Shown piece after piece: positions 1 through 64,000 of a DNA stretch of 64,000 nucleotides (position 1 is its first letter; each line of letters opens with the position of its first letter). This stretch comes from Saprospiraceae bacterium. Lineage in GTDB: Bacteria > Bacteroidota > Bacteroidia > Chitinophagales > Saprospiraceae. Made by a program: the position numbers and the translations under genes. Below the pieces are notes generated by a model. The model did no database searches and was not told where the DNA came from. It saw only the letters and a program-made list of their open reading frames with translations. The stretch lies in the NCBI GenBank assembly GCA_020628095.1, contig JAHDFP010000007.1, forward strand, positions 97,550-161,549. Reading direction: 5' to 3'.

Positions 1-220
1 TTGCCTGTTCCAAATTATCTTTTAAATTCCATATTCTATGCGCAAGCTCATTTGACCATTTTAGGCAATCCAATTTTTCAGATTCGCTAAACTCGTTATC
101 ATCCCAAATAGCTCTATTCATTACAGTCATATTCTTTAGAAACTTTTCAAGGAATTTGTTCTTCTTGTTAAGTTCCCAATCGGACATCTTTTCTATAATT
201 ACATGTGCTTTACTTTCCAT
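1..220 (-). CDS. Hypothetical protein, C-terminus beyond window
   Basis: An open frame runs from an ATG at 220 down to the window edge with no stop, giving the first 73 residues of a protein I do not recognise. The visible part is charged and looks mostly helical (it contains DWELNKKNKFLEKFLKN), with no signal peptide or membrane segment. It lies 30 bp downstream of the tamB stop on the same strand, so it could be the distal gene of that unit. A short helical cytoplasmic protein is all that can be said. Confidence 0.55.
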   Translation of the reverse strand, partial: MESKAHVIIEKMSDWELNKKNKFLEKFLKNMTVMNRAIWDDNEFSESEKLDCLKWSNELAHRIWNLKDNLEQA

Positions 221-250
221 TTTGTAACAAACCAAATTGATTACCAATAA

Positions 251-3200
251 TCAATTAGACACCTTATCACTCTTAAGCTTACCGATGTCCTGAGATAAAG
301 CCTTTTTGAAATCTACGAGATTACCGAACTCTTTTCTATAGTTAAGTCCGACGCCGTATTTCTGTTCGTTCTGAAACTGGACTTGGTCTCTATCCCACTT
401 GCCATATACCCGTAACTTGAGTCTTCTGTCATCGGTCAAAAAATACTCCAGCGCAAAATCGTGGATCAAGTACGTCCCTCTATTCGAGTTTTTAGTATTG
501 ACAAAACTGGTTCCATAGTCAAAACCCCACTTGTCATTTTGGAACCTTGGTTTCAGTGATACTTCGACTTCGTCCGGGAGATAATTGATGTTATTCGTAT
601 TATCTAATCCATCTAGCAGTGTCGCATTTTTACTTATGCCGATCTCAAAATCAATTCCACTAATAAATCCATTTTCTTTGAGTGCCTCCTGTAATATACC
701 TGACAGCATATACGACAATTGATTAGAGATAAATTCGCTCAGGGTATTATATCCCGTCTCGACCACACCACGACCCGTCGCTACCACATTACCAAAAGAA
801 TTAGCTGGTAAAAAACTACGAAAGAGAATGAGACCAGCGACCTGCTCGTTGAGGTCGGCTTCGTTTTCGTAGAGGGTTCGCATCTTGGCATCGGTAAAAG
901 TCTTTAGCTCACCTTGCAACTCAGGAAAATCTATATCGAAATTAATTATCGGATTATAGAGTGTCCCCGTCAGTTTCATCGTCAGGTCTACATCCGTTCT
1001 TTTTCTTGCTTCGGCTTTGAGTTGGGCATTACCTGATTCTATATACTCTGCTAAAAATATATTGGTCGGAACTCTCACGTCTTCATAATCGGCTTCGATA
1101 TTGAGATTGGCATTGATAGGATCACCTGTCCAGGTTATCAGTCCTCCCCTCTTTACAGCAAACGGTTTAGTGACAACTCCCCACGCTCGGAAAAGGTATT
1201 CTCCATCGTAGACCTCGTAATCACCGAATACATTAAAGTCTCCTTCTCTCGACACAACCACTCTGAGGTCTCCCTCGCCTTTTCCTCGGATGACATCATT
1301 AGTGGCCTCGTTGAATATTATATTAACATCTGCGTCAGGTGTGACCGTTAGGTTCATTTCTATATCGACGCCTTCCAGCTTGACACCTTCCACTAAGGTG
1401 GAATCTAGATTACTTTGATTGATAGTGTCTCTATTGACGAATTTGATAAAACTTTCATTATAATTATCGTAACTATCCTCTATAGGTATATTCAGTACAG
1501 TACCTGTTTTGGAGATAGCATCCACTTCTATATCTGTGCTGTGAAAAGGACCACTAAAGCTTACGGTCATCTCTCCTATGCCCGTCCCATAGTAAGTCGA
1601 GTTATCATACTTATCAGTATCTAAGGCCAGAAAGTTATCAGAGCTCATGAGTAAGTCAGAGGAAAAGTCACCAAAAAAATCGTGGTTAAGTCCACCTTCC
1701 ATCGTCGCAACATTGCCCAATCTATCTTCTAATGTAACCAGACTAAAGTCTATAAACTTGTCTGTTATGGTAATAGGTTGACTTCCCAGCTTGAGATAAT
1801 TAGAGAGGTAGTCTACTTGGGTATAACCATCATTGATCGTAGCGATGCCATCTATTTTTATATCATCCAGACTACCGAATACACGAGCATCTATAACCGC
1901 GTCACCAGAAGTCCTTGAGATGCCATCATCTATTATAAACTCAAATATTTCCATTCCCAAATTCCTCACTGTGACCTTCCCTTCTACTGCCTTATTCTCT
2001 TTGGTAATTTCACCTTCTACTTTCACCAGCATGTCATCGGCCGGTTTGTCTATTCTCAAGATGATATCGACCTGGCCATCATTACGGTCTGAGACGGAAG
2101 CAGTCAGCTTTCCATAATCTACATCATTCAGTGTCAAAGTTGGGACGATCATATCTAAGTTGACCCGAGGCTTGTCCATAACACTTTGTACCGACAATTG
2201 CATATCTCCTTCCCCAGCAAATCTGATCTTATCATAATCTATGATACCATTGAGTAAAAGAAAATCTAACTTTTTGAAATCGACTCTCAATTCTTCTTGA
2301 TTGCCCTCGACCACAATTTTTCTCAGACCATCCGTCAACAATAAATTCTTTATATCGAATTCCCCCGAACCAATAAGTATATCATTCTGTCCACCAATCT
2401 GCCATTGCGTACCAAACATCTTTATATCATTATGATCCAGATGCATTCTTATATTATTTCCGTCAGGTCTGATTTCTGTATTGAAAGCGAGATAGGCCAA
2501 GGAATCTAATAAGTTACTTGTTTCTATTCTTAGATCTATCACATCGCCATTAGCCACCGTACTGATACTTAGTGGGTCTCTATATTTTAACCCTGATATA
2601 ACTTGGTCAGCATCTATACTCATGCGTGTCTCGTCTTCGACCAGACTAAGATTGAGACGTAGACTATCTATCCCCAAATTATCTTTATATAGTATCTCAT
2701 TTACCTTAATGTTAGAATATGCCGCTTCTGATTGTGATTTATAATAACCTTCAATATCAACACCCTGTAGCTGCAGATCATATATGGATAGCAACTCGAG
2801 ATAATCCTCAGTATCTATTATGTTCAGTCGATAAGTAAAATCCTGATTAGTAGTAATCGCTCTACCCTTTTTGATATTCAAATACTCTGCCCAACCAGGA
2901 TAATTATCCACAAGTATCGACTTAAATGAATCATCCAGCACCGCTAAATCAAACTGACCATCTAGGGCCGCCGATAAGAAATCCGAATCCAAAACAATGT
3001 TGCGTCGATTTGCATCTGTAGGAGAAGACGTAAGATACAGGCTATCAAAATCAAAGTTTTTTTCTTTAAAATTAAGCGCGAGGTTCTCTATCAAAGCCGT
3101 TCCTTCGAAATCGGTGATAGATGACCCATTAAGGCTTAAATCCAATCTTCCTTTAATCTCGGATACGTCATTGGACAGGTTTAGATTTTTCAGGTTTAGG

Positions 3201-5125
3201 TTTTCGATATTGGCCTCAAAAACAGATGAGAAAGCCTTATCCTGTATATCTATTTTACCATCAAAGTCTGCTGTAAAATTGGGATCATTAGCAATGAAGG
3301 TGCCATCGAATTGATTCTTCTCAAATAATCCGTTGAGACTAATATTTTTATAATCATAGCCCTTATACTGGAAGGCTTGTAATTCTGATTCTAGTTCTGT
3401 ATTGAGATTGTCTATCGATAAGCCGAATCCGTCAATAATCCTTGCCGATAGTGTGGTGTTACCAAAATCTGGATTATCGGTCCATGCTGCTAAATCAAAA
3501 TCCTGTAAGGCTAATTCTCCAGAATAGCGAGCATTCTCTACACCCTCTTTTGTATCCAAACGTGTATCCAAACGCGCCTTACCCAGGGCACTCTCAAGAG
3601 CCCCGTATACAACAAAATCATTAAAGAATCCTTCTATATCTCCACTAAAGCGTATCGGATCTAACTTAAAAAATTGAGCTGGCGGATCAAAACCTGGTAT
3701 TACACTTTTGAGATTAGTCATAGAAGAACTCAGCTCATCTATATACATATTAATAAGTGCCTTTTTGGGATCAGTAAAATTAGCGGCACTGATAGAACCC
3801 TCTAAGGTTATCTTATCATCTACGGCCAATCTAATTTGTTCCGCCTCTAGATTATCAATTGTTCCATTGACAATTCCAGATAACATCAAGGAGCGATTTC
3901 TATTCTGCCTGAAAAACGCATTCTGCTTAAGGTCGCTGAAGAAAAAGCTGATGTCCTTTAGAGCAATTTGAGAATTTCTCATATCGGAAACTATCCGAAT
4001 CTTTTTGGCAAACTGCGAGAAGTCTCCAAAATGATCATAATCAAATTCTAAATAATTCTTTACAGAACTGCCTGTTGTCTCGAGAGAAAAGTCTGATAGC
4101 ACCAAACCACGATTAGATACAGAAAAACTATTTACACCTAAATCCTTTATCTCAAAATTATCACTGGCTACGACGTTAAGAGAATTGATCTTAGCCTCAA
4201 CTGAAAATGGCTTCCCTACACTCAGGTTATTGGCATCTATGTCAATATCAGATAGATCAAGATGATCATAATCCAATACATCATCAGACAGATCTACAGG
4301 ACGATCACCTTTGTCTAACACAAAATGGCCACTATTCACCCTTAGGTCATCTATGGACAAGCCGACAGGTAAGATGATCTCTATGTTTTCTTTTGTGGTT
4401 GCAACTTCTTCATTCTCAATATCTTCCCTTGCCTCATCATCCGAATTCACAGATTCTTTCAATCTTACATAAGGATTAGTCACATACAGTTTTCTTATAC
4501 TGATAGAATCCTCATTCATCAATATTTTTTCTATGTCCAGCTCTCCTCTTCTAATCTTAACCTCGGTTTCCTTTTGGGTATTTTCGTCAGTTCCGAGATA
4601 TCTAAAATTATCGAAATGAATAATAGACAGGTCTAATAAAAAACTGTCGTCATTATCGCGTCTTTGCGGGTCAGATTGATTTAGTCCAGCTACGAATTTT
4701 TTGAGGTTGCTTATGGTATCATTTTCGGATGTCTTGATGTTGATCACGGCGTCCTTGAGGTATAATTCCGAAAACGCGATCTCCTTTCGTATAAAGCTCA
4801 ATATGTTATCTCTGAAAGTCGAAGAAAACTCTCCTACATAAACCAAAGTGTCACCCTCAGAGTCAGGAGAAGAAACATAAAAGTCCTCCAATATTAACCC
4901 AGAAAAAACTGAAAAATCAACTCCCTCTATAGTAATCTTAGAGCCTGTGTCATTGGATATTTTGTCTGATATTTTATTGACAAGGAAGTTTTGGAATGGT
5001 CCGAAATGAAATAGGAGTGGAAGGAAAACCAGAAAGAAAAACAACAAAAAAAGAAGTGCCAGAACCAGTCTTCTGCCCTTAGATTTTTTGATATTTTTTT
5101 TTACTTCCTGAGAGTCCTTTGACAT
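251..5125 (-). CDS. tamB: Translocation/assembly module TamB-like (DUF490) protein
   Basis: A 1624-residue protein with a lysine-rich N-terminus, one signal-anchor helix (about residues 19-42) and a very long periplasmic part rich in alternating hydrophobic/polar beta segments, as in AsmA/TamB-type bridge proteins. The last ~450 residues carry the DUF490-like region (for example RGKGEGDLRVVVSREGDF and FDIDFPELQGEL, then a C-terminal beta segment with KLRVYGKWDRDQ). TamB family members span the periplasm and take part in outer-membrane protein assembly or phospholipid transport. The length is normal for Bacteroidota. No BamA/TamA-type partner lies next to it in this window. It is probably transcribed alone or with the small gene downstream. 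Confidence 0.88.
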   Translation of the reverse strand: MSKDSQEVKKNIKKSKGRRLVLALLFLLFFFLVFLPLLFHFGPFQNFLVNKISDKISNDTGSKITIEGVDFSVFSGLILEDFYVSSPDSEGDTLVYVGEFSSTFRDNILSFIRKEIAFSELYLKDAVINIKTSENDTISNLKKFVAGLNQSDPQRRDNDDSFLLDLSIIHFDNFRYLGTDENTQKETEVKIRRGELDIEKILMNEDSISIRKLYVTNPYVRLKESVNSDDEAREDIENEEVATTKENIEIILPVGLSIDDLRVNSGHFVLDKGDRPVDLSDDVLDYDHLDLSDIDIDANNLSVGKPFSVEAKINSLNVVASDNFEIKDLGVNSFSVSNRGLVLSDFSLETTGSSVKNYLEFDYDHFGDFSQFAKKIRIVSDMRNSQIALKDISFFFSDLKQNAFFRQNRNRSLMLSGIVNGTIDNLEAEQIRLAVDDKITLEGSISAANFTDPKKALINMYIDELSSSMTNLKSVIPGFDPPAQFFKLDPIRFSGDIEGFFNDFVVYGALESALGKARLDTRLDTKEGVENARYSGELALQDFDLAAWTDNPDFGNTTLSARIIDGFGLSIDNLNTELESELQAFQYKGYDYKNISLNGLFEKNQFDGTFIANDPNFTADFDGKIDIQDKAFSSVFEANIENLNLKNLNLSNDVSEIKGRLDLSLNGSSITDFEGTALIENLALNFKEKNFDFDSLYLTSSPTDANRRNIVLDSDFLSAALDGQFDLAVLDDSFKSILVDNYPGWAEYLNIKKGRAITTNQDFTYRLNIIDTEDYLELLSIYDLQLQGVDIEGYYKSQSEAAYSNIKVNEILYKDNLGIDSLRLNLSLVEDETRMSIDADQVISGLKYRDPLSISTVANGDVIDLRIETSNLLDSLAYLAFNTEIRPDGNNIRMHLDHNDIKMFGTQWQIGGQNDILIGSGEFDIKNLLLTDGLRKIVVEGNQEELRVDFKKLDFLLLNGIIDYDKIRFAGEGDMQLSVQSVMDKPRVNLDMIVPTLTLNDVDYGKLTASVSDRNDGQVDIILRIDKPADDMLVKVEGEITKENKAVEGKVTVRNLGMEIFEFIIDDGISRTSGDAVIDARVFGSLDDIKIDGIATINDGYTQVDYLSNYLKLGSQPITITDKFIDFSLVTLEDRLGNVATMEGGLNHDFFGDFSSDLLMSSDNFLALDTDKYDNSTYYGTGIGEMTVSFSGPFHSTDIEVDAISKTGTVLNIPIEDSYDNYNESFIKFVNRDTINQSNLDSTLVEGVKLEGVDIEMNLTVTPDADVNIIFNEATNDVIRGKGEGDLRVVVSREGDFNVFGDYEVYDGEYLFRAWGVVTKPFAVKRGGLITWTGDPINANLNIEADYEDVRVPTNIFLAEYIESGNAQLKAEARKRTDVDLTMKLTGTLYNPIINFDIDFPELQGELKTFTDAKMRTLYENEADLNEQVAGLILFRSFLPANSFGNVVATGRGVVETGYNTLSEFISNQLSYMLSGILQEALKENGFISGIDFEIGISKNATLLDGLDNTNNINYLPDEVEVSLKPRFQNDKWGFDYGTSFVNTKNSNRGTYLIHDFALEYFLTDDRRLKLRVYGKWDRDQVQFQNEQKYGVGLNYRKEFGNLVDFKKALSQDIGKLKSDKVSN

Positions 5126-5240
5126 GAATTATTTACCTCTTTATCTCACTAATTGACTAACGCAGAATAAGTAGCAAATCATCTTGTTTTCTGTGAGATT
5201 AAACTAACATTAACTGATTCCTATTAACCTAACAAATATA

Positions 5241-6065
5241 CTATGATAATTTCTGCCAAAGGCTAATGGTTTCCACTGCTTCTTTGACATCATGTACCCT
5301 TAATATTTTAGCTCCATTCATCAGAGCGACCATATTAAGAGCCGTCGTACCATTGAGGGCCTCTGAAGGCGTCGTTTTGAGAAGTTTATATACCATAGAC
5401 TTACGACTTAGACCTGCCAGTATAGGAAGTTCCTGTATATTGAATACATTCATTTTTTTGAGAATCTCGTAATTGTGTTCAACAGATTTACCAAATCCAA
5501 ATCCTGGATCTAACAATATCTGATTGATTCCTTTTTCTCTTAATCGATACGCTTTATCAGTGAAAAAATTAAGCATCTCATAAGTCACATCTTCGTAATG
5601 GGGATTTGTGGGCATATTATGCAATTCTCCCTTTAGATGCATAAGCACATAAGGAAACCCGTTGGCCGAGACGCAATCAAGATAGGAGTCAGATTGGTGC
5701 GCTGAGTTGACATCATTCGCTATAAAAGCATATCCTTCAGCAAGAGTCGATATAACTTCCGCATGATAACTATCTATACTAAGTACGAGGTCAGGAAATT
5801 GAGTCGAAATCTCTTTTAGTATAGGTCTAAGCATTTGTAATTCTTCTGTAGGAGCCAATGGCTTAGAATTAGGACGTGTAGAACAAGCCCCTATATCCAA
5901 AATCGCCATACCTTCACCCAGCATTTTTGCCACCTGCGTAATAGCCGCATCCACTGTATTGTACTCTCCGCCATCATAGAAAGAATCAGAGGTGACATTG
6001 AGTATTCCCATCACTACTGGCTTGCTAAGATCAAGCAACTTGCCTCCTACATTAATAGAATCCAT
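5241..6065 (-). CDS. folP: Dihydropteroate synthase
   Basis: Condenses p-aminobenzoate with 6-hydroxymethyl-dihydropterin pyrophosphate in folate synthesis; cytoplasmic TIM barrel. Visible signatures are MGILNVTSDSFYDGG near the N-terminus (pyrophosphate/pterin site), the second loop as GACSTRP instead of the usual GG(E/Y)S(T/S)RP, then SIDSY, DVNS, LDPGFGFGK and the C-terminal AGLSRKSM. The length (274 residues) is typical. I chose the ATG at 6065; a TTG three codons upstream overlaps a TATATTTG sequence that could be the -7 promoter element. The gene stands alone, 115 bp from the tamB start. The Cys in the second loop is a mild oddity. Confidence 0.95.
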   Translation of the reverse strand: MDSINVGGKLLDLSKPVVMGILNVTSDSFYDGGEYNTVDAAITQVAKMLGEGMAILDIGACSTRPNSKPLAPTEELQMLRPILKEISTQFPDLVLSIDSYHAEVISTLAEGYAFIANDVNSAHQSDSYLDCVSANGFPYVLMHLKGELHNMPTNPHYEDVTYEMLNFFTDKAYRLREKGINQILLDPGFGFGKSVEHNYEILKKMNVFNIQELPILAGLSRKSMVYKLLKTTPSEALNGTTALNMVALMNGAKILRVHDVKEAVETISLWQKLS

Positions 6066-6099
6066 AGAGATCAAATATATCCTAAAGCCTTGACTTATA

Positions 6100-6153
6100 T
6101 GCGCATAGTCAAAATGTAAATTAGCTTACAATTGAGGGTTCATGTGCGCATAG
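6100..6153. repeat. Pair of TGCGCATAG direct repeats
   Basis: The 9-mer TGCGCATAG occurs at 6100-6108 and again at 6145-6153 (45 bp apart) in the divergent folP/M23-peptidase intergenic region; its core TGCGCA is a palindrome. It could be a regulator site, but nothing in the window names the regulator. Nothing else, and no tRNA, was recognised in this 290-bp spacer apart from the promoter at 6285-6315. Confidence 0.3.
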
Positions 6154-6284
6154 AGTGTATTTTTCATACAATTTGGCATCATTTTGATTTTCATAATCAT
6201 AATACACGGAACAGCTACGTCGGTCTAGTCAAGATCATGCCTCAGTAACTCCCTGATAATCAGCATTTAAAAAGACAAAATTAT

Positions 6285-6315
6285 TATGTAATGTAATCCT
6301 GATAAATTATATTTG
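6285..6315 (+). promoter_or_regulatory. Bacteroidota-type promoter for the M23 peptidase gene
   Basis: TATG (3 of 4 matches to the -33 TTTG) at 6285-6288, a 19-bp spacer, then TATATTTG at 6308-6315, a full match to the -7 consensus TAnnTTTG of the primary sigma factor in this phylum. The start codon follows about 40 bp later. Confidence 0.6.
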
Positions 6316-6355
6316 GTGAGCATTACAACTAACTTACACACAACTATAATAAGCC

Positions 6356-7666
6356 TTGAAGAAGAAAGAATCCAGCATTCTTAATCTATGTATTGGTGCT
6401 TGCATTACGGCTATGGCATTCATACTATTTGAGAATTGTAAAGTAGACGTAAAAAACAATCCCATATCTAAGAATATCCAAAAGGTCGAAAAGCTTTTCG
6501 GCTTCGTCAAAGCAGAACATCACTTCGATACTTATAACTTAGGTTTTGACCAGAATCTGGGAGAATTACTACTCAATCAAGGCATTTCTTGGGATAGTAT
6601 CGTTAAGCTGGACGATATTTCCTCAGATATCTTTAGCATAAGAAAGTTTAGGGCTAAGAAACCTTTCACTCTCGTCAGGGAAGATGAGTGTGACGCCCCC
6701 GTATGCGTGGTGTACGAACCGAATAAACTAACCTACGTCAAATACTTCGTCAAGGATGAGGTCAAAGTTGACGTGGTCAAGAAAGATTTCGATTTAGTAG
6801 AAGAATCTGCTTCTGGTATTATAGAGACCTCGCTCTGGGACGCGATGGTCAAATCGGGATTAGATATTGATATCATAGATAAGATGGAGGATGCGCTAGC
6901 CTCCAGTGTTGATTTTTGGCATGTCGAGCAAGGCGACGAATTCAAGCTTGTATTCGAAAGAAAATACATAGATGGAAAAGCGGTCGCCAATGGCGAGATA
7001 CTGGCTGCCGCCTACAAAGACAGTCGAGGAGAACATCACGCTGTTTTCTTTGAGAATGAGAAATACGCAGGATTTTATGACCTCAAAGGAAACCCTACAA
7101 GAAGTACTTTCCTCAGATCACCACTGAAAAACTCGCGTATCTCGTCAGGATTTAATCTAAGAAGATTTCACCCCATCAAAAAGAGACGTATTCCTCACTA
7201 TGGTACAGACTATGCGGCACCTCAAGGGACGCCAATATTTTCTGTGGCTGATGGTGTGATAGAGCGTGCCAGTTTTACAAGAAATAATGGCTACTATGTC
7301 AAAATAAGGCATGATAATATCCATCAGACCCAATATCTGCACATGAAGAAATTCGCACCAGGAATAAAGAAAGGTGTGAGAGTCAAACAAGGTCAGGTCA
7401 TAGGTCAAGTCGGTATGACGGGATTAGCTACAGGTCCACATGTTTGTTTTAGATTTTGGAAGCATGGCAAGCAGGTTAATCACAGAAGGCTAAATTTCCC
7501 TCCTAAAGACCCTCTACCAGAAGAGCAAATGCCAGAGTTTTTGGCTCAGCGTGATATTCTTATATCGAAACTAAATAGCGTATATTTTCCTAGCGAGGAA
7601 CAATTGATAATGGGACCAGCATTATCAGAAATTACGACCGAGACTAATTTGCCTTACGAAGAGTAA
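6356..7666 (+). CDS. M23 (LytM-type) zinc metallopeptidase, envelope anchored
   Basis: A 436-residue putative peptidoglycan endopeptidase. A short N-terminal hydrophobic stretch (about residues 9-25) is a signal anchor. A middle region contains an OapA-like/SH3-like stretch, and the peptidase domain spans about residues 275-385 with HYGTD (H281, D285) and the catalytic-type His in YLHMKK (H329). The usual final H-x-H zinc motif reads GPHVC (H362, C364), so the last His is a Cys. The start is TTG; no ATG gives a signal sequence as good. Its 3' end overlaps the convergent histidine kinase gene by 23 bp. It probably trims cross-links during growth or division, but activity with the Cys substitution is not proven by sequence. 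Confidence 0.88.
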   Translation: MKKKESSILNLCIGACITAMAFILFENCKVDVKNNPISKNIQKVEKLFGFVKAEHHFDTYNLGFDQNLGELLLNQGISWDSIVKLDDISSDIFSIRKFRAKKPFTLVREDECDAPVCVVYEPNKLTYVKYFVKDEVKVDVVKKDFDLVEESASGIIETSLWDAMVKSGLDIDIIDKMEDALASSVDFWHVEQGDEFKLVFERKYIDGKAVANGEILAAAYKDSRGEHHAVFFENEKYAGFYDLKGNPTRSTFLRSPLKNSRISSGFNLRRFHPIKKRRIPHYGTDYAAPQGTPIFSVADGVIERASFTRNNGYYVKIRHDNIHQTQYLHMKKFAPGIKKGVRVKQGQVIGQVGMTGLATGPHVCFRFWKHGKQVNHRRLNFPPKDPLPEEQMPEFLAQRDILISKLNSVYFPSEEQLIMGPALSEITTETNLPYEE

Positions 7667-8696
7667 AACCGAAAGTACTTCCTTTTCCCATTGTACTTCT
7701 TAGTGTTATGGTCTGCTTATGGGCTTCTATGATGTGTTTTACTATAGATAAGCCTAAGCCAGTGCCTTCTATCTTCTGAGATCTACTCTTATCGGCTCTA
7801 TAAAATCTGTCAAAAACATGTTTAACACTTTTCTCATCTATCCCCATACCATTATCTGATACTTCCACGAGTATGACCTCTTCCATATCATAAAAGCTAA
7901 CCTTCGTCCTGCCCTCTTCTTTGCCATATTTGATAGAGTTACTGATAAGGTTAGTAAATACTTGTCGCACTTGCTCTCTATCTGCCAGAACATTATAGGC
8001 CGTGTCAGCACCTTGTTTGAATATGAGATTGATACGCTTATTCTCGGCCATCATCTTCAGATCTTTATAGACCTCCTCTACCAGCTCCTTGATATTAAAA
8101 CTGACCAGTTCCAGTTCCTTCGTATCTGTCTCCAGCTGGTTGATCATTTCCAGATCATCCACTATAGTCTGCAGGCGATCCACATTTTTGAGGGAGTTTT
8201 GCAGATATCTGGTATTGATGGTCTCATCGTGCAAGCCTCCTTCTAATAAGGTGTGTAGATATCCTTGGATGGCGAATATTGGGGTCTTTAGCTCGTGACT
8301 TATATCACCGACGTACTTCTTTCTATAGTCAGCGAGTGATTTCAAGGTGGCAATTTCCTCCTCAGCCTTTTCTGCCCATTCGAAGACTTCATCATTGACT
8401 TGTTCCAGGCTTCTATCTTCTATTATATTTTGCTTGTCCTTGTTTTGTAATGAATCCTTAGAACCCGTAATAACTTTATAGATCAACTTAATCTTTCGGA
8501 AAACAAATCGCTCAAACAAAAACCTGATAACGATATAACTCAAAAAAAAGCTCAGCAAGCTATATGGAATTATACGAGATGGTTCTAGACTTTCTGCATG
8601 CAAATAAGAAAGGAATACAAGCAACAATACATGGATCACCCATATCCCGAGAGAGATATAAAGAGTAATACGTCGTATGGTAAGATTCTTAAACAA
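7644..8696 (-). CDS. Sensor histidine kinase, PhoR-like
   Basis: A 350-residue membrane kinase with two N-terminal transmembrane helices (about residues 10-30 and 40-62) joined by a very short loop, then a coiled linker, a HisKA domain with the phospho-acceptor His134 in DISHELKTP, and a HATPase domain with N-box (NLISNSIKYG), G1 (DNGMGID) and G2 (GTGLGLSIVKH). There is almost no periplasmic sensor domain. The start is TTG, 39 bp after the response-regulator gene, so the two form an operon. In Bacteroidota this pair resembles PhoB/PhoR of phosphate sensing, but no phosphate-uptake gene lies nearby, so the signal is unknown. Its 3' end overlaps the M23 gene. Confidence 0.9.
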   Translation of the reverse strand: MFKNLTIRRITLYISLGIWVIHVLLLVFLSYLHAESLEPSRIIPYSLLSFFLSYIVIRFLFERFVFRKIKLIYKVITGSKDSLQNKDKQNIIEDRSLEQVNDEVFEWAEKAEEEIATLKSLADYRKKYVGDISHELKTPIFAIQGYLHTLLEGGLHDETINTRYLQNSLKNVDRLQTIVDDLEMINQLETDTKELELVSFNIKELVEEVYKDLKMMAENKRINLIFKQGADTAYNVLADREQVRQVFTNLISNSIKYGKEEGRTKVSFYDMEEVILVEVSDNGMGIDEKSVKHVFDRFYRADKSRSQKIEGTGLGLSIVKHIIEAHKQTITLRSTMGKGSTFGFTLRKAN

Positions 8697-8735
8697 ATTG
8701 CGTTGTTATCAGCCCTTAGGGCATTAAGTCCATTA

Positions 8736-9434
8736 TCAGAATTCAAATTTATACCCAACACCTTTGAGTGTTCTGATACACTTATTACCTATCTTTTCTC
8801 TTAGTTTACGGACATGCACGTCGATCGTCCGATCTCCAACTATTACTTCGTTACCCCAGACCTTTGCTAGTATTTCTTCTCTTTTGAATACTTTACCAGG
8901 CTTAGATACTAATAGTGATAACAACTCAAACTCTTTCTTGGCAAGAGATATTTTATTGCCCTCCTTTTCTATAGTAAATGAATCTAAATCAATCTTAAGG
9001 TCTCCGAATGTCAGCACTTCGGTATCCTTGTTATTATCTGAGAAATTAGGATGTCTGCGTAGTAATGCCTTTATGCGGCTCTTGAGTACGTTGGGTTTTA
9101 TAGGCTTAGTAATAAAATCATCTCCTCCTGATTCCAATGCCGATATATGTGTAAACGACTCTGACCGAGCGGTCAAGAATGCCACCAGGGTATTATTTAA
9201 TTTGCCCTCTGTCTTGAGTCGATCACAAAGCTCTATCCCATCCATCTTAGGCATCATTATATCCATCAGTATAAGATCAGGCTCAAAAGAAATCACCTTC
9301 TCATAGCCATCCTCTCCATCGTAAGCCTTTTCTATTTGATAGCCCTCTTTAGCCAGATTATATTCCATAAATTCTACAATATCCACCTCGTCCTCTATAA
9401 TTAGAATTTTTGCTTTTGTTTCCATCATATTCAT
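8736..9434 (-). CDS. OmpR/PhoB-family response regulator
   Basis: 232 residues: a receiver domain (acidic pair ED near residue 14, phospho-acceptor Asp58 in LILMDIMMPK, TAR and KP motifs) followed by a winged-helix DNA-binding domain with KEFELLSLLVSKPG and the C-terminal VGYKFEF typical of OmpR/PhoB proteins. First gene of a two-gene unit with the histidine kinase downstream; it is the cognate partner by position. The ATG start is followed closely by two more in-frame Met codons (MNMME), so the exact start is uncertain by up to three residues. Confidence 0.93.
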   Translation of the reverse strand: MNMMETKAKILIIEDEVDIVEFMEYNLAKEGYQIEKAYDGEDGYEKVISFEPDLILMDIMMPKMDGIELCDRLKTEGKLNNTLVAFLTARSESFTHISALESGGDDFITKPIKPNVLKSRIKALLRRHPNFSDNNKDTEVLTFGDLKIDLDSFTIEKEGNKISLAKKEFELLSLLVSKPGKVFKREEILAKVWGNEVIVGDRTIDVHVRKLREKIGNKCIRTLKGVGYKFEF

Positions 9435-9500
9435 TGTGCTAGAATACTTCTTTGCTCTTTACCGTATTTAACCTTTATGTTATTAATAATTTAAATTATA

Positions 9501-9893
9501 TCATTTCTCCTTAACAGGCGTCCTATTCTTTGATTCATTGGTGATATTTACCTTTTTGAGTACAGACTCTTCGATAGATTCTAAAGAATCCACGACTGCA
9601 TTATGCAGTTCTAGATAGGTGTCAGGATTTTGTTTGATGACTAGAATATCTTGTTCTATAAGGTCCAGATCGACTTCCAATATTTCTTCTATTTGTGCAC
9701 GATATATGCTTCTAAGGCTATCTCTGATAGGGATTTCCCTATTATTTAAAGCCTCGGATGCCATATAAAGTTCGATCATGGCACTTTTAATCTGATCGTG
9801 ACTATAATGGGTCTCTTTACTCTTCCTATCATAACTGCAAGAGCTAAGAATTAGCAAAGAGATAGAAAGAAATATAGATACCTTTCTTATCAT
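9501..9893 (-). CDS. DUF4296-like lipoprotein
   Basis: A 130-residue predicted lipoprotein: the N-terminal hydrophobic segment ends in the lipobox LSSC (Cys about residue 19). The following ~90 residues (DQIKSAMIELYMASEALNN...) match the helical pattern of DUF4296 proteins, a family of unknown function restricted to this phylum. Its start overlaps the sixA stop by 4 bp (ATGA), so the two genes are translationally coupled. The biological link between them is unknown. Confidence 0.7.
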   Translation of the reverse strand: MIRKVSIFLSISLLILSSCSYDRKSKETHYSHDQIKSAMIELYMASEALNNREIPIRDSLRSIYRAQIEEILEVDLDLIEQDILVIKQNPDTYLELHNAVVDSLESIEESVLKKVNITNESKNRTPVKEK

Positions 9894-10393
9894 ATTGAAG
9901 AGTCTTTTCTGACGAGTTTCGGAAAATAGGTATTCTTGACTTTCGTATTATCAGGATGTAAGTCTTTCCAATTTTCTGCTGATGACTGTAATACAACGAT
10001 TCCAGTCGTCGGCACATTATCTATAAGACTTTCAGAAAATTGATTGGAAAAATAAGTGATTGTTGGATTATGGCTAAAATAAGCTGGCAAACTCACCGAC
10101 TCCTCCAATGAATTAATAAGAAACAACCAATCTTCTTCTCTGCCAAAATATAAATCCGTCTCTATGGAGATGTCTATGTTTTGATGTTCTAGGGCAAAAT
10201 GTTCTGCTGTCCTATGCGCTCGCTTAGCTGGGCTGCTATATATATGAGATATGTTATATCCAAGTGACTTGATATATGCGGCCATGTAAGGTGCATCTCG
10301 CTTTCCTCTCGGATTGAGTGGCCTCATTTTGTCTTCGAGATGAGGGTCATCCCAGGAGGATTTAGCATGACGTATTAGTAATACTTGCTTCAT
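9890..10393 (-). CDS. sixA: SixA-like phosphohistidine phosphatase
   Basis: 167 residues of the histidine-phosphatase superfamily: RHAKSSW at the N-terminus carries the nucleophile His8/9 region, followed by RPLNPRGKRDAP, SSPAKRAHRTAEH and a C-terminal YFSHNPTI with the second catalytic His. SixA dephosphorylates phosphohistidine on phosphorelay or phosphotransferase proteins; in Bacteroidota the substrate is not established. The length is typical for the short SixA branch without a cap domain. It is the first gene of a two-gene unit with the DUF4296-like lipoprotein, divergent from the gene at 10477. Confidence 0.85.
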   Translation of the reverse strand: MKQVLLIRHAKSSWDDPHLEDKMRPLNPRGKRDAPYMAAYIKSLGYNISHIYSSPAKRAHRTAEHFALEHQNIDISIETDLYFGREEDWLFLINSLEESVSLPAYFSHNPTITYFSNQFSESLIDNVPTTGIVVLQSSAENWKDLHPDNTKVKNTYFPKLVRKDSSI

Positions 10394-10476
10394 TTTCCGA
10401 TAATATATAAAATAGTTAGTAGATTAAAGGTTCGCTTAATTTTTTTCCCTAATAAGTAGTCTTAAGCCATAACTGA

Positions 10477-11808
10477 TTGGAAGAAGAAATTAAAAGGATT
10501 CAGAAGTTAAAAATCAAAGATATCCTCTCGGATCTCAAGGCTGTGGATATAAAAAACTTCGTGAGTAGCTATGCCCGTAAAGATGCTTCATTCGCCATAG
10601 CCTTTAAGTCTCACTTTATATCCCGTATACAATCAGAAGACCAGGAGAAAAAGTACAAGAAAATACTGGGTGAAATAATCAAACCCAAAACCGTAAACAA
10701 CCCAAGAATAACTCAGGCTCAGAAAAAAACCATCAACATTATTTTCGAGGACTTCGTGCATCAGATGAATGATGCGCTTTCTGGTGCAGACTACAAAGAG
10801 GCCTACTTTCTGACTAAAGAATCACTTGACAAGATCGCTTACTTACAGAATAGATATAGCATAGGAGACATCAGCGTAGAAAAAGTACGTGTCAAGTTTT
10901 TGGATGGTATGGATATGATTCTGGCTCAGGATCTGGCGCCTTCGTTCAGAAATTATGCTGAAAACGCCCTGATAGAACTAGTCAGAAAATCTTACTACAT
11001 ACCTAAGTCTTATAACCTCATCTCGGTAATCAACAGTCATCATGGCTTCTCCAAGAACGAAAAAGAAGAAATCATCAGTGAGCTAAATGTAAAGGCAAAA
11101 AACATAGCCGATAAGAGCACCGTCCTCTCCACATTGATAGAGCTATCCCATCCGCACGTAAATCTAGCCAAAGAGCTCATGATTAACTTCGATCATAGTC
11201 AAATATTCTATGCACTCAAAAACCTGCAATCCATCGGAAAATATGACTTCGCCGACTTTTATACCAGTAACAAAAAGATACAATTCAGTTATCAGGTCAA
11301 TCTGCTCAAGGCCTACGAAAATCTCTACAGAGAAAAATACCAATCTCTGACCGAGTCCATACTAAATCTCAAAACCGCAGAAGTCCAAACTATAGATCTG
11401 GATGATTTCATAGATTCTTTGCCTAAGCCTTATCTGAAAAAAGAGATAAGCAATTTGTATGGTTGGATGGAGTCATTGAGATTTATTCATCAATGTAACC
11501 TCTTATGTAAGGCGGAAAAGGATGAAAAATTACTGGAAATACTCAGAATCAAAAATGAGATAGAATGGCTCAAAGCTTATGACAGCTTTCTTGTAAATCA
11601 TGGTCATGAAGAGGATGTACTTAGTTTATATCTTAAGTATGTCGAGGAATACCTAAGTTCGCACATTGGTCTTAAGTCTGCGGAATTTCTCAATAGACTC
11701 AATGCCCACTTAAAAAAATTGGGCAATCAAAAAATCATTAAAGAAGTGCACAACTTGGTGAACACTAAATTTTCTCATCGAAAAGCAATTAAAAAAAACG
11801 CTCTATAG
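10477..11808 (+). CDS. Helical protein of unknown function
   Basis: 443 residues starting at TTG. I do not recognise a family. The sequence is charged and almost entirely predicted helical, without signal peptide or membrane helix; the first ~60 residues (SYARKDASFAIAFKSHF) and the C-terminal half resemble helical-repeat segments found beside SWIM zinc-finger domains, but no CxC..H zinc motif is present. The stop codon TAG shares its G with the GTG start of the beta-phosphoglucomutase gene, so the two are translated as a coupled pair. A cytoplasmic scaffold or repeat protein is the safest description. Confidence 0.75.
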   Translation: MEEEIKRIQKLKIKDILSDLKAVDIKNFVSSYARKDASFAIAFKSHFISRIQSEDQEKKYKKILGEIIKPKTVNNPRITQAQKKTINIIFEDFVHQMNDALSGADYKEAYFLTKESLDKIAYLQNRYSIGDISVEKVRVKFLDGMDMILAQDLAPSFRNYAENALIELVRKSYYIPKSYNLISVINSHHGFSKNEKEEIISELNVKAKNIADKSTVLSTLIELSHPHVNLAKELMINFDHSQIFYALKNLQSIGKYDFADFYTSNKKIQFSYQVNLLKAYENLYREKYQSLTESILNLKTAEVQTIDLDDFIDSLPKPYLKKEISNLYGWMESLRFIHQCNLLCKAEKDEKLLEILRIKNEIEWLKAYDSFLVNHGHEEDVLSLYLKYVEEYLSSHIGLKSAEFLNRLNAHLKKLGNQKIIKEVHNLVNTKFSHRKAIKKNAL

Positions 11809-12458
11809 TGAAATACGGATTTATTTACGATTTGGATGGTGTCTTGGTGGATACGGTTGATTTTCATTTTGATTCTTGGAAAAAACTGGCGAATAGTCTG
11901 GGTTTCAAGATAGGAGATAATATCAAAGAATCTCTCAAAGGCATCAGTCGAATGGATTCTTTAGACATCGTTCTGGCAGAGGGAGGATACAAAGCGGATC
12001 ACGAAGAAAAACTAAAACTTGCTGAACGGAAGAATCAATGGTATGTTGCTAATCTGCAATCCGCTGACGATTCTGTAATACTATCAGGCGTCATGACTTT
12101 TATAGCACGTTGCAAAGAAAGTCATATCCCCATGTCCATCGGGTCTGCAAGCAAAAATGCCCAGACGATTATATCCAAAACGAGTCTTAAGGGAGAGTTC
12201 ACTCGGATTGTAGGAGGCAATGATGTCAAAAATGCCAAACCTGATCCTGAGGTATTTCTATTAGGAGCAGAAAGTCTAGGTCTTCCACCTGAGCAATGTA
12301 TTGTATTCGAGGATAGTCTTAAGGGTTTAGAGGCCGCTGGAAGAGGAGGATTTAAGTCTGTCGGCATAGGAAAAGCCACTAATTTACCTATTGCTGATAT
12401 TGTGATAGAAAATTTGGAAAATATTCACCCTAAGACCATAATAGAACTCGTTACATAG
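11808..12458 (+). CDS. pgmB: Beta-phosphoglucomutase family HAD hydrolase
   Basis: 216 residues, start GTG overlapping the previous stop by one base. Haloacid-dehalogenase fold with the nucleophile/acid pair D8 and D10 in YDLDGVLVDT, then FHFDSWK and LKGISRMDSL, which match the cap residues of beta-phosphoglucomutase (interconversion of beta-glucose 1- and 6-phosphate), SASKN (motif II), AKPDPEVFL (motif III Lys) and FEDSLKG (motif IV). No maltose or trehalose phosphorylase gene is adjacent, so the sugar pathway is not visible here. A related sugar-phosphate phosphatase is the main alternative. Confidence 0.85.
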   Translation: MKYGFIYDLDGVLVDTVDFHFDSWKKLANSLGFKIGDNIKESLKGISRMDSLDIVLAEGGYKADHEEKLKLAERKNQWYVANLQSADDSVILSGVMTFIARCKESHIPMSIGSASKNAQTIISKTSLKGEFTRIVGGNDVKNAKPDPEVFLLGAESLGLPPEQCIVFEDSLKGLEAAGRGGFKSVGIGKATNLPIADIVIENLENIHPKTIIELVT

Positions 12459-12480
12459 ATGTAGGTCTTTATTTTTTTGA
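12432..12480 (+). terminator. Possible terminator after the pgmB-like gene
   Basis: AAGACC at 12432-12437 pairs with GGTCTT at 12464-12469, followed by a T-rich run to about 12487. The loop is long (26 nt) and the left arm lies inside the coding end, so this is a weak call. Confidence 0.35.
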
Positions 12481-12537
12481 TTTTTTTAAGGTAGAATAGG
12501 GTTAAGGTAAATATAAAGTCCTATTTTATTATTGCAA

Positions 12538-12556
12538 AAACACGTAATTCGTGTTT
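12538..12556. promoter_or_regulatory. Palindrome upstream of the propeller/OmpA gene
   Basis: AAACACG and CGTGTTT form a perfect 7-bp inverted repeat around TAATT, 24 bp before the start codon. It could be an operator or a hairpin in the 5' leader. Confidence 0.35.
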
Positions 12557-12579
12557 AGTATCTGGACAGTTATTATTCG

Positions 12580-14367
12580 ATGAAGTATTTATTAGCATTC
12601 ACTTTTTTTCTTCTTATTTCTAATGGCTTTAGTCAGGACATAGAGAGAACCGAACTTGTACTAGAACGAGTCAACGGATTTTCTTCTAATGATAGAATAG
12701 AAGATATCGTAGTCGATAGAGATTTAGTGCTCTTTGCAGGAAAGAATGGCGTATCCTCTTATGATTACACTAATTCTTCCTTATCCCAAGTTGTGGATAA
12801 CAAAAACTCCGTCTCCGTCCAACTATCCAAGAATGGAAATATATTCTCTGCTTACAATAACGGCAAGCTCTATGTCAACGATAAGTTCTTATATCATCTG
12901 GATCAAGAAGGACTAGAGATAACAGACCTGGAAATATATAAGGGAAAATTATGGGTAGCGACCAGTAAGGGTATACATATCTTCAATATAAGCTCCCAAA
13001 AATATATCACTAGCTACACCCTATCCAATACTAAGATGAAGTCCGATAATGTGAAATTCATTCATCACTATAAGAATCTGGAGAATCTATGGATAGGAAC
13101 AGAAAAGGGACTAATAGAGGTAAAAGGAAAGGACAAGTGGAAAATCAGTAATACAAAAGAGAGCTTTATCGCAGTGACAGAAAATATAGATGGGATGTGG
13201 TTAATGAGTGATAAGGAACTATATCTAGTCTACGCGGAACAAGGACGCGACCGTTGGCAGCAACAGGGACTTTCTAAAGGATTATACCAAGGAGAGGTCA
13301 ATGATCTGGCACTTGATGATAAGGACAACCTATATATCGCATCAGATATCCTGATAAGGTATAATCCTTATAAAGAAAAACTTGAGCAGTACGGAGAAAA
13401 TCTGGGTCTGGTGGCAAGTAAGTGCTTATCTCTAGCCAGTGATGATAAAGGTGTATTATGGTTAGGCACAGAGGATGCTGGATTATTTCGCATCTACGAA
13501 GATAAGATGGACATCAATCAAATGGTCATCACTACTCTACTGGAAAAACCAATAAGCTGTACAGGAGGTTCTGATGGAAGCATCAGAGTTGCCGTACAAG
13601 GAGGACTTCCTCCTTATAAATATCTATGGGAAAGATTTCGCCTCAAAGGAGAAACCAATCCGTCTAAGCTCAAAGCGGGAACCTACAAGGTTACCGTAGA
13701 AGATGCCATCGGCGTAAGACAGTATGCGTCCATTTTCATAGAAGATCCGGAACCATTGGAGGCGGAGGTCGTAAGTACCACTCCAGTCTCAAAAGCTGGA
13801 AAAAAAGATGGGCAAGCTGTTATAAGAGCCTTGGGAGGAACCGCACCTTATAGTTATCAATGGGAAAACGGTGGTACAGAATCCAAGAATAAAAAACTGA
13901 CCTACGGTAATAATAATGTACTAATCACTGATTCCAAAGGTTGTGGTCTACAGACCTTTGTGGAGGTGGGTAAACCCAAACTGCTGCCTGATCTAGACAT
14001 CACCAAAGTAAAAGAAGGACAGACCCTTAAAATAGATAATCTATACTACGCAGCAAATAGCAGCGAACTCACAGAAGAATCTCACGAAGTGCTCAAAGAA
14101 GTCTTTGACTTCCTCAATGTGAACGATAACATATTCGTAGAGATCGGTGGACATACTAATGATGTACCATCTGACGAATTCTGCGATAAACTGTCTACAG
14201 ATAGAGCCAAAGCTGTCTCAGATTTCTTATTAGATCAAGGGATAGGTACTGATAGAATATCCTATAAAGGCTATGGAAAACGCAACCCTATCGCATCTAA
14301 TAAAAGCCTCAGAGGAAGACAGCTTAACCAGCGAGTCGAAATCAAAATCTTGAGAATAGAGGGTTAA
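12580..14367 (+). CDS. Secreted beta-propeller/SprB-repeat/OmpA-domain protein
   Basis: 595 residues with an N-terminal signal peptide (cleavage about residue 18, after GFS). Residues ~20-310 hold short repeats of two-component-regulator-propeller type (LWVATSKGIHIF, LWIGTEKGLIEV, LWLGTEDAGLFRI), predicting a beta-propeller. Residues ~315-465 hold two SprB-like segments (CTGGSDGSIRVAVQGGLPPY; GQAVIRALGGTAPYSYQW). The C-terminal ~120 residues are an OmpA/MotB peptidoglycan-binding domain (LYYAANSSELTEES, GGHTNDV, LSTDRAKAV, NQRVEIKI). It is therefore probably a periplasmic or outer-membrane protein tethered to peptidoglycan, with the propeller as a binding module. It is transcribed alone. Confidence 0.85.
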   Translation: MKYLLAFTFFLLISNGFSQDIERTELVLERVNGFSSNDRIEDIVVDRDLVLFAGKNGVSSYDYTNSSLSQVVDNKNSVSVQLSKNGNIFSAYNNGKLYVNDKFLYHLDQEGLEITDLEIYKGKLWVATSKGIHIFNISSQKYITSYTLSNTKMKSDNVKFIHHYKNLENLWIGTEKGLIEVKGKDKWKISNTKESFIAVTENIDGMWLMSDKELYLVYAEQGRDRWQQQGLSKGLYQGEVNDLALDDKDNLYIASDILIRYNPYKEKLEQYGENLGLVASKCLSLASDDKGVLWLGTEDAGLFRIYEDKMDINQMVITTLLEKPISCTGGSDGSIRVAVQGGLPPYKYLWERFRLKGETNPSKLKAGTYKVTVEDAIGVRQYASIFIEDPEPLEAEVVSTTPVSKAGKKDGQAVIRALGGTAPYSYQWENGGTESKNKKLTYGNNNVLITDSKGCGLQTFVEVGKPKLLPDLDITKVKEGQTLKIDNLYYAANSSELTEESHEVLKEVFDFLNVNDNIFVEIGGHTNDVPSDEFCDKLSTDRAKAVSDFLLDQGIGTDRISYKGYGKRNPIASNKSLRGRQLNQRVEIKILRIEG

Positions 14368-14514
14368 TCATCAGAAAATTTTAACTAATTCGGCTTTTTT
14401 GATAGAAAATACCGCTGTTTTTATACGCGAAGAAATTTTTTATATATAAATTGCCTGAATATGTGTGATTAAATCCTATTTTGACACATCATTTAACTAA
14501 CTAAAATTTTCAGA

Positions 14515-15132
14515 ATGAATAAGTATTTAGTCGAATTTATCGGCACATTCTTTCTTATCCTTACGATTGGTTGTGCGGTAATAGGAGGTGCTGGTAGTCT
14601 TGCACCTGTAGCAATAGGTAGTGCGCTGATGGTCATGATCTACGCTGGTGGTCATATATCTGGAGCTCATTATAATCCTGCGGTAACAGTAGCTGCTTGC
14701 CTAAGGGGGGCGTGTAGCTGGGGTGATGCACCGGGTTATATTATTGCGCAACTTATAGGTGGAGCAGCCGCAGCCGCGACTGTAGGCTATCTCGTAGGAC
14801 ATAATGCCGATGCCGCTGTATTAGCTACAGACAAAACGATAGTTGCTGAGATTCTTGGAACATTTGCTTTAGTTTACGTGATACTTCATGTGGCTACTGC
14901 TAAGGCTAATGCGGGTAACTCTTATTTTGGTTTGGCTATAGGTTTTACAGTGACTGCGATGGCTTATGCCTTAGGTGGTATCTCAGGTGGTGCTTTTAAT
15001 CCAGCTGTTGCCCTAGGCGCAGGAATAATGAATCTTGTATCTCTTAGTGATATATGGATGCATATCGTAGGTAATCTCATAGGTGCCGTACTTGCAGCGT
15101 ATGTATTCCTTTTCGTTAATGGTAGAGATTAA
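14515..15132 (+). CDS. Aquaporin-family (MIP) channel, unusual pore residue
   Basis: 205 residues, about six transmembrane helices and the two half-helices of the family: first NPA box HYNPAV (N54-A56) and second AFNPAV (N161-A163). The residue after the second NPA, normally the Arg of the aromatic/arginine filter, is Val164, so this is not a standard AqpZ or GlpF and its permeant cannot be named. The length is slightly short (usual 220-280). It is a single gene followed by a good terminator; the upstream 147 bp contains a weak TATTTTG -7-like element. Confidence 0.88.
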   Translation: MNKYLVEFIGTFFLILTIGCAVIGGAGSLAPVAIGSALMVMIYAGGHISGAHYNPAVTVAACLRGACSWGDAPGYIIAQLIGGAAAAATVGYLVGHNADAAVLATDKTIVAEILGTFALVYVILHVATAKANAGNSYFGLAIGFTVTAMAYALGGISGGAFNPAVALGAGIMNLVSLSDIWMHIVGNLIGAVLAAYVFLFVNGRD

Positions 15133-15176
15133 TTCGATATAGATTTTATACCAACTTAAACAATTCGAAAAATTAC

Positions 15177-15204
15177 AAGACCTCCTTTATGGAGGTCTTT
15201 TTTT
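15177..15204 (+). terminator. Rho-independent terminator after the aquaporin gene
   Basis: Perfect 9-bp stem AAGACCTCC / GGAGGTCTT with a 5-nt loop, followed by a run of T. Lies between the convergent aquaporin and enoyl-CoA hydratase genes. Confidence 0.85.
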
Positions 15205-15240
15205 GTTATGTATTTGGATTATCTAAGAAAGAAGGATTCG

Positions 15241-16017
15241 TTATTTTCTAAATTCTGGCTTTCTCTTTTCTAAGAATGCCTTGACACCTTCTGTACTTTC
15301 ATCTGACTCTATAGCCTTACTAAAGGTTACACACTCCTTGACAAACCCATTGGATGATTTGTCAAAGTAACTATTGACCATATCAATTATACCCGCGACT
15401 GAAGAAGGTCCTTTGGCAGCGATCTTCCCTATGATCTTCTTAGCTGTACTTAGCAGGGTTTCCTGAGTGGTAATATGTGTTATCAGACCATATTCCAGAG
15501 CCTTTTCTGCATCTATCATATCTCCTGTCAGCAGCAACTCCATAGAGCGACCTTTGCCCAAATATTGGATAAGTCTCTGCGTACCTCCATACCCTGGAAT
15601 CAATCCTAGATTAATCTCGGGTTGACCAAATCTGGCATTATCAGACGCTATTCTTATATGACAGGACATAGCTAACTCGTTGCCGCCGCCCAAAGCAAAG
15701 CCATTGACAGCAGCCAGTACGGGTACTTTGCAGTTCTCTATTTTGGCGAATATAGATTGTCCATTCTGAGCAAATTTAAATCCTTGATCTTTATCTAGTC
15801 CCTGGAACTCAGCTATATCTGCTCCCGCTACAAATGACTTTTCGCCAGAACCAGTGATAATGATTCCTTTCGTTGTACTCATATCTATCCCCTCCGTGAA
15901 TAGATAAGACAACTCCTCCATTACTCTTAGGTTGAGTGCATTAAGTGACTTGGGTCTATTGATAGTCAACAATACGATACCCTCTTGCTCCTCTACTAGT
16001 ATATGTTCTAATTCCAT
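15241..16017 (-). CDS. Enoyl-CoA hydratase/isomerase (crotonase) family
   Basis: 258 residues, cytoplasmic. It has the oxyanion-hole segment FVAGADIAEF, the GGGNELAM loop with the first catalytic Glu and PEINLGLIPGYGGTQRL with the second, the arrangement of true enoyl-CoA hydratases; the C-terminal FLEKRKPEFRK is typical too. Function: hydration of trans-2-enoyl-CoA in beta-oxidation or a related CoA pathway. No other beta-oxidation gene is next to it. Its start is 1 bp from the flippase stop, so the two are probably co-transcribed, but the pairing looks fortuitous. Confidence 0.92.
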   Translation of the reverse strand: MELEHILVEEQEGIVLLTINRPKSLNALNLRVMEELSYLFTEGIDMSTTKGIIITGSGEKSFVAGADIAEFQGLDKDQGFKFAQNGQSIFAKIENCKVPVLAAVNGFALGGGNELAMSCHIRIASDNARFGQPEINLGLIPGYGGTQRLIQYLGKGRSMELLLTGDMIDAEKALEYGLITHITTQETLLSTAKKIIGKIAAKGPSSVAGIIDMVNSYFDKSSNGFVKECVTFSKAIESDESTEGVKAFLEKRKPEFRK

Positions 16018-16018
16018 A

Positions 16019-17509
16019 TTACGATTTGAACTTTTTTATGAAGTCAATGACCATCTGATTAACATCTTCAGATATATTCCAAAAATAAGCTATTGGCAAG
16101 AATATAATACATAATACGGTCATCTTGATTATACCATTGATTATGGGATGGAATTCCACAGGGAACAAATAGTAGCAACCTACTCCAACCAATAATAAGA
16201 GAAGGGCTTTGAGATTAGATACAGTAAAGGGATGTAAGCCATAACTCACGTACAAAAAAACTAATTTGATAATATTATATACAGCCAATGATATGGATGT
16301 GGCTATGGCTGCTCCGAGTATATCATACTCAGGTATCAACTTATAATTGAGATAAAGATTAGATACCGCCAATATTCCAAGAAAAATCAAATTGTATCGA
16401 TACTTTTTAGAGTAAATAATTAGCTGTGTATTGACACTAGTTATCATGTCGAACAACTTGGCGGACCCTACTAGTAACAATATACCTCTGGCATAAGGAA
16501 AGGTATCTGGATTAGATGAAATATTAATCAGATCATCCAATACTAACCACAGACTTAAAAACACAAATACTCCAACCAGGAATAAATTTGCAGAAGCCTT
16601 TTTATATACTTTATTGAGTTCTTCGTAATCATTTTCCTCCCAGGCCTTAGATATGATCGGTCCAGCAATCTGCACTAGTGACCTCGTAGGTATCTCTATC
16701 ACATTGGTTATAAACAATGCCTTACCATAAAATCCATTCTTTGTCATACCCAGAAAGAAGGGGATCATGATAGAATCTAATCGTACTGCGATACCAGAAC
16801 TCAACTGATTAAGGCTACCAAATAGTGAATAGCTCAGCATATCTTTAAAACGAAAACCGGATTTCGGTTTTCTAATTCCACCGAACTTAAGCCCGCCTAA
16901 CTTCCACAAATAAATGATAAGCAACAAAGTCACCGTCGCAAAAAATATGAGTATACTCTTTGCGAAAGTTTCTCGACTGATTTCGTAGTAAACGTAGACC
17001 AATATTAAAATTGGCAAGAAGGCCTTGTAAGCGAACTGATTGATTATGTTAGGTATGACTATACGCAATAAATTAGAACACTGCGAAACCAAAATAAAAA
17101 TCAGTATAAGTAGGCCAGTCAGTATGATGACGTAGACCTGATTATCTTCTAAGATACCAGAGTCCATTTTTAGATACTCCAAAAACTGCAAGAAGTAAAC
17201 CTTGATATAGGACCAAGACAATAGAAAGATGAAGAATACAATCACAACGGATAGGAACACAAGCGTCAAAAAACCATTATAACCTTTTCCACTCTTCTCT
17301 CTGAATGCTGGAAAAAACTTTACTACAGTAGAACCAATACCAAGGCTTGCAATAGGAATCAGAAGATAAGCTGTGTTATATAACCACTGAGCATATCCAT
17401 ATATCTCGTCATCCAGCGGATAAATAAATAAAACAGCAAAAGCACCTATCAATGCACCCGCATAATTGACGATGGTACTTTTTATACCCTGTCGCTTGAT
17501 AATACCCAC
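16019..17509 (-). CDS. Polysaccharide flippase (MOP/Wzx-like)
   Basis: 496 residues, GTG start, 12-14 predicted transmembrane helices, with the N-terminal IKRQGIKSTIVNYAGALIG and mid-protein SYSLFGSLNQLSSGI of the oligosaccharide-flippase (MOP) superfamily. Such proteins move lipid-linked saccharide units across the inner membrane for O-antigen or capsule. No glycosyltransferase cluster surrounds it. In Bacteroidota single orphan copies of this kind are common. It lies 1 bp upstream of the enoyl-CoA hydratase gene and 56 bp downstream of glnS on the same strand. Confidence 0.85.
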   Translation of the reverse strand: MGIIKRQGIKSTIVNYAGALIGAFAVLFIYPLDDEIYGYAQWLYNTAYLLIPIASLGIGSTVVKFFPAFREKSGKGYNGFLTLVFLSVVIVFFIFLLSWSYIKVYFLQFLEYLKMDSGILEDNQVYVIILTGLLILIFILVSQCSNLLRIVIPNIINQFAYKAFLPILILVYVYYEISRETFAKSILIFFATVTLLLIIYLWKLGGLKFGGIRKPKSGFRFKDMLSYSLFGSLNQLSSGIAVRLDSIMIPFFLGMTKNGFYGKALFITNVIEIPTRSLVQIAGPIISKAWEENDYEELNKVYKKASANLFLVGVFVFLSLWLVLDDLINISSNPDTFPYARGILLLVGSAKLFDMITSVNTQLIIYSKKYRYNLIFLGILAVSNLYLNYKLIPEYDILGAAIATSISLAVYNIIKLVFLYVSYGLHPFTVSNLKALLLLLVGVGCYYLFPVEFHPIINGIIKMTVLCIIFLPIAYFWNISEDVNQMVIDFIKKFKS

Positions 17510-17565
17510 TTATGATATTGAAAGTTTATCTAATATAGACTAAACGTAAGTAGTACGATTTATTA

Positions 17566-19242
17566 TTACTTTTTCTTTTGCATTTTCGCCCAAGAATCCT
17601 TGAGAGTGATCGTCCTATTAAAGACTAACTTGTCGTCATTAGATTCCCGATCCTTGATAAAGTATCCTTTGCGCATAAATTGTAAAGACTCTGTATCGCC
17701 GACATCTTTCAAAAATTGCTCAGCCTTGGCCTTACTTACAACCTGTAGAGAATCCTTATTATAAAAATCAAGATAATCTACATCCTCATGACCATCTGGC
17801 GTAGGATCAGTAAATAATCGATCATATAATCTAAGCTCTACATCCAAAGCAGAATTGACATCGACCCAGTGTAGGACGCCTTTAGCTTTGATACCTGATG
17901 TATCTTGACCACTTTTACTTTCTGGATAATAATTGCAATGTACTTCTGTAACACGACCATTATCATCTGTCTTGTAGTCATGTGCCGTGATGATATAGGC
18001 CCCTTTGAGTCGAACATTTTTCTCTGGTGCTAATCTGAAGTATTTCTTAGGTGGATCTATCATGAAATCATCTCGCTCAATGTAAATTTCCCTAGAGAAA
18101 GTCATATTATGTGTCCCTTTATCCTCATACTTAGGATTATTAGCGGTAGATAATATTTCTTGTTGGCCTTCTGGATAATTAGTTATGATAACTTTTATGG
18201 GATCAAGGACCACCATTACTCTAGTCGCTACCTCATTGAGATCATCACGGATCACAGATTCTAATAACTCCAGTTCTATAAGATTATCTCGCTTAGCGAC
18301 GCCTACTATATTACAAAACCTTCTAAGGCTCTGAGGAAGATAACCTCTCCTTCTGAGTCCTGACAAAGTCGACATACGCGGATCATCCCAGCCAGTCACA
18401 TATCCTTCTGTAACAAGCTTGAGCAGTCGCCTTTTGGATGTTATCATATAGGAAACATTCATCCTGGCAAACTCAATCTGTCGAGAAGGAAATATTTCTA
18501 AATTTTCTATTAGCCAATTATATAAAGGCCTGTGATGCATAAACTCTAAAGAACAAAGACTATGGGTGATATTCTCTATCGAGTCCGATTGTCCATGCGC
18601 AAAATCATACATCGGATAGATGCACCATTTATCTCCCGTGCGATGATGCTCGGCATGTTTGATGCGATATATGACAGGATCGCGCAATAGCATATTAGGT
18701 GCTGCCATATCTATTTTAGCACGTAAGACCATCCTACCATCAGGATGTTTCCCATCTTTCATTTCTTCAAATAAGCGAAGATTTTCTTCTACTGATCTAT
18801 CACGGTATGGGCTATTTTTTCCAGGCTGCGTGGGTGTGCCTTTCATATCTGCCATTTCTTCTGCCGAAGATTCGTCTATGTAGGCTTTCCCTTCTTTTAT
18901 CAACTTGACAGCGTAACTGTAGAGCTGGTCAAAGTAATCCGAAGCATATAAGGCCTCTCCTTCCCATTGGAACCCTAGCCAATTAATATCTCTCTTGATC
19001 GCCTCTACATACTCAGTTTCTTCCGTGACAGGATTGGTATCATCAAATCTCAGATTAGTCTTACCTCCATATTTCTGAGCGGTCTCAAAGTTGATACATA
19101 TTGCCTTAGTATGTCCTATGTGCAAATATCCATTGGGTTCTGGAGGAAAACGGGTATGTATGCGTCCCTCGTGTTTGCCATTAGAGATATCTTCTTCTAT
19201 AATCTCCTCTATAAAATTCTTAGACTTATATTCTTCGCTCAT
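17566..19242 (-). CDS. glnS: Glutaminyl-tRNA synthetase
   Basis: 558 residues, class I synthetase of the GlnRS type. RFPPEPNGYLHIGHTKA holds the HIGH motif (residues 41-44), FDDTNP follows, and the second ATP signature appears as MITSKRRL in place of MSKRKL. DDPRMSTLSGLRRRGY and the C-terminal anticodon-binding beta barrels (DFMIDPPKKYFRL...) complete the fold. The length equals that of bacterial GlnRS (about 550). Direct Gln charging implies that tRNA-Gln need not pass through GatCAB. It is 33 bp downstream of argS on the same strand, giving an argS-glnS unit. Confidence 0.97.
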   Translation of the reverse strand: MSEEYKSKNFIEEIIEEDISNGKHEGRIHTRFPPEPNGYLHIGHTKAICINFETAQKYGGKTNLRFDDTNPVTEETEYVEAIKRDINWLGFQWEGEALYASDYFDQLYSYAVKLIKEGKAYIDESSAEEMADMKGTPTQPGKNSPYRDRSVEENLRLFEEMKDGKHPDGRMVLRAKIDMAAPNMLLRDPVIYRIKHAEHHRTGDKWCIYPMYDFAHGQSDSIENITHSLCSLEFMHHRPLYNWLIENLEIFPSRQIEFARMNVSYMITSKRRLLKLVTEGYVTGWDDPRMSTLSGLRRRGYLPQSLRRFCNIVGVAKRDNLIELELLESVIRDDLNEVATRVMVVLDPIKVIITNYPEGQQEILSTANNPKYEDKGTHNMTFSREIYIERDDFMIDPPKKYFRLAPEKNVRLKGAYIITAHDYKTDDNGRVTEVHCNYYPESKSGQDTSGIKAKGVLHWVDVNSALDVELRLYDRLFTDPTPDGHEDVDYLDFYNKDSLQVVSKAKAEQFLKDVGDTESLQFMRKGYFIKDRESNDDKLVFNRTITLKDSWAKMQKKK

Positions 19243-19275
19243 TTTATATTCGTATTCTCTCGATTATCAGATTTG

Positions 19276-21117
19276 TTACATGTAAGAAGGCATCTCTATC
19301 CCTAATAAATCCATTCCTTTTTCTAACACCCTAGCCACCGCTTTACATATATCTATACGCAGGCTCACCGTCTCATCTGTCTCTGCGCTTAATATTCTGT
19401 AATCATGGTAGTACTTATGGAATGACTTCGCCACAGAGTACATATAGTTTGCCACTGTAGATGGATCGTATTTTGCAAAGGCTTCTTTTATTACGTCTGG
19501 ATAGGACAATAACATAACCAGTATGTCTTTTTCCGCGTTTTCTAGTGCAGTATCGTCACTATAAGCTCCTTTTTCTCCGTTAGCCTTTCTTAAGATGGAT
19601 TGTATCCTGACATACGCATTCTGTATATACGGCCCTGTCGTACCCTGCATATCCACTGACTCCTTCGGGTCAAATACCATCCGCTTCCGTGGATTTATTT
19701 TTATCAAAAAGTACTTCAATGCAGCCAATCCTATCTTGCGATATATATCTGCTTTTTCTGATTCTTGCAATCCTTCCAGACCTCCTCTTTCTTCAGCAGA
19801 ATCTCTAGCTGTCTCTATGACTTGCTCCATGAGTACATCGGCATCTACGACTGTGCCTTCTCTGGATTTCATCTTACCAGTCGTCAGATCGACCATACCG
19901 TAAGACAAGTGATACAAGTTATCGGCGTACTCGGCACCAAGTTTTTTTAGAATATTAAACAATACCTGAAAGTGATACTCTTGCTCATCTGCCACGACAT
20001 ACACCTGCCTATCAAACTTATACTTATCATATCTCACCGCCGCAGTACCCAGATCCTGAGTTATATAAACGGAAGTCCCATCACTCCTCAAAACAATCTT
20101 ATGATCCATCCCGACGTCTTCCAGATCAACCCATACACTATTATCTTCTTTCTTATAAAACACCCCAGTCTCTAATCCGTCACTGATCGTATCCTTACCC
20201 AGTAAGTAAGTATCCGACTCATACACGATATCATCAAATTCCACGCCCAGCGCCTTATAAGTTGTTGCAAAACCATCGTATACCCAGCCGTTCATCGTTT
20301 CCCAGAGGCTTCTGGTTTCTTGTTGATTATCTTCCCATGCAATGAGCATCTCACGCGCTTCTTTTCCTAAGGCACTGAATTGATTAAAATAAGTATTCTT
20401 GTATCTCTTATAGAAATTCTCTTCTAACTCACCCTCTTTACCATTCTCCTTATACGCCTGCGCTCCATCATCACTAGCTTGCCACGACTTATATTCTGAC
20501 TGAAAAGCCTTCTCAAATTCCACATAATATTTCCCCACAAGGTGATCCCCTTTGATACCACTGCTTTCCGGCGTCTCACCATCGGCGAATTTCTTCCAGG
20601 CCAACATACTTTTGCATATCGCGATCCCTCGATCATTCACCACTTTGGTTTTAATGACCTTGTAACCATTGGCCGAAGCAATTTTCGCTACTGACCAGCC
20701 CAACAATATATTCCTGATATGACCAAGGTGCAAAGGCTTATTCGTATTAGGAGACGAATACTCTATCATAAAGGTCTGTCCGTTATCAGGGTGCTGACCA
20801 TAATTTTCGTCACCAAGAATACCCTTTAATACGGAAAGAAAATATTTAGAATCTATGGACAGATTAAGGAATCCCTTAACGACATTATATCCAGTAACTA
20901 ATTGAGATTCTGCGACTAAGGCCTTGCCCAAACCATCCGCGATATCTTGAGGTGATTTCTTTAATTGTTTGACGAGTGGAAAGACCACAAAAGTATAATC
21001 ACCTTCAAACTCCTTATTGGTTGGATTGATAATAAGATGCTCCTGAGAAATCTCATAATCAAATAAGTGCTGTACTTGGTTTTTGATGTCCGCCGCTAAT
21101 CCAGATAAAATGTCCAT
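19276..21117 (-). CDS. argS: Arginyl-tRNA synthetase
   Basis: 613 residues. N-terminal tRNA-recognition domain (FVVFPLVKQLKKSPQDIA), catalytic core with EYSSPNTNKPLHLGHIRN containing the HxGH signature, GKMKSREG where other synthetases have KMSKS, and a C-terminal helical DALR anticodon-binding domain beginning near YIQNAYVRIQSILRKA. Charges tRNA-Arg in the cytoplasm. Lies 38 bp downstream of rsmD on the same strand, in one translation-related run (DUF3822, rsmD, argS, glnS). No frameshift or missing motif. Confidence 0.97.
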   Translation of the reverse strand: MDILSGLAADIKNQVQHLFDYEISQEHLIINPTNKEFEGDYTFVVFPLVKQLKKSPQDIADGLGKALVAESQLVTGYNVVKGFLNLSIDSKYFLSVLKGILGDENYGQHPDNGQTFMIEYSSPNTNKPLHLGHIRNILLGWSVAKIASANGYKVIKTKVVNDRGIAICKSMLAWKKFADGETPESSGIKGDHLVGKYYVEFEKAFQSEYKSWQASDDGAQAYKENGKEGELEENFYKRYKNTYFNQFSALGKEAREMLIAWEDNQQETRSLWETMNGWVYDGFATTYKALGVEFDDIVYESDTYLLGKDTISDGLETGVFYKKEDNSVWVDLEDVGMDHKIVLRSDGTSVYITQDLGTAAVRYDKYKFDRQVYVVADEQEYHFQVLFNILKKLGAEYADNLYHLSYGMVDLTTGKMKSREGTVVDADVLMEQVIETARDSAEERGGLEGLQESEKADIYRKIGLAALKYFLIKINPRKRMVFDPKESVDMQGTTGPYIQNAYVRIQSILRKANGEKGAYSDDTALENAEKDILVMLLSYPDVIKEAFAKYDPSTVANYMYSVAKSFHKYYHDYRILSAETDETVSLRIDICKAVARVLEKGMDLLGIEMPSYM

Positions 21118-21155
21118 ATTCCTTCTAATAAAATGCGAAAATAGGGCTATTCTCT

Positions 21156-21698
21156 TTAAGAAATATTGAAGAAAGAGAAGATTGTCTGTCCATAATTTCT
21201 CTGCATGGTCAATTTGGGATGATTATCCAGCTTGACATTTGGGTTGTGCTCAAGCACTAAGGTTCCTCCACTGCGCAATAGTCCCTCACCTAAGATTATA
21301 TCTGGTATATCCTTAATTGTCTTTAGTCCGTATGGTGGGCCAGCAAAAATGTAGTCATATTGATTCTTGTCAGACTTAACAAATTTGAATACATCCATTC
21401 TGATAATCGTCATTCGATCCTCGATCCGGAACTTGACAGCCATTTCTTTGACGAATTTAATCGCTCCAGGAAACTTATCCACATAGGTGGCATCCATACA
21501 GCCTCTGCTTATAACCTCATAACAGTGATTACCCGTCCCACCGAATAAATCAAGAAACTTGACCTCGGAGAAATCTATCTTATTAGCTAGAATATTATAA
21601 AGACCTTCTTTAGATATATCCGTCGTGGGTCTTGTAGGCCAGTTTTTAGCCGGTGGGTTAAATCTCAATCCACTGAGTTCGCCACCGATTATACGCAT
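21156..21698 (-). CDS. rsmD: RsmD-like 16S rRNA guanine-N2 methyltransferase
   Basis: 180 residues of the RsmD family, which methylates G966 of 16S rRNA. Features: MRIIGGELSGLRF and PTRPTTDISKEGLYN at the N-terminus, and the S-adenosylmethionine loop FLDLFGGTGNHCYE. The catalytic motif IV, normally (D/N)PPY, reads GPPY (G120-Y123), a GAC-to-GGC-type difference. Its start overlaps the end of the DUF3822 gene by 10 bp, the usual Bacteroidota pairing. If the Gly is real, catalysis may be altered; a sequencing error is possible. Confidence 0.88.
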   Translation of the reverse strand: MRIIGGELSGLRFNPPAKNWPTRPTTDISKEGLYNILANKIDFSEVKFLDLFGGTGNHCYEVISRGCMDATYVDKFPGAIKFVKEMAVKFRIEDRMTIIRMDVFKFVKSDKNQYDYIFAGPPYGLKTIKDIPDIILGEGLLRSGGTLVLEHNPNVKLDNHPKLTMQRNYGQTIFSFFNIS

Positions 21699-22483
21699 GA
21701 CTTACAGAGGTAGAGGTCCAGATAGAGTTGCTTGGAGAATTTAGTTTCTGACGGAAGTAGGAGGTTTTCGTCCATTATGGCCACCTCTCGTATATACCCA
21801 GTAAGCAAATTATATAAGTTAGACTCTTTCTCGATTGTACCGCCCAGAGATAATTTTTGATCGGCAGGATCAAGGTCAAAATACTTCATAACCCACAAAA
21901 AGTGATACAAATAATCCTCCGCCGCCGTACAATAGAACTGATTATAGAACTGAAACTGTCCATTCTTGACATAACATACATGCAGACACTCTCCAGAAAT
22001 AAGACCTATCAAATCAGTATCTATCAAATAAGCATAATTAGCCATCGCCGTAGAGATATGCGCTGCCTTATACTTATAATCATAGTTACTCAGTGCCTTA
22101 GTGAATTGCTTGTCTATATAATGCAAGGTACTGACATCCTCTTTGAGGAGGCTATCATGTTTTTTTACGGGTTTATTGCGTAGATGTAGGTTATACTGCT
22201 GGCTGATATACTCGTCATGGTACTCCTCCTGATAATCAGCTGTATCGAGATGGGCATAGGGCTTGACCGTCGACATCACTCTGGCCTTGTGTAGCCTATA
22301 GTTTTTATTCCAGATTTCGAGCATTTTCTCAAAATTTCTGGTGGCATGATGATCCGCCTTGAGCAATAGCTCATTATCAGACCATAGCCCATAAAAAAAA
22401 CTGTCCTCGTACAAGACGATAGACAGTTCTGAGACATCTTTTATGTCTTTTATATGATCAAACGATATATTTATCGTCCCCAA
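21689..22483 (-). CDS. DUF3822 family protein
   Basis: 264 residues, TTG start overlapping the upstream gene by 13 bp and its end overlapping rsmD by 10 bp. Assigned to DUF3822 by its position immediately upstream of rsmD, as usual in this phylum, and by the pattern of an N-terminal SELSIVLYEDSFFYG segment with a later GLISGECLHVCYVKNGQ and LSLGG. The family is thought to have an actin-like ATPase-related fold, but no function is established. No signal peptide or membrane helix. Tight coupling suggests a role connected with ribosome maturation, which is inference only. Confidence 0.75.
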   Translation of the reverse strand: MGTINISFDHIKDIKDVSELSIVLYEDSFFYGLWSDNELLLKADHHATRNFEKMLEIWNKNYRLHKARVMSTVKPYAHLDTADYQEEYHDEYISQQYNLHLRNKPVKKHDSLLKEDVSTLHYIDKQFTKALSNYDYKYKAAHISTAMANYAYLIDTDLIGLISGECLHVCYVKNGQFQFYNQFYCTAAEDYLYHFLWVMKYFDLDPADQKLSLGGTIEKESNLYNLLTGYIREVAIMDENLLLPSETKFSKQLYLDLYLCKSCV

Positions 22484-23052
22484 TTTCCAGATAGGTTAGG
22501 TGCATTCATATCTCCAAACTTAATCATCTTATCGGGGTTATAAGAGTTGTCATATTTAGAATACTTTCTAGAAGCATAATCTCCCATAAAGTCCTTGTAA
22601 CGTGTTCCTACCTGACATACATTAACAAGTGTAGACTGATAAGTCATGGTATCCGCAGCTATAGTGAAGGTCTTGCCATCTCCATAAGGCACGGTAGATA
22701 GATCAGATATATCCACTTCCAGAAAGTCCAATGAATCTTTTGCCGATTTACGTATTTCTGTTCTTATAAAATCCTGTCCTGTCGGGTCATCTGGGTCACC
22801 AAGTATTTTTTCTATGGTTATGCTATCTGTATTGAGCGTATAGGCCAGTGAATCGAAATTCTTAGCATATTTATCCGTGATCGCCTTATACATTTCTTGC
22901 GCGGTTCTGATATCCTCTAACTTGCCGATAACCGCTTTTTCGCGTTCCGTTTTAACCTCCTGAAACTTAATAGGCTCTTGTATATTGAGATATAAGAGAT
23001 ATACCAAAAAAGCACTAAGTACTGCCAAGAGAATTGTAATGATGGACTTCAT
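22471..23052 (-). CDS. Membrane-anchored conserved hypothetical protein
   Basis: 193 residues: one N-terminal membrane helix (about residues 4-22) followed by an extracytoplasmic domain. The segment after the helix (PIKFQEVKTEREKAVIGKLEDIRTAQE, positions about 28-54) has the look of a widespread Bacteroidota family of unknown function with a pilin-like long N-terminal helix. It is the first gene of the run that continues into DUF3822, rsmD, argS and glnS. Function unknown; a periplasm-facing structural protein is plausible. Confidence 0.75.
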   Translation of the reverse strand: MKSIITILLAVLSAFLVYLLYLNIQEPIKFQEVKTEREKAVIGKLEDIRTAQEMYKAITDKYAKNFDSLAYTLNTDSITIEKILGDPDDPTGQDFIRTEIRKSAKDSLDFLEVDISDLSTVPYGDGKTFTIAADTMTYQSTLVNVCQVGTRYKDFMGDYASRKYSKYDNSYNPDKMIKFGDMNAPNLSGNWGR

Positions 23053-23301
23053 TTAATCGATCCTTAATTGGTTAATAATTGAGAAATTACTCTCGATACG
23101 TCTAAGTTGTGAAATAAATAATTTTTCCACAGAAATCTTAATATTACAGCATATACTATTAGATAATAGATGATAAAATATGTGGTTTTGGTGGTATAGA
23201 GATGGCTTTTTATTGATATTTTATCAGTAACCGTAGCTAATGAGAGGGAATTGACCATCCTTATACGGGTTTAGTAGGCTTTTTATCTAACACTTCTAGG
23301 T

Positions 23302-23330
23302 AAGAGCCATATTTGGTTACCAATGCTCTT
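23302..23330. repeat. Small hairpin downstream of the antitoxin gene
   Basis: AAGAGC (23302-23307) pairs with GCTCTT (23325-23330), with an inner TTGG/CCAA. There is no T run on the strand of the antitoxin gene, so it is not a convincing terminator. It lies at the edge of the accessory islet. Confidence 0.3.
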
Positions 23331-23344
23331 GATGTACAGAGCTT

Positions 23345-23740
23345 TTATCTTCTCACTAATTGATAATCTTGGACTAATACATGGGCAGTAAGATTCAACT
23401 TCTCTGATAATGCTCTTATCATTTGTACGGTCAACTTTCTTTTCCGATTAAGTACTTCTGAGACAATACTCTTGTTTCCTACTATCCCAACCAAATCTTT
23501 TTGTTTTAATTCTAATTCTTCCATTCTGATTTTAATGGCTTCTATGGGATCAGGCGCAGTAATAGGGTAATTCTCCTTCTCAAACTCGTCTATCAATAGA
23601 GCAAGTAGTTCTGCTTCTTTACCATCTCTGGAATCTGGTTTAGAGTCAAATATTTCCTCCATTCGAGAAAGTGCTTTTTCATATTCTTTCTCAGTCTTTA
23701 TTATTTTAAATTCAAATTGTATCTGCGTCGATTTTGTCAT
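23345..23740 (-). CDS. higA: HigA-type antitoxin, XRE-family
   Basis: 131 residues. The first ~70 are acidic and helical (dimerisation or toxin-binding part), the last ~60 a helix-turn-helix of XRE type (IKIRMEELELKQKDLVGIVG, then SIVSEVLNRKRKLT). This matches HigA antitoxins of the HigB-first type. Its ATG lies 29 bp inside the end of the toxin gene, in a different frame. It should neutralise the toxin and repress the shared promoter; a palindrome upstream of the toxin start (24027-24047) is a candidate site. Confidence 0.85.
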   Translation of the reverse strand: MTKSTQIQFEFKIIKTEKEYEKALSRMEEIFDSKPDSRDGKEAELLALLIDEFEKENYPITAPDPIEAIKIRMEELELKQKDLVGIVGNKSIVSEVLNRKRKLTVQMIRALSEKLNLTAHVLVQDYQLVRR

Positions 23741-24008
23741 ATTCTTTATGTGTTCCTATAAACCTTATAAACATCCATTGTTTATCGTAATTTATCTTTG
23801 CAATAAGCCTATAATCATTTCCCTTTATATTAAATACCACTCTCGAGTTCTTTAGGATTGTTACAGTCGCATAAAACTGTTTTATCTCGTTTGGTGTTTT
23901 CCAAGTTGCTTTACTCACAGTGTCATACCATGTTTCTAAGTAACTTCTGGAATCTGGAAAATTTTCCCAGAACTCCCTTACTTTCCGCTTAGACAATATT
24001 CTCTTCAC
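23712..24008 (-). CDS. higB: HigB-type mRNA interferase toxin
   Basis: 98 residues, GTG start. Belongs to the HigB_toxin group of the RelE-like superfamily: a basic N-terminus (ILSKRKVREFWENFPD), a Trp-rich middle (LETWYDTVSKATWKTPNEIKQFY) and the core strand region VVFNIKGNDYRLIAKINY followed by FIRFIGTHKEYDKID, where RLIA and the THKEYDKID tail are characteristic. It should cleave mRNA on the ribosome. Toxin-first order with the antitoxin overlapping by 29 bp. It sits in the accessory islet, consistent with horizontal transfer. Confidence 0.87.
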   Translation of the reverse strand: MKRILSKRKVREFWENFPDSRSYLETWYDTVSKATWKTPNEIKQFYATVTILKNSRVVFNIKGNDYRLIAKINYDKQWMFIRFIGTHKEYDKIDADTI

Positions 24009-24012
24009 AAAA

Positions 24013-24047
24013 CGAAGGTAAATACTATGTTTTCAATTTGCAAACAT
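24013..24047 (-). promoter_or_regulatory. Candidate higBA promoter and operator
   Basis: On the minus strand, TTTG (complement of 24041-24044) is followed after 20 bp by TACCTTCG (24013-24020; 7 of 8 to TAnnTTTG). The inverted repeat ATGTTT...AAACAT (24027-24047, 9-bp spacer) overlaps the -33 element, as expected for repression by HigA. The -7 element ends only 5 bp from the GTG, implying a leaderless or near-leaderless mRNA. Confidence 0.4.
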
Positions 24048-24127
24048 TTTTTTTACATGTCGTCTTGAGCTCTGAATAATGAAATGGTTTATACACCATT
24101 AAGGGAGTAAATAGATTTAGTAGACTT

Positions 24128-24301
24128 ATGGATAAAATGGAAATCTATTTTACTCTTCAGAATCTTGTAGAAATTGGTATCAGGAGTAAATTGATCTTAT
24201 CGGAAACTTGTCTGCCTATGGTAGAATGGCAAAGAGTTTGGGACAAAATTTCTTCTTTCTTTGCATTCTTTAAAATACGAAAAACCTCTAACGTATCCTA
24301 A
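24128..24301 (+). CDS. Possible 57-residue ORF
   Basis: An ATG-initiated open frame of 57 codons that reads MDKMEIYFTLQNLVE... and contains MVEWQRVWDKISSFF. It matches nothing I know and is opposite in strand to the neighbouring cassette-like genes. It may be a small protein, a remnant of a longer gene, or chance. Confidence 0.2.
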   Translation: MDKMEIYFTLQNLVEIGIRSKLILSETCLPMVEWQRVWDKISSFFAFFKIRKTSNVS

Positions 24302-24338
24302 GTAGGTGTCGATATTTTGTCAACAGCCTCGCTTGTTA

Positions 24339-25082
24339 TCATCCGTATTTTATTAGTTCCCAAAACTCTCCCAAATTAACTTTTTGTGATTTATATCTCT
24401 CAATTTCCAACTTTTCAGATCTCATTCTCTGAAAGTAATTTTCTTTATCGCAATTCATTTGTTTAGCTAATTTGGATGTGTAGTCTATCGACTTATATTC
24501 ATTTCCCTTCTTTGTAATAATTAGCGCAATAGGTCTTTGCTTTGCTTTACCATAGCCAATGAATTTATGATGTCCATCAAGAATAAAAAACATGTGTGAA
24601 TTTTCAACATGAATAAGAATCATTGATGGCTTGAAACCTGTTAATATTTGCGTTTTGTAATTTTCAGCAATTTCGTCATCTATATCTCTCTGGGTTGGAG
24701 TAAAATCTTCACAACCACCATAGTAATCATAAGATACGTAGTTATCAGCATTTGGAATATGAGTCATATAGATTCTGGTAGATAATACGTATTGCCCAAA
24801 TTCATAATTTCCATAATTCAAAAAGTTCGAATAGTATTCGCATACTGCTAAAAATTCGCCTTCATTGGATATTCCTTTGTTTACAATTCTGTCTATTTCA
24901 ATATTTCGTTTAATGTCATTTTCATTTATCCCCTTTGCGATGTGATATCTCCATGTTGAGCCAATTTCAGCAAACCAGCTATAATGAATAGGTTCATTCT
25001 TTAAGAACAGCATAGTTTCTTGTGCATTACCTGAAATCCTTAAGATTCCATTCTTTCCATATATTTCCTTTTCGTATTTCAT
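24339..25082 (-). CDS. Unknown protein with a DGHHK motif
   Basis: 247 residues, no signal peptide or membrane helix. I do not recognise the family. The central segment FFILDGHHKFIGYGKAKQRP (around residues 165-185) resembles the DGHHR nucleotide-binding loop of ParB/sulfiredoxin-like proteins, but the flanking N-terminal half is unlike ParB. The stop codon TGA is part of a TGATAAC sequence repeated at the neighbouring junctions, and the start codon is 8 bp from a CCGTTATC sequence, so the gene looks like one unit of a cassette array. A nucleotide-dependent enzyme or an immunity-type protein are both possible. Confidence 0.65.
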   Translation of the reverse strand: MKYEKEIYGKNGILRISGNAQETMLFLKNEPIHYSWFAEIGSTWRYHIAKGINENDIKRNIEIDRIVNKGISNEGEFLAVCEYYSNFLNYGNYEFGQYVLSTRIYMTHIPNADNYVSYDYYGGCEDFTPTQRDIDDEIAENYKTQILTGFKPSMILIHVENSHMFFILDGHHKFIGYGKAKQRPIALIITKKGNEYKSIDYTSKLAKQMNCDKENYFQRMRSEKLEIERYKSQKVNLGEFWELIKYG

Positions 25083-25089
25083 TTATGAA

Positions 25090-25138
25090 TGATAACGGAA
25101 TGATCATAGGTGGATGTACGAAGTATGCCGTCTTATCA
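25090..25138. repeat. Cassette-junction-like inverted repeat, copy 1
   Basis: TGATAACGG (25090-25098) pairs imperfectly with CCGTCTTATCA (25128-25138). The right arm includes the stop codon of the gene ending at 25136; the left arm is 8 bp from the start codon at 25082. Size and placement resemble a short integron attC site, but the GTTATC end differs from the strict GTTRRRY core. Confidence 0.4.
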
Positions 25139-25849
25139 TGTATTATAATCTGGCATTTTATTATTTAGCACATTTTGAATTGCTTTACTCACTTTGTTTA
25201 AGATTCTACTGTCCATAGGTGCTCGTGTTACTCTATGTTGATTAGTTATAAATGTATCTACTTCACTTTTAGTTGGATACCTTAATCCATAAGTTGCAGT
25301 ATAGTCCCAAACTATACCGTGGTAAAACCTTACAGTACCATGAGTACGAAATTCAGATAGCGATTCGGTTTGTTCCCAAAATTCGACTGTTACTAAGTAT
25401 TTAGATAGTGAATCAATAACAGCGGAATCGATCTCGTAATCTTTCGAATTTATTATGTTTATACAGTTTATGTCAAGAACCTTGTTTCCAAGGTCTGGAT
25501 GACAATCCAAATCTATTTGGTATTTAACTTTTTTACAATTAATCTTGATAGAAGTTGAATTGTTCAAGATTTGAATAACCTCAAAATATTTGGATTTCTC
25601 TCCAATCGTTTTGAATTGGTAGAGAATTTCGCCTTTTTCAAGTTTGACAGAATCTGGATTTATTAATCCTACAAGTTCAAGTTGAACTTTTTCGTATTGA
25701 TTCCACGCTTTCTGTCTGACTTCACTTTGCACTAAAGCCTGTTGCCATTCAATTGAATCCTGACTTATATTCGGAATGGAACTACTTGATTCTTTTTTTG
25801 CATCATTACAGCTTATAAATAATATTGATATGAATATTAGTCTCTTCAT
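25136..25849 (-). CDS. Hypothetical lipoprotein
   Basis: 237 residues with an N-terminal signal and the lipobox LFISC (Cys about residue 14), then a Ser-rich linker and a domain with no family I recognise (segments EILYQFKTIGEKSKYFEV and TVRFYHGIVWDYTATYGLR). Predicted to be attached to the inner or outer membrane. It sits between two similar junction sequences, with its stop codon inside one and its start 12 bp from the other, so it was probably acquired as a unit. Confidence 0.65.
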   Translation of the reverse strand: MKRLIFISILFISCNDAKKESSSSIPNISQDSIEWQQALVQSEVRQKAWNQYEKVQLELVGLINPDSVKLEKGEILYQFKTIGEKSKYFEVIQILNNSTSIKINCKKVKYQIDLDCHPDLGNKVLDINCINIINSKDYEIDSAVIDSLSKYLVTVEFWEQTESLSEFRTHGTVRFYHGIVWDYTATYGLRYPTKSEVDTFITNQHRVTRAPMDSRILNKVSKAIQNVLNNKMPDYNT

Positions 25850-25860
25850 TGTTTGCTTGA

Positions 25861-25926
25861 TGATAACGGTTAGTAAATGCGGCGTGACGGCGTTTAGCCG
25901 ACATGATTGTCATGTACGTTGTTCTA
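25861..25926. repeat. Cassette-junction-like inverted repeat, copy 2
   Basis: Begins with TGATAACGG, as copy 1, and ends at the TAG stop of the gene at 25924. Internally it can fold into CGGC-GTTTA-GCCG (25888-25900) and ACATGA-TTG-TCATGT (25901-25915). A structured 66-bp spacer between same-strand unknown genes is what an attC-like site looks like; no integrase is in the window. Confidence 0.45.
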
Positions 25927-26543
25927 TGGCGTATTCAATTTTTCGTAAAACCATCCGTTTTTGACAAGGAAATTATCTTTTCTTTTTCTTGCATCATCTA
26001 TTTCTGTTGGTTCCCATTTTTCTTTCATACTATCGAAAACATAATTTAGTGAATTGCCTTGAAAGCACAAATCGATTTCTTCTTGAAATCTGCTATCTTC
26101 AAAATAGATTTGCATTTCACCGCCAAGTCGTTTGTTGTGTTTTTTGAAAATTCATGAACTTCTTTCCAATATGTTTTACAGAATGCGTATTGCCTTTTTA
26201 AGTCCTCTTGATACTCTTCTTCAAACAAATTCCCTTTCCAGTATTTATATCTGCAACCATTATTGAAACTAAGGGTTTTTGCGTGAAAGTTTATCTCTGA
26301 GCAAAATTTAAAATTCGTCATAATCTTTACCTCTTTCCATCTTGTGAAATTTTGTTCCAAGTAATCTAACGCAACAAAATATTCGATTTGATTAGGGTTC
26401 TCGTGTTTGTTTTTTACTTCGTTTGATTGATAATTTCCGTTTTTGATTTTCACATTAAAAATAGATTGAAATTGATTCACAACGTCTTCTCCAGAATTGA
26501 ATTTGAGTTTATGACTTCCAATTATTTCTAATAGACTTCCCAT
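25924..26543 (-). pseudogene. Unknown gene broken by a one-base frameshift
   Basis: Two overlapping frames encode one continuous protein. The first (ATG at 26543) runs 165 codons to 26046; the second continues in another frame to the stop at 25924. They join at a run of six A on the coding strand (complement of 26140-26145): adding one A would give ...EVHEFSKKHNKRLGGEMQ... and an intact product of about 206 residues. In the first frame the tail after the run (CKSILKIADFKKKSICAF) is lysine-rich and unlike the rest. The family is not recognised. The lesion may be a real mutation, phase variation at the homopolymer, or a sequencing error. Confidence 0.6.
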
Positions 26544-26752
26544 TTTTATTTTTTCTTATGACATAGAACTAGCTTATAACAGGAATTTTTTAACACTTTA
26601 TTCCTAGTTAACAGCATTTTTATAGTTAAAACGTACTTTTTTGTCATTGCAAATTCCTATTTGATACTATACCTAAAGTACATAAGTGATTTTTTAATGC
26701 ACTCAGTTTATTTACATCAGATTAGTTAACTTTCGTAGACAATTATTATCGA

Positions 26753-27217
26753 ATGAATAAACTGACGAAGGCTGTAGCAATCTCTATGACCATCTGGTTC
26801 TTAATATATTTTATCATTTTAAAGTACTCGCCAGAGTGGGCAACTTTAAAAGCATCAGTCAAACCAGATGACTCCCCTCCTTGGTATTTTATCATTCAAG
26901 ACTTGAATACAGGCATTTCATCAGTTATTGGGCTCGTTATAAGCTTGATAGGGCTATTCATATTTCATAAGAAAATAGGACCACTCTCAATATTTTTAGT
27001 ATACATAACTTTTCTTTTCTATGGCCCTCATATAGGAGATACCATCGTCATCCTTAAGAATACTTCTGAAGTCTTTGATCCTGCGCTGGCTATTTCAGAA
27101 TGGAAGTCTTATCAGGAATATTTCAATAATGCATGGCGTTCGTATGTTTACTATTTATATTTATTCGTAATAACTCTATCATACATATACTTTCTGCGAA
27201 AAAAGCAGAGATCGTAA
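26753..27217 (+). CDS. Hypothetical membrane protein
   Basis: 154 residues with four predicted transmembrane helices (about residues 8-25, 50-70, 80-97 and 130-148) and no recognised family. The loop between helices 1 and 2 contains SPPWYFIIQDLNTG. It lies just outside the minus-strand islet and 55 bp upstream of tsaD on the same strand. The TAACTTTC shortly upstream is a partial -7 element. Its role is unknown. Confidence 0.6.
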   Translation: MNKLTKAVAISMTIWFLIYFIILKYSPEWATLKASVKPDDSPPWYFIIQDLNTGISSVIGLVISLIGLFIFHKKIGPLSIFLVYITFLFYGPHIGDTIVILKNTSEVFDPALAISEWKSYQEYFNNAWRSYVYYLYLFVITLSYIYFLRKKQRS

Positions 27218-27272
27218 GTGTCTAAAGGTCATCTGTAGTCTAACATTATCTATCTCACTATCTTTGTCAATA

Positions 27273-28292
27273 ATGAATCAAGAAAAGGCAGACCACATCA
27301 CCATCCTCGCCATAGAGTCCTCTTGCGATGACACATCGGCATCCGTTATAAGGGATGGAAAAGTCCTAAGTAACATCATATCGACTCAGACCGCCCATGC
27401 GCAGTATGGTGGCGTCGTACCAGAAATGGCTTCGCGTGAGCATCAGATACATATATTACCTGTCGTAGATACCGCACTTCAGGAAGCCCAGGTCAGAAAA
27501 TCGGAACTATCAGCGATAGCTTTCACGAGAGGACCAGGCTTGCTCGGTAGTCTGATCGTCGGTGTCAATTTTGCTAAATCGTTGGCGCTGAGCCTTGATA
27601 TTCCTTTGATAGATGTCCATCACATGCATGCGCATGTCTTGGCTCATTTTGCGGAGACGCCACATCCAGAGTTTCCTTTTTTGAGTCTGACTGTATCTGG
27701 CGGTCATACGCAGATCATCAAGGTCAACTCTCACACAGATATGGAAATATTGGGTCAGACACTGGATGACGCGGCAGGTGAGGCATTTGACAAAACCGGG
27801 AAGATGCTGGGACTACCCTATCCTGCTGGTCCGCATGTGGATAGATTGGCTCAGGAAGGTGAAGCGATATACGAATTTTCTAAAGCCAAGGTTGGACCTT
27901 ACGAATTCAGTTTTTCTGGATTGAAAACTTCTGTGTTATACTTTCTTAGGAAAAAAATGGCAGACGATCCGGATTTCATCAAAAAGGAATTATCCAATAT
28001 CTGTGCATCCGCGCAAAAAACAATATTGGATATGCTGATGGATAAGCTAATCTATGCAAGCGAACAAACGGGCATCAAGCATGTATCCATCGCTGGTGGC
28101 GTCTCAGCCAATTCTGGGTTACGGAAGTATCTGAAAGATGTGTCAACTGAGAAAGGATGGACTTATTATATTCCAGATTTTCAATACTGTCGTGATAACG
28201 CGGCTATGATCGGCATTACGGCTTATTACAAGTATCTAAATCAAGATTTCTGTAACCATGACGTCTCGGCAGAAGCAAGATTAGCTTTTTAA
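27273..28292 (+). CDS. tsaD: tRNA N6-threonylcarbamoyladenosine transferase TsaD
   Basis: 340 residues from the ATG at 27273 (an in-frame TTG lies 9 bp upstream). ASKHA-fold enzyme that, with TsaB and TsaE, attaches the threonylcarbamoyl group to A37 of ANN-decoding tRNAs. Signatures: LAIESSCDDTSA at the N-terminus, GVVPEMASREH, the metal-binding HMHAH (H117, H121), LTVSGGHT, GLPYPAGP, and FSFSGLKT near the C-terminal domain with AGGVSANSGLR. Length is normal. Ends 16 bp from the convergent DUF697 gene. Confidence 0.97.
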   Translation: MNQEKADHITILAIESSCDDTSASVIRDGKVLSNIISTQTAHAQYGGVVPEMASREHQIHILPVVDTALQEAQVRKSELSAIAFTRGPGLLGSLIVGVNFAKSLALSLDIPLIDVHHMHAHVLAHFAETPHPEFPFLSLTVSGGHTQIIKVNSHTDMEILGQTLDDAAGEAFDKTGKMLGLPYPAGPHVDRLAQEGEAIYEFSKAKVGPYEFSFSGLKTSVLYFLRKKMADDPDFIKKELSNICASAQKTILDMLMDKLIYASEQTGIKHVSIAGGVSANSGLRKYLKDVSTEKGWTYYIPDFQYCRDNAAMIGITAYYKYLNQDFCNHDVSAEARLAF

Positions 28293-28308
28293 TTACCGTT
28301 CATCTGAC

Positions 28309-28956
28309 TTAAGTATCCTTCTGTGCATCTAAGATTTTCTTTTTCAGAATATTGAATTCTTCTTCTGTCAGAGCACCCTCATTTTTCATTTTGGTAATAG
28401 ATTCCAGTTGGGCTACAAAATCTTTGGGTTTAGCTGATGTGGGTTCAGTAATAATGGCATCATCGACGACACTTTCTGCCTCTGACCTTTTTTCTCTTTC
28501 CTTCTTCTCAAGGTCCTTAGCCATCTGTTTACCTTTCTCGAATTTCTCATCATAATATTTCTTTAGCCTGGATGGATCGAAATCAAGAAAAGTACCGCCT
28601 GTATCAAAATGCTTTTTGAATACCTCTCCTAATGCATAGGTAGAGCCTCCCGATAGCACTGCCAAAGTCACACCACCTAGTACCGATCCAACACCTGGTA
28701 TAATCTTAATAGCACGCGCTCCTAATCGAGCCAATCCTGATCCCGTCAGCGCCGTTATGATAGCCTTACCTTCTGTCTCCTTGAAATCAATATCATAAAC
28801 CTTGCACAGCTGCCTTATCATATCCAACTGAATCGCACCCACAGCGAAAAAGTCAGCAATGGGTACAGGGATAAAGCCAGCCCCCATAGACCAGATCATG
28901 TGATTCTTGATTATCGAATTAGCGTGTGCATTGCGTCCGTCATCATTCTTTGACAT
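28309..28956 (-). CDS. DUF697 protein with C-terminal SHOCT domain
   Basis: 215 residues. Residues ~10-115 match DUF697 (IPVPIADFFAVGAIQLDMI, then glycine-rich hydrophobic segments GLARLGARAIKIIPGVGSV that can insert in the membrane), a domain usually found fused to or beside GTPases. A charged coiled linker of ~60 residues (KKEREKRSEAESVVDD) follows. The last ~30 residues (LESITKMKNEGALTEEEFNI) are a SHOCT domain, an oligomerisation or membrane-targeting module. Probable membrane-associated oligomer of unknown role. It is alone, convergent with tsaD. Confidence 0.8.
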   Translation of the reverse strand: MSKNDDGRNAHANSIIKNHMIWSMGAGFIPVPIADFFAVGAIQLDMIRQLCKVYDIDFKETEGKAIITALTGSGLARLGARAIKIIPGVGSVLGGVTLAVLSGGSTYALGEVFKKHFDTGGTFLDFDPSRLKKYYDEKFEKGKQMAKDLEKKEREKRSEAESVVDDAIITEPTSAKPKDFVAQLESITKMKNEGALTEEEFNILKKKILDAQKDT

Positions 28957-29042
28957 AATGAGAGTATCTTATAAATGTTATAATTAAAAATCAAGCCAAC
29001 TAGTTTCATACTTGCGAAAGATATTCTGCTATCACACAGAAA

Positions 29043-29924
29043 TCATACGATGGATAGACCAAATAATACGACAAAAACAAGATTGATAATAGCCATCTGC
29101 TTAAGATATGGGTCTAATTTTTCTGCCGGCTTAGAGTGAATTGCCAAAGCATTAATGAATAGCAATGGCAAAACAAGTAAAAAAATCAATTGTCTTGGTG
29201 AACTAAAATCTATCAAAACATAAACCAATGCCAGCACCAAGCCGATGAGCAATAGGGCCGAGTGATACACATTAGCCTTACTCCTTCCTAACCTGACGGG
29301 TATGGAAATTTTACCAGCGATCTGATCGGACTCTATATCTCGGATGTTGTTTATGTTAAGTACTGCAACTGTGAGAAGACCGCAACTAGAGGCAGGTAAT
29401 AAAAGTTGCCAATCAAATAATTTGGTCTGAAGATAGAAAGTGCCCATAACTCCGACGATCCCAAAAAACAAAAACACAGACAAGTCGCCCAATCCTATAT
29501 AGCCATAAGGTAACTTGCCATTGGTATACAAAACGGCGGCAATGATAGAAAGCAGTCCCAAGACTAAAAACCCCAAGAATACCTTCATCGGAATATCCGC
29601 CATATAAAGAAGTCCAAGGCCAGAGCATAAACTAAGAACGGCGAATAAGATCATAGCCGACTTCATTCGGTCCTTAGATATGGCACCTGATTGCACCCGC
29701 CTGTCTGGCCCTATACGGTGATCATTATCCGCACCATGTACAGTATCGCCATAATCATTAGCCAGATTAGACAGAATCTGAAGGAACAAAGTCGTTACTA
29801 AACACAGAAAAAATATCGTCCAATTTAATTGACCATAAGAGGCCGCCAAGAATCCACCCATCCCAATACATGAGAAAGCCAATGGCAATGTCCTCAGTCT
29901 CATAGCTGATATCCAATCTCTCAA
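29043..29924 (-). CDS. menA: 1,4-dihydroxy-2-naphthoate polyprenyltransferase
   Basis: 293 residues, eight to nine transmembrane helices, UbiA superfamily. The start TTG keeps the N-terminal WISAMRLRTLPL that MenA proteins share. The first Asp-rich motif is NDYGDTVHGADND, followed by RVQSGAIS; the second is NNIRDIESDQIAGKISIPVRLG. Attaches the polyprenyl chain in menaquinone synthesis at the inner membrane. No other men gene is in the window. Confidence is high because the loop GADNDHRIGPDRRVQSG is diagnostic of MenA rather than UbiA. Confidence 0.93.
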   Translation of the reverse strand: MRDWISAMRLRTLPLAFSCIGMGGFLAASYGQLNWTIFFLCLVTTLFLQILSNLANDYGDTVHGADNDHRIGPDRRVQSGAISKDRMKSAMILFAVLSLCSGLGLLYMADIPMKVFLGFLVLGLLSIIAAVLYTNGKLPYGYIGLGDLSVFLFFGIVGVMGTFYLQTKLFDWQLLLPASSCGLLTVAVLNINNIRDIESDQIAGKISIPVRLGRSKANVYHSALLLIGLVLALVYVLIDFSSPRQLIFLLVLPLLFINALAIHSKPAEKLDPYLKQMAIINLVFVVLFGLSIV

Positions 29925-30014
29925 ATTCTTGTATTTTGATTTTATAACAATTTATGTTGTTTAGTGTTTCGAAAAAGAAGAAGGATACGCTGACGCACCG
30001 TTGTTAAGTCCTAC

Positions 30015-30557
30015 TTATTGATTTACATTTATTTTTATGTCTTTTGGATCAAAATAATCCTCTAATGAATCACTTAAATCAGGATTTATTGGTCTACAAA
30101 ATCCATGTATTCGGAGACTATCTCTTCTTAGCCGTTTCTTTGAATATTTAACGTCTAAGTTTAATTCTGGAAATTCCAACAAGATAGAATCATTCTGAGA
30201 TCGTATTACACCCAGGACAGTTCTAACAAATGGTGCTTTAGGTGCAATTTTGATATTCTCTATTTTTGACATCGGCAATGTTTCTCCACTATCAATACTC
30301 CATTCCTCATTTAAGACATTTAATTCACTATTTACTAGTGCAAAAGAAATTTCAATGTTCTGTAGATTTTCATAAACTCTTATCACTTTTTCTTCATCAA
30401 TCTCAATGTTAATTGTAAGATGCATAGTGTCACCTATTGAGTATTCGATTTTATCAGTTTCAAAATATCTATGCGTATCCCAAAATGTGTCTGTTTTACA
30501 ACCTGTCCCAAGTAATGAAAACATAACCCATATTAAAAAAGCGAAACTGGCCTTCAT
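30015..30557 (-). CDS. Hypothetical lipoprotein
   Basis: 180 residues from the ATG at 30557, giving signal sequence MKASFAFLIWVMFSLLGTGC with the lipobox LGTGC; an earlier ATG at 30590 would add 11 residues before it. The mature part is beta-rich (YSIGDTMHLTINIEIDEEKV) and has no family I recognise; it may be an Ig-like fold. It is 70 bp downstream of the macroglobulin-like gene on the same strand and might be co-expressed with it. Confidence 0.65.
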   Translation of the reverse strand: MKASFAFLIWVMFSLLGTGCKTDTFWDTHRYFETDKIEYSIGDTMHLTINIEIDEEKVIRVYENLQNIEISFALVNSELNVLNEEWSIDSGETLPMSKIENIKIAPKAPFVRTVLGVIRSQNDSILLEFPELNLDVKYSKKRLRRDSLRIHGFCRPINPDLSDSLEDYFDPKDIKINVNQ

Positions 30558-30627
30558 TGACATCAATTTATACTTATGATTATTTGTCATTTAGATCTAT
30601 TAATTCACTCCTACATAAATCTCTTAA

Positions 30628-33600
30628 CTACTCTATAGTCAACTTAACTCCTTCACTATGACTTGAAAACTCAGGTGCGTACATAGATTGCAACTCGGTG
30701 ATTCCATTGGAAAATTTCCCTTTATGTCGAGCATAGACATCATACTCAAATACATAATGCCCCTTAGGTAACACGTCAAAATAAAAATACGAAGCCATGT
30801 CCTTTGTACTTTCGTAATAGCCCAGCCCACCTTGCCACTTATATTCACTTAAGATATTAATCGGCTCTAATCCAGAACTTCTAATGTCCCTCATCTGAAC
30901 GTATTCCATTCTTCTATCCGCTCTCAGCGTAATTCTAACGCGCACTTTATCACCAACCATCAGAGGAGAATTATCCGTTATCTCTTTAAGTTCAACGCCT
31001 TCACTGCCATACTCGATTTTAAATAGCTCTTTTGAGACTTTTAGCGGTGTATCATCGAAATCAGTAATCTTATCTAAATCCTCAAAGTACTGGACATACG
31101 CCCCGCCCCAAGCCAAATGCTCATTAGTATTATGCGCCCTGATATTGACAGATTCTGCAGGAAATTTTTCTGGTGACCAATCTTTCCGAGCATACCCAGT
31201 AAGATATTCTGGGTTATCAAATTTAACCACATTATTATCTCCCAAATATATATCCACAGGTCTCGAATTATCCATGTCACCAGACTTATCGCCCATGTAA
31301 GAGTGAACAGCCGAGGCTGTTTCCTTCGTCGATTGCCATGAGCTGACTTGTTTTTGTTTGAGCAACCATTGCTGGAGTAACTCTATCTTGTCTTGCTTTG
31401 CATTCAGAGTCTGGAATAGTTCTATCAGCATGGCTTGCTTTCCTATATTGGACTTGTAGGTATAGTAACCTGCCAAATCATTCCAGTATGCCCCTTGCTC
31501 ATCATCTACTATCATCCTTTCTATGAGAGAAGTATAAATCCTTTTAGAAAAATCCTTATCACCAATTTGCCAACTCGCTAAAGCCAACATCGTTTGTTCG
31601 TGCGTATTGTACTTCGTCCATTCCTCTTGGGCTAATTTCAGATAGATATCTTTTACCTTTTCTACTTCGCGAGATAACTTAATCTCGGAGAACAAGGATC
31701 TAACGTATAGGTACTGTATGACCTGATGACTTATTGATGGCTTCTTCTGATCTTTATGATACTCTAATAATTTCTTATCTATATAATTAATCGCTGACTC
31801 TATCAGGGACTGATCTATTCCAGAGTTATTTACACCTATACTATTGAGTTGCCCTATAGATTGAAGAATATTCTGAGTGACATACCAATTAGATCGACCA
31901 CTTTTACACCACGAAAAACCACCATTCATCCCTTGTCTCTCCTGTAGAGATTTGATCTTTTTATCTAAAGAATAATTTAATTTATTCTTATCGATAAAAA
32001 TATTCATGTGCCTCATATTATCTTCTTCATATTGTGCATCGGCTAACCAGGGAGTTAATTCGATAGATGATATTTTGAGATCTTCATTCTTGCTGAGGTT
32101 GCTTTTACTTCCATCTTTACCATTCCATTTTCTGATAGTTTCTGCCAAAGATGGATTACCTGACACAAGATGTTGGCCGATCTTAAGAGCATATATGCCA
32201 TGCATAATGTTCTCAGTCATAAATTCGTCCGCATCGGTAAGTGCTGGCAATGACTTTAACACCATCCACGACGGATCGGAGGTTACTTCTACACTCAGCT
32301 TATGCGGAATAATGGTCTCTGACATTCTCATTTTCTCCAGTCCACTAAGCTTGTAGCTTTTATCAGATTTTGCAGGAATGTGCATAGCCAAAGTTTCGGT
32401 AACTAGTTTTCTATTAGACAGTACAGGAATAATATTCTTCTCACCATCGCTATGGCCATCTGACTCAGAAAGCATCGTGATTATGAGTGGTTCTATTTGC
32501 TGATCTGGAACTCCTATGATCCATTCTATATTCTTGCTTTCGCCAACTTCTAGCTCAGATATAATCTCAGTACTTCCAGCTACCAGATTATTGGGAGTCC
32601 TAGAATTACTTTCTGCAATTTCTATACGAGAATTTACAGACCTAGGACTATCTGACAGATTAGTCACTTTAGCATTGATGACTATCGTATCACCTTGTCT
32701 AAAATATCGTGGTAACTGAGGCTCAATAATGAGCGGTTTCTGAGTTACCAATGTATGCGAGCGATGCCCTTGAGCCATATCTTTAGTATGGGCTAATAAC
32801 ATCATCTTCCATTTAGTTAGGGCTTCATTATTAGTATAGTTCAGCTTGATCTTCCCATCTACCGTGGAAAGTTGAGGATAGAAGAATACTGTTTCTTCTA
32901 AGTTTTCTCTTACTGAATATTTATCAGACTCCTTTCCACTACTTTGTTCGCCTACGTCACTTGTGCTCTCGTCTTCTTCTACTACTAAATCCGCACTTTC
33001 TGAATTCGCTGATTTTGCCATCATGGGTTGAGGTGCACCACGCAGCATAATTTTTTCCTCCATCATTCCATAATCACGCATCATGTAATGACCCCTCGTA
33101 CGATAACCAAACCAATTAAAATATTGCATGTAATCAAAAAGCAAATAACCATTCCCTGATATACGCTGTACATAATTTCTTCCTAAGGCTGAACCAAATT
33201 CAGAAACAGTCAAACGAAGGCGGTCATATTCCATTGGAAATGTAAACCGTCTCCAATTATGAGAAACAAACTGATCTAAACTACTATCGTACATACAAGC
33301 AGTAAGTTCTGCATCCACAGTTTCTCCGTTGTGGTCCACTATCGACAGCTCGTGTGTCTCCGATTGACCGGGAAGCACTTTATCTCTAAAAGACTTACAT
33401 TTTATTTCTAATTCCTTATTTCTCCAAGGTACGTTGATAGATAAATTTTCTTGGTAAAGGCGATTGTCCTTCACTGTAATTACCCTTGCTGATAATCCGC
33501 CTCTATGTTCTTCTTTGATTGGAAATTTGTAGTGTAAGATGTTAACATTCAAAACTTCTTTCTCTATAAGCTTACCATCTTTGGATAAATACATAAACAC

Positions 33601-36573
33601 ATTTAAGTCACTTAGACCTGATGCGATAGTCAGTTCAAAAGTATCTCCTGGTGCATATATTTCCTTATTAGATTTTATATAGTAAGTGCTTAATAAACTA
33701 AGCTCTTCCGATTTATCCACTATATTAATGTGCGCCGTTTGCTCCACCAAATATCCAAGCGAATCTACAGCTTTGAACTTCAATCGATATAATCCGGATG
33801 CAAGATCACCCAACTCGTCAAAAAATTCGCCAGAGGACTTTTTGACAATTCCCATTTCAGATTCCACCTCGTAATTACTAAGGTCTTCGGGCAAGTCAAT
33901 TCTCTCTAGTGGAAAGCGCTCTTTATACTCTTCATTACTTAAGAGTGGCATATCAGGTATAGACCAGAGTCTTTCTTTAGTATAGAATGATACGTCCCTG
34001 AGCTTAGATATTTTAATATCAATATCCGCCTCCACTGCTTCCGATTCTACGTTAACTACATTCAATTCTACATTTGGCAGTTGGTCACGGAATACATAAT
34101 TTGGAAATTGGAAATCAAGACGTAGAGGAGAATCATTGAGATAGATAGATTTCTTAGCTTGTGTTCTTTCACCAGTAATATCCACCACCTCGGTCGTAAC
34201 TTCATAATAGTACATGTACAATCTATCAGTTGATAATGCGTGAGACGCAAAGGATAACTCAAAGCGTCCTGTCTCATCAGTACTACCCTGCCCCTGTGCC
34301 ATTAGTTCAGGTGTCATATTATTGCCTATTACGGGATACCTATATCCGCACCAGTAGTTTCTATATCTTTTCTTATAGACTGTGTATTGCACCTTGGCAT
34401 TAGACACTTGCGCACCAGAAAATGATTCTACCTTGCACTGTACATTAATAGTATCGCCTGCAATATAAGGGCGATCCAGATTATCCATTTTGGCGAAAAT
34501 CTTTGGCCTCTTGTACTCTTCTATACGGATAGTCTGCACATGCTGACCATCGACCAAGATGCTATATACACCAGTATTAATCTCCGATGGGATAAGAAAT
34601 GTGCCATACGTGCTACCGTACTCATTTGTTTTCAGATCGTATTGCGCTATAGAACTTCTTCCATATCCCTCAGTGAGTTCTACTTTAATCTTTTTGTCAG
34701 GAATAACTGAATACTTCTTTTTATTAGCATCGCCTCTTATGGCTAATATTTTAAACTCAATGTTCTGAGATGGTCGATAAATAGCACGATCCGTAAATAC
34801 GTGATAATTTACTATCTCTCTATCACGATTATTATAAGAGCCTCCGTAATTATACTGTAATCCACTATAGTAGATATCCTTACCCTTGCTTAGTCGAAAA
34901 CGATAATTATCCTTCGGCAACCTAATCTCATAAGCACCTTCGGCATTGCTTACTACATTACCTATAGATTTAAAACTATCTTGCCTATTTCGATCTCTTC
35001 GATCTTGACTTAATACTTCTATATTCACATCTGGAATTTGACTTCCAGATTGTCTGTCAATGACATAGCCATTAGCGATTGCTTGGGACGTATTCTCGAT
35101 TATAGCTAGATCAGATACTTGAAAAACGACATAAGAAAAAACAGAGTTAGATGATAACTTCTTTTCACCTTTCGTTTGGACACATAAGATATAGAAGCCA
35201 TAATCCAATGGCTCTGTACCGATTTCCGTACTATGCATTACAAAATCCTCTGAGCCTTTGAGATCATAAGATTTCGTGGAGATAGGTTTTAGATCATTAA
35301 GTAATTCTATTTGTTGATTTTTGTTTAGATAACCTTGAGACCTCGGGTATTGGGCTTCTGAAAGACTATATATTGATATGTCGCATGCAGGGACGTTCAA
35401 ATATTCTATCTGAGCTAAAAAGGCTTTATGAGGCTCAACAACGGTTTCTGTTGCGATTCTTATTTCTTTTTTATGCAAACGCTCTTCGAGATGTTGAAAT
35501 TTACTTTTCAGCTTTAGACTATTTCCATATTTTTCATGTAAGTCTTTCAGTAATAGGTTAGCTGATGATAAGTTATCCACAACCTGTTCTTTGTCATGGA
35601 GACCATTATCTCTGTAAGACAAATGATGCTGTATCAAAAGATAATAGATATATTCTGTCCCAAGTTGGCTGTGTGATTGCTCTAGTTCTTTTTTAAGTAT
35701 ATCATGATATAATTCTCCTCTATTCGCCTGCCCCATTTTATTATGGACATACTGCAACCTTTTGAGATCTACAAGTTTTTGTCTTTCGGCATCATCAGAG
35801 AGTTGTCTGAGAAGTTCTTGATAGAGCCTTAGTGTCAGGTTATCATAATGTGCTGATTCTTGGTTTATCTCTTCGGAGAGAAAAGAGTCTATAGGCGATA
35901 AGTACTTAGAAAAATCGGCAATAGTTTTCTCCGTAGGAATGGTCACAAAAGAACTACTATTAGAAAAATGTCGAATGGCACGCATAAGCAAAAACTCTCT
36001 GATCGTATGAGCTTCTATTCCTACATCGACATTTACTTTTTCCTCTAATAAAAATCTGTAATCACCAATATTCACTTCGCTTATGTATCCGACAGACTCT
36101 ATATAGTACGCTATAGATTTTAATTGTATAGTTTTAGGTGTCGCAAATTTTAAGTCATTACTCACTTCTGTATCAGAAGCGATAGGACTTCTGTTTTGCA
36201 ACCTGTCCATATTATTTAGTCCATATTGGTAAAATAATTCGCCAAGTAAAGAAGCATAGAGGGCCTTCCCCTCCTTCGTGTCAAGCTCAGAATGTTCCTG
36301 CACAAAGCGAGATATGTACTCTGCTGGATCAAGGTCCTCAAAAGCAGAAAGCAACTTGCTTTTATATATGATCGCTTTTATGAGTTGCGGATCATTATTT
36401 TCTTTTTTTGCTTTCTCGTATATTTTCTCTACAACCTTATATGCGGATTGAGGCAGATTTTGCTTTTCAAAAGCTTTAACCTCTTCCCAGAGTTTTTCAT
36501 AACTACTATCATCTTCATGAATTACATTCATACCTAAAAGTAATCCTAAGAATATAAAAGCCATTATTTTCAT
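30628..36573 (-). CDS. Alpha-2-macroglobulin-like protein without thioester
   Basis: About 1981 residues from the ATG at 36573 (a TTG lies two codons upstream). Short hydrophobic N-terminus acts as signal sequence; no lipobox Cys. Order: helical N-terminal region (to ~380); CarboxypepD-regulatory-like Ig domain (~500-570, GYVIDRQSGSQIPDVNIEVL); MG2 (~590, FTDRAIYRPSQNIEF) and further macroglobulin domains; acidic linker (~1195-1225); A2M domain (~1230, FFYPQLSTVDGKIKLNY); alpha-toroid (~1440-1780) and a C-terminal receptor-like domain. The thioester CxEQ of active family members is MTEN (residues 1452-1455), so covalent trapping of proteases is not possible. Bacterial homologues are periplasmic or surface protease inhibitors, often paired with PBP1C; no pbpC lies here. 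Confidence 0.85.
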   Translation of the reverse strand: MKIMAFIFLGLLLGMNVIHEDDSSYEKLWEEVKAFEKQNLPQSAYKVVEKIYEKAKKENNDPQLIKAIIYKSKLLSAFEDLDPAEYISRFVQEHSELDTKEGKALYASLLGELFYQYGLNNMDRLQNRSPIASDTEVSNDLKFATPKTIQLKSIAYYIESVGYISEVNIGDYRFLLEEKVNVDVGIEAHTIREFLLMRAIRHFSNSSSFVTIPTEKTIADFSKYLSPIDSFLSEEINQESAHYDNLTLRLYQELLRQLSDDAERQKLVDLKRLQYVHNKMGQANRGELYHDILKKELEQSHSQLGTEYIYYLLIQHHLSYRDNGLHDKEQVVDNLSSANLLLKDLHEKYGNSLKLKSKFQHLEERLHKKEIRIATETVVEPHKAFLAQIEYLNVPACDISIYSLSEAQYPRSQGYLNKNQQIELLNDLKPISTKSYDLKGSEDFVMHSTEIGTEPLDYGFYILCVQTKGEKKLSSNSVFSYVVFQVSDLAIIENTSQAIANGYVIDRQSGSQIPDVNIEVLSQDRRDRNRQDSFKSIGNVVSNAEGAYEIRLPKDNYRFRLSKGKDIYYSGLQYNYGGSYNNRDREIVNYHVFTDRAIYRPSQNIEFKILAIRGDANKKKYSVIPDKKIKVELTEGYGRSSIAQYDLKTNEYGSTYGTFLIPSEINTGVYSILVDGQHVQTIRIEEYKRPKIFAKMDNLDRPYIAGDTINVQCKVESFSGAQVSNAKVQYTVYKKRYRNYWCGYRYPVIGNNMTPELMAQGQGSTDETGRFELSFASHALSTDRLYMYYYEVTTEVVDITGERTQAKKSIYLNDSPLRLDFQFPNYVFRDQLPNVELNVVNVESEAVEADIDIKISKLRDVSFYTKERLWSIPDMPLLSNEEYKERFPLERIDLPEDLSNYEVESEMGIVKKSSGEFFDELGDLASGLYRLKFKAVDSLGYLVEQTAHINIVDKSEELSLLSTYYIKSNKEIYAPGDTFELTIASGLSDLNVFMYLSKDGKLIEKEVLNVNILHYKFPIKEEHRGGLSARVITVKDNRLYQENLSINVPWRNKELEIKCKSFRDKVLPGQSETHELSIVDHNGETVDAELTACMYDSSLDQFVSHNWRRFTFPMEYDRLRLTVSEFGSALGRNYVQRISGNGYLLFDYMQYFNWFGYRTRGHYMMRDYGMMEEKIMLRGAPQPMMAKSANSESADLVVEEDESTSDVGEQSSGKESDKYSVRENLEETVFFYPQLSTVDGKIKLNYTNNEALTKWKMMLLAHTKDMAQGHRSHTLVTQKPLIIEPQLPRYFRQGDTIVINAKVTNLSDSPRSVNSRIEIAESNSRTPNNLVAGSTEIISELEVGESKNIEWIIGVPDQQIEPLIITMLSESDGHSDGEKNIIPVLSNRKLVTETLAMHIPAKSDKSYKLSGLEKMRMSETIIPHKLSVEVTSDPSWMVLKSLPALTDADEFMTENIMHGIYALKIGQHLVSGNPSLAETIRKWNGKDGSKSNLSKNEDLKISSIELTPWLADAQYEEDNMRHMNIFIDKNKLNYSLDKKIKSLQERQGMNGGFSWCKSGRSNWYVTQNILQSIGQLNSIGVNNSGIDQSLIESAINYIDKKLLEYHKDQKKPSISHQVIQYLYVRSLFSEIKLSREVEKVKDIYLKLAQEEWTKYNTHEQTMLALASWQIGDKDFSKRIYTSLIERMIVDDEQGAYWNDLAGYYTYKSNIGKQAMLIELFQTLNAKQDKIELLQQWLLKQKQVSSWQSTKETASAVHSYMGDKSGDMDNSRPVDIYLGDNNVVKFDNPEYLTGYARKDWSPEKFPAESVNIRAHNTNEHLAWGGAYVQYFEDLDKITDFDDTPLKVSKELFKIEYGSEGVELKEITDNSPLMVGDKVRVRITLRADRRMEYVQMRDIRSSGLEPINILSEYKWQGGLGYYESTKDMASYFYFDVLPKGHYVFEYDVYARHKGKFSNGITELQSMYAPEFSSHSEGVKLTIE

Positions 36574-36625
36574 ATACAACAGATTTACTATTCGAGTTCA
36601 TAATTTAAGACGATAAAAAGGGTCA

Positions 36626-37699
36626 TTATTGCATAACGCCGTCGTAATAATTTTGAAATCTTTTGATGTCGACAGCCTCATCTATCTTGACACCTCTTAC
36701 CAGATGCCCCACCAGATGATCCGCCCAATAAGGAACTAATGAAGTCGCCTTTGTCCCCATCCCGTTAAATAGATAAAGTTGCTTATAGAAGGGATGGCGA
36801 CCAATAAGCGGCTTACGACCTCTGACCGCAGGTCTTATGCCTGCTCTGTGCTCTTTTATTTTGAAAGGGATTTTTAGCAAACTTTCCAAGTTAGACTTCC
36901 ACTCTTGCCTGAAAGCTTCCGTAGGGTTATCATCGTCATATTGGTGCTGATACGAGCCACCGGTCCAAAATTCGTGATCGCTCGTGGGAGCTAAAAATAT
37001 ACGATCTCTCAATATATTATTTGGAAGTTTTGACTCTGTAGAAACAAGAAATGACTCTCCTTTCACAGGTTGGAATGGAAGGTAACCAAAGAAAGGATTA
37101 GAGGTACATCGCGCACCCTCGCAGAAGATTATCATATCAAACTCTTCACCTCTGCAATAAACTTGACCATTACTCAACTCTATCTCATCATAATCCAATT
37201 CTCCAATAATTATCCTCGACTCATCCGTAAGCCGTTGCTGATAATCTGAGATAAGTTGAGCAATATTGACTTGTTGAGCCTTGCGGATAATTCCATAAGC
37301 CTGTCCTTGGTTAGTTAAGTTTTTGTACTCAGGACACTCGTTTTTTATATCCACATACTGATCGTATCCCGGCCGAGAACTCGATCCCATCCAATTGTTA
37401 TACTCCAAATTGTTATGAAGGGTTCTATAAATAGTTTTTGACTGGAGATACGATTTGCCCAGATAATCTGACAATTGCTTATATGTACTTTCTGCTGATG
37501 GCAGCAGCTGATCTATCATCCATGATTTGACATAATTTCTTCCTGTAATAGGATTGATAATTCCAGCGGCGGCTTTGGTCGCTGCATGACGATGACCATT
37601 ATCCCGGACAATATGACTTATGTTATATTGAGATAATTTGAAAGAAAGGACTGTACCTGCAATTCCCTGTCCTACTATAAGTATTTTTTCTTGGCGCAT
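36626..37699 (-). CDS. FAD-dependent oxidoreductase (DAO superfamily)
   Basis: 357 residues. N-terminal Rossmann motif ILIVGQGIAGT (GxGxxG) binds FAD; KAAAGIINPITGRNYV, then GIRPAVRGRKPLIGRHP and LFNGMGTKATSLVPYWADHL near the C-terminus match the D-amino-acid oxidase/glycine oxidase branch that includes the C-terminal half of MnmC. Substrate cannot be assigned from sequence. The start shares one base with the stop of the MmcQ/YjbR gene, forming a trmH, mmcQ/yjbR, FAD-oxidoreductase run. Confidence 0.85.
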   Translation of the reverse strand: MRQEKILIVGQGIAGTVLSFKLSQYNISHIVRDNGHRHAATKAAAGIINPITGRNYVKSWMIDQLLPSAESTYKQLSDYLGKSYLQSKTIYRTLHNNLEYNNWMGSSSRPGYDQYVDIKNECPEYKNLTNQGQAYGIIRKAQQVNIAQLISDYQQRLTDESRIIIGELDYDEIELSNGQVYCRGEEFDMIIFCEGARCTSNPFFGYLPFQPVKGESFLVSTESKLPNNILRDRIFLAPTSDHEFWTGGSYQHQYDDDNPTEAFRQEWKSNLESLLKIPFKIKEHRAGIRPAVRGRKPLIGRHPFYKQLYLFNGMGTKATSLVPYWADHLVGHLVRGVKIDEAVDIKRFQNYYDGVMQ

Positions 37700-38055
37700 T
37701 ATAAGTTGTCAAGAATCGCCTTATTCTTTTTGGTAAATTTAGATACGACCATCTCATAAGAATGATCTACCAAGCTCATGATCAGCTTATCGTCCAGACC
37801 ATTCTCGATTTCCACCGTATTCCAATGTTTTTTATTCATGTGAAAACCCCCATATATCTGCGGGTACTTTTCTCTCAACTCTAAGGAATAATCTGGATCA
37901 GCTTTGAGATTAACAGAAGGCACTTCTTTTTCTAATGGAATCAATGCAAACATCTTATCCAGCACCTTGAAGACCAAAGTTTCTCCATCAAAAGGGAAAG
38001 ACTCGCTTGTTCCCTTTTTGCTAAGGCAATATTCTCTTAGTACTTCTACATTCAT
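37699..38055 (-). CDS. MmcQ/YjbR family protein
   Basis: 118 residues of the MmcQ/YjbR fold (CyaY-like), called DNA-binding in databases on structural grounds only. Seen: LREYCLSKKGTSESFPFD, LVFKVLDKMFALI, VNLKADPDYSLELREKYP and NKKHWNTVEI, the family hallmarks. Overlaps trmH by 4 bp and the FAD oxidoreductase by 1 bp. Function unknown. Confidence 0.88.
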   Translation of the reverse strand: MNVEVLREYCLSKKGTSESFPFDGETLVFKVLDKMFALIPLEKEVPSVNLKADPDYSLELREKYPQIYGGFHMNKKHWNTVEIENGLDDKLIMSLVDHSYEMVVSKFTKKNKAILDNL

Positions 38056-38666
38056 TTTCTGTAAGATTGCTTGTGAGTAGAGATATAATGTGAGAAGTAT
38101 CCCTCCCGCAGAGCATCACCTTCACTAATTACCTCGGAGTACATTCCTTTCTCTTTTCTCTGTCGTTGCGCCTCATAGATAGAGACGGCACAGGCTACGG
38201 ATATATTGAGACTTTGTACCATCCCGACTTGTGGGATAATGAAATTTTTGTCAGCACGAGACAATGACTCTGGCGTTATACCTTCATGCTCATTACCAAA
38301 AAGTAATGCGACCTTCTGAGTCATATCCAACTCGTACAGACCTACCGCCTCTTCGTCGAGGTGAGTCGCAAACACCTGATCGTACTTTTTCTCTACGGCA
38401 TCAAAACAGTCATGGACATTATCAAATACATGAACCTGCATCCATTTTTTGACTCCCGTTGACGTCGTATTAAATCTCTGTGATCTACTATTATATAACT
38501 TAGGATCTGTATACAGCACATATATTTCCTGTATGCCTACGGCGTCACAGGATCTAAGGACAGCACCGATATTATGCGGGTCATGGACATTCTCTAATAT
38601 GACAGTCATTTCCTGCCTCGCGGCAGCAACTCTCCGAAATTTTTCTTTGCGCTGATCTGTAATCAA
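38052..38666 (-). CDS. trmH: tRNA (guanosine-2'-O)-methyltransferase TrmH
   Basis: 204 residues, TTG start. SPOUT-class enzyme with the three SpoU motifs: NVHDPHNIGAVLRSCDA (motif 1, catalytic Arg), ALLFGNEHEGIT (motif 2), and MVQSLNISVACAV (motif 3, cofactor knot). The N-terminal extension RRVAAARQEMTVILENV resembles TrmH, which methylates G18 of tRNA, rather than RlmB, which has a longer N-domain. It follows the PBP-like lipoprotein gene by 11 bp. Confidence 0.9.
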   Translation of the reverse strand: MITDQRKEKFRRVAAARQEMTVILENVHDPHNIGAVLRSCDAVGIQEIYVLYTDPKLYNSRSQRFNTTSTGVKKWMQVHVFDNVHDCFDAVEKKYDQVFATHLDEEAVGLYELDMTQKVALLFGNEHEGITPESLSRADKNFIIPQVGMVQSLNISVACAVSIYEAQRQRKEKGMYSEVISEGDALREGYFSHYISTHKQSYRK

Positions 38667-38677
38667 CTCAATATAGA

Positions 38678-40057
38678 TTAGTAAGCCACGAAAGAGTCCT
38701 CCTCAAATTTCAGAATATAAAGATGCCTATTCTGAAAATACTGTATCGTCTTAAATCGATCTCCCTCATCTGGATCGTAGACCTTTTGTACATCGTATTT
38801 AGTTTGTAGTAGGCTGGCTTCGTATTCTTCTGCAAAGTACTGGAACTTCTTACCAAAGTTATTAAGTTGCCTCCCCACGAATAACATCATATCGAAGCCC
38901 TCGTATGCCTCATCGGAAGGGAAATCATTATACATATCATAATAAGTCTGTCTAAATTCTTTGACCTCTGGCAGATTCTTATCCACAAAAGAAGACACAC
39001 AGACGCGCATATTAAGATTGCGGTAATGTTCAAATTTGATATATTCTGATTCTACCAAGATCGGCATTCCATAGAGGACAACTTTATTCAGTCCTTTCTC
39101 TCCAGACAACTTACGAACAGTATTATATACAAAGTCTTCATCTCTTTCTGAAGAGTAATTAGGTAAGACGAATACCGTCGTACGATCATGGTAAAAAATG
39201 CTATCAAAGGCCGTCTCACCGATCATTAAAGAATCTTCTTCTATAAAAAATTCTTTAAAGGGTTTGGACCTGCTATTATTCAGCGCAGCACCTACAGACT
39301 GCATATAATTCATATATCGATTATCTCGCCCATTATTCCGCCCTATGAGAATGACTTGATCGTCCCTGTATTCGGACTTGACGTCCTCTATTATTTTATC
39401 GTATCTGGCTTTCTGACCTTCCATCAGTTGGACATAGAAAGGATTATCCTTTCCTATCTTACTGCTAAATCTCCAAGGTGATATGATAGGTATTTGGTTA
39501 TTTCTGCCAAAATTGGCGGCATTGGCGAGCTGATCACTATCATAAGGACCTATTATGACATCTGCCGCACTGCATTCTCTTAGTTTTTTACCGAAATCAC
39601 CAGAATCAGAATCGTAGACATTGACATCAAGGTTGACACCCTCACTACTTAACTTATCCAAGGCTAATCTGACACCGCTATAATATTGAGTCATTCGCCC
39701 TATCAGCGTGGACTCATTCATGGCATTGCTAAGGTTCTCCTGACCTACACCGAATGGGAAGAACATTCTCACATCATATCGAGAACGCTTATCCATTTCG
39801 AGATCTTCTATGGCTTCGTTATAATCTTTCGTCCTATCTATCTCTGTCCATTGTATGGTATCTACTTTGCCCGTGGCTTTTTGGCCTGCTTTCTTATCAA
39901 GGTTTCCGAGTTTTGGCTTAGGACCAGTTCTTTTCGTTTTTGATTTGGTCACTTTTTTACCACCAGAACATGATGTCAGCAAAAGCACAATTAGTATCCC
40001 TACAAGATAGAATCTATTCCCACTCGATAGTGGCTGGCGGCTTGGTGCTGATATCAT
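38678..40057 (-). CDS. Periplasmic-binding-fold (PBP1) lipoprotein
   Basis: 459 residues from the ATG at 40057; a start further upstream (40099) would overlap guaA by 86 bp. Signal sequence ends in the lipobox LLTSC. After a Lys/Gly-rich linker, residues ~100-455 have the type-1 periplasmic-binding fold of LppC/LivJ-like receptors ([54 protein letters not shown]). No permease or ATPase is adjacent, so it is a solo sensor or envelope-biogenesis factor (LpoA-like possibilities) rather than an ABC transporter receptor. Its first 44 bp lie inside the end of guaA in another frame, implying translational coupling. Confidence 0.8.
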
Positions 40058-41549
40058 ATACGACTCGATTGATGCCTTTGACTTGGTTGATAATTTCATT
40101 CGATATTTTTCCTAATAATTCATACGGAAGATTAGTCCATTCTGCAGTCATGCCATCTACTGAGTTGACTGCTCGCAGCGCAATAGTATACTCATAAGTC
40201 CTCTCATCACCCATTACTCCAACGGATTTAACAGGTAATAAAATTGTACCTGCTTGCCATACTTTGTCATACCATCCCGATGATTTAAGATTACTGATAT
40301 ATATGTGATCGGCTTCTTGATTGAGACGCAGCTTTTCTTCGGTGATTTCGCCTAGGATTCTTATCGCCATACCTGGACCAGGGAATGGGTGTCGACCTAT
40401 AAAATCTTGACTTAGGCCTAAAGACCTACCTACTTGTCTGACCTCATCTTTAAATAACCGATTGAGAGGTTCTACTATTTTGAGATTGAGCTTATCGGGT
40501 AATCCACCGACATTATGATGTGATTTGATTGTCGCTGAAGGGCCTTTGACAGAGACGGACTCAATGACATCTGGATATATGGTACCTTGACCTAACCAGA
40601 CCACGTCTTCCATTTGATTAGCAACTTTTTCAAATACTTCTATAAATACCCGCCCTATAACCTTTCTCTTCTGCTCTGGATCAGAGACGCCAGATAATTC
40701 GCTCAGAAAGTCCTGACTTGCATCGACTCCGCGTACATTGATACCTAAGTCTTTATATGAATCTAATACCTCCTCAAACTCGTTCTTACGCAATAGTCCG
40801 TTATTAATAAATACTCCTGTCAACTGGTCTCCTACGGCCTCCTTGAGCAACATCGCAGCGACTGTAGAATCTACCCCGCCTGATAGTCCCAGGATGACCC
40901 TATCCTTTCCTATTTTCTGCCTAAGATCTTCGACGGTAGAATCTATGAAAGAATCAGGCGTCCAATCTTTAGCACAGCCTGCCACCGCGGTTACAAAATT
41001 ATTGAGCACCTTTTGCCCCTCCAGACTATGCGTCACCTCAGGGTGAAACTGAAGACCATAGAAAGGACAATTAAACTGACCTGCTTTGGATTTATAAATA
41101 GCAACAGGTATCGACTCAGTACTAGACAATATCTCAAAGTGATCCGATAACTGAGCTATGGTATCGGCATGAGACATCCATACCTGAGACTCTTTTACAC
41201 CCTCGGTGATGCGGTCGCCTGTATCCACTTGGATATTAGCTTTGCCGTATTCACGCTTATCCGATTTCTCTACACGACCACCAAAATTTTTGGCTGCTAA
41301 CTGCGCACCATAGCATATACCCAGAGTCGGCTTATGCGCTAACAACCTATCAACATCCAAAGACAAGTTATCCTGATCATTAACCGAAAAAGGGCTACCT
41401 GATAGGATATAGGCTTTGATACTGGGGTCATCGTGATTAATGGGGGTATTGTAGGGATGAATCTCAGAGTACACGCCTAACTCTCTAAGCCTTCGTGCTA
41501 TGAGTTGAGTGTATTGAGACCCAAAGTCGAATATTATTATCTTCTCCAT
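40014..41549 (-). CDS. guaA: GMP synthase (glutamine-hydrolysing)
   Basis: 511 residues. N-terminal class I amidotransferase with the nucleophile Cys in LGICYGAQL and the His in [14 protein letters not shown]-pyrophosphatase domain with the P-loop [16 protein letters not shown]-terminal dimerisation domain ending PPATIEWE. Converts XMP to GMP. The 5' side has a TATCTTTG -7 element (41558-41565) ending 9 bp before the ATG. Confidence 0.98.
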
Positions 41550-41557
41550 GAAGCAAT

Positions 41558-41565
41558 CAAAGATA
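41558..41565 (-). promoter_or_regulatory. -7 promoter element of guaA
   Basis: On the minus strand, TATCTTTG is a full match to TAnnTTTG, 9 bp before the guaA ATG. No TTTG lies 19 bp upstream, so the -33 element is weak or absent. The leader would be only a few bases. Confidence 0.35.
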
Positions 41566-41612
41566 AAAAGTATATCGCTGTCCAGTGCTCATATAGGGAT
41601 ATATAAAAACGA

Positions 41613-41642
41613 AAATGCCCTCTCAACAAGTGAGAAGGCATT
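41613..41642 (-). terminator. Rho-independent terminator of the small OmpA-like gene
   Basis: On the minus strand AATGCC-T-TCTCA / TGAGA-G-GGCATT forms a 12-bp stem with one mismatch and a 5-nt loop, followed by a U-rich tract TTTTCGTTTTTAT. It separates the 41678 gene from guaA, which is transcribed in the same direction. Confidence 0.75.
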
Positions 41643-41677
41643 CATTTTATGTATAAATAATACTTGAGTTTGTATTA

Positions 41678-42271
41678 TTATTTTTTCAATAATAGTGACA
41701 CCATACCGTGATCTTCTGGATTACCACCTTCCACTATCGTGGTTAAGATGACATTAGAGGCAATACCTAAAGACTCCAGATACTCCTTGATCGTTTTTAT
41801 TCTCCCTTCCGCCAAGTTCTTACCATTGGCATCTAAAGACTTATGCGTGCAAGATAACTGTATGGATTCTGCCTCGCCAGATTTTATTTTATTGGCAAAT
41901 TGGTTAATGACTTTCTTGTTAGAGTCTGACAAGGTCGTGACACCTCCATCATAGCTGAACTTGTAATCCGAATTAACTTTAATATCAGTGACAGCCCTAT
42001 TCTTGATGATATCTGACGTTGCGTCTGCCACATCCTGAGTCGGTCTATCCGTATTATTGCCTAATCTCGGTGCGACGCGCTGGAATATATCCGAAGTCTC
42101 TTTTTCGTATCCGTCCATGTGGTTAGGGACTTCCTCAAAGACTGCCGTCACATTACCAGAATCAACGGTAGCTTTAGTGGGGACACCGTTAATTAATAAA
42201 ATTTCTTGTGCAAAAGTGCACGTTGTTAGCAATGCTAATATAACAGTGCTAAAAATGGGTTTTGAAATCAT
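41678..42271 (-). CDS. Secreted OmpA-like periplasmic protein
   Basis: 197 residues from the ATG at 42271 (a TTG lies three codons upstream). N-terminal signal peptide, cleavage after TFA (about residue 22). The C-terminal ~95 residues (LSDSNKKVINQFANKIKSG... NLAEGRIKTIKEYLESLGI) have the spacing of an OmpA/MotB domain, but the motif that binds diaminopimelate is degenerate (no clear NRRVE), so peptidoglycan binding is uncertain. It is monocistronic, ending in a strong terminator. Confidence 0.7.
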   Translation of the reverse strand: MISKPIFSTVILALLTTCTFAQEILLINGVPTKATVDSGNVTAVFEEVPNHMDGYEKETSDIFQRVAPRLGNNTDRPTQDVADATSDIIKNRAVTDIKVNSDYKFSYDGGVTTLSDSNKKVINQFANKIKSGEAESIQLSCTHKSLDANGKNLAEGRIKTIKEYLESLGIASNVILTTIVEGGNPEDHGMVSLLLKK

Positions 42272-42418
42272 GGGTAACAATTTTCGAATTAAAAATTTTA
42301 AACCAACAAACTTTTCTTAAAAGGTATTTTAACTCGTTAAATCACTATAATTCGCATGGGACTGATCTAAATTTCTTTAAATCATATACAAGTATTAGTA
42401 ATAAAACGTTAAAATGTC

Positions 42419-42447
42419 AATTTTCTGCTAGTTGTTAACAGAAAATT
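42419..42447 (-). terminator. AT-rich hairpin downstream of nusB
   Basis: AATTTTCTG (42419-42427) and CAGAAAATT (42439-42447) form a perfect 9-bp stem with an 11-nt loop 40 bp after the nusB stop. The following T-tract is weak, so this is a modest terminator call. Confidence 0.4.
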
Positions 42448-42485
42448 TAGTGTAATACTGCTGTTGGATGGGAGATTTCAGGGTT

Positions 42486-43421
42486 TTACCCTATAAGACC
42501 GCGCCCTTCTTTATTCATTTTTCCTTGGGATTCGAGGTCTTTCATGAGTTTATCTAATACACCATTGATAAATTCTTTGCTTTTTATCGTACTATATTGT
42601 TTGCCTAATTCCACATATTCATTAAGCGAAACTTTCGCAGGAATAGTTGGAAAATTAAGCATTTCGCAGACAGCCAATTGTAATAACAAAGTATCCACTA
42701 TCGCCAGTCGCTCATGATCCCAGTTTTCTAATACTGGGATTATATGTTCCATGAGTTCGTCCTTCTGGTTGATTGTATTTCTCAATAAGGTCTTACCAAA
42801 TTCCTGAACTGTTTCGTCCTCTGGTAAAAACTCAGCAAATAGTTTTTTGTTTTCCGTCGGAAGCTCTTTCAGGTATTTTTTGACAGCGCCTACAACTAAT
42901 GACTTATCATCGTACCAGTTATAATATACATCTTCCAACATTTCGTTGAAATACTCATGCTGACGACAAAATCTATACAGTTCTAATAGTATCTCAAGGG
43001 TATCTTCTTTAGAATTATCCTCTGTTATAAAGGATTTGTACTCTTCCTTCTTTGCAAACTCTTCGTAAATCTTCTGAGTATACTCTTTGTTATAGCACTC
43101 TTCAAATTTTAGAGACTTATACTTTTTTTGCAAGTCTCTGTTAGATACCATATCCTGAATCAGATCATTAGAATATAGCTTATCAGTAAATAATTTATCA
43201 TAATCAGATGGTAAGTGCTTGGCTCTTCTTTTCTTGAGATCGTTGCTTGAGAATTGGGTAACCTGCTCTATGATGAACAAATTGAACAAGAATAACTCGT
43301 AACTATGCTCGATCTTATCATCGTAACTTTTGAGCACTTCCCTACCCTTGAGCGCTTCATCTCTATCTAAGGCATACAATAACTGCATAGCCTTCACTCT
43401 GACACTTCTTCTACTTAACAT
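42486..43421 (-). CDS. nusB: Transcription antitermination factor NusB
   Basis: 311 residues, about twice the length of E. coli NusB but usual for Bacteroidota, where a helical region is inserted between the N-terminal and C-terminal parts of the fold. Seen: LSRRSVRVKAMQLLYALDRDE at the start and WDHERLAIVDTLLLQLAV, TIPAKVSLNEYVELGKQYS, EFINGVLDKL at the end. Binds boxA RNA with NusE to support rRNA transcription. The gene stands alone with 120 bp of AT-rich upstream DNA that shows no clear promoter motif. Confidence 0.93.
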   Translation of the reverse strand: MLSRRSVRVKAMQLLYALDRDEALKGREVLKSYDDKIEHSYELFLFNLFIIEQVTQFSSNDLKKRRAKHLPSDYDKLFTDKLYSNDLIQDMVSNRDLQKKYKSLKFEECYNKEYTQKIYEEFAKKEEYKSFITEDNSKEDTLEILLELYRFCRQHEYFNEMLEDVYYNWYDDKSLVVGAVKKYLKELPTENKKLFAEFLPEDETVQEFGKTLLRNTINQKDELMEHIIPVLENWDHERLAIVDTLLLQLAVCEMLNFPTIPAKVSLNEYVELGKQYSTIKSKEFINGVLDKLMKDLESQGKMNKEGRGLIG

Positions 43422-43542
43422 CTAACACAAACTTTTCCATGTTATGAGAAATTATTGATTGCAAACAAATTACTATTGAAAAAAATCTAAATATTACTAT
43501 AAATACTAATATGTAAATATAATACTTTTTGATTTACGCGCA

Positions 43543-44193
43543 CTATACCTCGATGCTCTTTCTTTTATTTTTTACTTTCTGGTACTGCTCCAGTATCAAT
43601 TGGATGTTAGAATACATTTCCTCTCCTGACTTTATCAGTTTTTGAGGTTTCATCCATTTGGCAATTTCTATATCTTCCTCAACCTGAGGTAATAGTGATT
43701 GCTTATGCGTCCTCATGTGATACCAATGTGATCTTTTGATGGCTCTTACGCCCGATTTCAGCTTATAAGTATGATAGGTTTTACCTATTTTTTCGATAAT
43801 GGATAAGTCTTCTACGCCTGTCTCCTCTTCTACCTCACGGATTGCGGCTTCTCTTTTGGTCTCATCCACTTCTATTTTACCTTTCGGCAAATCCCAAAAT
43901 CCTCTTCTATGTATAAATAACACTTGTCCTTGCTCATTCTCTACGATTCCTCCCCCAGCATCTATTATCCTGAACAATGATTTGAAGTCTTGCCACAGCT
44001 TTTTTATATCACTATGGTATATCGAGATGCTATCATATCGATTTGTCTTTTCCAGCATATCAATATAATTAAGTAGCATCTTAGTTTTACCTGAGTAAGG
44101 CGAATGCAAAACGCCATCTTTATGCTTGCCCTGCTTGACCGTATCTGGTGTACATAGCGTGAGCAAATTCTCATTTACGTATATTTTGTACAT
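43543..44193 (-). CDS. Nudix hydrolase
   Basis: 216 residues from the MYKIY Met at 44193, where homologues usually start; earlier Met codons at 44202 and 44265 would run into the divergent gene. An N-terminal ~70-residue domain precedes the Nudix domain, whose box is GKIEVDETKREAAIREVEEE (GX5EX7REUXEEXGU pattern; followed by TGVED). WDLPKGK precedes it. Substrate unknown; Bacteroidota proteins of this kind often sit divergent from pyrE, as here. The start codons of the two genes are only about 20 bp apart. Confidence 0.85.
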   Translation of the reverse strand: MYKIYVNENLLTLCTPDTVKQGKHKDGVLHSPYSGKTKMLLNYIDMLEKTNRYDSISIYHSDIKKLWQDFKSLFRIIDAGGGIVENEQGQVLFIHRRGFWDLPKGKIEVDETKREAAIREVEEETGVEDLSIIEKIGKTYHTYKLKSGVRAIKRSHWYHMRTHKQSLLPQVEEDIEIAKWMKPQKLIKSGEEMYSNIQLILEQYQKVKNKRKSIEV

Positions 44194-44212
44194 TTGCCGC
44201 ATTACAATATAT

Positions 44213-44836
44213 ATGGGTACGTTAGCCTCAGAAGTCGCTTTTCTTTTTCTCCAATCTGATACCATAAAATTACAACCAAAAAGTCCATTTACATCTACAT
44301 CTGGACTAAAAAGACCTATACAAATAGATCAGGCTCTAGTATCTAAGGATCCCAAATTAAAGACCTCTCTTAAGACAGCTATAAAAAGCAAGCTATTCGC
44401 ATTCGGAGGTTATCAAAAAGTTATCGGGCCCTCCTATATGACAGATTATCTGGACCAACCCGTATTGTCCATATCGGAAATTAAAAAAGAAAAAGAACCA
44501 GTGTTAAAAGGCTCCAAAGTTTTAATACTTAAAAGTTTTGTTGGGTCTGGAAAGCGCAGCATGGAGACTTGCCAAATCGTTAAAGATAAAGGTGGAGAAG
44601 TCGCAGGAATGTTGGCTTTGTTCAGCTTTGGCTTGGATATTGCGAATAGAAAATTTACGGACAACAAAATTCCTTTTGATGCATTGACCAATTATCCGAC
44701 ATTACTAAGGTCAGCAATAAAGCACCAATTCATAAATAAAGAAGATTTGGCTTCCTTAGAAGCCTGGATTAGTGACCCAAAATCATGGTCACAACATTAT
44801 ATAGACACAGCAATACACAATGAAAATTATCAATAA
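44213..44836 (+). CDS. Degenerate orotate phosphoribosyltransferase-like protein
   Basis: 207 residues from the ATG at 44213. Fold-wide similarity to PyrE: N-terminal FLFLQSDTIKLQPKSPFTSTSG and C-terminal GGEVAGMLALFSFGLDIANRKF, LTNYPTLLRSAI and LEAWISDPKSW. The PRPP-binding motif, normally VVVIEDLISTGKSS, reads VLILKSFVGSGKRS (K107, S108 replace the Glu-Asp pair), and the KxxKxHG catalytic loop region is replaced by SEIKKEKEPV with a contracted middle. Probably not active as a transferase; perhaps a regulatory or inactive paralogue, unless another pyrE copy does the work. Overlaps the M42 gene by 17 bp. Confidence 0.75.
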   Translation: MGTLASEVAFLFLQSDTIKLQPKSPFTSTSGLKRPIQIDQALVSKDPKLKTSLKTAIKSKLFAFGGYQKVIGPSYMTDYLDQPVLSISEIKKEKEPVLKGSKVLILKSFVGSGKRSMETCQIVKDKGGEVAGMLALFSFGLDIANRKFTDNKIPFDALTNYPTLLRSAIKHQFINKEDLASLEAWISDPKSWSQHYIDTAIHNENYQ

Positions 44837-45899
44837 GACATCTGAGAAATTTCTTTATAAATATCTAAACGCGACATCACCTACAAGCTATGAAGCAGAG
44901 GGTCAGAAGATATGGATGGACTACGTCAACCAATTCGTAGATGAATCCTATCTGGATGATTATGGCACAGCCTATGGTGTTATCAATCCAGGACAATCCT
45001 ACAAAGTCGTCATAGAAGCCCATGCAGATGAGATTGCTTGGTATGTCAATTATATCTCTGATGACGGATATATCAATGTTATAAGAAACGGAGGATCAGA
45101 CCATATCATAGCACCATCCAAAAGGGTAAATATTCATACTAAAAATGGTCCTGTCAAAGGGGTATTCGGTTGGCCAGCTATCCATGTCCGCAGAGGAAAG
45201 GATGCCAATCTAGCACCTAAGCTAGAAAACATATTTATTGATGTGGGGGCATCGGATAAAGATGGTGTCTTAAAGATGGGCATACATGTGGGTTGCATTG
45301 TCACTTTCGATGATGAACTCTCTAAACTGAATAAGTCATGGTACGTCGGCAAAGCCCTAGATAATAAGATGGGTGGATTTTGTATAGCCGAAGTAGCCCG
45401 ACTCGTCAAAAAAATGAAGAAAAAACTACCTTATTCTCTATACATCGTCAATGCCGTACAAGAAGAAATAGGACTAAGAGGTGCTGAAATGATAGCACAC
45501 CGTATCAAACCTGACGTGGCCATAGTTACTGATGTTACACATGATACAACAGCACCCTTATACAAAGCCAAAGAACAGGGCGACCTCAAAGGTGGTGACG
45601 GTCCAGTACTGACCTACTCCCCTGCAGTACATAATAAGTTGCTTAATCTGATTATAGATACAGCCACGAAGAAAAAGATTCCTTTTCAACGTTCCGCTTC
45701 ATCAAGGTCGACAGGAACAGATACAGATGCTTTCGCTTATTCTAATCAAGGTGTCCCGTCGGCATTGATTTCTTTACCACTTAAGTATATGCATACTACT
45801 GTCGAGATGGCGCACCATGATGACATCGAGAATGTAACGCGCCTGATATACGAGAGCTTACTAAACATCAAAAAGAACCATAACTTCAAATATTTCTAA
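44820..45899 (+). CDS. M42 family aminopeptidase/endoglucanase-type metallopeptidase
   Basis: 359 residues. Binuclear-zinc M42 fold: ligands seen in EAHADEIAW, ALDNKMGG, VQEEIGLRGAE (catalytic Glu pair), TDVTHD and LKYMHTTVEM. Cytoplasmic aminopeptidase, probably forming a large dodecameric complex. It starts inside the end of the PyrE-like gene, 17 bp of overlap, and its stop shares one base with the next gene (TAATG), so three genes are translationally coupled. Confidence 0.9.
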   Translation: MKIINKTSEKFLYKYLNATSPTSYEAEGQKIWMDYVNQFVDESYLDDYGTAYGVINPGQSYKVVIEAHADEIAWYVNYISDDGYINVIRNGGSDHIIAPSKRVNIHTKNGPVKGVFGWPAIHVRRGKDANLAPKLENIFIDVGASDKDGVLKMGIHVGCIVTFDDELSKLNKSWYVGKALDNKMGGFCIAEVARLVKKMKKKLPYSLYIVNAVQEEIGLRGAEMIAHRIKPDVAIVTDVTHDTTAPLYKAKEQGDLKGGDGPVLTYSPAVHNKLLNLIIDTATKKKIPFQRSASSRSTGTDTDAFAYSNQGVPSALISLPLKYMHTTVEMAHHDDIENVTRLIYESLLNIKKNHNFKYF

Positions 45900-46771
45900 T
45901 GCTCTCAAGAACTTATCTCAATAAGTTCTTAGATGTTTATATCTATAGCAGTCTGCATATATCCGTGGTTGCGACTTTATTCGCGACTGAGCTTTCTTTT
46001 GTCCTCAATATTGCGATAGATTACAAATACTTGCTTTTTGTATTTACCTCTACTTTATTAGTCTATTCGGTTCATAAGATCATAGGGCTTAATAAAACGA
46101 GTGAAGATCATATCCTTGGCCGTTACTCTATGATTCTATCATTGAGACCTCTTATTATATTGATCGCCTTTCTATCCTTTATTGGTTTGGCTCTTCTCAG
46201 TTATAGTCTTTTAAGCAAGCTATTTATTGCTTTTATGATGCCTATTGGATTGGTTTCTATATTATATGTCATTCCTCTTTTCGCCAAAAAAAGACTGAGA
46301 GACTTTGCCTATATCAAAATATTTCTCATTGCGATGGTGTGGGCATATATTGGCTTTTGGAGTTATATAAATAAAGACGGTATTAGAGTTAGCTTTCTGG
46401 TTTTTTTAGCCTTGTTTTTGGAGCGGTATTTCTATATCATGGCTGTCACTATCCCATTTGACATCAGGGATAAAGAGATAGACTCACTTAATAGAGTGAG
46501 GACTCTAGCCACTTACTATAGTAAAGACCAACTAAGAATTATGATTGTTGCTCTTTTGATACTATCTGCATCGATCTGGAGTCTTCTTTTTGCTTATGGC
46601 ACAATAGCGCTTCCCATCTTAATATTGATAATACTGACTCTTCTATTGTCTTATAAAGCCATCTCTGTCTCTTGTGACAAATCTGATGACAGATATTTCA
46701 GCGGATTACTCGATGGCATGATTGGCCTCCGTTCCTTAATTATTATTGGCGGATATTACTTTTTATCATAG
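45899..46771 (+). CDS. UbiA-like integral membrane protein
   Basis: 290 residues, about eight transmembrane helices, UbiA-like. A second Asp-rich loop is recognisable (FDIRDKEIDSLNRVRTLATY), but the first (NxxxDxxxD) is not: the corresponding segment reads TLLVYSVHKIIGLNK. Prenyl transfer is therefore doubtful. It is the last gene of the pyrE-like/M42 unit and its end overlaps trmD convergently by 16 bp. A related protein with the full motifs, menA, is at 29043. Confidence 0.65.
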   Translation: MLSRTYLNKFLDVYIYSSLHISVVATLFATELSFVLNIAIDYKYLLFVFTSTLLVYSVHKIIGLNKTSEDHILGRYSMILSLRPLIILIAFLSFIGLALLSYSLLSKLFIAFMMPIGLVSILYVIPLFAKKRLRDFAYIKIFLIAMVWAYIGFWSYINKDGIRVSFLVFLALFLERYFYIMAVTIPFDIRDKEIDSLNRVRTLATYYSKDQLRIMIVALLILSASIWSLLFAYGTIALPILILIILTLLLSYKAISVSCDKSDDRYFSGLLDGMIGLRSLIIIGGYYFLS

Positions 46772-47436
46772 AGGTCAGGTCTGATCTCTTTTGTCTTTCT
46801 TTCTGACTCTGAGAGACGCCACTCCGCAATATTTTTGTCATGCCCTGACAACAAAACATCGGGCACTGCATGGCCATCGTAGATTGCTGGTCTGGTATAG
46901 ACAGGTGGCGCTAAGAGATTATCTTGGTGGCTATCTGTGAGAGCGGAAGTGCCATCACCTATGACCCCAGGTATAAGTCTCGATATAGAATCCACTAATA
47001 CCGCCGCAGGAAGCTCCCCACCTGATAGGACATAATCCCCTATGGATAACTCCATCGTCACATGCATATCTCTTATGCGCTGGTCTATGCCCTTGTAATG
47101 ACCTAGTATAAGCATCAGTCTATTACCCAATGATAATCTATTAGCGAGGGATTGGTTGTAAGTCTTACCGTCTGGGGTTAGATAGATGATTTCGTCATAA
47201 TCATTATTGGCCTTTAGGGTCTTTATGCACTTATCCAAAGGTTCTACCATCATGACCATCCCTGCTCCACCTCCATATTGGTAATCATCTAATTGTAAAT
47301 TATTACCAATACCGTAAGCTCTAAGATCAATTACATTAACTTCTATAATTTCTTTCTTGATAGCCCTTTGCAGTATGGAATGCTCGAACGGGCTGCGCAA
47401 TAGTTCTGGAACAACAGAAATGATATCAAAAACCAC
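46756..47436 (-). CDS. trmD: tRNA (guanine-N1)-methyltransferase TrmD
   Basis: 226 residues, GTG start. SPOUT enzyme that methylates G37 of tRNA. Signatures: FDIISVVPELL, LDDYQYGGGAGMVMMVEPL, LILGHYKGIDQR, LSIGDYVLSGGE (catalytic/knot segment), then LIPGVIG. Length is typical. It is not linked to rpsP/rimM/rplS here. The first 30 bp upstream separates it from the FKBP gene on the same strand. Its 3' end overlaps the UbiA-like gene. Confidence 0.95.
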   Translation of the reverse strand: MVFDIISVVPELLRSPFEHSILQRAIKKEIIEVNVIDLRAYGIGNNLQLDDYQYGGGAGMVMMVEPLDKCIKTLKANNDYDEIIYLTPDGKTYNQSLANRLSLGNRLMLILGHYKGIDQRIRDMHVTMELSIGDYVLSGGELPAAVLVDSISRLIPGVIGDGTSALTDSHQDNLLAPPVYTRPAIYDGHAVPDVLLSGHDKNIAEWRLSESERKTKEIRPDLYDKK

Positions 47437-47466
47437 CCAGAAGGATTATAAGTCTATTTCCCAATT

Positions 47467-48114
47467 TTATTCTATAGCCAATAACTCCACATCAAAAATA
47501 AGAGCTGAGTAAGGCTTTATCTTAGGTCCAGCAGAGCGTCCACCATACGCCAAATCTTGTGGAATGTAAAACCTAAACTTAGACCCGACAGGCATTAGCT
47601 GTAGTCCCTCTTGCCATCCTTTGATAACACCATTGAGAGGAAAGGAGATAGGCTCTCCTCTGTCTACAGAGGAATCAAATACAGTCCCGTCGATTAGCGT
47701 ACCATGATAATGGACTCTGACCTTATCTAGTAAAGTTGGTTTAGAGAGAGTCGGGTTTTTATTCTCTATGACCTCATATTGTAGTCCAGAGTCTGTGATG
47801 CTAATGCCTTCTTTAGAGGCATTCTTTGTAAGAAAATCTTCTCCCTCTTGTTTATTAACTAAGTCCATTTTGGACCTGGCATTTTCTACATAATTTTTAA
47901 AATTATTATTGGCATCCGCCAAAGAAATTTTAGGGTCAGCTCCACTGTATACATCTTTGATTGCATCCAAAAAAGATGCCTGATCTAAATCCGTAAATCC
48001 TTGAGCTTTAAGGTTTTTGGCAATAATCAATCCTGCACTATAACTTATACTATCCATCTGAGATATGAGTTGGTGACTCCACGTTATTAAAAAAATTAGA
48101 AGTAATTGTTTCAT
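47467..48114 (-). CDS. FKBP-type peptidyl-prolyl isomerase, secreted
   Basis: 215 residues with an N-terminal signal peptide (about 18 residues), an FKBP_N dimerisation region (SYSAGLIIAKNLKAQGFTDLD) and an FKBP domain over the last ~110 residues (VRVHYHGTLIDGTVFDSS, VIKGWQEGLQLMPVGSKFRFYIP, LAYGGR). This is the Mip/FkpA architecture; it folds or holds proteins in the periplasm. Two bases separate it from the M20 gene, so they share an mRNA. Confidence 0.92.
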   Translation of the reverse strand: MKQLLLIFLITWSHQLISQMDSISYSAGLIIAKNLKAQGFTDLDQASFLDAIKDVYSGADPKISLADANNNFKNYVENARSKMDLVNKQEGEDFLTKNASKEGISITDSGLQYEVIENKNPTLSKPTLLDKVRVHYHGTLIDGTVFDSSVDRGEPISFPLNGVIKGWQEGLQLMPVGSKFRFYIPQDLAYGGRSAGPKIKPYSALIFDVELLAIE

Positions 48115-48116
48115 TC

Positions 48117-49514
48117 TTATTTTTTCTTAGCCTTGAGTTCGGCATAATACTTAAAGTATAAAGGTATTGTTTCTATACCCTTATAGTAGTTAAATAATCC
48201 ATAATGTTCGTTAGGAGAATGTATGTCGTCCGAGTCTAATCCGAATCCCATCAAGACAGATTTGACACCCATCACTTTCTCAAACATAGCGACAATAGGA
48301 ATACTACCACCACCCCTTACAGGTATAGGATACTTACCGAAGGAATCCTTCATCGCCAGATGTGCGGCCTTGTACTCGTCCGTATCGGTAGGTGTGACGG
48401 CCGGGAATCCTCCATGATGAGGTCTCACTTCCACTTTGACACCTTTAGGCGCGATAGACTTAAAGTGTTTAGCGAATAATTTAGTGATCTTGTCAGGGTG
48501 CTGGTTAGGTACGAGTCTCATACTTATTTTAGCATAGGCTTTAGAAGGCAAAACAGTCTTGGCGCCTTCACCAATATACCCACCCCAGATTCCATTGACA
48601 TCCAAAGTAGGACGTGTAGAAGTCCGTTCGATCGTCGTATAGCCCTTCTCTCCCATCACCTCTTTGATACCTAATGACTTCTTATACTTGGTCATACTGA
48701 ATGGTGCAGCATTAATGGCTTTCCTATCCTTTGATGACAGATTTTTGACATCTTTATAAAATTCTGGAATCTTTATTTTTCCATTCTTATCCTTGAGAGA
48801 AGCGATCATCTCGCAAAGTATGTTGACAGGATTAGCAACGCCACCACCGTACACTCCAGAGTGAAGATCTTTATTGGGACCAGTGACTTCTACTTCCACA
48901 TAACTAAGACCTCTGAGGCCAACAGTCACACTTGGTGTTTTGTTATCTATTATGGAGGTATCCGATATAAGCACAACATCTGAGGCTAACAATTTCTTAT
49001 TGGCTTTACAGAATATCTCCAGGTTATCAGAACCTACTTCCTCCTCTCCTTCTATCATGAACTTTACATTGCAGGGCACAGCATCATTTTTATACATCGC
49101 CTCGAATGCCTTGACATGCATATATAATTGCCCCTTATCATCGCAAGCTCCTCTGGCATAGATAGCACCTTTTGGATGCGCTTTTGTCTTTTTGATCACT
49201 GGCTCGAATGGACCACTATCCCACAACTCGATTGGGTCAGGAGGTTGCACATCATAATGACCATAGACAAGTACTGTAGGTAACTTCTTATCTATTATTT
49301 TCTCGCCATAGACGATAGGGTGACCCTTAGTAGGATATATTTTGGTCTTATCCAGTCCAGCCTCTTTCATCTTACCTTGTAGGTACTTAGCGGCCTTTTT
49401 GACATCACCTTTATATTTAGGGTCAGCGCTGACAGAAGGTATTTTAAGAAATTCTATTAACTCATCTAGGTATCTCTTCTTATTCTTATTGATATATGTA
49501 CTAACCGCTTTCAT
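48117..49514 (-). CDS. M20 family dipeptidase/peptidase
   Basis: 465 residues, cytoplasmic. M20 zinc ligands: YGHYDVQP (His), ARGACDDKGQ (bridging Asp), EGEEEVGS (catalytic Glu and zinc Glu), LISDTSI (Asp) and SPNEHYGLF (His). A lid/dimerisation domain (VEVTGPNKDLHSGVYGG) lies between. Likely a dipeptidase or carnosinase-like enzyme. Upstream of it the minus-strand TACATTTG (49537-49544) looks like its promoter. Confidence 0.92.
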   Translation of the reverse strand: MKAVSTYINKNKKRYLDELIEFLKIPSVSADPKYKGDVKKAAKYLQGKMKEAGLDKTKIYPTKGHPIVYGEKIIDKKLPTVLVYGHYDVQPPDPIELWDSGPFEPVIKKTKAHPKGAIYARGACDDKGQLYMHVKAFEAMYKNDAVPCNVKFMIEGEEEVGSDNLEIFCKANKKLLASDVVLISDTSIIDNKTPSVTVGLRGLSYVEVEVTGPNKDLHSGVYGGGVANPVNILCEMIASLKDKNGKIKIPEFYKDVKNLSSKDRKAINAAPFSMTKYKKSLGIKEVMGEKGYTTIERTSTRPTLDVNGIWGGYIGEGAKTVLPSKAYAKISMRLVPNQHPDKITKLFAKHFKSIAPKGVKVEVRPHHGGFPAVTPTDTDEYKAAHLAMKDSFGKYPIPVRGGGSIPIVAMFEKVMGVKSVLMGFGLDSDDIHSPNEHYGLFNYYKGIETIPLYFKYYAELKAKKK

Positions 49515-49536
49515 TTTATTATTTATTTAAGATTTA

Positions 49537-49567
49537 CAAATGTAAGACACTTATCGTTGTTTACTAA
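49537..49567 (-). promoter_or_regulatory. Promoter of the M20-FKBP unit
   Basis: On the minus strand, TTAG (3 of 4 to TTTG; 49564-49567), 19-bp spacer, TACATTTG (49537-49544; full -7 match). The leader would be about 25 nt. The divergent AraC-type gene has its own TAAATTTG (49575-49582) next to it, so the two promoter regions abut. Confidence 0.5.
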
Positions 49568-49574
49568 TAAATAA

Positions 49575-49582
49575 TAAATTTG
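49575..49582 (+). promoter_or_regulatory. -7 element of the AraC-type regulator gene
   Basis: TAAATTTG, a full match to TAnnTTTG, 24 bp before the ATG at 49606. The -33 region is weak (TATC). Confidence 0.4.
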
Positions 49583-49605
49583 GAGCGTAGAGAACGTGAT
49601 CATTA

Positions 49606-50721
49606 ATGAAGTATCTTGTAGTTGTCAGTGGAGTATTTGCAGCTTTGTTCTTTCTGATATTAGCCAGAAAGAGTCAAAAACAATATGAGAACAAGTTCTT
49701 AGCGGTTATCTTTTTCCTTATAACCATTAATACCATTTATGTATTCAATTTTATCACAGCGGACACATTCTATTATGTCCCTTTCTTCTCTGAGCTTAAC
49801 TATGCTATTCCTCTCCTCTACCCTCCACTGTACTGGTTCTATGTAAGGGCTGTCACGCAGCAAAATTTTAGCCTTAAGAAAAGAGATTATTGGCATCTTG
49901 CTCCTTTCTTCTTATTCTTAATGATTATAGTGAGTCCGATATTACTTAATTACCAAATCTATGAATCCAAGCATATAGGATACCCACTAATCAAATTATT
50001 AATAACACCTCTGTATCTCATTGCTGTATTCAGAATACTATTCAGATACGAAGGCAAACTCAGAGAAGAATACTCTTACGAAATAGAAGTAAATCTGCTT
50101 TGGCTCAAATGGATAACCGCAGGAGCGATAGGACTCTGGATTATAGCCTTGGGAGGATATCTTTATAATCATTTTAATGAAGTCCATACCAACATACTAT
50201 ACGACAACTATGTACTGTCCTTTTTGAGTATTTTTCTTTTCGCTCTCGTTTATATTGCTGTGACTAAGACCAATATTTTTTTCGTACCTGAAGAAAACAA
50301 ACAGATCAAAAAATTATCACCAGAAACCATAGAGGATAATACAGAAGAGCCTCTGGAAATTAATGACAGGGACCTAGATTATCTGATCAAGGTTATGGAA
50401 GAAAAGAAACCACAGTTAGATCCACTATTAAATATTTCTAAGTTATCCCATATCTCCAATATCCCTCAGTATAAAATATCAAAGATCATCAACACCCATC
50501 TGGACCAAAACTTCTATGATTTTGTCAATCATTACAGATTAGAAGAGGTCAAAACCAAGCTCAAAAATGGTGCTGCCAGAGAACTTAGCATACTTGGTAT
50601 CGCTATGGATTCTGGATTTAACTCCAAGGCTTCTTTTAACCGGGTATTCAAAAAGAAGGAAGGTATGACTCCATCCGAATATCTTAAAAGACTCAATCAG
50701 TCTCGGAGTAGTACTTCTTGA
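49606..50721 (+). CDS. Membrane-embedded AraC-family regulator
   Basis: 371 residues: seven or so predicted transmembrane helices in residues 1-225, then an acidic linker (SPETIEDNTEEPLEIND) and a C-terminal AraC-type DNA-binding domain over the last ~100 residues (LSHISNIPQYKISKIINTH and GIAMDSGFNSKASFNRVFKK, the two helix-turn-helix motifs). This class couples a membrane sensor to transcription control. No target is evident; the M20-FKBP unit divergent to it is the closest candidate. Its 3' end overlaps cdaA by 29 bp. Confidence 0.85.
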   Translation: MKYLVVVSGVFAALFFLILARKSQKQYENKFLAVIFFLITINTIYVFNFITADTFYYVPFFSELNYAIPLLYPPLYWFYVRAVTQQNFSLKKRDYWHLAPFFLFLMIIVSPILLNYQIYESKHIGYPLIKLLITPLYLIAVFRILFRYEGKLREEYSYEIEVNLLWLKWITAGAIGLWIIALGGYLYNHFNEVHTNILYDNYVLSFLSIFLFALVYIAVTKTNIFFVPEENKQIKKLSPETIEDNTEEPLEINDRDLDYLIKVMEEKKPQLDPLLNISKLSHISNIPQYKISKIINTHLDQNFYDFVNHYRLEEVKTKLKNGAARELSILGIAMDSGFNSKASFNRVFKKKEGMTPSEYLKRLNQSRSSTS

Positions 50722-51502
50722 TTCTTTCTTTGGCCTCAGCCGAAGAGACATTTCTAAAAAGTTTGCCATCATACGAATAAGAAACATTTCCATTCTGCTC
50801 TGATACCACGAGGGCGAGATGATTCGTATTTTCTGTAACACCAATCGCTGCACGATGTCGAAGACCAAGGTCCGTTGCCAGATCTGTCTGAGAAGTAACT
50901 GGCAGGATGCAACTCGCTGCCAGTATCCTTTCGTCTTTGACGATAGCGGCACCATCATGTAAGGGTGCGTTCTTATGAAAAATGTTTTCGAGGAGAGCCG
51001 ATGTTAGCTTAGCGTCCAGTTCTTGACCGGAGTTAACAAGCACATCAGTATTCACCTTAGTCAGTACTATTAAGGCACCAGTTTTAGTTTGTCCCAGATT
51101 GAAAAGAGTGTCCGTGATAAGGGCTGCATATTTCTGAGCATGATCCTGATTGATCTCTGTACTATTAGGAAAAATTCTATCTAAAAATCCGAATCTTCCT
51201 TTCAATGTATTATCACCTATCATCAATAAAAACCGTCTGATCTCAGGCTGGAAGATTATAATCAATCCCAGAATACCAATGTCGAATATACTCTGTAAGA
51301 TAGTCGTCAGCAAGGGCATATTGAAGCCACTGACTATCGCCCGAGCGATAAGAAATAATATGATACCTATGAATATATTGACGGCCGCAGTACCCCTTAC
51401 ATACTTGTATACAAAGTAAATAAGGTAACCCGTTATCAGAATATCCAGTATCAGCGGCGCTTTGATAGTAACACCACTTATCTCAAACAATGGCAGAAGC
51501 AT
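50693..51502 (-). CDS. cdaA: Diadenylate cyclase CdaA
   Basis: 269 residues from the ATG at 51502 (TTG codons lie upstream). Three N-terminal transmembrane helices, then the DAC (DisA_N) domain with DGAAIV and RHRAAIG, the two signatures that bind ATP, plus a coiled linker FQPEIRRFL. Makes cyclic di-AMP, controlling potassium and osmotic balance. Unlike in Firmicutes, no cdaR/glmM lies beside it. Its 3' end is convergent and overlapping with the AraC regulator; upstream 17 bp follows the prolyl oligopeptidase gene. Confidence 0.93.
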   Translation of the reverse strand: MLLPLFEISGVTIKAPLILDILITGYLIYFVYKYVRGTAAVNIFIGIILFLIARAIVSGFNMPLLTTILQSIFDIGILGLIIIFQPEIRRFLLMIGDNTLKGRFGFLDRIFPNSTEINQDHAQKYAALITDTLFNLGQTKTGALIVLTKVNTDVLVNSGQELDAKLTSALLENIFHKNAPLHDGAAIVKDERILAASCILPVTSQTDLATDLGLRHRAAIGVTENTNHLALVVSEQNGNVSYSYDGKLFRNVSSAEAKERIKKYYSETD

Positions 51503-51531
51503 AATCTGCAACAAAGTTATTCTTTAATTTT

Positions 51532-53688
51532 CTAACCCTGCATATACTTTACTGGGCTATCTGTATTAAAGAAGAAAAAAGACCACCTATCCGCTTCTTC
51601 GTCCAGTATCTTAGATGTCGGCTTTCCTGCACCATGACCTGCATCTGTCTCTATACGTAATATGACGGGATTATCTCCCTCATGGCATTCTTGTAGTCGC
51701 GCACCAAACTTAAATGAGTGCGCGGGCACAACTCTATCATCATGATCGGCCGTTGTTATCATAGTCGCTGGATATGATACGCCTTCCTTAAGATTATGTA
51801 ATGGAGAGTAGGATAAGAGATTTTCGAAATGTTCTGATTCGTCACTGGACCCATACTCAGGAACCCATCCCCACCCTACTGTAAACTTGTGATATCTCAA
51901 CATATCCATTACGCCAACTGCTGGGAATGTCGCTGCAAAAAGATCTGGTCGCTGCGTCATGCATGCTCCTACTAATAATCCGCCATTAGAGCCGCCAGCA
52001 ATGGCTAATTTTTCCTTAGATGTATATCCCTCTGATATCAAATACTCTCCTGCCGCGATAAAGTCATCGAATACATTTTGCTTATTGAGCAACATGCCGG
52101 CCTTATGCCACTCTTCTCCATATTCTCCGCCACCTCTGAGATTAGGCATCGCGAATACCCCACCATTTTCCAATAATATAATTCTAGATGTACTGAAATA
52201 TGGCGTCAGACTTACATTGAACCCACCATAGGCATAAAGGTATGTAGGATTGTTTCCATCTAACTCTAGTCCCTTTTTGTGCACAATGAACATAGGCACC
52301 TTAGTGCCGTCCTTACTTGTATAAAAGACTTGCTTCTCTACGAAATCTTCTGGAGTAAACTTAAGCTCAGAGGCGAAGAAAGGTGTAGACTCATCCTTAG
52401 CTACATCGTATTTGTAAATAGAATTAGGAATAGTGAAAGAAGAAAAACTATAGAAAAAATGATCGTCATCTTTTTCTCCTCCAAAACCGCCAGCACTACC
52501 TAGACCAGGTAACTTGACTTCTGTCATATTCTGACCATCATAGTCAACGCGATAAATTCTTGTCGTCGCATCTTTCAGATAATTAGCCCATAGCTTACCA
52601 GCACCTGTAGATACACCATTCAATAAGTTTTCAGACTCAGGAATGATGTCTACCCAGTTTTCTTTGGCAGGATTATCTAAGTCGATTTTAACTAACCGAT
52701 AATTAGGCGCATCAATGTTAGTCATCACTAAAAAAGCATTGTCACCCACATTATCTATGACATTGCTTTTATTCTTGAATCCGCTAAAAAGATTCTTGAT
52801 AGGACCGTCATTCTTTAGGTCCTTGTAATAAGTCTCGTAACCGTCCGTACCTGAGGCAGCATATAGTACTAAGAAGCTCTTGTCCTCAGTCGGGCCTCCA
52901 TAATGATATATAAGCGGTTCTTTTTTATTACCGAATATGTACTTATCCTGTGACTGATCTTCGCCTAACTTATGATAATAGACCGCGTGATATTCGTTTT
53001 TAGCAGATAACTCGAGACCATCTTCTGGGGCTGGATATCTATTATAATAGAAGCCACCATCATACCATGATGCCCCTGAGAATTTTACCCATTTGAGTAC
53101 GTCTGGCAGTTTTCTTTTAGTTGCAACTTCCATGACATGAATCTCTTGCCAGTCACTACCACCTTCGCTTTTTGCGTAGGCTACATACTTGTCATCTTCA
53201 GAAAAACCAATAATTCTAGCCGAAACCGTACCATCCTCAGACATTGCATTAGGATCAAGAAAAACCTCTGGTTCTCCGTCTAGTCCTTTTTGGATATAGG
53301 TGACTGACTGATTTTGCAAGCCATCATTTTTATTAAAGAAATAGTACTCGCCGACTTTATATGGAGAGCTTAACTTGACATAATTAAATAGCTCTTCGTA
53401 TCTATCTCTTATCTTATCTCTGTAAGGTATCTGCGAAAGGTAATCAAAGGTCACTTTGTTCTGGTCTTTGACCCATGAGCCGACCTCTGCGGCTGTATCT
53501 ATCTCTAACCATCTGTAAGGATCTTGTACCTCAGTACCATGATAATCATCCACCACCGAAGAATCTTTTCTTGTTTCTGGATATGTCACCTCTATATTCT
53601 CATTACTTACCTTATCCATAATTTCTTGTTTACAAGCAAAAAATGATACTGCTATCACAATTGCGCATACTTTGTATCTGAGACCCAT
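51532..53688 (-). CDS. Prolyl oligopeptidase family serine peptidase (lipoprotein)
   Basis: 718 residues. N-terminal signal ends in FFAC, a lipobox-like site, so it is probably attached to the membrane. N-terminal beta-propeller of S9A type (YPETRKDSSVVDDYHGTEVQDPYRWLE) and C-terminal alpha/beta-hydrolase with the nucleophile Ser567 in AGGSNGGLL, the Asp in TADHDDRVVP and the His in DAGHGAGKP. Cleaves peptides after proline, here outside the cytoplasm. Length is normal for S9A. Confidence 0.93.
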   Translation of the reverse strand: MGLRYKVCAIVIAVSFFACKQEIMDKVSNENIEVTYPETRKDSSVVDDYHGTEVQDPYRWLEIDTAAEVGSWVKDQNKVTFDYLSQIPYRDKIRDRYEELFNYVKLSSPYKVGEYYFFNKNDGLQNQSVTYIQKGLDGEPEVFLDPNAMSEDGTVSARIIGFSEDDKYVAYAKSEGGSDWQEIHVMEVATKRKLPDVLKWVKFSGASWYDGGFYYNRYPAPEDGLELSAKNEYHAVYYHKLGEDQSQDKYIFGNKKEPLIYHYGGPTEDKSFLVLYAASGTDGYETYYKDLKNDGPIKNLFSGFKNKSNVIDNVGDNAFLVMTNIDAPNYRLVKIDLDNPAKENWVDIIPESENLLNGVSTGAGKLWANYLKDATTRIYRVDYDGQNMTEVKLPGLGSAGGFGGEKDDDHFFYSFSSFTIPNSIYKYDVAKDESTPFFASELKFTPEDFVEKQVFYTSKDGTKVPMFIVHKKGLELDGNNPTYLYAYGGFNVSLTPYFSTSRIILLENGGVFAMPNLRGGGEYGEEWHKAGMLLNKQNVFDDFIAAGEYLISEGYTSKEKLAIAGGSNGGLLVGACMTQRPDLFAATFPAVGVMDMLRYHKFTVGWGWVPEYGSSDESEHFENLLSYSPLHNLKEGVSYPATMITTADHDDRVVPAHSFKFGARLQECHEGDNPVILRIETDAGHGAGKPTSKILDEEADRWSFFFFNTDSPVKYMQG

Positions 53689-53792
53689 AGTTTTTTGTTT
53701 TGAGTATTCTAATGACCTGTAAAATAGGGAAATAGAGTTAATTACAATCCATTAGTCGATGAAGTCCAGAAAGGGGTAGACTAATTTTTTAA

Positions 53793-53800
53793 TAAATTTG
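53793..53800 (+). promoter_or_regulatory. -7 element of the gene at 53820
   Basis: TAAATTTG, a full match to TAnnTTTG, 19 bp before the GTG start at 53820. No good -33 element was found. Confidence 0.3.
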
Positions 53801-53819
53801 AAGAACTTATATAAGATCA

Positions 53820-54470
53820 GTGGTTGGAAAATTAATTTGGGCGTTATTTCTTAAGAGTTTACTGGGCGTTTCTTTGCTCTTAGGTTCTAATATACTGTGC
53901 AGTCAAGATGCTCAGATGTTTTGGTATGAGCCAGCTTCTTCTTCCCCGTCAGAAACGAAATCCACGGATAGTGCAGATTGCGTCAGGAAGCCCAATACCG
54001 ATGATGTGGATGGCAGTGTACACATAGTAGAACTAGAAGAGAGGCCTTTATTCGTTCATACTCATCCGGAATACAAAAAATGGAACAAGGATAAGTTCCT
54101 TATGGAATGTTCGGCCAATTTTTATCAGGCTAATGAGACAACCTTCCTTTTATTACATTTCAAAATAAATTCTGAAAATGCCAAGCACGCCTATGGCAAC
54201 CTTAATAAAGGGGCACAGGTCAAGTTGACCTTTGATAATAAAGAACATATATACTTAGAAAATATAGAGCGCGATAGAGGGTCAGCACAGAGATCTAAAA
54301 AGTACACCACCTACAAAGGCATCTTTCCTGTAGACAAAGGAAAAATGAAAGATTTCCAGAAAAACAAACTCGATAAGATGGGCATAGTCTGGGAAGAAGG
54401 ATATCAAGAATATGATGTACAGAATAAAGATATGCTTCTCCATCAAGCTCATTGCATAAAAGAATATTAA
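53820..54470 (+). CDS. Secreted hypothetical protein
   Basis: 216 residues, GTG start. Signal peptide of about 28 residues (LFLKSLLGVSLLLGSNILC), possibly lipidated at the Cys. A Ser/Thr-rich stretch follows (ASSSPSETKSTDSAD), then a domain with FLLLHFKINSENAKHAYGNL and NKGAQVKLTFDNKEHIYLE, beta-sandwich-like. I do not recognise the family. The stop (TAA) shares one base with the miaE start, so they are coupled. Confidence 0.65.
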   Translation: MVGKLIWALFLKSLLGVSLLLGSNILCSQDAQMFWYEPASSSPSETKSTDSADCVRKPNTDDVDGSVHIVELEERPLFVHTHPEYKKWNKDKFLMECSANFYQANETTFLLLHFKINSENAKHAYGNLNKGAQVKLTFDNKEHIYLENIERDRGSAQRSKKYTTYKGIFPVDKGKMKDFQKNKLDKMGIVWEEGYQEYDVQNKDMLLHQAHCIKEY

Positions 54471-55051
54471 TGTTGGGACTTAAACTACCTACTGATCCGA
54501 GATGGGTCAATCTTGCTGAGATGAGTCTGCAAGAGATTCTGACGGATCATGCCTACTGTGAGCAAAAAGCCACCACCACTTGCATATCACTGATACAAAG
54601 TTTTCCCGAGAAGGAAAGATTAGTCAGAGAAGTCGCGCCTGTGGTAGAAGAAGAATGGTCACATTTTCGACTCGTACTCAAAGAACTCGACAAAAGAGGT
54701 CTGAAACTGGGTCGCCAGCGCAAAGATGAGTATGTCAATGCCCTCATGGAATTCCGAAAAGGAGGTGGATCTCGTGAGCAGGCACTTACAGAAAGGCTTT
54801 TGATATCTGCACTTATAGAGGCTAGGTCCTGTGAGAGATTTAGGCTATTGTCTCTGCATATAAGTGATGATAATCTTAAAGAGTTCTATCATGGATTTAT
54901 GGTCTCCGAGGCTGGTCACTATAAGATGTTCATAGAACTAGCCAGACATTACGGCGATGTAGACGCAGTCAACAAAAGATGGCAAGAGTACTTAGATCAC
55001 GAAATTGTCATCATGGAAAATCTCTCGTTACGTGGAGATCGTATGCATTAA
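54470..55051 (+). CDS. miaE: tRNA-(ms2io6A37) hydroxylase MiaE-like
   Basis: 193 residues from the ATG at 54470, which overlaps the previous stop (TAATG). A helical-bundle diiron enzyme: ligands are in EILTDHAYCEQKA, EEEWSHFRLV, LLISALIEARSCERF and FMVSEAGHYKMF (Glu/His pairs of the ferritin-like fold). MiaE hydroxylates the isopentenyl group of ms2i6A37 in tRNA. It is unusual for it to be coupled to a secreted protein, so the shared transcript may be accidental. Convergent with the desaturase gene 30 bp downstream. Confidence 0.85.
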   Translation: MLGLKLPTDPRWVNLAEMSLQEILTDHAYCEQKATTTCISLIQSFPEKERLVREVAPVVEEEWSHFRLVLKELDKRGLKLGRQRKDEYVNALMEFRKGGGSREQALTERLLISALIEARSCERFRLLSLHISDDNLKEFYHGFMVSEAGHYKMFIELARHYGDVDAVNKRWQEYLDHEIVIMENLSLRGDRMH

Positions 55052-55081
55052 GGCAGAGTATTATTACTGTGACTCCCTAGT

Positions 55082-56107
55082 TTAAGCCGTGGCTATAGAT
55101 TCTTTAGTTTGCATTCCTTTGAAGAAATCACTTTCTGATCCCTTAGTGACCTGTAGTCCGCCCTTATCACTCCTGATAATCCTAGAGAATAATGATAACT
55201 CTTTATCAAAAATGAACTTAAGCCATAGTTTGGTCCACGACTCGTGATATACCAATGTATTATAATACTCAGGCGCTATTTCTCTGATCTTAGGTAGATT
55301 ATTCCAAGGGACAAAAGAAAAGTCATGATGCTCATTGTGATAACCTACATTGAATGCTAACTTATTCAGAGGGCCATAGTAGCTGTAAGTCTCTTGTGGC
55401 GGTGCAACAAGAAAATGTTCCTGTATCCATCTTGCACCCAACGGGTGAAAGCCAACAGAGAAAAAGAACGACGCCATAAGGTATAAGAATGCCATCGGTC
55501 CAAAGAAGTAAATCAATGCTATATCAAATGCGACTAGAGTCAATAGATTGACCCACACCCAACTACTTTGGAACTGTATCGCCTTAAGACGGGGTGGTCT
55601 GAGTGCCTGAAAAACAGGGAAGAACATGAGCCAAAAAGACTTACCAATAAAATTAGAACCAATAAGCTTGGCCTCCCAGTAACTTGCTATATCCGCATCT
55701 ATATCATGATGTCCCTGAAAAGCATGATGCTTGAGGTGATATTTTCTGAACGACACAGAACTCGGAAATCCATTAGGCAGATCACACATTATTCCACACC
55801 AAAGGTTAGCTATCCTGCTTTTGAATACCATGTTATGAGTGAACTCGTGGATAAGTACGAATAAACCATGATTAGCAAAAGCACCAATGCAAAAAGCTGA
55901 CAATACGATCATCCACCAAGGCTGATCCTTGAGAAATATCGCCATTCCTATCTGGAATACAACAATCACCAAAGCATACCAAAAAGTATTAGGATTTCTA
56001 CCCATTAGCTTCTTGATCTCTGGATATTTCTTGATGATATCCTTCGTTCTTTGGATGTGCGGTTCTTCTGATGATGACTGCAAAAAATCTGCTACTGGTT
56101 TAGACAT
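55082..56107 (-). CDS. Sphingolipid delta-4-desaturase (DEGS1)-like membrane desaturase
   Basis: 341 residues with about four to six membrane helices and the three His boxes of the membrane desaturase family: HEFTH (87-91), HLKHH (124-128) and HNEHH (257-261). The N-terminus resembles the Lipid_DES segment of dihydroceramide desaturases (DIIKKYPEIKKLMGRNPN, ~23-40), and the third box environment ETYSYYGPLNKLAFNVGYHN (239-258) is very close to animal DEGS1. By analogy it would put the 4,5 double bond into a sphingoid base. Bacteroidota make sphingolipids, so the substrate is plausible, but the synthesis genes are not in this window. Not an ordinary acyl-CoA or phospholipid desaturase by motif. 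Confidence 0.85.
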   Translation of the reverse strand: MSKPVADFLQSSSEEPHIQRTKDIIKKYPEIKKLMGRNPNTFWYALVIVVFQIGMAIFLKDQPWWMIVLSAFCIGAFANHGLFVLIHEFTHNMVFKSRIANLWCGIMCDLPNGFPSSVSFRKYHLKHHAFQGHHDIDADIASYWEAKLIGSNFIGKSFWLMFFPVFQALRPPRLKAIQFQSSWVWVNLLTLVAFDIALIYFFGPMAFLYLMASFFFSVGFHPLGARWIQEHFLVAPPQETYSYYGPLNKLAFNVGYHNEHHDFSFVPWNNLPKIREIAPEYYNTLVYHESWTKLWLKFIFDKELSLFSRIIRSDKGGLQVTKGSESDFFKGMQTKESIATA

Positions 56108-56126
56108 ATTACCGTGAATTATACGT

Positions 56127-56134
56127 CAAAACTA
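56127..56134 (-). promoter_or_regulatory. -7 element of the desaturase gene
   Basis: On the minus strand TAGTTTTG, a full match to TAnnTTTG, 20 bp before the ATG at 56107. No TTTG lies 19 bp further up. Confidence 0.4.
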
Positions 56135-56270
56135 AGGAATCTTAATTTTCTTATTTGCATCTCTACGAGGAGATATTCATATTTATACATAGTGGAAAAA
56201 AATAGTCGCCCATTTGCTATTTTATCCATTACAACATACCCTCTCAAAAGTTCCAACTTTCTCTTAAACC

Positions 56271-56301
56271 TTTGTAATACAGTTATTTACACATATATTT
56301 G
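56271..56301 (+). promoter_or_regulatory. Consensus Bacteroidota promoter of the response regulator gene
   Basis: TTTG at 56271-56274, exactly 19 bp, then TATATTTG at 56294-56301: full match to both elements. The leader is about 75 nt. Confidence 0.7.
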
Positions 56302-56381
56302 AGTATATTATAATATGAAAGGTACATGGTCGAAGTCATTTTCGGAATTATAATTGCTCGCTCAAACTGAGAATAGTAACT

Positions 56382-57344
56382 ATGGACTTACCTAAAATCT
56401 TAATTATAGACGACAGAGAGTTTGACAGAATACTCTATAAGGAGTATCTGGGTGATGCTAACTACAACTTTTCGGAATTAGAAGATGGAGAGACGGTACT
56501 CGCACAACTCAATGTAGAAAAGCCCGATCTCATACTTCTGGATTGGCAGATGCCAAAGATGGGTGGTCTGGATACTCTTAAAACCTTAAAGAAGAACAAG
56601 GCCTTTAGCAATATCCCCATTATCATAATAACTGGTCTTCAGGACGAAAATGTCTTAGAAGAGGCCTTTGATTACGGTAGTGTAGATTTTCTTAATAAGC
56701 CTGTGAGCAGAATAGAACTAACCGCCAGAGTCCATAATGCCATAGAGCTCAGTGAGGCTACGCAGACCTTGGTTACACAGAAAAGAGAACTCTTGGAGCT
56801 CAATCAGATTATCAATAACCAAAAAGCGGAACTGGAAAAATCGTTGGCGCTCAAAAGTCAATTGCTGGACCTCAACGAAGTCGAGCATGATAAGAATATA
56901 AAAGAAGTCAAAAGAAAGCTAATGACTCTAGAGATAGATAACTCCAAAGTGGGTAATCACCTCAAAGCTATCAAGGCACAAATAGAAGAATGTTATATCC
57001 AGCTAAGAAAAGAAAACGCTGAAAGTCTTGTTCTCAGAAAATTAAGACAACTGGAGCGCAACATATCCAATATATCCATGGATGACCAATCATGGAGCGA
57101 GTTCAAAGAAGTATTTGAAAGTATTGATTCTGGCTTTTTTACAAAGCTGACAACACGCAATCCAAAGCTGACATCTCTTGATCTGAAGCATTGTGCCTAT
57201 ATCAAAATGAATCTGGACAATTATGAAGTGGCTAATATCTTCAATGTAGAACTGAAAAGTCTACAAATGACCCGATACAGGCTCAAAAAGAAACTGAACC
57301 TTACGCAAGAACAAAATCTAAGGGAGTTTATTCTTACTATATAG
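56382..57344 (+). CDS. Response regulator with coiled coil and C-terminal HTH-like domain
   Basis: 320 residues. Receiver domain (acidic pair at 10-11, phospho-acceptor Asp54 in LILLDWQMPKM, KPVS near 107), then a long coiled coil (~125-205), then a ~100-residue C-terminal LuxR-like helix-turn-helix region seen in Bacteroidota regulators (LTSLDLKHCAYIKMNLDNYE, VELKSLQMTRYRLKKKL). Convergent with, and overlapping by 8 bp, the gene of the large histidine kinase, which is therefore a candidate partner, though each has its own promoter. Confidence 0.85.
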   Translation: MDLPKILIIDDREFDRILYKEYLGDANYNFSELEDGETVLAQLNVEKPDLILLDWQMPKMGGLDTLKTLKKNKAFSNIPIIIITGLQDENVLEEAFDYGSVDFLNKPVSRIELTARVHNAIELSEATQTLVTQKRELLELNQIINNQKAELEKSLALKSQLLDLNEVEHDKNIKEVKRKLMTLEIDNSKVGNHLKAIKAQIEECYIQLRKENAESLVLRKLRQLERNISNISMDDQSWSEFKEVFESIDSGFFTKLTTRNPKLTSLDLKHCAYIKMNLDNYEVANIFNVELKSLQMTRYRLKKKLNLTQEQNLREFILTI

Positions 57345-60300
57345 TCAGTTGTATATCATCTTTGATAGTAAAATAGAATTGACTTCCATTTCCTATTTCT
57401 GATTCTACCCATATCTGTCCCTGATGCTGGTCTATGACCTTTTTACATATAGATAGACCGATCCCTGTTCCCTGATACTTATTTTCGCTATGCAACTTTT
57501 TGAACATCAGGAATATCTTATCGAGATACTCTTCCTCTATACCGATACCGTTATCCACTACTTTGAACTTATGGTAACCTGATTTGTCCTTTTCGTAATA
57601 AATATCTATGGCGGGATTAACATCTGGCGCGGTGAACTTCATTCCATTAGTAATCAGATTTTGGAACACCTGCCTAATCCTCATGAAGTCCGCATTGATA
57701 TAATCAGGAATGTTGTGCAAATTAACCACTCCATTCTTCTCCTTGATAGATGAACTCAGTTCTGTAATCAAGCCCTTAAACATCTTGTGCATGTCAAGCT
57801 TCTCTATCTCTACCTCCTTGGTATTGATCCTAGAATAGGCCAAAAGATCATCTATCAGCACCTGCATATTAGTAGATGCCTCCAGGACGATGTCTACAAA
57901 CCTTAGATTCTTTTCGTCTATCTGAGTATGTATATTCTTTCGCAGTAATTGCATAAAGCTAATCACGGACCTAATCGGCGCCTTTAAATCATGCGACGCG
58001 ATATAAGCGAAATTCTCTAGCTGTAGATTGGAGCTAATATATTTCTCGAGTTCCTTATTTTTCTGATTAAGATCCTCTATTTGCCTACGGATAATATCAC
58101 TGGCATTTTTTCTTTGCGTTATATCACGATAATTCCTTACGACATAGGCTTTCTCCTTAATTCTAACTATTATCTGCGAGGTATCCAGATGTAGATCAGA
58201 GCCATCAGGTTTGAGAAGAGTGAACTCTCCGAGGGAGCTCTTATGTTTTAAGAGGTCCACAAAAAGGTCTTTTAGTTTCTGTTTAGATTCTGTACCATCA
58301 GGCTGCAACTCAGGAGATATATCTAAATATTGGTCTACTGTATCAAACAAATTATCCTGATTATGCAATATACGCCTCATCGGCTCATTACGGACCACTA
58401 GACGGCCATCGAGCAATTCGTCATTATTGGTATCATACTCTAAGACATCAATCCCATCAAAAGCATTGCTGACCATGGATTCGTATATGGCTTTCTTCTC
58501 AGACAACTCCTTTTTAGCAAGTTGGCGTTTGGTAACGTCTCTTATTAGTAGGTAAGCCTGTTCTTTTTGTACGAAGGACGGTATAATATTCACGTCTACC
58601 AGAATCTCTTCGTTCTGAGCATCAACGAATACACCTCTGGCTTTTATTAATTCTCCTTTCTCCACCAAGCTCTTGTGCGCTTTTATATTTTCATGCAGGT
58701 TTACACCTGGAAAATAATTAGATTTTTCTGGCACAAAGTCCCATCTTGATCTTTTGGTAATTTCAGCCTCCGTATACTTTAACATTTTGAGGGCAGAGTC
58801 GTTGCACTCCACCACATGCTCTTTATTATAATCATAAAGGACAATAGCCTCTGTCAAATTCTTAAATAATAGCTCATACTTATTCTGGGTAGATATCAAC
58901 TCTTGTCTCGTAAGTACTCGATCCGTGACATCATTGAAGGCTAATAAGTACTCCTTAGGATTGTCCTCTGTGTCTCTTATCAAGGAAGCGATTCCCTCTA
59001 CGTGTATTATACGACCTAACTGATCCCTAACTCTAAAACTATTAAAAACATCTCCACCACCAGATAAGAGTTTGACTATATCACGAGAGAGTTTACTATG
59101 ATCTTCTTTGACAACAAAATCAAAAAGACTCTTGCCTATTATAAAGGATTTCTTAGAGCTTAGTAATTCTGTGGTTCTTGGAGAGACAAAGCTTATCTCA
59201 CCTGTAAAACCAATTCTAGCAATACAGGTAGGTAAGGAATCTATTATGGTCCTGAACATAAATTCACTCTCCTTGATCATGTCCTTATACATGTTGATCT
59301 CGGTGAGGTCACGACTTATTTCCAGACACCCCAATATCTCCTCCTGTTTATTCTTTACTGGTCGATACACATTCTCCACTATCCGCTTAGTGGCTCCATC
59401 GTCTCCGAGATACTTCACTATCTCCCCGTCAAATACCTTATCGAAGTAACTTTCCTTCCATCGTTTTATAGTCTTCTGATCTACTAGATCATGCATGTTG
59501 ACTCCTTCCTTGATGTTGATTCCTAAGCCTTTTTTGAAATCCTTTATCGCTTTTTTATTAGCGAAGATGATCTCCATATCTGGATTGACGGCATATATAC
59601 TCTCGTCTATACTTTCCAGTACAGCATTGAGCGTCGCAGTTCTCTGACTGAGCAGATTTTTATTTTCTACTATCTCCGATACATCATGAGCAAATTCTAA
59701 GATGCCAATAAGATTATTTTCTTTATCATATATAGGTCCATACTCTATATCTAACCTTAGCAGCCCCTTCTTGTCTTGCGCCTCAAAACGCATTACAGGA
59801 ATCTTTTTTCCTTGCTTTATATCTGAGATAATTTTCTTGTAAGTATTCTCAAATTTTTCCTTGCCATAAGTCTCTTCTATCGTATTTCCTTTCTTAAGAG
59901 TTATTCCTAGAATTCTCTTATGACGTAGCCTAGTTTTGTTACTGAAAAACAAAATCTTATGATCCAAAGAAAAACCGATGTAGGCATTATTCGTGACTTT
60001 GAGCACGTGTTTCAAAAAATGCGACTCCTGATCAGAATCGAAAGAGGTACCTAAAATACCTTTTTTAGTACTTGTTTCTTCATCAGTCTTATCCCTATCA
60101 CTTTCTATACGCAATGAGAGGTAATTGGAAAATCTATCAAATAGCGGTATCAGAGATATCGCTATATCTGACCTTATACCACCCTCTTGGTCTATAAGAA
60201 TCAATATCTGGTTACCAGATTCTACGGTAAACACCTTAGGACTTTCATCTATTCTTAGCTCGGCAATAAGCTTGATATAAGCCTTATTGTTCTTCCTCAA

Positions 60301-60585
60301 GGGTCTAAGAGTGGGAGACTTTGACTTAGATGTTATTTGTTGGTGGTAAAATGATATATCAGTCAGATAATCTGGCTGGATAGTATCTCTATAGACGGTT
60401 AGCTCATAAATGTCCTGATGGCAAGACAATAGTAAGGCTTGTTCTACATTGATATGTTCACATAATGTGTCCAAAAACTTTTTGGCCTCTAACCTATAGT
60501 CACCATCATGATAACCATAGGTCTCAAAAAGTTTTAATTTAATCTGTTCTAGTTCTAATTGGGTATCCACATTACTTGCTTTCAT
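57337..60585 (-). CDS. Multi-PAS sensor histidine kinase
   Basis: 1082 residues, no convincing transmembrane helix, so probably cytoplasmic. An N-terminal GAF-like region (~1-165) precedes about five PAS domains (for example KVTNNAYIGFSLDHKILFFS, LESIDESIYAVNPDMEIIFA, IDSLPTCIARIGFTGEISFV, FKNLTEAIVLYDYNKEHVVE), each sensing small molecules or redox. C-terminal HisKA with His865 in ASHDLKAP and HATPase with NLITNGMKF, DNGIGIEEE and GTGIGLSICKK, the bacteriophytochrome-type kinase core. The ligand is unknown. A TTTG-N19-TAAATTTA promoter sits right before the ATG, so the mRNA may be leaderless. Confidence 0.9.
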   Translation of the reverse strand: MKASNVDTQLELEQIKLKLFETYGYHDGDYRLEAKKFLDTLCEHINVEQALLLSCHQDIYELTVYRDTIQPDYLTDISFYHQQITSKSKSPTLRPLRKNNKAYIKLIAELRIDESPKVFTVESGNQILILIDQEGGIRSDIAISLIPLFDRFSNYLSLRIESDRDKTDEETSTKKGILGTSFDSDQESHFLKHVLKVTNNAYIGFSLDHKILFFSNKTRLRHKRILGITLKKGNTIEETYGKEKFENTYKKIISDIKQGKKIPVMRFEAQDKKGLLRLDIEYGPIYDKENNLIGILEFAHDVSEIVENKNLLSQRTATLNAVLESIDESIYAVNPDMEIIFANKKAIKDFKKGLGINIKEGVNMHDLVDQKTIKRWKESYFDKVFDGEIVKYLGDDGATKRIVENVYRPVKNKQEEILGCLEISRDLTEINMYKDMIKESEFMFRTIIDSLPTCIARIGFTGEISFVSPRTTELLSSKKSFIIGKSLFDFVVKEDHSKLSRDIVKLLSGGGDVFNSFRVRDQLGRIIHVEGIASLIRDTEDNPKEYLLAFNDVTDRVLTRQELISTQNKYELLFKNLTEAIVLYDYNKEHVVECNDSALKMLKYTEAEITKRSRWDFVPEKSNYFPGVNLHENIKAHKSLVEKGELIKARGVFVDAQNEEILVDVNIIPSFVQKEQAYLLIRDVTKRQLAKKELSEKKAIYESMVSNAFDGIDVLEYDTNNDELLDGRLVVRNEPMRRILHNQDNLFDTVDQYLDISPELQPDGTESKQKLKDLFVDLLKHKSSLGEFTLLKPDGSDLHLDTSQIIVRIKEKAYVVRNYRDITQRKNASDIIRRQIEDLNQKNKELEKYISSNLQLENFAYIASHDLKAPIRSVISFMQLLRKNIHTQIDEKNLRFVDIVLEASTNMQVLIDDLLAYSRINTKEVEIEKLDMHKMFKGLITELSSSIKEKNGVVNLHNIPDYINADFMRIRQVFQNLITNGMKFTAPDVNPAIDIYYEKDKSGYHKFKVVDNGIGIEEEYLDKIFLMFKKLHSENKYQGTGIGLSICKKVIDQHQGQIWVESEIGNGSQFYFTIKDDIQLTI

Positions 60586-60589
60586 ATTA

Positions 60590-60620
60590 TAAATTTAGTT
60601 AATATGATGGTAAGCTCAAA
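60590..60620 (-). promoter_or_regulatory. Promoter of the multi-PAS kinase gene
   Basis: On the minus strand, TTTG (60617-60620), 19 bp, then TAAATTTA (60590-60597), 7 of 8 matches to TAnnTTTG. The element ends 5 bp before the ATG, so a leaderless transcript is expected. Confidence 0.6.
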
Positions 60621-60642
60621 GTGGGTGTATTATAGGTCTTTT

Positions 60643-60966
60643 TTATTCGCCTTCGCCGACTGGTTCATCACTCGTCGTTATGTAGCTATGTTTGGTCTCA
60701 TAATTAAAGTAGAAAAACAGTGGTTTCTCATTTCTGAGTAAGTCAATAACATCACTATATCTATGACCGTGATAATAGATATTGTAGTAAGTTTTATTCC
60801 CCTCTACTTTGAGGCTATTTTTCTTCAGGTCTCCTTCTACGAATTTAAGTTGTACCTCGCCATCATTTAATTTCAAGACAATCTGATACAAGCAGTTGTC
60901 CGTATACTCACAACAATGGATAAATACCTTATATGATTTAAACTCTTCTATTATAAATCCTTCCAT
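60643..60966 (-). CDS. Hypothetical protein
   Basis: 107 residues, no signal or membrane segment, beta-rich (FIIEEFKSYKVFIHC, DGEVQLKFVEGD). No family recognised. It lies between the multi-PAS kinase gene and the divergent cmk gene, on the kinase strand, 57 bp upstream of the kinase start; the kinase has its own promoter inside that spacer. Probably real because of its length and lack of an overlapping gene, but its role is unknown. Confidence 0.6.
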   Translation of the reverse strand: MEGFIIEEFKSYKVFIHCCEYTDNCLYQIVLKLNDGEVQLKFVEGDLKKNSLKVEGNKTYYNIYYHGHRYSDVIDLLRNEKPLFFYFNYETKHSYITTSDEPVGEGE

Positions 60967-61042
60967 AATTCGATCTGTATTATATAATTTTTCTTAGATA
61001 GATTTCTTTTCTTTGACTCCATCTAAACTTATAAAATTATAA

Positions 61043-61720
61043 TTGAAAAAGAAAATTAACATAGCAATAGACGGTCACTCTTCCTGCGGAAAATCTACTT
61101 TGGCGAAGGGTATTGCTGCTCGATTAGGATACAAGTATATTGATTCTGGGGCTATGTATCGCTGCGTATCACTTTATTGTATACAGAATGACATAGATAT
61201 TAATGACGACATTCAGATTAGGAGTGCTTTAGATGATATTGATATCAGCCTTCTTACCAATAAAGATGGATTCAGAATATTACTGCATAAGAAAGATGTC
61301 ACAGCTAGGATAAAACAAATGGACGTCTCCAACATTGTGTCAGAAATAGCGGCTAAATCGTATGTACGTAAAAAACTTGTCGAACTGCAACAAAATGAAG
61401 GCATAGATAAAGGCGTGGTAATGGATGGCAGAGATATAGGCACCGTTGTTTTTCCTGATGCAGAAATCAAGTTTTTTGTCACAGCACATATAGATGTCCG
61501 TTCGGATAGACGTTATAAGGAACTATCAGAAAGAGGCAGTGAAGTAAATTATAACACCGTCAAAAAAAATCTTAGTCATAGAGATCATATAGATAGTACA
61601 AGAGAAGATAGTCCACTCATTATGGCTGAGGACGCCATTCTCATAGACAATAGCTACATGACTAAGGAGGAGCAACTTTTCATTACTCTTAAGATTATTA
61701 ATGAGAAAAGGATGGATTAA
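61043..61720 (+). CDS. cmk: Cytidylate kinase
   Basis: 225 residues, TTG start. P-loop GHSSCGKST (residues 11-19), then YIDSGAMYRCVSLY (CMP-binding), and GRDIGTVVFPDAEIKFFVTA followed by the lid region RGSEVNYNTVKKNLSHRDHID. Phosphorylates CMP/dCMP. In many Bacteroidota cmk precedes ispH; here it is followed directly by a terminator. Its stop codon is the first base of a long palindrome. Confidence 0.95.
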   Translation: MKKKINIAIDGHSSCGKSTLAKGIAARLGYKYIDSGAMYRCVSLYCIQNDIDINDDIQIRSALDDIDISLLTNKDGFRILLHKKDVTARIKQMDVSNIVSEIAAKSYVRKKLVELQQNEGIDKGVVMDGRDIGTVVFPDAEIKFFVTAHIDVRSDRRYKELSERGSEVNYNTVKKNLSHRDHIDSTREDSPLIMAEDAILIDNSYMTKEEQLFITLKIINEKRMD

Positions 61721-61757
61721 AAAAATAGGTTGAACTAATTAGTTCAACCTATTTTTT
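61720..61757. terminator. Bidirectional terminator, perfect 38-bp palindrome
   Basis: A palindrome with no mismatch centred between 61738 and 61739; its outer parts are A6 and T6 runs, so it gives a G/C-containing stem followed by a U-tract in either direction. It serves the convergent cmk and T9SS-cargo genes. Confidence 0.9.
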
Positions 61758-61780
61758 ATTACTTAAGATATAATAACCTA

Positions 61781-64000
61781 TTATCTAAGGACTGTAATCG
61801 TACCCGCTTCTATCACTTCTCTTCCAGAGACATCCATTTTGATCATATAGACATAAGCTCCCTGTTCTACATTCTTTTCTTGACCAGAGTTACCTGATGT
61901 GTTCCATGTTCCTGCCCAATTGAGCTTGATCCTTCCCTTATCATCGCCTTGGCTATTAAGATCTTCAGTATGGACAAGCTCACCCCATCTATCAAATACA
62001 GACACATTTTCGACAGTAATATCTCCTCCGAAAACAAACATATCCCATTCTCTATCATCTTTTTGATCAGAGTTAATCGAGATAACATTAGGTATATACC
62101 ATTTTTGAATTCCTACTATATTTATTCGTGTAGTTGCATCTTTAAAACAACCATCATTAAAAATCACCCTCACTCTTAGGTCAAATTCATCGACTCCTAA
62201 AGGAAAATTCTCTCCAGGTATAATGGAAAGCGGATCACAATCCGTACTTGTGCAAAAGACAGAATCTATAGTTGTACCATAAGATACGGTCCATAAAACG
62301 TCACCTATCTGGATGTTATCTGGAAAGTCAGCTATCTCATAAACACCAGATTCAGTATTAAGAATTGTAAGTGGACCATCAATACCCAATGGCGGCTCTA
62401 CAGCGGCAACTATCTCTATCTCTTGGTCGTATGTACATCCATTATCATCGGTAACAAGTACATCATAGACGCCTGGAGGGAGAACATCTTTGAAAGCCGG
62501 ATCCTGTTGGATAACTAAGTTTCCTACTTCATAAGTATATGGTGGCGTACCATTTTCCGCATCTATTGTAATACCTCCAATTTGATTCTGATAGCAATCT
62601 GGATTTTCTGGTGTTATACTTGTTATGACTGGACCTTCAAACAATGTAATAAATACAGATTGACTGAAAATACAGTTTTCTGGTGACGCCGCATATTCCA
62701 CAGTATAATCTAACTGATACTGTCCAGGTGCTAGACCCGTAGGGTCAAATAACCCTGTGTCAGAAATACCTTCTCCGCTCCATCCTTCGCTAACAGGTGC
62801 AGAAGTATTAGTTGTTGTGACCGTCATATCTATCTGCATACTCGTCTGCGTTCCATCCAGACACATATCCTCTGGTTGGTCAAAAGAAAAACTAACAGGT
62901 TCGCATTCTGTTACTGTACAGTCTGATATAGTAGATGATGGATCACAGGCATTAGCACTATTAGCGATGACTTCTATAGTAAAGTTATCACCTGGATTAC
63001 CAGGCTGATTCCATTCCGTCTCCTGTATACCCGTAGCGACTAAGTTACCGTCTATAAGGACATCATAGCTTGATGCATTTAGCACATTATTCCATGAGAA
63101 AGTAACACCTTCGTTATCTGCATTACATCCTATGATAGGCGCTTCTAAAGGCAAATCTACCTGTATAGGTAATATCGCCATGTTAGTACATATATCACCA
63201 TTGCCATCAGTTCCACTAGCAACCGTAACAGATACCTCATAGATGCCTTGATCGTCAAAAACAACATCGTGAGGTCCAGCACCAGAAGCCGTGCCACCAT
63301 CCCAAGACCATTCTATTTCAAATCCTGCATCGAAAGTGGTTGCTAATTGTACAGACCCAATTTCTCCCACGCATATTGGATCTATAACGACTATCTCTGG
63401 TTGAGGTCTTGATAGAACAGTAAATTCTATCGGATGAGATGATACACAATCATTAAGATCAGTATACGTAAATGTAGAGCTGTATACCTGATTATTAGAT
63501 GTAATATCTGGGAAGAATACACCGCCCATAAATCCATCATCTTCATACTCAATAACACCACCAGCTGGATCAGAAACATCTAACCCTATATCTATAGGAG
63601 CATCACCTTCTGCCCAGCAATAAGGACCAGCATTATAGTCATAAGTCACTGGAGGACATGGATTAGTCTCACAGTCTATATTCTGAGGTGCCGAATTGCA
63701 ATAGCCCGCATCTGGTATAGCATTGACATTAAAAGTAACAACTGCATCTGGGGGCAAATCCATTTCAGTATATTCAGAATCAGTTATGTTATAAGTTTCC
63801 GCTGCAGCAGCATTACCGTTGATAGTTACAGTCACATCATATCCACTTGCACCTACCACATCTTCCCAATCCACGGATACGAAATCTATACCTGAAGATG
63901 TACAAGTCAAAGCACCTAAGGTCATCGGATCGCAACTCTCTGCTGGACAAAGAGCTCTTGACGCCACAGTCGGACAGTAGCCCGCATCCGCAATAGGTGT
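61781..64000 (-). CDS. Large T9SS-secreted Ig/Fn3-repeat protein, N-terminus beyond window
   Basis: At least 740 residues; the frame is open through the window end, so the N-terminus lies outside and the Val codon near 63967 is not a start. The last ~95 residues are a type B T9SS sorting domain (gliding motility-associated C-terminal, CHU_C-like: WYIPNVISINSDQKDDREW, VFDRWGELV, GAYVYMIKM, GTITVLR). Upstream: an SprB-like repeat (NPDCYQNQIGGITIDAENGT), a PKD-like domain (IEWSWDGGTASGAGPHDVVF) and at least two Fn3-like units about 258 residues apart. A secreted, cell-surface adhesin or structural protein. Confidence 0.85.
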   Translation of the reverse strand, partial: TPIADAGYCPTVASRALCPAESCDPMTLGALTCTSSGIDFVSVDWEDVVGASGYDVTVTINGNAAAAETYNITDSEYTEMDLPPDAVVTFNVNAIPDAGYCNSAPQNIDCETNPCPPVTYDYNAGPYCWAEGDAPIDIGLDVSDPAGGVIEYEDDGFMGGVFFPDITSNNQVYSSTFTYTDLNDCVSSHPIEFTVLSRPQPEIVVIDPICVGEIGSVQLATTFDAGFEIEWSWDGGTASGAGPHDVVFDDQGIYEVSVTVASGTDGNGDICTNMAILPIQVDLPLEAPIIGCNADNEGVTFSWNNVLNASSYDVLIDGNLVATGIQETEWNQPGNPGDNFTIEVIANSANACDPSSTISDCTVTECEPVSFSFDQPEDMCLDGTQTSMQIDMTVTTTNTSAPVSEGWSGEGISDTGLFDPTGLAPGQYQLDYTVEYAASPENCIFSQSVFITLFEGPVITSITPENPDCYQNQIGGITIDAENGTPPYTYEVGNLVIQQDPAFKDVLPPGVYDVLVTDDNGCTYDQEIEIVAAVEPPLGIDGPLTILNTESGVYEIADFPDNIQIGDVLWTVSYGTTIDSVFCTSTDCDPLSIIPGENFPLGVDEFDLRVRVIFNDGCFKDATTRINIVGIQKWYIPNVISINSDQKDDREWDMFVFGGDITVENVSVFDRWGELVHTEDLNSQGDDKGRIKLNWAGTWNTSGNSGQEKNVEQGAYVYMIKMDVSGREVIEAGTITVLR

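Follow-up and report, generated by a model that had tools for sequence, protein, structure and literature searches.

A dihydroceramide delta-4 desaturase family gene in a Saprospiraceae bacterium, with a predicted role in ceramide desaturation

The analysed stretch of Saprospiraceae DNA (64,000 nucleotides, called the window) carries a gene whose product belongs, over its full length, to the sphingolipid delta-4 desaturase (DES) family. This product is probably a membrane di-iron dihydroceramide desaturase that would add the 4,5 double bond to ceramides which the bacterium is predicted to make itself. Support for this assignment comes from the presence of both DES Pfam domains, the identity to vertebrate DES1, the form of the third His box, purifying selection on the gene, a serine palmitoyltransferase (SPT) locus in the same genome, the lack of a CFAT-like (sulfonolipid synthase-like) match there, and the co-occurrence of DES with SPT. 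The features of the gene are as follows, with coordinates given in the window.

55082..56107, minus strand: DES-family (dihydroceramide delta-4 desaturase-like) gene, an intact open reading frame of 341 amino acids from ATG to TAA
55988..56089, minus strand: N-terminal Lipid_DES domain, residues 7-40 (PF08557, 50.7 bits, cut-off 23)
55835..55849, minus strand: His box 1, HEFTH, residues 87-91, with H87 and H91 unchanged across 43 aligned bacterial, vertebrate and plant DES rows
55724..55738, minus strand: His box 2, HLKHH, residues 124-128, with D or E instead of K in vertebrate and plant rows
55325..55339, minus strand: His box 3, HNEHH, residues 257-261, in the DES1-type form YHNEHHDF

A preliminary description of this DNA had placed the three His boxes at exactly these residues, and the protein indeed carries HxxxH, HxxHH and HxxHH boxes starting at positions 87, 124 and 257. 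The Lipid_DES-like N-terminus proposed there is borne out by the PF08557 match, and the segment YYGPLN...GYHNEHHDF is present around the third box as part of the longer YSYYGPLN...VGYHNEHHDF. The FA_desaturase domain (PF00487) covers residues 63-286 with 99.6 bits (Pfam cut-off 29.7). With scores this high, chance resemblance is not a concern. Comparison with four Saprospiraceae orthologues yields pN values of 0.13-0.16 and pS values of 0.86-0.88, and this large excess of pS over pN indicates that the gene is under purifying selection. The DES gene stands singly between a convergent neighbour at 54452-55051 (+) and a divergent neighbour at 56382-57344 (+), and an Rfam scan of positions 53000-58000 around it returned nothing. 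The adjoining gene at 56382-57344 (+) encodes what appears by eye to be a 320-amino-acid response-regulator-like protein. Convergent with it lies a gene for a 1082-amino-acid protein that is histidine-kinase-like by eye (57337-60585) and has no known tie to DES.

An AlphaFold model of the protein (pLDDT 83, pTM 0.82) was used for a fold search, which gave four confident PDB matches with TM values of 0.5-0.6 by query length and rmsd values of 8-13. These comprise two chloroplast FtsHi-complex subunits, which we take to be desaturase-like, and two AlkB entries; the two matches at E<=0.001 have TM values of 0.55-0.6 and rmsd values above 12. The modelled fold therefore gives weak backing to the DES assignment. 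A sequence search of the PDB with the same protein gave no match.

The preliminary description had called the protein a homologue of the animal dihydroceramide delta-4-desaturase, alike over its whole length rather than at the His boxes only. Both points hold: the cut-offs of both DES Pfam domains are passed, and the protein aligns over its full length with a database vertebrate DES1 cluster (P0121) at 39% identity (314 amino acids, 4 gap positions). Identity to a fish DES2 (P0177) is 37% over 321 positions, and that to ten plant DES rows is 40-44%. Across 43 bacterial, vertebrate and plant DES rows, 54 columns are invariant. Like vertebrate DES1 (DEGS1), the window protein combines Lipid_DES and FA_desaturase domains, three His boxes and the sequence HNEHHDF. 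However, it does not have the MG start seen in all 24 vertebrate DES1 rows, it falls in a separate clade, and its second box is HLKHH rather than H(M/L)DHH, with K at a position occupied by D or E in both vertebrate and plant rows. Plant DES proteins (P0241 and relatives) share the Pfam domains of the window protein but likewise form a clade apart. Its bacterial homologues that JGI labels 'sphingolipid delta-4 desaturase' (P0019, P0043, P0064, P0105, P0111 and P0116; six among the 120 homologues listed) belong to the same family, at 65-81% identity, with no substantial difference. The DES sequence family in bacteria is therefore no novelty, since public annotation already shows the homology.

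The preliminary description had named a search for sphingolipid genes in the genome as a check on its reading, and this search recovered an SPT gene above the curated cut-off in a gene run resembling an inositol-phosphoceramide locus. On contig C26 of the same genome, nine collinear genes form one run on the minus strand (L100:9665-17474), listed here by family or predicted product.

C26 run, minus strand: CDP-alcohol phosphatidyltransferase; best family PIPSynBT1523 (NF052561), 279 bits, below the cut-off of 350
C26 run, minus strand: DUF4833 gene
C26 run, minus strand: PAP2 protein; best family phosphoinositol dihydroceramide synthase (NF052609), 259 bits, below the cut-off of 480
C26 run, minus strand: SPT (NF047600, 689 bits, cut-off 640; PDB 3a2b)
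C26 run, minus strand: GNAT acyltransferase, directly beside SPT
C26 run, minus strand: NAD epimerase-type reductase, directly beside SPT
C26 run, minus strand: myo-inositol-phosphate synthase (MIPS)
C26 run, minus strand: PgpA (PgpA-like phosphatase)
C26 run, minus strand: GtrA

The nearest PDB chain to the SPT protein is 3a2b, a serine palmitoyltransferase, at 529 bits. Relatives of the GNAT gene lie within about 4 kb of SPT-type genes in 19 of 20 fetched loci, and relatives of the epimerase gene in 18 of 20. Judging from their position, the two C26 genes may play the parts of ceramide acyltransferase and reductase. For Caulobacter, two papers name the acyltransferase bCerS (or CerS) and the reductase CerR as products of further ceramide genes (PMC11087976, PMC11324152), and CerR is periplasmic there (PMC11087976). 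A periplasmic reductase would be a difficulty for the proposed role, because a desaturase supplied from the cytoplasm should need dihydroceramide at the inner side of the membrane. The C26 epimerase starts directly at the nucleotide-binding motif with no signal peptide obvious by eye, as might be expected of a reductase located in the cytoplasm.

The C26 run also resembles BT_1522-1526 of Bacteroides thetaiotaomicron, which passages of two papers describe as a PI-dihydroceramide (inositol phosphoceramide) synthase, a PI or PIP synthase, a GtrA-type protein, a PgpA-like phosphatase and MIPS (PMC9246714, PMC8791184). As far as those passages describe the B. thetaiotaomicron genes, the likeness extends to MIPS, PIPS-like, PgpA, GtrA and PAP2 synthase-like genes, and the C26 run differs in also containing SPT, the GNAT acyltransferase and the epimerase. 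The word 'desatur(ase)' is absent from the main texts of PMC9246714 and PMC8791184, and the base given in one figure legend of PMC8791184, d17:0, is saturated. Given its gene content, the C26 cluster is predicted to build inositol sphingolipids. Genomic linkage of DES to lipid genes was considered and is not supported: neighbour clustering in 80 loci plus the window, and a BLAST comparison of 109 loci with the C26 proteins, placed DES next to lipid genes neither in the window nor in the 109 loci, apart from three weak paralogue matches (one epimerase and two flippase-like).

From these genes a pathway can be proposed, in which we infer the reaction order, the substrate, the double bond and the inositol head group. 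Serine and an acyl chain would be joined by the SPT of C26, after which N-acylation by the GNAT acyltransferase and reduction by the epimerase-type reductase would yield dihydroceramide. The window DES would then desaturate C4-C5, and the PAP2-type synthase would attach phosphoinositol, supplied by the inositol-phosphate synthase, the phosphatidylinositol-phosphate synthase and the PgpA-like phosphatase of the run. The pathway would end in an inositol phosphoceramide whose base is of the sphingosine type. Eukaryotic DES takes electrons from cytochrome b5. The cytochrome b5 domain PF00173 has no match in this genome, so the bacterial enzyme would need another electron donor.

Co-occurrence of DES with SPT was assessed in 73 genomes of the same class, where SPT was counted by the curated NF047600 cut-off (640), a criterion applied to this class only. 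DES occurs in 10 of these genomes, SPT above the cut-off in 11, and both in 7, such that SPT is present in 7/10 genomes with DES versus 4/63 without it (Fisher p 2e-5). The association gives p 0.003 when counted by genus (42 genera), which handles kinship up to the genus level only. Neither gene is present in the other members of the same family that were sampled (0/5 genomes). Among the 23 nearest DES-bearing genomes (L001-L023), a protein search of these drafts found an SPT at least 76% identical to that on C26 in 19 and a 47% relative in one, and found no SPT in three. In all, this search covered 33 draft genomes with DES (L080 left out; G360 shares the coordinates of G150) and found SPT of at least 59% identity in 24, a 46-47% relative in three and none in six. 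The SPT of one cultured relative with both genes, Flavisolibacter longurius BT320 (L073), is 59% identical to that on C26. Phylum-wide presence of SPT was discarded as a criterion, since paralogues bring the number of genomes with an NF047600 match at E<=1e-3 to 295 of 296. In the 20 DES-bearing genomes of other classes the best NF047600 match scores about 480-526 bits, and one such SPT-like gene compared with the PDB is nearest to the serine palmitoyltransferase 3a2b (419 bits). Most genomes of those classes have an SPT-like gene, and they are therefore uninformative on co-occurrence. At the loci concerned (L154-L160 and L162-L171), the SPT-like gene scores about 480-526 bits, below the cut-off, and is common in those classes; relatives of the GNAT and epimerase genes lie close to it in 16 of 17 fetched loci.

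Several other activities can be considered for the window protein. One is hydroxylation at C4 to give phytoceramide, as in DES2, by an enzyme of the same fold acting on the same substrate. Vertebrate DES2, recorded as a desaturase/C4-monooxygenase, is homologous to the window protein (37%), and JGI names P0094, P0100 and P0109 '4-desaturase/C4-monooxygenase' among the 120 homologues listed. However, all 22 hand-picked DES2 rows carry HD..HN and, in the third box, H(M/V)EHHDF, in which M or V replaces N, whereas the window protein has HE..HN and HNEHHDF. All 109 other bacterial copies share HNEHHDF, as do 23 of the 24 vertebrate DES1 rows picked by hand (P0168 has M). By sequence, the His-box motifs of the window protein are of the DES1 (desaturase) type, and the third-box residue (N versus M/V) may set the reaction outcome. 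We consider the C4-hydroxylase activity unlikely. It is very improbable that the likeness to DES is superficial and the protein an ordinary desaturase of acyl lipids or acyl carriers. The FA_desaturase superfamily is broad and has a second member in this genome, but the window protein carries a Lipid_DES domain above the cut-off and gives no meaningful alignment with that only other FA_desaturase, and DES co-occurs with SPT. Against a profile built from 110 bacterial DES sequences, no open reading frame exceeds 48 bits in 31 non-DES FA_desaturase loci, of which 30 were returned by a search of 40 genomes of the class (many more matches exist) and one is the genome's own second desaturase. In a rooted tree, for which 5 of the 31 candidate loci passed a motif filter as outgroup, the branch parting DES from other desaturases has a support of 76. 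These five rows are very distant (branches up to length 10), which makes this branch weak; the separation therefore rests on the profile scores, and relationships within DES were read from an unrooted tree. Placement against ordinary desaturases, a check that the preliminary description had suggested, thus sets the window protein apart from the sampled ones in both tree and profile.

The natural substrate might instead be a sulfonolipid base of the capnine type, with sphingolipids secondary. A CFAT-like gene is present in 69 of the 73 class genomes, including all three of the ten DES-bearing class genomes that have no SPT above the cut-off. The L209 gene has its strongest PDB match in chain 28eh, a Cysteate-C-fatty acyltransferase (560 bits). 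With L206 and L210, 28eh ranks second (543 and 525 bits) behind 7u7h (567 and 549 bits), an entry titled '7-keto-8-aminopelargonate synthetase-like enzyme'; from these matches the three genes are read as CFAT-like. Against this substrate, the window's genome yields no CFAT-like match at E<=1e-100, and an SPT query on it matches only SPT and glycine C-acetyltransferase, such that the SPT product is the sole long-chain base of this kind with a synthase found there. In addition, CFAT does not go with DES, being present in 9/10 class genomes with it and in 60/63 without it. A sulfonolipid base is thus disfavoured for the window's genome, where we judge it quite unlikely, and possible for genomes with CFAT; in six of the seven class genomes with both DES and SPT, CFAT is also present and the DES substrate is not distinguishable. 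The four class genomes without CFAT, the window's genome included, all have SPT above the cut-off, as if sphingolipids replace sulfonolipids in them. That the window gene was recently acquired from a eukaryote is scarcely credible. The enzyme is a eukaryotic hallmark found in a bacterium, with the identities to vertebrate (39%) and plant (40-44%) proteins given above. However, the genes neighbouring DES are common to other Saprospiraceae, homologues are spread over records from Saprospiraceae, Ignavibacteria, KSB1, Calditrichota, Chitinophagaceae and Sphingobacteriaceae, and the window copy lies among Saprospiraceae within a 46-row bacterial clade that is split at 100/99 from the eukaryotes and three bacterial rows.

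This split was obtained from a careful tree of 67 rows, prepared by dropping 15 near-duplicates from the 82 DES rows of a quick tree in which 57 of the 109 bacterial sequences were used. The careful tree is unrooted and has vertebrates and flowering plants as its only eukaryotes, without invertebrates, fungi and protists; an ancient transfer of DES in either direction would be compatible with it. Records in the 46-row clade are titled Bacteroidota, Ignavibacteriota, KSB1 and Calditrichota, and on the other side lie vertebrates, flowering plants (nine rows each, joining at 95/82) and the bacterial rows L125-L127 of group f23. A fourth f23 copy, L128, falls on the eukaryotic side in the quick tree. 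The f23 bacteria whose DES groups with vertebrates and plants, members of the phylum but of another family than the window's bacterium, are thus L125 (G191), L126 (G089), L127 (G262) and L128 (G187), and contamination is unlikely for L125 since it lies on a 3.75-Mb contig; other f23 genomes (L145, L146, L150 and L151) hold DES copies outside the eukaryote-like group. The preliminary description had held that the gene bears on the origin of eukaryotic DEGS. This is fair for the family, but the window gene has no special part in it, as its clade differs from that of the bacteria grouping with eukaryotes. In the protein database, 7018 homologues match the window protein at E<=1e-3, and relatives are encoded in at least 501 contig stretches from prokaryote genomes. 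Lipid_DES occurs in 30 of 296 genomes of the phylum, and two scans of viral contigs found no DES relatives.

Taken as a dihydroceramide desaturase, the window gene is a new member of the DES family whose bacterial role is well-supported as a prediction, and the bacterium likely makes 4,5-unsaturated ceramides, a kind described as missing from its phylum. According to PMC9045371, bacterial sphingolipids have a fully saturated sphingoid base, and it is the 4,5 double bond that distinguishes the ceramides of eukaryotes from those of Bacteroidetes, which are saturated dihydroceramides. One review mentions an earlier account of branched 'sphingosine bases' from B. thetaiotaomicron (PMC10626005), which indicates that usage of this term is not uniform. 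Among the open-licence papers listed by full-text searches, no title or displayed abstract reports a bacterial dihydroceramide desaturase. If DES works here as proposed, environmental Bacteroidota make true ceramides, which would bear on the origin of a eukaryotic membrane hallmark. There would also be consequences for lipid source assignment, in which a 4,5-unsaturated base tends to be taken as eukaryotic. A broader proposal is possible but doubtful, namely that bacteria of this phylum run a complete and widespread eukaryotic-type ceramide pathway to 4,5-unsaturated inositol phosphoceramides, and that eukaryotic DES came from a bacterial lineage with G191, G089, G262 and G187 as surviving relatives.

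Further candidate lipid genes are present in the same genome. The second FA_desaturase lies on C26 (L099:8233-10197; also L097), about 24 kb from SPT, and beside it is an SDR gene that matches 3-ketodihydrosphingosine reductase below the cut-off (159 of 400 bits). Seven matches to FA_hydroxylase (PF04116), two of them apparently in one frame, may represent ceramide or sterol-type hydroxylases.
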